Of a stretch of 24,601 bases of DNA, positions 1 through 24,601 are shown piece after piece. Position numbers and translations under genes: made by a program. The notes beneath the pieces were generated by a model. It was not told the origin of the DNA and did no database searches. It worked only from the letters and a program-made list of their open reading frames with translations. This DNA is from a virus, in the IMG/VR virus record IMGVR_UViG_3300022907_000094, positions 1 to 24,601 of that record. One strand, 5' to 3'. Every line of letters begins with the position of its first letter. Within the stretch, counting starts at the first letter, position 1.

Positions 1-2
1 CA

Positions 3-728
3 CAATTAATTTCTTCACTTAATGAAAAAGTACAATTAATAAAACAACTGCTAGAGAATCCTCTAGACGCTCTAGGAGGTCTTATACCAGGACTTCCCGC
101 AGACATACAGCAGTTTATCAAGGATTACGGTGGTATCGCGGCGGGAGTTGCAGGCGCGGCAATATATCTCAATGACTTGAAAGAAAAATATAGTGATCTT
201 GATGTAGACATCGACAACATTGTCGGCATATTGAATGAAGTAGGAAATGATTTAGAACTTCTTTGTGAAATTGTTCCCAACATTCAAGACATCGGCGGAG
301 AATTTGTATTTAAAGGGTTGCCTTTAAAGATGCCTGAAATCAATGTTGCAAAGATTATTAAAGAAGGCGAATTCCCTGATATTGTAGCCGATTTTAAAAA
401 TGCAGTAAGCCGAGTAGATGTAGATGTTATTTTAGATCCTGACAAACAGGGATTCACAGTAAGCGAGGCTCCTGGAGAACCTTATAGAATGAATGGAAGA
501 CCAAGATTTGCTAGAAAAAGGAATAGACTGTTAGACGATTTGTCGGGAGGAAATCCTTTTGGTTCCTTACAAGACGGCTTCGGCGGCAATGTTCTTGGTG
601 ATATTTTAGACCAAGTTGAAGGTGCAGTTGATAATGTATTCGGTGTTGTCGATCAGGCAGTTGACCAGGTAGTTGATACTGCTACAGATGCTATTAATAA
701 CGCAGGCGCCGATGGCGGAGGCACCTAA
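3..728 (+). CDS. C-terminal part of an unrecognised virion protein (5' end outside the window)
   Basis: The reading frame is open from base 3 and runs through a TTG at 177 that could be mistaken for a start, so the gene enters the window already in progress. At least 241 residues are present. The first part holds a small-residue stretch (GGIAAGVAGAAIYL) followed by an acidic, coiled-coil-like helix around LNDLKEKYSDLDVD. The middle is mixed alpha/beta with a basic patch (RPRFARKRN). The C-terminal 60 residues are rich in Gly, Asp and Val (VDNVFGVVDQAVDQVVDTATD) and look repetitive. I do not recognise the family. Its place directly before gp25 and the PAAR protein suggests a baseplate hub or central spike component, but this rests on position alone. 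Confidence 0.6.
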   Translation, partial: QLISSLNEKVQLIKQLLENPLDALGGLIPGLPADIQQFIKDYGGIAAGVAGAAIYLNDLKEKYSDLDVDIDNIVGILNEVGNDLELLCEIVPNIQDIGGEFVFKGLPLKMPEINVAKIIKEGEFPDIVADFKNAVSRVDVDVILDPDKQGFTVSEAPGEPYRMNGRPRFARKRNRLLDDLSGGNPFGSLQDGFGGNVLGDILDQVEGAVDNVFGVVDQAVDQVVDTATDAINNAGADGGGT

Positions 729-735
729 AAAGGTA

Positions 736-743
736 TATAAATA
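736..743 (+). promoter_or_regulatory. T4-type late promoter box TATAAATA before gp25
   Basis: This is a perfect TATAAATA, the consensus -10 element of T4 late promoters read by the gp55-type sigma factor. It lies in the 20-bp gap between the previous stop and the ATG at 749. With usual T4 spacing, transcription would begin at about the start codon itself, giving an almost leaderless gp25 message. The purine run AAAAAGG at about 727-733 is 15 bases from the ATG, further than a normal ribosome binding site. Confidence 0.6.
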
Positions 744-748
744 AACAT

Positions 749-1141
749 ATGGCTAATACAACCAGAATTTACTCCGACATAGATATGAGTTTTACACTCA
801 ATCCTGTCACAGGAGACATCTATAAAAAGGTAGATGTAAATGCAGTAAAGCAGGCGATGAAAAATCTTTTGCTTACTCCATATTACAGCAAGCCCTTTAC
901 GCCTAATTATGGTTCTCCAATTTACGATTTGTTGTTTGAACCAATGGATTCGTCAACAGCTGGTGCTATGGCTTCTCTCATTGAAGAGACTTTTGATAAC
1001 TTTGAAAGGAGAGTTAGAATAGATAAAGTTATTGTGTATCCTGATTACAATTCACAAGAATACAAAATTCAAATTAACTTTCATGTAATGGGAGTAAGAG
1101 AGCCTCAAATTTTTCAAACATCTTTGAGGAGACTGCGATAA
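749..1141 (+). CDS. 25: Baseplate wedge protein gp25 (GPW/gp25 family)
   Basis: At 130 residues this matches the usual length of gp25, the small lysozyme-like-fold protein of contractile baseplates. It joins the gp6/gp7 wedge core to the tube-sheath initiation complex. Visible family features are the N-terminal IYSDIDMSF segment, the NYGSPIYDLLFEPMD motif at about residues 53-67, and a C-terminal beta hairpin ending QTSLRRLR. The family is also found in type VI secretion systems as TssE. Its stop codon shares one base with the ATG of the PAAR gene (TAATG), suggesting coupled translation. The neighbours gp6, gp7 and gp8 support the call. Confidence 0.9.
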   Translation: MANTTRIYSDIDMSFTLNPVTGDIYKKVDVNAVKQAMKNLLLTPYYSKPFTPNYGSPIYDLLFEPMDSSTAGAMASLIEETFDNFERRVRIDKVIVYPDYNSQEYKIQINFHVMGVREPQIFQTSLRRLR

Positions 1142-1428
1142 TGCCTTCAGTTGCAATTGCTCCAGGAACAGTAGTAGATACAGCAGGAACAGGTGCAATC
1201 ACACCCAGCAACGCTACTGTCTTATCAGGAGGTTCGCCTATTTTATTACAGGGTGATGTGGTAACAACCCACACATCAGGAGCTACTACACACCCTACAA
1301 ATGCGATTGCTACTGGCTCAGCAACCGTTAGAATTAATGGTAAGGGTGTTGCTTTTCAAGGTTCCGTTGCGGGATGCGGGGGACCAGTTACAACTACATT
1401 CAATCCAACAGTCCAAATTGGCGTGTAA
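1141..1428 (+). CDS. PAAR-repeat spike-tip protein
   Basis: This 95-residue protein is made almost entirely of Gly/Thr/Val-rich short beta strands typical of PAAR proteins. These cap the central spike of contractile tails and type VI secretion systems with a sharp, metal-bound cone. Candidate metal ligands are His44 and His51 in THTSGATTH and Cys79 in AGCGG. The segment ATVRINGKGVAFQGS (about residues 61-75) matches the usual 'V-x-ING-x-P/A-x-x-x-G' pattern. The gene starts on the last base of the gp25 stop codon, so the two are probably translated together. T4 itself encodes a PAAR spike tip (gp5.4). The family call is secure; the metal ligands are inferred. Confidence 0.85.
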   Translation: MPSVAIAPGTVVDTAGTGAITPSNATVLSGGSPILLQGDVVTTHTSGATTHPTNAIATGSATVRINGKGVAFQGSVAGCGGPVTTTFNPTVQIGV

Positions 1429-1434
1429 TAAATA
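1427..1434 (+). promoter_or_regulatory. Possible weak late promoter box before gp6
   Basis: AATAAATA differs from the late consensus TATAAATA at one position. It overlaps the PAAR stop codon, 20 bases before the gp6 ATG. In AT-rich DNA a one-mismatch match is not strong evidence. Confidence 0.25.
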
Positions 1435-1453
1435 AAACAAAACGAGAGAAGAA

Positions 1454-3373
1454 ATGGCAACGAAAAGACTAACAGAATTAGATTTTGAAGGTATAAAGAA
1501 TAATCTAAAACTTTATCTTCAAGACCAAGAACAATTTCAGGACTATGACTTTGAAGCCTCTGGTCTCTCCGTTCTGATTGACCTACTTGCTTATAATACA
1601 CATTACAATGCTGTGTTGGCACACATGACCGCCAATGAAGCGTTTTTGGACTCTGCTGTAAAAAGATCCTCGGTTGCATCTATTGCAAAGACTATGGGAT
1701 ATACGGCTAGATCAGCGAGAGCGGCTAGAGCAACCGTTAATTTAACTGTTGTACCAGATCCTGCTTATTCTTCTAGTAGCTTTTCTCTCACTAGAGAATC
1801 GCTTTTTACAACTCTTCTTAACGGGAAAAAATTATCCTTTTACCCAGAAACGGACTATGTAGTAAACAAAACATTGTTAGATGATGGTACTGAAGTTTTT
1901 GCTTTTACTAATGTTGTTCTTGTTGAGGGTACTATTGTAAAAAACTCTGAGCTAGTAGAACTTACAAGTGTTCAAGGTCCTGTGCTAATGGCAAACCCTG
2001 CTGTGGATACTACTACAATTAGATGTAGAATTCAAAAGTCTCTTACTGATACTAGTATTGTAACTTATAACTTTTCAGACAGTATTATTGATGTATCTTC
2101 CACTAGTGAAATCTTTTTTATTGAAGAAGCCCTAAACGGATTTTATCAGGTAGTTTTTGGAGACGGAACTATAGGTAAAGCACTTGAAGTTGGAAATGTT
2201 GTTAGGCTTGATTATATTGCTACGAATGCCGCTTTAGGAAATGGTGCTAAAGTATTTACTCCTCCTTCTGGCTTGACAGGAGTGGGTTCTACGGTGAGTT
2301 TAGAAGTTGTTTCACCCTCTTCAGGTGGTGCTCCTCAAGAATCTGTTGATAGCATCAGATTTAGTGCTCCGAGATTTAACGCAACAAAAAATAGAGCGGT
2401 GACTGCAAATGATTACAAGTCTCTCATTCTACAAAACAACCCTAATGTAAAATCGGTTGCTGTTTGGGGAGGCGAATATAATGATCCTCCTATATATGGT
2501 AAGGTGTTTGTATCTCTTCAGCCTAAAGAAGGTCTTGTAATTACAGAAGACGATAAAGCAAATATTCTCAGAGATTACATTGAGCCAAGACAGCCCGTTT
2601 CGATATTGACTGAATTTGTAGACCCTGAGTATACATATATCGGGATGGATGTAACGGTAGATTACGATTCAAAGAGAACCACTTCTACAGCCGGTGAAAT
2701 TGAATCCTCTGTGCGTACAATTATCAACAATTTCTTCAATAATACTCTTAACTCTTTAGAATCTACTTTTTATTATTCTAAACTTGCTAGTGAAATTGTC
2801 ACAGCAAATAAGTCGGTTATAGGAACTAACCTTTCCTTGCGATTACAAAAAAGAGTAACACCAACTTTTAACCGCAGTCTTAAATATACCTTTGATTTCA
2901 ATAATAAGATAAACCCCTATGCATTGTTTAGTAATTTTTTCAATGTTACTATAAATGGAAAAGTTTACAAAGTTGTTATGGCAGATGTCCCAAACTCTAA
3001 TGTAATTCCCCCTCTTTATAGTGGAACCGGTAAAATCATACTAAAAACTTCTGCGGGCGGAGAAATTGTGAACAGCAATGCTGGCACAATCGACTATGAT
3101 ACTGGTAAAGTTGTTTTAACAGACTTAAATGTTCAAAGTTTGCTGAACGCTTCATCTACTCTAAATGTTACCGTAACACCACATGAATCTGCCAAAGATA
3201 TTAGAACTGAATTTTTAGTTTCTTCTACAGAACTTTCTTCGACTGGTGCAGCCGTTTTAGCCAAACCATCAAAAAATATTATACTAAACCTAGATACAAC
3301 AACTTCTAATATTCCTAACAATATTTTTGCTGGCATTACTGTTAGCGCCAAACCTAAGGTAATTGATTCCTAA
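1454..3373 (+). CDS. 6: Baseplate wedge protein gp6
   Basis: At 639 residues this is close to T4 gp6 (660). In T4, gp6 dimers form the continuous inner ring that holds the six wedges together and changes shape on contraction. The N-terminus carries the conserved block SGLSVLIDLLAYNTHYNA followed by ANEAFLDSAVKRSSV and AKTMGYTARSARA (about residues 36-93). A second family signature, VWGGEYNDPPIYGKVF, lies at about residues 336-351. The middle has the beta-rich fold of the baseplate_J-like family. The start at 1454 follows a purine-rich GAGAGAAGA. The stop shares one base with the next ATG (TAATG), so gp6 and gp7 are likely coupled. I regard the call as firm. Confidence 0.92.
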   Translation: MATKRLTELDFEGIKNNLKLYLQDQEQFQDYDFEASGLSVLIDLLAYNTHYNAVLAHMTANEAFLDSAVKRSSVASIAKTMGYTARSARAARATVNLTVVPDPAYSSSSFSLTRESLFTTLLNGKKLSFYPETDYVVNKTLLDDGTEVFAFTNVVLVEGTIVKNSELVELTSVQGPVLMANPAVDTTTIRCRIQKSLTDTSIVTYNFSDSIIDVSSTSEIFFIEEALNGFYQVVFGDGTIGKALEVGNVVRLDYIATNAALGNGAKVFTPPSGLTGVGSTVSLEVVSPSSGGAPQESVDSIRFSAPRFNATKNRAVTANDYKSLILQNNPNVKSVAVWGGEYNDPPIYGKVFVSLQPKEGLVITEDDKANILRDYIEPRQPVSILTEFVDPEYTYIGMDVTVDYDSKRTTSTAGEIESSVRTIINNFFNNTLNSLESTFYYSKLASEIVTANKSVIGTNLSLRLQKRVTPTFNRSLKYTFDFNNKINPYALFSNFFNVTINGKVYKVVMADVPNSNVIPPLYSGTGKIILKTSAGGEIVNSNAGTIDYDTGKVVLTDLNVQSLLNASSTLNVTVTPHESAKDIRTEFLVSSTELSSTGAAVLAKPSKNIILNLDTTTSNIPNNIFAGITVSAKPKVIDS

Positions 3374-6300
3374 TGGCTAGAACCGGACCAAATTTTAGAC
3401 GATATATTCAGTCTATTGAAATTACAGATGCGGGAAGCGGCTACAGTAGTTCCGATCCGCCTTCTGTATACATTTCGGTGCCCAATGATACAACCGAGGT
3501 ATCTGAAAATATACAGGCAGTTGCTGAATTAGAAATCGTCAATAACATTGTTGATTCTGTCACAATCACAGAGCCTGGCAATGGATATAAAACACTACCA
3601 GATGTAAAACTTATAGGCTCTTTGTCTACAGTAACCTTTGAAGCACAAGCAGACGAGAACAGGGGAACTGGAGTTTATACGGGGGTTGGATCTTCTTCTG
3701 ATGGTGTTGGCTCAGGTGCTGAGTTTAGAATTGTAGTAAATTCAAGTGGCGAGGTTACAGGTGCGACAGTAACCACAAAAGGTTCGGGATATGCTGAAGG
3801 TGATTTGATTATTATTCCCGACACTAACATTGGTGGGACGGGCGATGCGGCGAATATAATATTAACCGTTACAAGCATTTCTGGCGGTGGTTCGGGTGCC
3901 ATTCTAACACCTGCAATTGATTTTATTAATAGACCGCAACAATACTTTCATCAAAACTTTTCTTATATTGCAGAATTTGAAATACCAGAATGGATTAGAA
4001 ATGAGTATCCTAAGTATGCAGACTTCATTGCAACCTATTTTAATTTTTTAGATGCAGATGATGATTACACACAATCAATCGGAACATCCACTGCATCTCC
4101 TAATTATATTCTACAGGAGTTAATTGACAGATTTAGTGTAACACATTATCACGGAGACTTCTTAGAATCTCTACTACAGCAATATGCAATCGATTTTCCT
4201 GAAGATAATCAAATCGATACTAGACTTCTTATTAAAAGAATACGAGATTTTTATTCATCCAAAGGTTCAAGAGAAAGTATAAAGACCTTCTTCAGAATGA
4301 TATATGGTGAAGAGGTTGAAGTATTTAAACCGTCTGAATATGTTCTCAGACCTTCTGATGGATATTGGTCTGAAGAAACAACAATTAAAGTTTATGAAAA
4401 CATAGAAAGAACAGATGGCGGATCGTATAACCCCTTAGATTTTCGAGGAAGAAAAGTAGATATTTACTACTATGAGTCCAATGCTTCTATAACAAGCCGC
4501 GAAAAAATTAATACATCTGTTCTGAGAAGTAAAAAGATTGCTTATACAAATCCCACAGCATACGAACTGACTATTGATGTGCCTGCAGGAACACAGATTC
4601 CAGGCTATGGTGTTGAGGGAGAGGTTTCTGCGGTTTTGGGTGGTAAGATATCAACTGTAACAAATATAGGCTCTGCTGATGTTTTGCGAGTTGCAGGAAC
4701 TTATGACATTGATTCTGGATTCACTACAGATGGTAACGGCACTGGAGCAGAATTTACGGTTGTTGTAGACGGCGTGGGTGCTGCCAGTATAACGGTCGAT
4801 ACCGTTGGTGACGATTACGCTCCCGGCGAGACAATCACTATACCCGATAGTTTGTTAGGTTCCGGTGGTGCCGCAGACTTGACATTCGATGTTGATGATA
4901 TAACAGAAGGCAAAATATACAGTGTAACCGTCACAAATGGTGGACAAGGATATAGTGCGAATCCAGACATTTTAATATTACCAGATAGTAATGATACTAT
5001 CACAACGCCTGCTGACTTAGGTGTTAGACTTACCGATGGTGTTGTTACAAGTGTTGTTATATTAGACGGCGGGGAAGGATACAACAACCAACCTATACTC
5101 TTGTTAGACACATCTGATTATAGAACTTACATAGCAGATGAAAATACACTTGACGATATTAACAACAAAAAAGCATTTCTTACAAGAGTATTGACTGGTG
5201 TAACTGTTGTTAGTAATAGCGGTGCCGCACAGGGCGGATTTTCTGTAGGAGACACTTTTAAAATTGCTGAAACAGGTGATATACTAGGTGTATACGCTAT
5301 TGACTACTTTGCTGAAGATTATACGATCACGGGTATTGATAACAATGCGTATGTAAGAATTACTACGATAAATGATTCTGGTTACCCAACAGGTTTTGAA
5401 ATCATCGCTACGGGTGTTGGTTTTCAAAGACCAGAATTTGAGTTTACTTGTACCAGTGATTTAGGTGAAACTACAATAATAAATTGCAATACTGGTTTCT
5501 CTCATACTTATCCAGGTAGATTTAGAGATTCTAGAGGATTTTTGTCTGATGCAAATAAATTACAAGACAATAGAATATATCAATCTTATTCTTATCAAAT
5601 AAGATCCTCTCTTTCTAAAAACACTTGGGGCGATCTTTTAACTAGAACTGCCAACCCTGCAGGCATGATTGCATTTTCAGACTTGCAGATTTTACAAGAT
5701 ATCGATTTTGCTAGTAACTTTACTATTGTCCCAGACTTGCTTGTCTTTAGAATTTTTGTTCCGCTTGACCCGGTTGAAGTAACCGAGTTAGTTGAACTTG
5801 CATTCCATAAGCCCAATATTACGGATTCTTTTGCTACACAAGATGATGAAGCTATATTAGAACCCGGACTAGGGAAATTTGAAACCCCGGATATGGATGA
5901 TACGGTATATCGTTTTGATGTTACAATGCAGAAAACTGATAATCCAGATATGTTGGAATTGGTTGCCAAAGACCTTACGAAACCAACGATTGCGGATTCC
6001 GTAGATTTATCTGAAGTAATAGAATTGTTAAAACTTATTCAAAGAATTCCATCGGATTCTGTTGATACTACTGAATTTGTTGCTATATTAGCACAGCTAA
6101 ATAAAACAGACGATGTAGTAGTCGATGATCTGCCTAGTTTAGAACCACAACTAAATAAAGCAGAGACAACCGATGTTGATGATACAAGTTTTGAAAAATT
6201 TATTTCGGCACTTAAAGAAGAGTCAGTATCATTTACTGATCCTTCTGTGTTTGTTTTTGATGCGTCCAAAGCAGATGACTATGAAGTGTCGGATACCGGC

Positions 6301-6390
6301 TTGTTGTATATGCAAAATTATGTTAATGGAGACTATTTTGCTGAAGATTATGTAGAAAGTTATCCTGGAGTTTCATCCACTACCTTTTAA
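3373..6390 (+). CDS. 7: Baseplate wedge protein gp7 homologue carrying beta-module repeats
   Basis: At 1005 residues this is near T4 gp7 (1032), and it sits between gp6 and gp8 as in T4. From memory of T4 gp7, two blocks match its C-terminal half. One is RIRDFYSSKGSRESIK...RMIYGEEVEV at about residues 289-317, against T4 YDFYSTKGIEASYKFLFKVLYNEEVEI. The other is the RIYQSYSYQIRSSL...NPAGMIAFS segment at about 734-770. Residues 1-185 and 430-580 are not gp7-like: they hold copies of the Gly/Tyr-rich module (SGSGY, GGQGY, IPDSLLGSGG). The last 200 residues are acidic, Thr/Asp-rich imperfect repeats. The heptapeptide DYFAEDY appears at 5302-5322 and again near the C-terminus at 6331-6351. It may therefore combine a wedge scaffold with fibre-like surface parts. 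The large insertions keep confidence below that of gp6. Confidence 0.75.
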   Translation: MARTGPNFRRYIQSIEITDAGSGYSSSDPPSVYISVPNDTTEVSENIQAVAELEIVNNIVDSVTITEPGNGYKTLPDVKLIGSLSTVTFEAQADENRGTGVYTGVGSSSDGVGSGAEFRIVVNSSGEVTGATVTTKGSGYAEGDLIIIPDTNIGGTGDAANIILTVTSISGGGSGAILTPAIDFINRPQQYFHQNFSYIAEFEIPEWIRNEYPKYADFIATYFNFLDADDDYTQSIGTSTASPNYILQELIDRFSVTHYHGDFLESLLQQYAIDFPEDNQIDTRLLIKRIRDFYSSKGSRESIKTFFRMIYGEEVEVFKPSEYVLRPSDGYWSEETTIKVYENIERTDGGSYNPLDFRGRKVDIYYYESNASITSREKINTSVLRSKKIAYTNPTAYELTIDVPAGTQIPGYGVEGEVSAVLGGKISTVTNIGSADVLRVAGTYDIDSGFTTDGNGTGAEFTVVVDGVGAASITVDTVGDDYAPGETITIPDSLLGSGGAADLTFDVDDITEGKIYSVTVTNGGQGYSANPDILILPDSNDTITTPADLGVRLTDGVVTSVVILDGGEGYNNQPILLLDTSDYRTYIADENTLDDINNKKAFLTRVLTGVTVVSNSGAAQGGFSVGDTFKIAETGDILGVYAIDYFAEDYTITGIDNNAYVRITTINDSGYPTGFEIIATGVGFQRPEFEFTCTSDLGETTIINCNTGFSHTYPGRFRDSRGFLSDANKLQDNRIYQSYSYQIRSSLSKNTWGDLLTRTANPAGMIAFSDLQILQDIDFASNFTIVPDLLVFRIFVPLDPVEVTELVELAFHKPNITDSFATQDDEAILEPGLGKFETPDMDDTVYRFDVTMQKTDNPDMLELVAKDLTKPTIADSVDLSEVIELLKLIQRIPSDSVDTTEFVAILAQLNKTDDVVVDDLPSLEPQLNKAETTDVDDTSFEKFISALKEESVSFTDPSVFVFDASKADDYEVSDTGLLYMQNYVNGDYFAEDYVESYPGVSSTTF
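3661..3876 (+). repeat. 75-residue beta module, copy A (in gp7)
   Basis: The encoded stretch has the pattern G-x-Y, then GSGAEFRIVV, then GSGYAEGD, IIIPDTNIGGTGDA and a hydrophobic strand. The same order recurs at 4675-4896 and 9835-10059. The likeness is at protein level; codons differ, so these are old duplications or independently maintained modules. Confidence 0.75.
4675..4896 (+). repeat. 75-residue beta module, copy B (in gp7)
   Basis: It reads ADVLRVAGTY, GTGAEFTVVVD, ETITIPDSLLGSGGAADLTF and VD in order. It is closest to copy C in the 2215-residue protein, sharing LRV-x-G-x-Y, ETITIPD-x-x-LG-x-GGA and LTF-x-VD. Two more GGxGY units (GGQGY, GGEGY) follow to about base 5100. Confidence 0.8.
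5770..6270 (+). repeat. Acidic imperfect repeats at the gp7 C-terminus
   Basis: About residues 800-965 of the gp7 homologue repeat a loose unit of 18-23 residues that starts with Lys or Pro, continues as Thr/Ala-Asp-Ser-Val-Asp, and ends with a Leu/Val-rich strand. Examples are KPTIADSVDLSEVIELL, IPSDSVDTTEFVAIL and KTDDVVVDDLPSLEPQL. Such tails look like extended fibre or linker segments. No T4 gp7 counterpart is evident to me. Confidence 0.55.
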
Positions 6391-6393
6391 CCG

Positions 6394-6401
6394 TATAAAT
6401 A
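6394..6401 (+). promoter_or_regulatory. T4-type late promoter box TATAAATA
   Basis: A perfect TATAAATA lies in the 48-bp gap after gp7. Transcription would start at about 6407, leaving a leader of about 30 bases that contains the ribosome binding site AGGAG (6423-6427) ahead of the ATG at 6439. Spacing to the next gene is ideal, making this the most convincing late promoter in the window. Confidence 0.7.
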
Positions 6402-6438
6402 TATAAACAACATTTTATAATCAGGAGATAATCTAAAA

Positions 6439-6894
6439 ATGTTTAATTTATCCAAAACTAATGCCAAAGGTAAAGTTAAGTTACAGCTTATCTCACCTGA
6501 AGGTAAAATTAAAAACGAGCAAGTTGTAAACAACCTTGTTGTTGATACTGGTCTTGACTTTATCGCATCTCGCATGGAAGGCACTACTGATGCAGTAATG
6601 TCTCACATGGAAGTTGGTACTGATAACACAGCACCGGCGGCAGGCGATACTGCTCTTGGCTCTCTCATCTCTGGCTCTAGAGTTTCGCTGACCAGTACTA
6701 CTGTCACTGACAATGCTATTGAGTATGTTGGCGATTTCCCTGCAGGCACAGGTACAGGTGCTATTGTAGAGGCTGGGGTTTTTAATGCGGCTTCTGCTGG
6801 TACAATGCTTTGTCGTACCGTGTTCTCTGTAGTCAACAAAGGCTCGGACGATACGCTAAAAATTACCTGGACTATTACTGTTTCTGACACCTAA
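6439..6894 (+). CDS. Small conserved phage structural protein
   Basis: This 151-residue protein begins with a beta hairpin (KGKVKLQLISPEGKIKNEQ) followed by NLVVDTGLDFIASRM. It then has the tell-tale MSHMEVGTDNTAPAAGDTALG stretch (about residues 54-74, one break allowed). This 'NLVV-GL-IA-SR ... MSHM-VGTG-APA-GDTALG' layout is common in small tail-region proteins of many tailed phages. The rest is Thr/Val-rich beta strands ending WTITVSDT. The start has a strong AGGAG and its own late promoter, so it may be made in many copies, for example as a decoration or fibre-attached subunit. Its precise role is unknown. Confidence 0.7.
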   Translation: MFNLSKTNAKGKVKLQLISPEGKIKNEQVVNNLVVDTGLDFIASRMEGTTDAVMSHMEVGTDNTAPAAGDTALGSLISGSRVSLTSTTVTDNAIEYVGDFPAGTGTGAIVEAGVFNAASAGTMLCRTVFSVVNKGSDDTLKITWTITVSDT

Positions 6895-6918
6895 TAATTA
6901 ACTAATAGGAGTTAGAAC

Positions 6919-8511
6919 ATGGCATTGCTAGTCAGAAGAACTGGTCGTCAACAATTAGCTAGGTCGTTTTATCGAGACATTTATAACGAAAACGACTTTT
7001 ATTATATGTTTGTCTCTAGGGCTCAACCTTGGGACGATGAAAATGCGCCTGAAACGCCTAGAGACTCACAGTATTATGTGCAGACTTATAAACATGACAT
7101 GCTTTTTATTAAAAAAGTTGAGGCGTCGGATGCGGTTCTGTTGGCTAATAGGTATGATTGGGAAATTAATACAATCTATGACCAGTATGATGATGAGTAT
7201 GCAAGCGATCATCCAGCCTACTCTGGTGCTACCAATCTAGCAGATGCCAAATTTTTTGTATTGACAGATGATTTTAATGTTTATAAGTGCTTAAACAATA
7301 ACAATAATTCACCGAGTACAGAGAAACCTACTTCTACAGGAACAGATACTTTTGAATTAAGCGATGGCTATGTTTGGAAGTTTTTATATCAAATAGGTGC
7401 GGCTGATAGAACTAAGTTTTTATCTAGTAGATATATTCCTGTGAGAAAAGTAGCAGGTGCTGGTCAACCAGAATTTGATGTTAATGGAGAAATTGCATCT
7501 ATTGCGGTTGCTACAGCAGGTACAGGTTACACTACTGCTACTGTAGTTATACAAGGTGATGGAACAGGTGCTACGGCGACTGCTAATATTGTAGCAGGGG
7601 AGATCGACTCTATTACAGTTGATACTGCTGGTAGGGGTTATAGTTTTGCATTTATCACAATCTCAGGCGATGGTACGGGCGCAACTGCAACTCCAGAATT
7701 AGGAACTAGTGAAACGCCTACACTACAACAAGCAGTTGAATCTACAGCTATCCCAGGAACAGTAGATAGAATTGTTATTACAGAAGGTGGTCAAGACTAC
7801 ATCAATAATGATGTTGTTGTTAATATACTAGGAGATGGTACCGGAGCAACAGCAAGTGCTACAGTAAATGCCGCGGGTTCTATTGTCTCTATAGATATTA
7901 CTGCTACTGGAAGTGGCTATACTTTTGCTGTGATTGAACTTGAGCAAACAACAGGTACAGGCACCGGGGCGGTGCTTAGACCCGTTATTAGTCCATATGA
8001 AGGGCACGGTGGCAATCCACCCAAAGAATTGTTTGCTACTAATTTAGGTATTACTACAACATTTACAAGCACAGATAACGACATTATTGTAGGTAACGAA
8101 TTCAGGCAAATTGGCTTGGTGAAAAATATTACTACATACGATGAGACTGCTATTTACACAGAAACAATTGGTACACCTTGTTATGTTATCACTGTATCCA
8201 ATCCTGGGGATTACAATCTAGATGACATTATAACGGTGAATTCCGGGGGTCAGTTTAGAGTAATTCAAAAAATTGATAGTGATAACGATGATGTAATCGA
8301 TACTGTGTATTTGCAAGAAATATATCCAGGAATTTCACTGAGTTCCGTGTTGAATAACTTAAACACAGGCACTACCGGAATGACTATAAATAGTTTGACA
8401 GAACCAGAAATCTCTGCACATACAGGTGATGTTATGTACATCGATAACAGAAAACCTATAACAAGAGATCAAGACCAAGTAGAAACTGTTAAAGTAATTT
8501 TAAATTTTTAA
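6919..8511 (+). CDS. 8: Baseplate wedge protein gp8 with inserted beta modules
   Basis: T4 gp8 is 334 residues; this protein is 530. The ends match gp8. SRAQPWDDE lies near residues 33-41 (T4: GRSEPW), SDGYVWKFLYQI at about 148-159 (T4: GDGYVWEYLFEI), and the C-terminus HTGDVMYIDNRKPI...DQDQVETVKVILNF matches T4 SGEMIYMENRPPI...DQTEEINILFTF. Residues about 190-354 are an insertion of four GxGY beta units with intervening GDGTGATA loops, absent from T4. GHGGNPPKEL follows at about 360-369, as I recall from marine T4-like gp8 proteins. In T4, gp8 dimers link the wedge to gp10 and peripheral fibres, so the insertion probably projects from the baseplate surface. AGGAG at 6907-6911 gives a good start. 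Confidence 0.88.
   Translation: MALLVRRTGRQQLARSFYRDIYNENDFYYMFVSRAQPWDDENAPETPRDSQYYVQTYKHDMLFIKKVEASDAVLLANRYDWEINTIYDQYDDEYASDHPAYSGATNLADAKFFVLTDDFNVYKCLNNNNNSPSTEKPTSTGTDTFELSDGYVWKFLYQIGAADRTKFLSSRYIPVRKVAGAGQPEFDVNGEIASIAVATAGTGYTTATVVIQGDGTGATATANIVAGEIDSITVDTAGRGYSFAFITISGDGTGATATPELGTSETPTLQQAVESTAIPGTVDRIVITEGGQDYINNDVVVNILGDGTGATASATVNAAGSIVSIDITATGSGYTFAVIELEQTTGTGTGAVLRPVISPYEGHGGNPPKELFATNLGITTTFTSTDNDIIVGNEFRQIGLVKNITTYDETAIYTETIGTPCYVITVSNPGDYNLDDIITVNSGGQFRVIQKIDSDNDDVIDTVYLQEIYPGISLSSVLNNLNTGTTGMTINSLTEPEISAHTGDVMYIDNRKPITRDQDQVETVKVILNF
7489..7980 (+). repeat. Four GxGY beta units inserted in gp8
   Basis: The units are marked by AGTGYTTAT, AGRGYSFAF, GGQDYINND and GSGYTFAV. 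They are separated by GDGTGATA-type loops, and each carries a preceding hydrophobic strand of type I-x-S-I-x-V. The period is about 40-45 residues. The same kind of unit occurs in gp7 and in the 2215-residue protein. Confidence 0.8.
8385..8392 (+). promoter_or_regulatory. Candidate late promoter box inside the gp8 gene
   Basis: A perfect TATAAATA lies within gp8 codons, about 130 bases before the next ATG at 8524. Together with the following bases it reads TATAAATAGTTTGA, the same 14 bases as the box at 15305. It could serve the very long downstream gene, whose only ribosome binding site is a weak TAAGG. Confidence 0.4.
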
Positions 8512-8523
8512 GGCAAAGAAAAA

Positions 8524-11500
8524 ATGGCATTGAATCTAAACACCGGTCCGTACTATGATGATTTTGACGCGGATAAGAATTTTAATAGAATTCTTTTTAA
8601 GCCAGGGTATGCTGTACAGGCTAGAGAATTAACTCAGCTACAGACTATCCTTCAGAATCAACTATCAAGATTTGGTGAGCATATCTTTGTTGATGGCGCT
8701 CCTGTTCTTGGCTGCAAAGAAGTCAGAAGAAATTATCACTTTGTAAAAATAAATGATGCTGACAATGGTGGCGCATCTATTTCTAATGACAATCTAGCAA
8801 CTTATGTGGGTGATACGGTTACTGGTGGAACAACAGGAATTGTTGCTACCATTCAAAAAGTTAAATCTGGTTCAGATAGTGAGACAGTTGACAAGAAAAC
8901 CCTTTACATTGAATACACACAGGGTTCTACCACAACTGAAGAAACAAGATTTACAGCAGGAGAGGTTCTTACTGTAACTAGCACCGATTCTGGTAGAAAC
9001 GGCGATACTTTTGTTGTAGACACACAAACAAGTCTTGATAAATCAAAGCACTATAGAGGGCAGTCGGTAGATTATTCAATTGACGACGGATTGATTTATT
9101 TCAAGGGCAAGTTTATTGAACACGCAAACCAAACAATTGCAGTCATGCCTTTTGGTAACTTTAAAGACTGTTATGTGGGCGTTCTCATAAAAGAAGATAT
9201 TATTACTTCTGATGATGACTCTACTTTGCTTGACCCTGCTACGGGAACTTTTAACTTCAATGCACCAGGTGCTGACAGATATAAAGTATACACTGAAATA
9301 GCTGTCAGAGAATTCGATGATGACCTTGAAGACAATTTTGTAAGTTTGTTTACTATCATTGATGGTAAAAAATCTACTTCGGTTGTTGATAAAGATTTAG
9401 ACTTGTATAGTAAAATTGGCGATAGAATTGCCGAAAGAACTTTCCTAGAAAGTGGAAACTATTCAATTAAAGAATTTAAGATTAATATCCGAGAACATCT
9501 TTTAGATGTGGATGACGATAACGGTGGATTAAAGACAGCAGACCAAGGAGGCGATGCTAATTATCTTGCTGTGGGTGTTGCTGATGGAAGAGGCATCGTT
9601 AACGGAAGATTGCGAGAAATTGAAGCCCCTAGTTATATAAAAGTAAGAAAGGGTAATGACTATAAGTTACAGGAAGGAATTACAACTTCTACAACTTATG
9701 GTAACTATATTCGCATTAATAATGTAGCAGGCGAGTGGGATGTTAGTGGTACTTCTCAGGTTGTATTTGGTTCATCTGAACTTAATGCTCACATGTCAAC
9801 TACAGGTATTCTTTCTGTAACTTCAATATCCGGTGCAGAGTCATTACGAGTACTCGGCGTTTATATAATCAGCCCTGGTGCTTACACAACTAGTGGTGCT
9901 GGAACAGATGCAAAGTTTTTGATCCGTGTTGATGAAAACGGCGCGGCTACAGTAGAGATTATCGAAGGCGGCACTGGATTTATTGCAACTGAAACGATCA
10001 CAATTCCTGATGCTAGACTGGGTAATGGCGGTGCGCCTGCTTTAACATTTATTGTTGATGCATTGGGAACATCAAGAAGTAGCACATTTGGTGCAGTAGC
10101 GGCTCCGGCAAGCCCTGTAGGAACTGCTAGAGTAAGACATGTTGCGAGAGAAAGTGGTGATCCTGGGTCACCTAGTGCAGTATACAGACTGTATCTTTAC
10201 GATATTCGTATGGGTTCCTCTGCTTTATCAGATATTCGTTCCGTTCACTTTACATCGGACACAACAAATTTTAACGGCTCTGGTGATGTTCTTATTGATA
10301 ATAGAGTAGGTTCTCCAATTCTATTTAATCAAGCAAGAAATCAAATGGTTTTCAAAATGCCTGCTAAGGCGATGAAGACTATTGGAGTTGATCCCATTAA
10401 CACATATGATAACTCTTTTACATATCAAGAAGAGTTTGATGCGACATTTACAACAACAGGCACCACTACAATTAGTGTGAGTGGAACCAAGTCTTTCCCA
10501 TATTCTACAACTCCTTCTCAGACACAGTTGGATGATGAATGGATTATGATTTTCAAAGAAGCCGTCACTGTTGATGGTACATCATATGCGGCTGGACAGA
10601 TTTTTGATTTACAGGAATCTCACTTTACAAGTGCTGGTCCTACTTCAATGCAATTTGATATAGGTACGATATTATCTAATACAGCAGATGTAAAATTTTA
10701 TGTTAAGGTAAAACAAACAGATACGACACCGGTTCCTCTAAATGCACTTAAATCTAGATTTGTTAAAATTGACACAGCAACACACCCTGAAGGAAATTCA
10801 GGTCCATGGAATTTAGGTCTTTGTAATGTTTATAAAATTGTAGGTGTATATGTCGGCGATACTTATGACAACACTACTACTAACTACAAAGACTTGTTCA
10901 TTCATGGTAATGGACAAACAGATAACTATTATGGTCACTCTAAATTAATAAAAAGAGGCAGCCTAGATGTAACGAATAAGAAGATTCTAGTAGAATTGCA
11001 CTACTTGGATCCTAACTATGCTGGGAGTCAATCTACTTATTTCTGTGTTGATTCATACCCGGCAGATGAACTGACTGCCGCTAATCCTAGCTTTTACACA
11101 TATGAAATTCCCTTGCACTTGAAAGAAGGATCTGTTCTATATGATTTGCGAGACTGCATTGATTTTAGACCTTATATTGTAAATACAGCAAGCGATGCTA
11201 CAACAATTGGAACGGCTACTGAAAACCCAACTGCTAATTTCAATTTTAGAACTATTAGTGGCGGGTATCAATTCCCGATGCCCAGAGAATCTTATGTTAC
11301 TGACGGTGAATATTGGTTAGGAAGAGTTGATACAATTGTCTTACAGGACAGCGGAAAGGTTCTTAACATTGAGGGTAAACCGAACAACAATCCGGTTCCC
11401 CCATTAAAGCCGCCAAAGTGTATGGCTCTTGCAGATATTTACATTCCTGCTTATCCTTCTATTCCTAATCTTCTAGCAGAACAGTATGGAAGAGAGGATC

Positions 11501-14500
11501 TTCAAGTAAAACTTGATGTTAAGCAGAATAGAAGATATACAATGCAAGACATTGCTTCTATTGAGAAAAGAATTCAAAGACTGGAGTATTACTCTTCTTT
11601 GAACTTTATAAAAACTGCTACTGCTAATAAAAACATCACAGACGCAAATGGTCTTGACAGATTTAAAAATGGATTTTTTGTTGATACATTCAACAATACA
11701 GACCTAATGCAGGTATCTGATGCTGATTTAGATTTTGGTATAGACGAACAATATTTTGAAGGCGGTCCTAGAGTAACTAATACTCATGTTGAACTTCAGT
11801 ATAACAGTGCGGCTTCTACCAACACCGTAAAAACAGGTAATCTTGTTACACTCCCATATACGACAGAATTGTTTTCTGAGAATCGTTTTGCATCGAAGCC
11901 GAGAAATCTTGTTGGAGATTTGCTGTTCGACTACACAGGTAAAGCAAATGCATATCCCCCATCTGTTACTAGATGGAATCAGAGCGGAAACACTGCACAA
12001 AATACTATTGTTCAAACTGGTTCAGCAGAAGCCCTCAGAAATGCGTTTACTAACTTAGGCAATTCGGGTGTTACACGAAGCAATGTTATAATGGGAACTC
12101 CTGTTCCTACTACGCAAACTACTACTTCCAGTGCAACTAGTACAACAACATTTGTTGATAAAGGTGCATTTGAAGAAACAATAATACCGGATTCAACAGA
12201 GGTAGATGCTAATGGTAATCCTTTATTGAATGAAGAAGGTGAAATCATTGGAGATACCATTAGGAACACTGCTGATATTGAATACACCAGCACTTCAGTA
12301 GCGGTTACTACATCTAACTTAACTGTATCTAATGCTACACTTACACAAGTCAATGAAGTCCTTAATGTAAATACTTCAGGTAATTTGGGAAATAGATTTG
12401 AAGGTAGCTTTGATTATGTAAATGGCATTGCTTTCAACAGCTATATTCCTCAGTTGAGATTTAGAGTTGATTGTAGAAACTTAAAGCCGAGTACAAGATT
12501 TTATGTGTTCTTTGATGGCGGCGACCCCGGAGATAGAATAACCGGTTCTACCAACTTGTCTGGTAGTACTGTTGCGAGAGTCAGAAAAGTAAAAACTTCT
12601 TATTGGGATGGGCTGTCTACAACTACAAAGATGAACAGCAATGCCTCAATACAAGGATTTGGTACTGACGAAAATGGACAAAGTTGTGACTGGAGTAGAA
12701 GCTCTGCAAATGATTATGTCGTATCTGACCCAGATGGCTCGTTAATCTTAGACATATATGTACCTTCAGGAAGATATCTTCTAGGAAACAAAATGATTAT
12801 TGTTTCAGACGATATCGAAAACAGAGAAGGGTTTGTAACTTCTTCTTGTAATACTGTATTCTCTCAGTTTATTTCTGGTAATTACACAAAAGAAAATACA
12901 AGTTTATTTACGCAAAGACCTAATGTAACGATGAATTTTGTTAATAACGGATCAAGAACTATTGGTTCCGTTACAACAGGGGTTTCGTTACAACAGTCCA
13001 CAGCGGTAACTACAAGCACATCTCAAAGAAATATTAACGAGGGCTTTACGATTCTTGAGGGTGCTGGAGAAACTCCTTTACCCCCGCCGGATCAACCGTC
13101 AGCGGAAGAGAATCCGGTCAATAACTCAGTCTCGCCGGTAGTGGATAATCCGGCGGTCGATATTCCCAACGACTTTCAAATAGAATGGGAAGATTTCGAC
13201 TGGAATTGGTTCGGCGGCGCTGGTTGGGCCGATCCCATCGCTCAAACATTTTTTGTGAATAACGGTCATGGGGCTTTCATAACTGATATTGATATATTCT
13301 TTAGAACTAAGTCAAGCACGAATAATATCACATTAGAACTTCGCAATGTGGTTAATGGATACCCTGGTTCTGATGTTATTCCTTATGGAGAGGTTGTACT
13401 GACACCTTCTCAAGTATCTATTTCAGAAGATGCTACTAGTGCAACTAAGTTTACATTCCCGTCACCGGTGTTCTTGTCTCCTGAACAAGAATATTGTTTT
13501 GTACTAAAACCTCAAGCAAATGACCCAGGTTACAATATTTGGGTATCTGAGTTAGGACAAAGTAAATTAGGAACTACACAAAGAATTCAGGCAGGCGATT
13601 CTGTGGCAGGAGTCTTGTTTACTTCTTCAAATGATCGATCTTGGAGTCCTAAGCAGGCAGAAGATGTCAAGTATGTTATTAATAGAGCTAAGTTTTCTCC
13701 AGTTGGAGGTACCGCGATACTTAATAATGAAGATACCGATTACTGGAGCATGACAAACTTTACTAACGGTTTCTTCTCTGCCATCGATGAACTTCACTCT
13801 TTTGATGTCACTCTAGCAGGAGGGGGCTCTGGTTATGCAGTAAGTGATGTTATTACTCTGAACTCTTTTGGAAATGGCACTGGATTGACAATTATTGTCG
13901 ATGCCGTATCTTCTGGTGCAATTACGGACTTTAGTATTGGAGATATGGGTAGCGGTTACACTGAGGATCCTGCAAGTGCAGTAACACAGTCAAGCACAAC
14001 TGGCTCTGGTAGTGGTGCTACATTTACTATTGTTGTAAAAAATGCTAGTGTAAATGAATTCCTAAACAGACAGACTGAGTGTGAAGTTACTGTCACTAAG
14101 GGCACATTCTCAGCAGGTGATATTGTCGGTTCAGGAACTTCTCAGGCAGAAATTGTTTCTGTGGATAACAATGTCTACAACAAAGCAATTTATAACTTTA
14201 CAACAATTGTTCATAATACAAGCAAACTGAACTTTAAATATTACCCAACTCAAAGCACAGGTGTTGCAGTGCCAGGAACAACAGCGGTTGATTTGCCTGA
14301 AACTGACTCAGCGATGGCTCCGAGCGAAAGTGCGATTTACTCATATTCTAATGAGAGCTCCACTTTTTCTGGGGCAAAATCTCTCAAGGTAGAAGTTGAT
14401 TTTTACACGAATACTAATTATCTTTCTCCCGTTATTGATGTCACTAGGGCGGCGCTTAACCTTGATAAGCACATCATTAACGATGTTGTTACTAATGAAG

Positions 14501-15171
14501 AAGAAAGATATGGTGGAGATGCAGATTGTAAATATATTTCTAAAATTGTTCGTCTTAGCAAAGCAAACTTAGCAGAAGATTTGAGAGTTTATTTGGATCA
14601 ACGAGTTCCAAATGATGCAGATGTAAAAGTGTATGCTAAGTTTAAAGCCGCAGAAGACGATGCTGATTTTAGAGAAGACTTGTATTGGGTGGAACTAGAA
14701 AGCAATAGAGAGAATCTAAAGAATCCTTCAGCATTTGTTGAAACTCTTTACACTCTACCCGAAAGAGGTTCAGATAATGTTGGTCTTGGGGGTGTCGCAG
14801 GAGATACTTTAGAGTATGTAGCAGACAGAGTTAGCTCAATATCAGTTACAGCAGGAGGCTCTGGTTATACAACGGCGCCAACGGTTCTGTTCTCTGGTGG
14901 AGGTGCTTGGAAGCCCGCAGAAGCTATTGCAAAAATTTCTGGTGGAGCTGTTGTTGATATTACAGTTACAGAACCGGGTAGAGGTTACACCAGTGCTCCT
15001 ACAATCACTCTAAGTGGTGGCGGCGGCTCCGGTGCAACTGCAACGGCTTCGGTAAGCCAAATAACATTTAATCGCTTTAAGGATTTCGCTGTGAAGGTTG
15101 TGTTAATTACAGATAACACATGCAATGTTCCCGCAGTGAAAAATCTTAGAGCAATAGCGATGCAGGCTTAA
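8524..15171 (+). CDS. Giant DUF4815-type tail/baseplate-attached virion protein (2215 residues)
   Basis: The N-terminus [19 protein letters not shown] followed by [17 protein letters not shown] (residues 9-45) is the signature of DUF4815, seen in large fibre-like virion proteins of marine T4-like phages. A second family block, [21 protein letters not shown] with [14 protein letters not shown] soon after, lies at about residues 1003-1050. A third, [13 protein letters not shown] with [14 protein letters not shown], lies at about 1567-1595. Beta modules sit at about 437-512, 1758-1839 and 2100-2179. Residues about 1519-1545 are Pro/Glu/Asp-rich and look like a hinge. The C-terminus [14 protein letters not shown] closes a beta domain. 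No transmembrane segment or catalytic motif was seen. It is probably a fibre or fibre anchor on the baseplate rim. Whether it replaces T4 gp10 cannot be told from sequence. Confidence 0.8.
9835..10059 (+). repeat. 75-residue beta module, copy C (in the 2215-residue protein)
   Basis: It reads [40 protein letters not shown] and LTFIVDAL. It matches copy B of gp7 nearly position by position, so two structural proteins that are likely neighbours in the particle carry the same domain. Confidence 0.8.
13795..14040 (+). repeat. Pair of GSGY beta units
   Basis: Residues about 1758-1839 of the 2215-residue protein hold [14 protein letters not shown] and MGSGYTEDP, each followed by a Gly-rich loop ([13 protein letters not shown]) and a beta strand. 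Confidence 0.75.
14824..15060 (+). repeat. Pair of GSGYTTAP / GRGYTSAP beta units
   Basis: Residues about 2101-2179 hold two clean units: [19 protein letters not shown] and [19 protein letters not shown], each followed by GGG-rich loops. They are the clearest copies of this module in the window and lie close to the C-terminus. Confidence 0.8.
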
Positions 15172-15173
15172 TT

Positions 15174-15374
15174 ATGGATTCAGTAGAAAATTTAAAATAT
15201 AAAGAAGTAGAGCCGGGGGTATTTGAAAATCAAGACCCCTCTGCGCTTGCTAAATATAGAAAACAAAAAAGGGCTTTCGGTAAGGTTGATGAAATTACGG
15301 ATGATATAAATAGTTTGAAATCAGAGCTTACTGAAATTAAAAAAGCATTACAATTTTTAATCGAAAAGAACTAG
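15174..15374 (+). CDS. Small charged coiled-coil protein
   Basis: This 66-residue protein starts two bases after the giant gene's stop. Its N-terminal half is polar (YKEVEPGVFENQDPSALAKY). The C-terminal half, DEITDDINSLKSELTEIKKAL, has leucine and isoleucine in heptad spacing and should form a coiled coil. It may be a small assembly factor or structural linker for the large fibre proteins on either side. I do not know a named family. The tight spacing, proper length and position support it as a real gene. Confidence 0.65.
   Translation: MDSVENLKYKEVEPGVFENQDPSALAKYRKQKRAFGKVDEITDDINSLKSELTEIKKALQFLIEKN
15305..15312 (+). promoter_or_regulatory. Candidate late promoter box inside the 66-residue gene
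   Basis: A perfect TATAAATA lies 72 bases upstream of the fibre gene ATG at 15384. The bases after it (GTTTGA) repeat the context of the box at 8385. Confidence 0.45.
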
Positions 15375-15383
15375 GATAACTAA

Positions 15384-16235
15384 ATGGCAACTTTAACTAC
15401 AAGAGCTGGTAAAGGTAGTCCACTTACTAATACGGAAGTAGATACTAACTTTACCAACCTAAACACTGCAAAGTATGAAGCCTCTGATGATATTTCAGTA
15501 GGCGATTTGACTTTTACAGGCGATCTGGTTGCCGGGTTGGACGCTTCTGTTACGGCGGCTGGCACCACACAGGGCACCGGTACTGCTCTGACTAAAACTT
15601 ATAATATTGTGCAGACAGCATCTGCCAACGAAGGCGTGGTTCTTCCTGACGCATCAACCGGTCTTAAAATCACAGTTTATAACTCTACATCAGCAGACAT
15701 CAAAGTTTACCCTGCATCAAGCGAATCTATTGACGGCGGATCTTTGAATGCACCTATTGTGCTTAGACCTGATAATGTCTTTGAAGCAATCGCAGTAAGT
15801 GCAACTCAATGGCAAAGAACTCTTCCCGATTTAGACGACCTAGATGTCACAACGGTTACAACATCTGGTGATGCTACTATCGGTGGTCATATAAATTATG
15901 GTGTGACAGCCTCAGTAGGTACTGCTGGTTCAGATCAAGCTGGAGCAACACAACTCAGCGAAACATTGAGTGTAATCACAACAAACGCGGCAAGCACACA
16001 GGGCGTAAAACTTCCAACTGCACTTGCAGGAAGAACAGTAACAGTTTTCAATACAACAAGCACAGACTGTAAATTATATCCTGGTTCTTCTGATACAATT
16101 GATGGCGGAAGTGCTAATGTTCCTATTACTTTGCCCGCTAATACATCTTTCACACTTTCTTGTAAAGATGCTACAGATTGGAGAGTACACAGACCGTTAG
16201 CAGTATATGATTCTAGCGGTACACTAGTAAACTAA
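15384..16235 (+). CDS. Fibre-like virion protein with a tandem domain duplication
   Basis: The N-terminus of this 283-residue protein, TTRAGKGSPLTNTEVDTNFTNLN, is of the kind found at the start of many phage tail fibre proteins ('RAGKGSPLTNAEVDANFTNL', recalled from fibres of other phages). Residues 51-147 and 171-270 are two copies of one beta-rich domain. They share VYN/VFN-S/T-TS, KVYP/KLYP-ASS/GSS and SIDGGS/TIDGGS, and each ends in a Trp-containing strand. Beta repeats of this kind are common in trimeric fibres. A weak AGGAT precedes the start. No enzyme motif is visible. Confidence 0.75.
   Translation: MATLTTRAGKGSPLTNTEVDTNFTNLNTAKYEASDDISVGDLTFTGDLVAGLDASVTAAGTTQGTGTALTKTYNIVQTASANEGVVLPDASTGLKITVYNSTSADIKVYPASSESIDGGSLNAPIVLRPDNVFEAIAVSATQWQRTLPDLDDLDVTTVTTSGDATIGGHINYGVTASVGTAGSDQAGATQLSETLSVITTNAASTQGVKLPTALAGRTVTVFNTTSTDCKLYPGSSDTIDGGSANVPITLPANTSFTLSCKDATDWRVHRPLAVYDSSGTLVN
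15534..15824 (+). repeat. Fibre domain, first copy
   Basis: Residues 51-147 of the 283-residue protein. Landmarks are GVVLPDASTGLKITVYN, IKVYPASSESIDGGS and SATQWQ. They align to the second copy without large gaps. Confidence 0.8.
15894..16193 (+). repeat. Fibre domain, second copy
   Basis: Residues 171-270 of the 283-residue protein. Landmarks are GVKLPTALAGRTVTVFN, CKLYPGSSDTIDGGS and DATDWR. This copy has two cysteines (Cys229, Cys260) that the first lacks. Confidence 0.8.
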
Positions 16236-16253
16236 TAAAAGGGTGATATTTAA

Positions 16254-17435
16254 ATGGCAGGCCCATTAAAGATAAAAACAAGTGATATAACTTCAGGTAA
16301 CATTTCGGGGTTGCAGGAACTTTCTACCGCAGAAAAAAAGGATTACACTGCAAACATTATCACCACTGAATTCGCTAGTAGTGTGGGAACGGCTTCTATT
16401 GAAGTTACTACAGGTTCTCTTACTTCTGGGTTCACCTCGATAGGTACATTTACAGACCGCACAAGAACTGAGGCTGTTGGTACACACCCAGCGGCTGGTG
16501 GATTGTCAACAACTGTTTATACATTTGGTGAAGACACAAGAGTAGTAACGGATAATAAAACTGCTACACCGCTAAGACTAAACTCTGACGGAGAGATAGT
16601 AGAATCAACGGATGCGGAAATTGATTCTGAAATTCTTGATGATGTAATTAATGCAATGATTACAGATGATGCGAATACGGCTGGTCAGTATTGGCTTTCT
16701 GCATCTGCTCCTGCAGGCGGTACATGGACCAGTCGAGGTCAAATTGATGACACTCAGACTGACGGAACTACTGTAACAAAGTATCTTTGGCAAAAAACTG
16801 CCGCAACAACAGTACCTGCTTCTGCTACAAATAGAACACTCACAAAATTTGACGGCGAGAGTGTTGCAGAATTTTCGGATACTGAACTACAAAGTCTTAC
16901 CAACAGATTTAGAAACAGAGTAGTTGCGACAAACATTGGTCGCTATGAAGTTTCTACTTCAGCCCCTACATCTGGTGGTACTTGGCAACAAAGAGGTGAA
17001 ACACTAACCGATCAGTTAAAAGATATTGTTAGTGTAGCATACGCAGGAAACTATACTGGTTCATACAGTGGTACATATTCTACTGCATTTGCAGGCGATT
17101 ATACGGGTAATTATACTGGTTACTTCACTGGAAATTACACTGGTTATTACACTGGTGCATATGCAGGAAACTATACTGGCTCATATACATTATTTTACGG
17201 GGGCTCTATTGGGGGCTATTTCGACGGTACATATACTGGGTATTATGAAGGATCGTATGAAGGAACATATGCAGGATCGTATAGTACAGTATTTGCCGGA
17301 ACCTACACTGGTTACTACACTGGTTTCTTTACTGGTGCATATTCAGGAACATATACTGGCTACTATGCTGGCGATACGGTTCAAGCAACTTCTTCTACAC
17401 AGGAATCTAAAAAACTGTTTTTAAGAATCGCATAA
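16254..17435 (+). CDS. Fibre-like protein with a long Tyr-Gly tetrapeptide repeat
   Basis: A 393-residue protein following the fibre gene after 18 bases, with AAAGGG (16238-16243) as ribosome binding site. Residues 1-260 are Thr/Ser-rich and mixed. They include two similar short blocks, GQYWLSASAPAGGTWTSRG (about 145-163) and GRYEVSTSAPTSGGTWQQRG (about 229-248), which suggests an internal duplication. Residues 263-373 are near-continuous four-residue repeats (Y-x-G-x), such as GNYTGYFTGNYTGYYTG. The last 20 residues (QESKKLFLRIA) are ordinary. The repeat should make an extended, aromatic-rich ladder. It could be a host-binding or fibre-tip element, or a target for glycosylation. The function is not known from sequence. 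Confidence 0.75.
   Translation: MAGPLKIKTSDITSGNISGLQELSTAEKKDYTANIITTEFASSVGTASIEVTTGSLTSGFTSIGTFTDRTRTEAVGTHPAAGGLSTTVYTFGEDTRVVTDNKTATPLRLNSDGEIVESTDAEIDSEILDDVINAMITDDANTAGQYWLSASAPAGGTWTSRGQIDDTQTDGTTVTKYLWQKTAATTVPASATNRTLTKFDGESVAEFSDTELQSLTNRFRNRVVATNIGRYEVSTSAPTSGGTWQQRGETLTDQLKDIVSVAYAGNYTGSYSGTYSTAFAGDYTGNYTGYFTGNYTGYYTGAYAGNYTGSYTLFYGGSIGGYFDGTYTGYYEGSYEGTYAGSYSTVFAGTYTGYYTGFFTGAYSGTYTGYYAGDTVQATSSTQESKKLFLRIA
17040..17372 (+). repeat. 12-bp / 4-residue tandem repeat array (Y-T-G-x)
   Basis: About 27 tetrapeptide units of the form Tyr/Phe-Thr/Ser/Ala-Gly-x, with small breaks at LFYGGSIGG and STVFAG. Core DNA unit: variants of TAYACTGGNNAN. The 17-base block GCAGGAAACTATACTGG occurs twice (from 17042 and from 17164), suggesting segmental duplication within the array. 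Several units read NYT, which is also an Asn-X-Thr sequon. Confidence 0.9.
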
Positions 17436-17438
17436 ATA
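17431..17438 (+). promoter_or_regulatory. Possible late promoter box before the 145-residue gene
   Basis: CATAAATA, one mismatch from TATAAATA, overlaps the stop of the repeat-fibre gene and sits 32 bases before the ATG at 17470. The spacing is good; the mismatch is at the first base. Confidence 0.35.
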
Positions 17439-17469
17439 ACTTTATTATTATTAATTTGTGGAGTTTGTG

Positions 17470-17907
17470 ATGGAGCAAGAAAAATATAGAAATCCAATTT
17501 GGCAGAACAAAGATAACAGGCATTTAGTCTGTGAAATTTTGCAACCCAATGGTGAATATGCAGTATGTCATGTGATTGCCGGACCCGAAGCAGAAGGCGG
17601 TGTCAATAAAGATTACGATGCTGTTATTGAGCAGTACGGCATTGATGGTCTCGATTCTTTGACAGAAGCACACAAAGAACAACAAAAGAAAAATCACGAA
17701 AGAAGAAAAGAACACGAAGAACAAAAGTTTCAAAGACACAAGCAAGAAGTCTTATTCAACATGAAACTTGAAGCCTTTGAAATCGAATCTGTAAAAAATT
17801 CTGAAAACAAAGAACTAAAGAAACTTATTCGCAAGGCTAAGTCACCCTTAGAAGTACAGGCGTACACAACAATTCTAATTCAAAAGGAATTAGATAAGAA
17901 TGAATAA
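17470..17907 (+). CDS. Charged helical protein of unknown function after the fibre genes
   Basis: I chose the ATG at 17470 because TGGAG at 17459-17463 lies 6 bases upstream; an in-frame GTG at 17458 would include that site. The product has 145 residues. Residues 1-60 are probably a small beta domain (YRNPIWQNKDNRHLVCEIL, GEYAVCHVIAG). Residues 65-100 are a long, highly charged helix (EQQKKNHERRKEHEEQKFQR). The rest is helical, with AYTTILIQKELDKNE at the end. I do not recognise the family. Small genes after fibre genes are often fibre chaperones or attachment proteins, which fits but is not shown. It overlaps the next gene by 8 bases. Confidence 0.65.
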   Translation: MEQEKYRNPIWQNKDNRHLVCEILQPNGEYAVCHVIAGPEAEGGVNKDYDAVIEQYGIDGLDSLTEAHKEQQKKNHERRKEHEEQKFQRHKQEVLFNMKLEAFEIESVKNSENKELKKLIRKAKSPLEVQAYTTILIQKELDKNE

Positions 17908-18613
17908 AGGCTACATATATGTAGCCTCAGTCAATAAAGCATATTACTACGCCGCAAAAAAATCCGCAGAATCTTTATTAGACTTTTATCCCGAGGCTAA
18001 GATAACTCTATTCACACATGACTTTTGGGTTGAGCCAGAAGACTATGAAATGTTTGACCAAGTTATCACTGAAGGCTGCCCTGAAAATATCAGAGCAAAG
18101 TTGTGGGCATTGTCAAAAACACCCTATGATGTTACAATGTATATAGATGCTGATACTGTTATTGAGCATGAAGACATTGCAATTGCTTTTGATTATATTG
18201 AAGAAAATGATATTTTGTTTACCCGTAATCGTCCATACAATGCTAAAATAACAAAACTGTCTGACACAGAAGAAATGATTTATCATTGCGGATTGTTCAT
18301 ATATAAAAGCAACCCACAAACTTTTAAGTTGATGGATGATTGGTATGACCAGTTTATGGAACAGAACAAACCTAATTGGGTATCAGATCCTTACCCTTGG
18401 GAAGTGAGAAAGTGGGATACATTCAGCATGTGGTACTTGCTAAATAAAACAGAACAGAATGTAAAAGTTGGAGAATTTCCACAGCCCGATGCGAGATGGA
18501 ATTTCGTGTGGGGATATTTTGATAACGAATTACAGGGAAGTGAAAGAGTGATTCTACATTATACTATACCTGACCGAGAACTTTTAAATAATGAAGATAT
18601 TAGATTCAATTAA
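17900..18613 (+). CDS. GT-A fold glycosyltransferase (GT8-like)
   Basis: This 237-residue protein has the layout of nucleotide-sugar-dependent GT-A transferases: a Rossmann-like start (GYIYVASVNKAYYYAAKKSA), a strand ITLFTHD, then KLWALSKTPYDVTMYIDADT. The DxD metal and sugar-nucleotide site is Asp83-Ala-Asp85. Downstream, MIYHCGLFIYK (about 126-136) resembles the acceptor-side segment of GT8-like enzymes, and a Trp-rich C-terminal region follows. It lacks the KWG...NPEG...FFDLDVIIQ blocks of the three minus-strand transferases, so it is a separate branch. The start overlaps the previous gene by 8 bases, with AAGGA 11 bases upstream. Donor sugar and acceptor are unknown. Confidence 0.78.
   Translation: MNKGYIYVASVNKAYYYAAKKSAESLLDFYPEAKITLFTHDFWVEPEDYEMFDQVITEGCPENIRAKLWALSKTPYDVTMYIDADTVIEHEDIAIAFDYIEENDILFTRNRPYNAKITKLSDTEEMIYHCGLFIYKSNPQTFKLMDDWYDQFMEQNKPNWVSDPYPWEVRKWDTFSMWYLLNKTEQNVKVGEFPQPDARWNFVWGYFDNELQGSERVILHYTIPDRELLNNEDIRFN
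17908..17927 (+). other. Perfect 20-bp palindrome at the start of the glycosyltransferase gene
   Basis: The inverted repeat AGGCTACA-TATA-TGTAGCCT begins at the base after the upstream stop codon (17905-17907) and lies in codons 3-10 of the glycosyltransferase gene. In RNA it can form an 8-bp stem with a 4-base loop. No T-run follows, so it is not a standard intrinsic terminator. Confidence 0.85.
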
Positions 18614-19220
18614 TCCAGAACTTATTGAAATACTAGAACCATATATTGAGTGGTTTTTTCAACAGGACTACGAAAGTTTACCGACACATCAAAGAGGAAA
18701 AGATAAAGATCACAATCTTTATTCAGCATCCTCATATGATTACTTGAAGGAAGTAATGTCCAACGAGAGTCATATTGGCCCGCCCGAAGTATCAAGAGTC
18801 CGAGACTTGCAACTAGGTCCTGAAGTACCCAAGATTCATAAAGAAAAATCCGCTGTTATCAACGATGCTCTTGTAAAATTTCTTGGAGCAAAGTTTACAG
18901 CAGTACATGTCTTTTATCTGCCAGGTGATTATATGGGTTGGCACAATAATTGGGATTGTCCAGGATATAATATTTTGATAAACTATAATCCTAAAGGAAA
19001 AGGTTGGTTTAAATATTATGATTATGATAAAGACGAAATTGTTACTCTACACGATCCTAAAGGATGGTCTGCTAAAGTAGGTTACTACGGTGGTAAAGAT
19101 GAAGACCCATCTCAACACTATTGGCATTGTGCTGGTTCAGAGTCTCCAAGACATACATTTGGAATGGTAATACCTAATAAAGATATGTGGGAGATGATGG
19201 TAGAAGATATAGGGGGTTAG
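18591..19220 (+). CDS. Putative 2-oxoglutarate/Fe(II)-dependent oxygenase
   Basis: This 209-residue protein has a C-terminal half that fits the double-stranded beta-helix of this superfamily. It has FYLPGDYMGWHNNWD with candidate iron ligands His118 and Asp122 (spacing HxxxD instead of the usual HxD). A strand pair GKGWFKYYDYD / IVTLHDPKGWSAKVGYYGG follows, then YWHCAGSESPRHTFGMVI with distal His179 and the 2-oxoglutarate-binding candidate Arg187. Such oxygenases hydroxylate proteins, nucleic acids or small molecules and are common in marine T4-like phages. The ATG overlaps the glycosyltransferase gene by 23 bases, suggesting coupling. The unusual first iron motif is the main doubt. Confidence 0.55.
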   Translation: MKILDSINPELIEILEPYIEWFFQQDYESLPTHQRGKDKDHNLYSASSYDYLKEVMSNESHIGPPEVSRVRDLQLGPEVPKIHKEKSAVINDALVKFLGAKFTAVHVFYLPGDYMGWHNNWDCPGYNILINYNPKGKGWFKYYDYDKDEIVTLHDPKGWSAKVGYYGGKDEDPSQHYWHCAGSESPRHTFGMVIPNKDMWEMMVEDIGG

Positions 19221-19912
19221 ATCAAACCATCTCTTTGACCGATAATCATATATCTGTCGTATTCTTTTTTGCCATCCCATGAGTAATAATGCTGTTTTCT
19301 TACACCTTCGTAATTAACTTCATCAAGTCCTACTTGCTCTTTCAATGCATCGATAGAATCAACACAGTTGATACCGTACATTTCTTCAACAACATTGCTA
19401 TTCTGTAACGCATAGATGGCATGTGGATTCTTTGAGCGAAGTTCCTTCAGAGGATACATCTGTTCCGTTTGTATGCAAATCACGACATCAACTTCAATTT
19501 TACATAAGTTATCAAATTCAAACGGAATGTCTAGATTGTGATGTCTTGTTTTGATAAACTTTTCTTGCGCATAGTGTTTGTGGAAAATCTTAGACAACTC
19601 AATAGACTCTTCATCTAAATCAACCATGTGCAATTGCGCAATATCTAAGTTTTCACAAAGAAGAGGCACTATAGGAATTCCTAACCAAGAATTCAAAATA
19701 AGAATTCTTAGATTGCCTGTCTTTAGATAGTATTCATCTAAATAATTCTTCAACTCTTCAACAAGCCATATACTGGCTTCAACATTATTTTGTCCAAGAG
19801 AATCACGAAAGTCGGTAAGTTTATGAGGCATGCGTTTCTCAATAACATGCAAAGCCTCACCCCAGTTTTTGTAGTTGTTTAGAAAATTAGAATTTAGATT
19901 AGAATTTGACAT
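19217..19912 (-). CDS. Putative class I SAM-dependent methyltransferase
   Basis: I start it at the ATG at 19912 (231 residues, MSNSNLNSNF), preceded by GTGAAG and overlapping the upstream gene by 14 bases. A longer reading from 19978 would add 22 residues lying out of frame inside that gene. A Rossmann-like core is visible: LRILILNSWLGIP (about 68-80) at the place of motif I, HMVDLDEESIELSKIF (95-110) with the acidic residue that would bind the SAM ribose, and a strand VDVVICIQTEQM (141-152). Motif I lacks the usual GxGxG, so activity is uncertain. It is the last gene of the minus-strand operon, and its stop overlaps the oxygenase stop by 4 bases. Confidence 0.55.
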   Translation of the reverse strand: MSNSNLNSNFLNNYKNWGEALHVIEKRMPHKLTDFRDSLGQNNVEASIWLVEELKNYLDEYYLKTGNLRILILNSWLGIPIVPLLCENLDIAQLHMVDLDEESIELSKIFHKHYAQEKFIKTRHHNLDIPFEFDNLCKIEVDVVICIQTEQMYPLKELRSKNPHAIYALQNSNVVEEMYGINCVDSIDALKEQVGLDEVNYEGVRKQHYYSWDGKKEYDRYMIIGQRDGLI

Positions 19913-20573
19913 CTTCACTTTTACCCATTGAATCAAAAATACAAATGTAAGGCATTTCTCTGAACACATGTTTCTCAATATCTTGAGGAAACAAATAGCC
20001 TTGATTAAAACTATATACCCAACCTATAGGAAACAGTTTTTGTTTAACAACCCTACGATTGTAAAAGAAGTTATCAAGACCACGATAATACCATAAAATT
20101 TGTTTTTTGTATTTGTTAAAATAGTCCTTTATTGCTCTAGTGTCAAGAGTATCATTCCAACGCAACACACTAGAGTTTAAGTCTGTATATTTATGTGGTA
20201 TGTGCCTAGTATTTTTATGTGAAGTATCTAAGTCATGCCACCATGTTTTTACAAAGCAAAGACAATCTTCTGGATCGAACTCTGCAATTACATCAATGTT
20301 TTTCTGAATGATAACATCCAAATCAAAAAACATTTTTTCTCCTTTCTGTGTGACAAGCAAATCGTCAAACAGATACATCTTATTCCACCATTTTTCTAAG
20401 CGGTTGTTTTCGGGAATAGGAATGATGTTCACTTCTTCAGAGATGCCTTCAGGATTTTCAGTGATACAATGAAACTGAAACTCGCAACTCAAGTGTTTCT
20501 TACAACTATCTAGGAGTTGATTTACATGAGAAGCAACATATTTTTCGCCCCACTTTACAGTGTAGATATTCAT
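19899..20573 (-). CDS. GT-A glycosyltransferase, paralogue 3 of the minus-strand family
   Basis: The best start is the ATG at 20573 (224 residues), in an ATGA overlap with the upstream FkbM gene. Residues before MNIYTVKWG in a longer reading are out-of-frame upstream sequence. Family blocks shared with the other two paralogues are VKWGEKYVASHVNQL (6-20), FHCITENPEGI (35-44), EVNIIPIP (47-54), FFDLDVIIQKN (82-92, DxD = Asp84/Asp86) and WVYSFNQG near the C-terminus. It is the shortest and most diverged of the three, lacking the HPKYWFG block. It probably transfers a sugar from a nucleotide donor; substrates are unknown. Confidence 0.75.
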   Translation of the reverse strand: MNIYTVKWGEKYVASHVNQLLDSCKKHLSCEFQFHCITENPEGISEEVNIIPIPENNRLEKWWNKMYLFDDLLVTQKGEKMFFDLDVIIQKNIDVIAEFDPEDCLCFVKTWWHDLDTSHKNTRHIPHKYTDLNSSVLRWNDTLDTRAIKDYFNKYKKQILWYYRGLDNFFYNRRVVKQKLFPIGWVYSFNQGYLFPQDIEKHVFREMPYICIFDSMGKSEDVKF

Positions 20574-21151
20574 ATATACAACCAATCCAATCCAAACTGT
20601 TTCCACTTACTATATCCTAAATCGAATAGTATGTTTTCTCCATTACCCCGCTCTAACGCTACAACAGGATGACATTTTTTTAAAGTATCTAACATACCTT
20701 TTAGAGCATGAGGCTCATGGCCCTCGATATCTAAATGTATTAAGTCAGGTTCAATTTCATAATCATCTAAGCGAACTTGCTTTATACTACCCTTATTAAT
20801 GACTCTTGTTGCACCCGAATTAATAGGATCTACTTTTACTCCAACATAACATTCTTTGTCACCCAATGCGGCTTCATACATTGTAACATTAGTTTCAGTT
20901 ATATTATTTTTAAGACATAAAAAATTATTAGGTTCAGGTTCAAATGTAATAACATGTTGTACATGTTTAGCGTATTGAGCAGTATATAAACCACAATTGC
21001 CGCCAGCCTGAACTACTGTGAATACTTTGCCAATAGTTTTAAGAATGTCTTCAGGTATTGTTGGATGATACTCAGTTAAATGTTTCCAGCAATGATAATC
21101 TTCTTTGGGCCAAAGCCATTCTCTTTCTTCAAATATTCTGACTTCGTTCAT
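20570..21151 (-). CDS. FkbM-like SAM-dependent methyltransferase
   Basis: The start is the ATG at 21151, in an ATGA overlap with the cytidylyltransferase gene (193 residues). Motif I is VVQAGGNCGLYTAQYA (47-61), with Gly50, Gly51 and Gly54. ITFEPEPNNFLCLKNN (68-83) is the usual 'FEP-p-n-f-LxxN' block of FkbM-type enzymes. DLIHLDIEGHEPHALKG (136-152) is their 'DxEGxE' motif. Family members mostly O-methylate sugars or small acceptors, fitting a sugar-modification operon. The fold is complete and the catalytic blocks are present. The methylated substrate cannot be read from sequence. Confidence 0.85.
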   Translation of the reverse strand: MNEVRIFEEREWLWPKEDYHCWKHLTEYHPTIPEDILKTIGKVFTVVQAGGNCGLYTAQYAKHVQHVITFEPEPNNFLCLKNNITETNVTMYEAALGDKECYVGVKVDPINSGATRVINKGSIKQVRLDDYEIEPDLIHLDIEGHEPHALKGMLDTLKKCHPVVALERGNGENILFDLGYSKWKQFGLDWLYI

Positions 21152-21570
21152 CGCCAATTCTCTAGCACCTTATTGATTCTTTTTCTCAAATCACTAGTAG
21201 AGAATCTGTGGTCTCGTTTGTTGAAGTAAAGTTTTATATCTCTTTTACGGCAAATATCCTTACCAGTGAAATCCTTATCTCTATATTCCTCACCCAATAT
21301 TCTAACATTAATATGATACATTTGCAATATATCTTCTAAGTCTTTTTCAGTGGCGTAAGGTATTATTTCGTCTACATACTTTACAGCCTTTAATTGAGTA
21401 TATCGTTCAACAATAGTTTGCACTGGTGCATTTTTTTCTTCCCGGTCAACACTTGGATCCATCTGCAACGCACAAATTAGATAGTCACATTGTTCTCTAG
21501 CTTCTCGCAACATTTGTACATGTCCCGAGTGCAAAAGATCAAAGGTACTTGCGGTGAATCCTACTCTCAT
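21148..21570 (-). CDS. Cytidylyltransferase (TagD / glycerol-3-phosphate cytidylyltransferase-like)
   Basis: This protein is 140 residues from the ATG at 21570. The HxGH nucleotide-binding motif is His14-Ser-Gly-His17 in STFDLLHSGHVQML. The second motif RYTQLKAVKYVDEII (56-70) and the third STSDLRKRI (124-132, usually RTxGISTT) are in the right places. The length is about that of TagD (about 130), so it is a single-domain enzyme. Such enzymes make CDP-activated alcohols or related sugar nucleotides (CDP-glycerol, CDP-ethanolamine, ADP-heptose in relatives) for surface polymers. It lies between a transferase and a methyltransferase with 4-base overlaps, so it may supply an activated donor. The exact substrate is unknown. 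Confidence 0.85.
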   Translation of the reverse strand: MRVGFTASTFDLLHSGHVQMLREAREQCDYLICALQMDPSVDREEKNAPVQTIVERYTQLKAVKYVDEIIPYATEKDLEDILQMYHINVRILGEEYRDKDFTGKDICRKRDIKLYFNKRDHRFSTSDLRKRINKVLENWR

Positions 21571-22379
21571 CGCCAATGCTCCAATAACTTAGGGTCTGCT
21601 AATTCATCTTGTTTTGTATGACCTCTACTGTCATCTTCAAACGGAAGTAGGTCAACATTGAACACGCAAACAATACAATTTTCACGATATATGCCGACAT
21701 TCAAATCATCTTCTTCCCATGAGCGACCACGATTGTACGAGTAAGCCATCCAAGAAGGAAAATGATCCCACAAGTCAGCTCCGTATCTACCCCAACGCCA
21801 ACTGTGATAGTTATCGGTACCATCAGTAAATGTGAACCAAATCTTTTCTTGATTCTCTAACACATCATTCCAAATACATTCGCACTGATCGTCACTCCAC
21901 ACTTGACAACTTCCATTAGTATAAGCACCGTGTGATAGTTTGAATCGGCGAGTGTCCATAGGTCTTGGATCTTGCCACCAAGATTTCATCTTAGTAGGTC
22001 TTTCTAGGTTGTAGGTAATAATAGGTGTGAGGTCTCTTTGAATGATGACATCCAAATCAAAGAACACAAATCGTCCAGTAGGTTTATCAGGAGCAAAATT
22101 ATGAGTATTGAAAACAAAAGTTTTAGGACGATCCCAGCACCTCGCCATACCATATTTAAAATTGTCGCTACCAAACCAATACTTAGGGTGAATATTAGGA
22201 ATATCAGGAAAAGGAATAACAGTGACATCATCATCTAAGCCCTCGGGATTTTCTGTATAACAATAGAAGTGTGGTTCAAATTCTTTTGGCGTATTTCTAA
22301 ACGCCATATTCTTTAAACGATTAACAAAGTGAGGACCGTATTTCGTACCCCATTTAGAGCAAACATAATTAACACGCAT
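21567..22379 (-). CDS. GT-A glycosyltransferase, paralogue 2 of the minus-strand family
   Basis: The start is the ATG at 22379 (270 residues), 7 bases after GGAG and overlapping the upstream stop by 11 bases. Shared family blocks are CSKWGTKYGPHFVNRLKNM (7-25), HFYCYTENPEGLDDD (37-51), VTVIPFP (52-58), HPKYWFG (64-70), FFDLDVIIQRDL (106-117, DxD = Asp108/Asp110) and WMAYSYNRGRSW later. It aligns over its whole length with the first about 270 residues of the 735-residue fusion, including TDGTDNYHSWRW against KGSDNYHYWRES. It is therefore a tandem duplicate of the fusion's transferase half, without the C-terminal extension. Confidence 0.8.
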   Translation of the reverse strand: MRVNYVCSKWGTKYGPHFVNRLKNMAFRNTPKEFEPHFYCYTENPEGLDDDVTVIPFPDIPNIHPKYWFGSDNFKYGMARCWDRPKTFVFNTHNFAPDKPTGRFVFFDLDVIIQRDLTPIITYNLERPTKMKSWWQDPRPMDTRRFKLSHGAYTNGSCQVWSDDQCECIWNDVLENQEKIWFTFTDGTDNYHSWRWGRYGADLWDHFPSWMAYSYNRGRSWEEDDLNVGIYRENCIVCVFNVDLLPFEDDSRGHTKQDELADPKLLEHWR

Positions 22380-24576
22380 TACAATCTCCACATTTCTTCT
22401 TGCATATAGGCAACGGATTTCTCTTCAGATGTTCACTTATGTTTTGCATGTCGCTGTTATATATGATTTCATTGAGTGAGAATTTTGTTCCGTCATTATA
22501 CTGCATATTAAATGGATAGTCAATAGGATGATACGGAAATAATTTGTTTTCGGTTACATCTCTCGCAATGAACGCACACGGAAATGTATTCCCGGACGAA
22601 TTGATATAAAAGTACGCACTCTTTCTTGCATCACACCAAACAGGATCTTTATCTTTTGCTTTTGTCCTTCTGTTTCTGGTTTCAATAGTGTGACCAAATC
22701 TCTTTAATGTTTCTAAATCTACTGGTTTTCCTTTGTCATTGTAATCTGAAACAATCAAATTTTCTTCTGACTTCTCTTCTTCTTTTACATATACTACTTC
22801 TGCTATGTCCATGCCTTGTAAATCTGGGTTCTCAGTGCGAGTTTGTAGAGTGATAGGAATATCTCTACTATTGAAAAATTCACACACTTCTATGAAATTG
22901 TCACACTTCACAGGATCCGCAATCTCACATGTAAGTGTTACCCAGTTTATACGGTAGTCACTAAACAACTCATTAAGTATCTTTTTGTTGATTTGTTTGC
23001 CATCGACAAAAATATCATTGAAATCATTTCCAGTGTCATTTCTAGCAGTTGAGATTTGAAGTAACACACCATCAGGTTCTTCATCGTACAAGCCCTTATA
23101 TAAATCGCTGTACTCTTCACCGTAGCTTTGAAAGTATTTGAAGAGTGTGTTGTCATCTCCCTTCTGATTAAGAACTCGCATGAGTTCCTCTCTAGGCATG
23201 ATGTTGTATAATCTCTCAAACACTTCTTCATACTTCTCATTGTAAAACAATTCAGTGAGATTGTGAAAATAATATTTTTTGTATAACTCAGCAAGCTCCT
23301 CGTATGTGGCGTGCCAGAAAAACACAGAAGGTCCGTTGTCAATATATTCTGACATTAGCCAATCTTGTCGCTGATATGCATACAAAGTATCGAAAGTTTC
23401 ACAAATTTCTTCATATGTCATATTCCAAAGCATACTCTGATCTGCATCTGCAATAACAGGATCCTCTGAAAACGCTTCAGCAAATGTTTTATGCACTGAA
23501 ACTAAATCACCTCTATCAAAATTATCCTTGATAAGTTGGTGAGCATTGTAGTTTAGATATCTGTCAGTGATGTTTCTTTCTTTGAGCCATTCAAAGCCAA
23601 GCCAATTCTTCATCTTATCATAATCTGTATGATACTTGTCCCACTCTCGTATGAATCTAGGAAACTCAGATAAAAATTTATCAGCTATTTGAACATGGTC
23701 TTTTCTTTCAACCATGTCTTTTATTTTTAGCAAGTCTTTTGTCGTATAGTCAAAGAAATTTTCAGGTAGTTTGGGTAACCACAATCTTTCAAAATCATCC
23801 TTGCCATGCCAATGAATCAACAAGTCGTAGTCTTTTTTCAATTCGTGCGGCTTATATTGCTCTCGTTCACCCGGTACTAGGTCAGTATTAAATAGACAGA
23901 CTTTGCAGTCTTCTCTATACAAATACTCTTCCATATCTTCTGGGTATTTTTTCCCTCTGTTGTAAGAGTACACCCAATCGTCAGGAAGAAAACTCCAAAA
24001 GTTTTCACCAACTACTTGTGATTCTCTCCAGTAATGATAATTGTCAGAACCTTTAAAGAATGTTTTAAAGACTACATCTTTGTTTTCTAACACATCCTGA
24101 TAAATTTTTTCACACTGATTGCTATTCCAAAGCATAACACTAGAGTTGTAAGGTGTCCCTCTTATATTAGTAAATGCCCTGTCCTTAAGATTTTTAGGAT
24201 TATCCCAATGACTATAAATCATGTGTGGACCTTCAGTTGCTAAATCAAAAAAGTCATCGATGTTATTTTGTATAACAACATCAAGATCAAGATAGCAAAA
24301 AGGTCCTTTTGTTTTAAGCCAATAGTGAGAATTGAATAGAAGAAACTTTGCTCTATCCCAACAATAGTTTTCTAAACCAAACCAGTACTTGGGGTGCAAC
24401 GGTTCTATCTTGGGAATAGACCTGACTTGAATTTTTTTATCTAAACCTGCAGGCTCGTCTGTATAACAAAAGAACTTAAATCTTTTGCTATAATTGCGAT
24501 TTACCATATGGTATAGATTATTTACATAATCAGGGGGATATTTGTCACCCCATTTTATGCAAAGAAAGTGCATCAT
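22369..24576 (-). CDS. Glycosyltransferase fused to a degenerate radical-SAM / SPASM-like C-terminus
   Basis: This 735-residue protein starts MMHFLCIKWG and has three parts. Residues 1-270 are a GT-A transferase of the same family as its two downstream paralogues (YPPDYVNNLYHMV, YTDEPAGLD, HPKYWFG, DxD Asp97/Asp99 in CYLDLDVVIQ). Residues 275-500 are acidic and mostly helical, of unknown fold. Residues 500-735 resemble a radical-SAM barrel followed by a SPASM domain. VLLQISTARNDTGNDF (about 504-519) sits where CX3CX2C should be but has no cysteine, and TLTCEIADPVKCDNF plus ITLQTRTEN resemble later barrel strands. The end keeps Cys648, a GX4C ending at Cys667, and CX3CX2CX2C at 725-735. The catalytic cluster is lost but auxiliary cluster ligands remain. 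It is the first complete gene of the operon; its promoter is outside the window. Confidence 0.75.
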   Translation of the reverse strand: MMHFLCIKWGDKYPPDYVNNLYHMVNRNYSKRFKFFCYTDEPAGLDKKIQVRSIPKIEPLHPKYWFGLENYCWDRAKFLLFNSHYWLKTKGPFCYLDLDVVIQNNIDDFFDLATEGPHMIYSHWDNPKNLKDRAFTNIRGTPYNSSVMLWNSNQCEKIYQDVLENKDVVFKTFFKGSDNYHYWRESQVVGENFWSFLPDDWVYSYNRGKKYPEDMEEYLYREDCKVCLFNTDLVPGEREQYKPHELKKDYDLLIHWHGKDDFERLWLPKLPENFFDYTTKDLLKIKDMVERKDHVQIADKFLSEFPRFIREWDKYHTDYDKMKNWLGFEWLKERNITDRYLNYNAHQLIKDNFDRGDLVSVHKTFAEAFSEDPVIADADQSMLWNMTYEEICETFDTLYAYQRQDWLMSEYIDNGPSVFFWHATYEELAELYKKYYFHNLTELFYNEKYEEVFERLYNIMPREELMRVLNQKGDDNTLFKYFQSYGEEYSDLYKGLYDEEPDGVLLQISTARNDTGNDFNDIFVDGKQINKKILNELFSDYRINWVTLTCEIADPVKCDNFIEVCEFFNSRDIPITLQTRTENPDLQGMDIAEVVYVKEEEKSEENLIVSDYNDKGKPVDLETLKRFGHTIETRNRRTKAKDKDPVWCDARKSAYFYINSSGNTFPCAFIARDVTENKLFPYHPIDYPFNMQYNDGTKFSLNEIIYNSDMQNISEHLKRNPLPICKKKCGDCNAC

Positions 24577-24601
24577 AGTATTTTTTTCTCACATCTTTAT
24601 G

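Follow-up and report, generated by a model that had tools for sequence, protein, structure and literature searches.

Radical-SAM enzymes form a huge superfamily in which the role of the SPASM cluster is still debated. An active enzyme combines a CX3CX2C motif after strand beta1 with a GGEP-type SAM-binding motif and a partial TIM barrel of six beta-alpha units, and the SPASM motif itself reads C-X9-15-G-X4-C followed by further cysteines. In GT8-like glycosyltransferases, DxD and a C-terminal HxxG serve as metal ligands. Both kinds of gene are described from phages: according to the relevant sections of PMC7029224, the tail-fibre region of pelagimyophages (T4-like phages of SAR11) contains radical-SAM cassettes as well as glycosyltransferases, and the authors propose that the glycosyltransferases modify lipopolysaccharide O-chains. 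Excerpts of two further reports count 12 radical-SAM genes in a T4-like marine genome (PMC5332604) and 11 and 12 in Campylobacter phages CP220 and CPt10 (PMC2853527). Within the open-access literature (subscription papers and preprints lie outside this scope), the portions of text covered describe neither a glycosyltransferase-SPASM fusion nor a comparable radical-SAM pseudoenzyme.

The locus reported here lies in a stretch of viral DNA of 24,601 nucleotides (IMG/VR record IMGVR_UViG_3300022907_000094), hereafter the window. The ORF list and homologues define a gene at 22369..24576 (minus strand, as are all features of the gene given below; ATG at 24576, stop at 22369) encoding 735 residues, exactly as an earlier note on this DNA had placed it, and joining a GT-A glycosyltransferase, helical repeats and a degenerate radical-SAM/SPASM domain. 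Several of the locus lists behind the counts below comprise 80 of 85, 80 of 369 and the best 80 of 236 loci; among those listed are 60 unique C-terminal domains, 58 fusion ORFs that are complete and unique and come from many metagenomes, and, for the glycosyltransferase motifs, 62 unique homologues. Every full-length example is an IMG/VR contig. When 50,697 phage records were searched by tblastn, the whole protein matched 6 records, in the glycosyltransferase part only, and the C-terminal domain gave no match at E up to 10; a scan of bacterial and archaeal genomes returned 41 pattern matches with no relative among them. Thus, across these databases the fusion is seen in IMG/VR contigs only. 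The window protein reached no family cut-off in Pfam and had no match in NCBIfam, and a PDB sequence search gave a single, unrelated chain (E 0.39) and a profile search 0 hits.

The N-terminal part (residues 1-260, 23797..24576) is predicted to be a GT-A glycosyltransferase domain with a GT8/GT24-like fold. An AF2 model of residues 1-265 resembles LARGE1, UGGT, glycogenin and LgtC in the PDB with Z of 12-14, and Foldseek returned E-values of about 1e-6 to 5e-5 for this domain. The DLD metal/donor motif (residues 97-99, 24280..24288) is preserved as D-x-D in 62/62 unique homologues listed, and homologue comparison places an HWHG motif at residues 255-258 (23803..23814), with HW-x-G recovered by pattern in 55 of the 62 listed and by inspection in the remaining 7. 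No Pfam glycosyltransferase family matched the window protein at E up to 1, and its PHROG match is phrog_1962, glycosyltransferase (E 0.0043). The DxD glycosyltransferase recognized in the earlier note is upheld by motifs and fold alike; its transferase motifs are intact, and it is probably active. The long helical middle claimed in the same note likewise stands, as residues 271-470 are helical in the AF2 model (pLDDT block means 69-94). This region (residues 261-489, 23110..23796) is delimited by internal repeats, modelled helices and length classes, and it is missing or longer in homologues: 13, 11, 19 and 15 of the 58 complete unique homologues listed fall into classes of approximately 0, 217, 320 and 394 residues, respectively.

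By profile comparison, the C-terminal domain is judged homologous to a SPASM-type radical-SAM family of phages over both of its parts, namely a barrel remnant with the order beta1-alpha-beta2-alpha-beta3 plus a linker (residues 490-645, 22642..23109), also seen as strands and helices in the AF2 model, and a SPASM/twitch-like cysteine domain (residues 646-735, 22372..22641). In hhalign, where each E-value refers to one comparison, the domain profile matched 45 intact phage relatives at 98.2% (E 2.8e-14) and, with 60 fusion rows, at 98.4%, while the reversed control scored 0.9% and the column-shuffled (at least four distinct) and unrelated-profile controls scored at or below 0.9%. Each part also matched on its own, the half-barrel at 91.3% (E 9.7e-7) and the SPASM half at 97.5% (E 8.5e-12), both to one intact family and with their order preserved. 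The 45 relatives are a selected set, reduced from 95 unique sequences to 53 by a motif filter and then to those longer than 270 residues; the unfiltered 95 still matched at 96.7% (E 3.2e-10). Single-family profiles were fainter: Pfam SPASM (PF13186) gave E 0.002 in the window (18.8 bits, cut-off 21.5), E 0.016 against the whole window protein and matches at E up to 1 in 11/16 members (best 1.3e-4), and PF04055 had no match in the window and one among the 16 members (E 0.67). The 735-position profile phrog_21308 matched 5/16 relatives, the window protein not among them, and in 14/15 records its matches start at position 374 or later.

What this domain has lost is evident from the same alignments. 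No CX3CX2C occurs upstream of the last 40 residues in any of the 60 unique C-terminal domains listed, so that the homologues retaining this motif that the earlier note had proposed to look for did not appear. Opposite the motif and one flanking residue lies a 9-column alignment gap, next to which beta1 is aligned with a confidence of 6-8 in the compact class and 0-3 across all fusions; the nominal junction falls at residues 511-512 (23041..23046), the exact residue being approximate. The earlier note had read ARNDTGND as standing in place of the cluster motif. This octapeptide (residues 511-518) is indeed free of cysteine, but it aligns just downstream, and it is the cluster-binding loop itself that is absent. 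Replacement of each cysteine by asparagine (N-X3-N-X2-N for C-X3-C-X2-C) was likewise rejected, as the residues concerned align downstream of the missing motif. Profile alignment identifies CEIADP (residues 550-555, 22912..22929) as the remnant of the GGEP-type SAM-binding motif, here GNxGDP, which in the fusions survives as CEITDP-like sequences without the glycines. Beyond the losses listed in the earlier note, the barrel is shortened: the motif-to-SPASM distance is 163-181 residues in the 41 measurable of 45 intact proteins and 71-128 residues in the 50 measurable of 60 fusions, and from this spacing and the AF2 model we infer that approximately 70 residues, about half of the barrel, are lost. 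No ORF in 257 records joins a transferase to a radical-SAM domain that is still intact; in ORFs that match both glycosyltransferase and radical-SAM profiles, the latter match the SPASM part, with some weak matches to the half-barrel after the motif (model positions 36-97, E 0.0008-0.009).

In contrast to these losses, the SPASM cysteines persist. The window protein ends with C648-X13-G-X4-C667 followed by C725-X3-C729-X2-C732-X2-C735. Among the unique C-terminal domains listed, C648 and C667 are each cysteine in 60/60, with C-X18-C in 59/60, and C725, C729 and C732 are each cysteine in 58/58; the terminal CX3CX2C is correspondingly present in 58/60, the other two (L034 and L114) ending at a contig edge. 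The cysteine pattern reported in the earlier note holds for these five positions but not for C735, as a cysteine follows the terminal CX3CX2C in only 6/58 rows listed, nor for the glycine, which is G in 37/59 homologues and otherwise S, K or Q. That five metal-type cysteines remain unchanged despite loss of the catalytic loop and half the barrel suggests reuse of a dead enzyme. The C-terminal module is under purifying selection. Of 40 domain comparisons, 25 gave a finite dS, and in these dN/dS lies between 0 and 0.13; dS was infinite in the other 15 and exceeded 1 in several of the finite cases. With both halves matched by profile, no CX3CX2C and dN/dS below 1, the inactivated radical-SAM/SPASM scaffold proposed in the earlier note is supported; the iron or zinc binding and the peptide delivery to the transferase that the note attached to it would be further, putative properties.

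The gene is embedded in a glycosyltransferase cassette that is conserved in 18 loci to the extent each locus reaches. The next gene (21567..22379, minus strand), whose ATG overlaps the end of the fusion gene, encodes a paralogue that is 43% identical to the glycosyltransferase domain (tblastn) and 82-91% identical across the 18 loci; among the best 80 of 236 loci carrying this neighbour, 79 have the C-terminal domain gene directly upstream and 1 starts at a contig edge. There follow (19217..21576, minus strand), as assigned by Pfam, PHROG and synteny, a cytidylyltransferase, an FkbM methyltransferase, a further glycosyltransferase paralogue and a putative methyltransferase, the last by sub-threshold matches only. 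Adjoining the cassette at 16254-17435 is a [YF]-x-G repeat protein of fibre-like appearance, probably a fibre, whose gene is present in 12/12 loci extending that far. The baseplate gene in fusion contigs has its nearest relative in pelagiphage HTVC008M, and the fusion is carried by a family of marine phages.

We lean towards reading this protein as a GT-A glycosyltransferase in which a former radical-SAM/SPASM enzyme, making up the C-terminal third, now serves as a non-catalytic, metal-binding recognition module; the anatomy is well supported, and its metal, acceptor and recognition role are put forward conditionally. The domain has lost its catalytic 4Fe-4S loop, the glycines of the SAM motif and approximately half of its barrel, and has kept its first beta-alpha units and five cysteines, which may still hold one metal centre, either 4Fe-4S or zinc, that stabilizes the module. 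The helical repeats would set this module at a distance from the transferase, and the module, which would perform no radical chemistry, may recognize the acceptor, be it a glycan of the host surface or a protein, for example the adjacent repeat protein, and present it to the transferase. By analogy with the proposal in the sections of PMC7029224 cited above, the acceptor could equally be lipopolysaccharide. A more specific version, which we regard as rather unlikely, casts the pseudoenzyme as a glycosylation adaptor in which a peptide-binding enzyme became a recognition arm, the phage's own [YF]-x-G protein or a similar one is decorated and the repeats act as an adjustable spacer.

Alternatively, the C-terminal domain might serve purely in structure or oligomerization and hold zinc through its five cysteines, the glycosyltransferase domain choosing the acceptor and host lipopolysaccharide being the target. 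This is possible, if somewhat improbable: it would fit the glycosyltransferase paralogues of the cassette, which at 235-274 residues are without a radical-SAM/SPASM-like domain, and the O-chain reading of pelagimyophage glycosyltransferases in those same sections of PMC7029224, but it accounts less readily for the constraint on the SPASM part, which has the lowest dN among the four protein parts in 7/10 pairs and, in a 16-row alignment, invariant residues extending well past the cysteines. Together, these two features suggest a specific surface. Of the four parts, the half-barrel ranks first or joint first in dN in 7/10 pairs, a pattern that fits changing acceptors but loose constraint as well.

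A second alternative, which we consider unlikely, is that the gutted domain docks an intact phage radical-SAM enzyme as a pseudo-heterodimer, perhaps with electron transfer through the SPASM cluster, such that radical modification of the acceptor is coupled to its glycosylation. In its favour, radical-SAM matches were found in 6/6 retrieved fusion-bearing contigs above 110 kb (7-9 matches in five at E up to 0.01, 2 in one at E up to 1e-4), and some of these phages encode radical SAM and SPASM in separate genes. Against this, radical-SAM matches above the cut-off occur in only 3/11 shorter contigs, and the 96-kb contig that carries an 82%-identical relative shows a single weak match below it (E 0.005), although, because the shorter contigs are fragments, missing radical-SAM genes are weak evidence. 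In the cassette loci, 18 in all, the fusion is the only match to the profile of the intact family, and CX3CX2C is absent from the first 250 residues of every ORF longer than 150 residues.

It is highly improbable that the C-terminal domain is of other origin, combining an unrelated zinc ribbon with a Rossmann-like domain. The sub-cut-off Pfam SPASM match in the window would allow this, as would structure comparison, which the earlier note had suggested for residues 490-735: the AF2 model does contain the strands and helices of a half-barrel, but its SPASM part has pLDDT mostly below 50 and its fold scores barely exceed those of unrelated folds. In VIA, where a best Z of 7-8 is common between unrelated proteins, the top six rows are SpeY, SuiB and BtrN (Z 7.0-6.7, rmsd 3.1-8.0, 96-126 residues aligned), with RsbS at Z 6.0 and response regulators at 5.7 and below (down to 5.0). 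In Foldseek, no PDB entry matched with an E-value of 0.001 or lower, the best row being SuiB (E 0.027, probability 0.20) with receiver domains interspersed among the top rows. Thus, the predicted fold by itself is not decisive, and it is the independent match of each half to the same intact family in the same order, set against the negative controls, that argues for radical-SAM ancestry. An origin of the fusion through misassembly, or its reading as a gene in decay, as the frame split into two ORFs in contig L036 might indicate, is scarcely credible given the 58 complete unique ORFs from many metagenomes and a dN/dS far below 1.

Read as a repurposed enzyme, the family amounts to a natural separation-of-function experiment: the catalytic loop is gone, as is half of the barrel, and the SPASM cysteines are, among the sequences seen, retained without exception. 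The SPASM part would then have its own use, in binding or structure, apart from radical chemistry. The family further suggests how phages may build new glycosyltransferases, by recycling radical-SAM proteins like those in their own genomes, within a cassette that in these contigs stands next to structural genes.

Several known systems resemble this locus in part. The pelagimyophage host-recognition cluster, in the sections of PMC7029224 that treat it, similarly brings together glycosyltransferases and radical-SAM genes, with no fusion or cluster-less radical-SAM domain described there. The marine phage of PMC5332604 and CP220/CPt10 are alike in their many radical-SAM proteins, and the excerpts on them describe no inactivated, transferase-linked version. 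With GT8/GT24-type glycosyltransferases (glycogenin, LARGE1, UGGT, LgtC), the window protein shares the GT-A fold, DxD and an HxxG-type end motif, but it matches no Pfam glycosyltransferase family, and behind its transferase come helical repeats and then an inactive radical-SAM domain. Its likeness to SPASM/twitch radical-SAM enzymes (SuiB, BtrN, SpeY and phrog_21308 of Campylobacter phage CP220) lies in a half-barrel followed by SPASM cysteines, including C-X18-C and the terminal cysteine group. In contrast to those enzymes, the window domain is devoid of CX3CX2C and of the GNxGDP glycines, has a barrel approximately 70 residues shorter and stands behind a glycosyltransferase.

The fusion gene, in which a glycosyltransferase (GT) is joined to a C-terminal domain (C-domain, residues 490-735), runs on the minus strand from 24576 to 22369 and is the last complete gene of the window. 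The anatomy described in the earlier note, namely a DxD glycosyltransferase, a helical middle and a cysteine-rich end, is borne out in this 735-residue ORF, with DLD at residues 97-99, HWHG at 255-258, the helices between GT and C-domain, and a C-terminus reading C648-X13-G-X4-C667 and then C725-X3-C729-X2-C732, plus an extra C735. The left part of this 24.6-kb viral contig contains T4-type baseplate genes, including the ORF at 1454-3373, which is nearest to Pelagibacter phage HTVC008M (40%) and Methylophilales phage Melnitz (37%) and is assigned by PHROG, with several adjoining ORFs, to baseplate wedge subunits. The right part is a cluster of GT-type genes.

The C-domain, judged from its sequence, is a descendant of radical-SAM/SPASM enzymes, as the earlier note had proposed, and the main line of evidence is profile-profile comparison. 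Against 45 intact phage radical-SAM/SPASM proteins the C-domain profile matched at 98.2% (E 2.8e-14, 209 columns), with separate matches for the SPASM part (residues 646-735; 97.5%) and the half-barrel (residues 490-645; 91.3%), while controls reached 0.9% for the reversed alignment, at most 0.3% for column shuffles and 0.1% for the GT profile. The match was 98.4% using 60 C-domains and 97.3% using only the compact fusions, short proteins such as a homologue of ~465 residues. Pfam SPASM was matched in 11 of 16 members (best E 1.3e-4; the window at E 0.002, below the cut-off) and the radical-SAM family phrog_21308 in 5 of 16 (best E 9.9e-5; no match in the window). Structural comparison, using a C-domain model whose confident stretch covers only residues ~497-596, is consistent with this descent but not decisive: the first six VIA rows are SpeY, SuiB and BtrN (Z 7.0-6.7), all SPASM or twitch radical-SAM enzymes, followed by RsbS (6.0) and response regulators (from 5.7), yet the best Foldseek hit, SuiB, reached an E of only 0.027 with receiver domains mixed in.

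An upstream CX3CX2C was present in 0 of 60 unique C-domains, and the SPASM cysteines C648, C667, C725, C729 and C732 were found in 60/60, 60/60, 58/58, 58/58 and 58/58, because two rows stop short at contig ends; the lack of the catalytic motif pointed out in the earlier note and the retention of these five cysteines hold across homologues. The earlier note's placement of ARNDTGND opposite the motif does not. In local alignment the fusion begins at R-N-D-T, immediately past the CX3CX2C of the intact proteins, and in extended alignments beta1 falls on beta1 while a 9-column gap covers CX3CX2C and one flanking residue (pairing confidence 0-3 over all fusions, 6-8 in the compact class), which places ARNDTGND downstream of the missing loop. 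In the fusions, the GNxGDP motif of the intact proteins is reduced to CEITDP-like forms, and its distance to the first SPASM cysteine is 71-128 residues (50 measurable of 60) as against 163-181 in the intact proteins (41 of 45), so the fusions lack about half of the barrel. Finite dS was obtained in 25 of 40 comparisons, and in these dN/dS ranged from 0 to 0.13; dN was lowest in the SPASM part in 7 of 10 pairs and highest or tied-highest in the half-barrel in 7 of 10. By these substitution patterns the C-domain is a domain whose function is kept, with no decay, and the SPASM part is under more constraint than the half-barrel.

In the AF2 model, residues 1-265 adopt a GT-A fold whose matches among solved structures are LARGE1, UGGT, glycogenin, a GT8 protein and LgtC (Z 12-14), D-x-D and HW-x-G are retained in 62 of 62 unique homologues, and the predicted GT domain is probably active. 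Relatives were drawn from IMG/VR as overlapping sets. The whole protein gave 40 loci; for the C-domain alignment the best 80 of 85 loci were used, and for the neighbouring GT the best 80 of 236. Among the matches listed, 85 unique ORFs carried the C-domain and 58 of these were complete GT-plus-C-domain fusions, whose middle regions fall into size classes of ~0, 217, 320 and 394 residues (13, 11, 19 and 15 proteins). Helical motifs recur in this region, and the longest class inspected contains a stretch duplicated at 64-69% identity; GT and C-domain stay constant, and the helices resemble an optional spacer.

Gene order is kept across 18 loci, as far as each extends: repeat-protein gene, small gene, GT, unknown-family gene, putative methyltransferase, GT, variable slot, GT, fusion and another GT. 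The last lies beyond the fusion in 17 of 18 loci, the remaining locus starting inside the fusion, and a C-domain gene is directly upstream of the neighbouring GT in 79 of the best 80 loci (of 236). The GT paralogue adjoining the fusion (21567-22391) is 82-91% identical across the 18 loci, as against 35-82% for segments of the fusion gene. The variable slot holds an FkbM methyltransferase in one locus and a cytidylyltransferase in one, and the window has both; the cytidylyltransferase at L107:2363-2767 is 99% identical to that at 21148-21576, whereas the adjoining fusion genes share only 35-38%, so this gene was perhaps recently exchanged. The gene at 18591-19220, also kept in the cassette, shows by eye an HxD...H pattern like that of Fe(II)/2-oxoglutarate oxygenases, and neither Pfam nor PHROG gave it a family with a useful E-value. 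The repeat-protein gene (16254-17435) occurs in each of the 12 loci that reach far enough to include its position; its product ends in a tract of [YF]-x-G tetrapeptides, numbering 8 to 29 among seven homologues inspected (one cut by a contig end), and has no PHROG match. It is fibre-like by place and repeats only, and is a possible acceptor for the cassette.

With the homology, catalytic-part loss, conservation and context of the C-domain observed, the fewest assumptions are needed if a SPASM-type radical-SAM enzyme, such as these phages carry, became fused to a transferase and lost its chemistry. The remnant would be a binding module, presumably metal-stabilised, that helps the transferase choose or hold a putative acceptor, with the manner of presentation likewise presumed. 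PMC9012708 describes auxiliary Fe-S clusters bound by SPASM and twitch domains, with roles that are partly unclear, and peptides as substrates of many SPASM enzymes. Alternatively, the C-domain may dock onto an intact radical-SAM enzyme; none of the 18 cassette loci showed an intact gene of this kind, and radical-SAM matches occur in all six retrieved fusion-bearing contigs above 110 kb, with 7-9 Pfam Radical_SAM matches in each of five contigs of 116-165 kb (E up to 0.01, some under the cut-off), but in only 3 of 11 shorter ones over the cut-off. The role of the C-domain may instead be purely structural.

Radical-SAM genes of these phages lie in adjoining runs in L139 (G002:C1:9000-21000), L142, L148, L150 and L153; by eye, several of them carry a twitch-like CC motif in the N-terminal part. 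Stand-alone ORFs of 92-115 residues (L140:1927-2202, L143:1638-1913, L256:5581-5925) match a radical-SAM profile in the SPASM part only (E 5e-5 to 0.003); in L140 and L143 this ORF immediately follows a radical-SAM gene ending without SPASM, and the two halves seem split over two genes. The intact radical-SAM/SPASM protein at L146:1434-3179 has a C-terminal third resembling, by eye, a short-chain dehydrogenase, and in 14 of 15 records the matches to phrog_21308 (735 positions; L254) begin no earlier than position 374.

Searches of open-access papers turned up no account of a radical-SAM domain that is linked to a transferase and lacks its cluster. Published accounts report 11 and 12 radical-SAM genes in Campylobacter phages CP220 and CPt10 (PMC2853527), 12 in one T4-like marine genome (PMC5332604), and both GTs and radical-SAM cassettes in the pelagimyophage host-recognition region (PMC7029224). 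In CP220, five radical-SAM genes share one stretch with two sugar-transferase-like genes, which match phrog_23758, a family other than phrog_21308.
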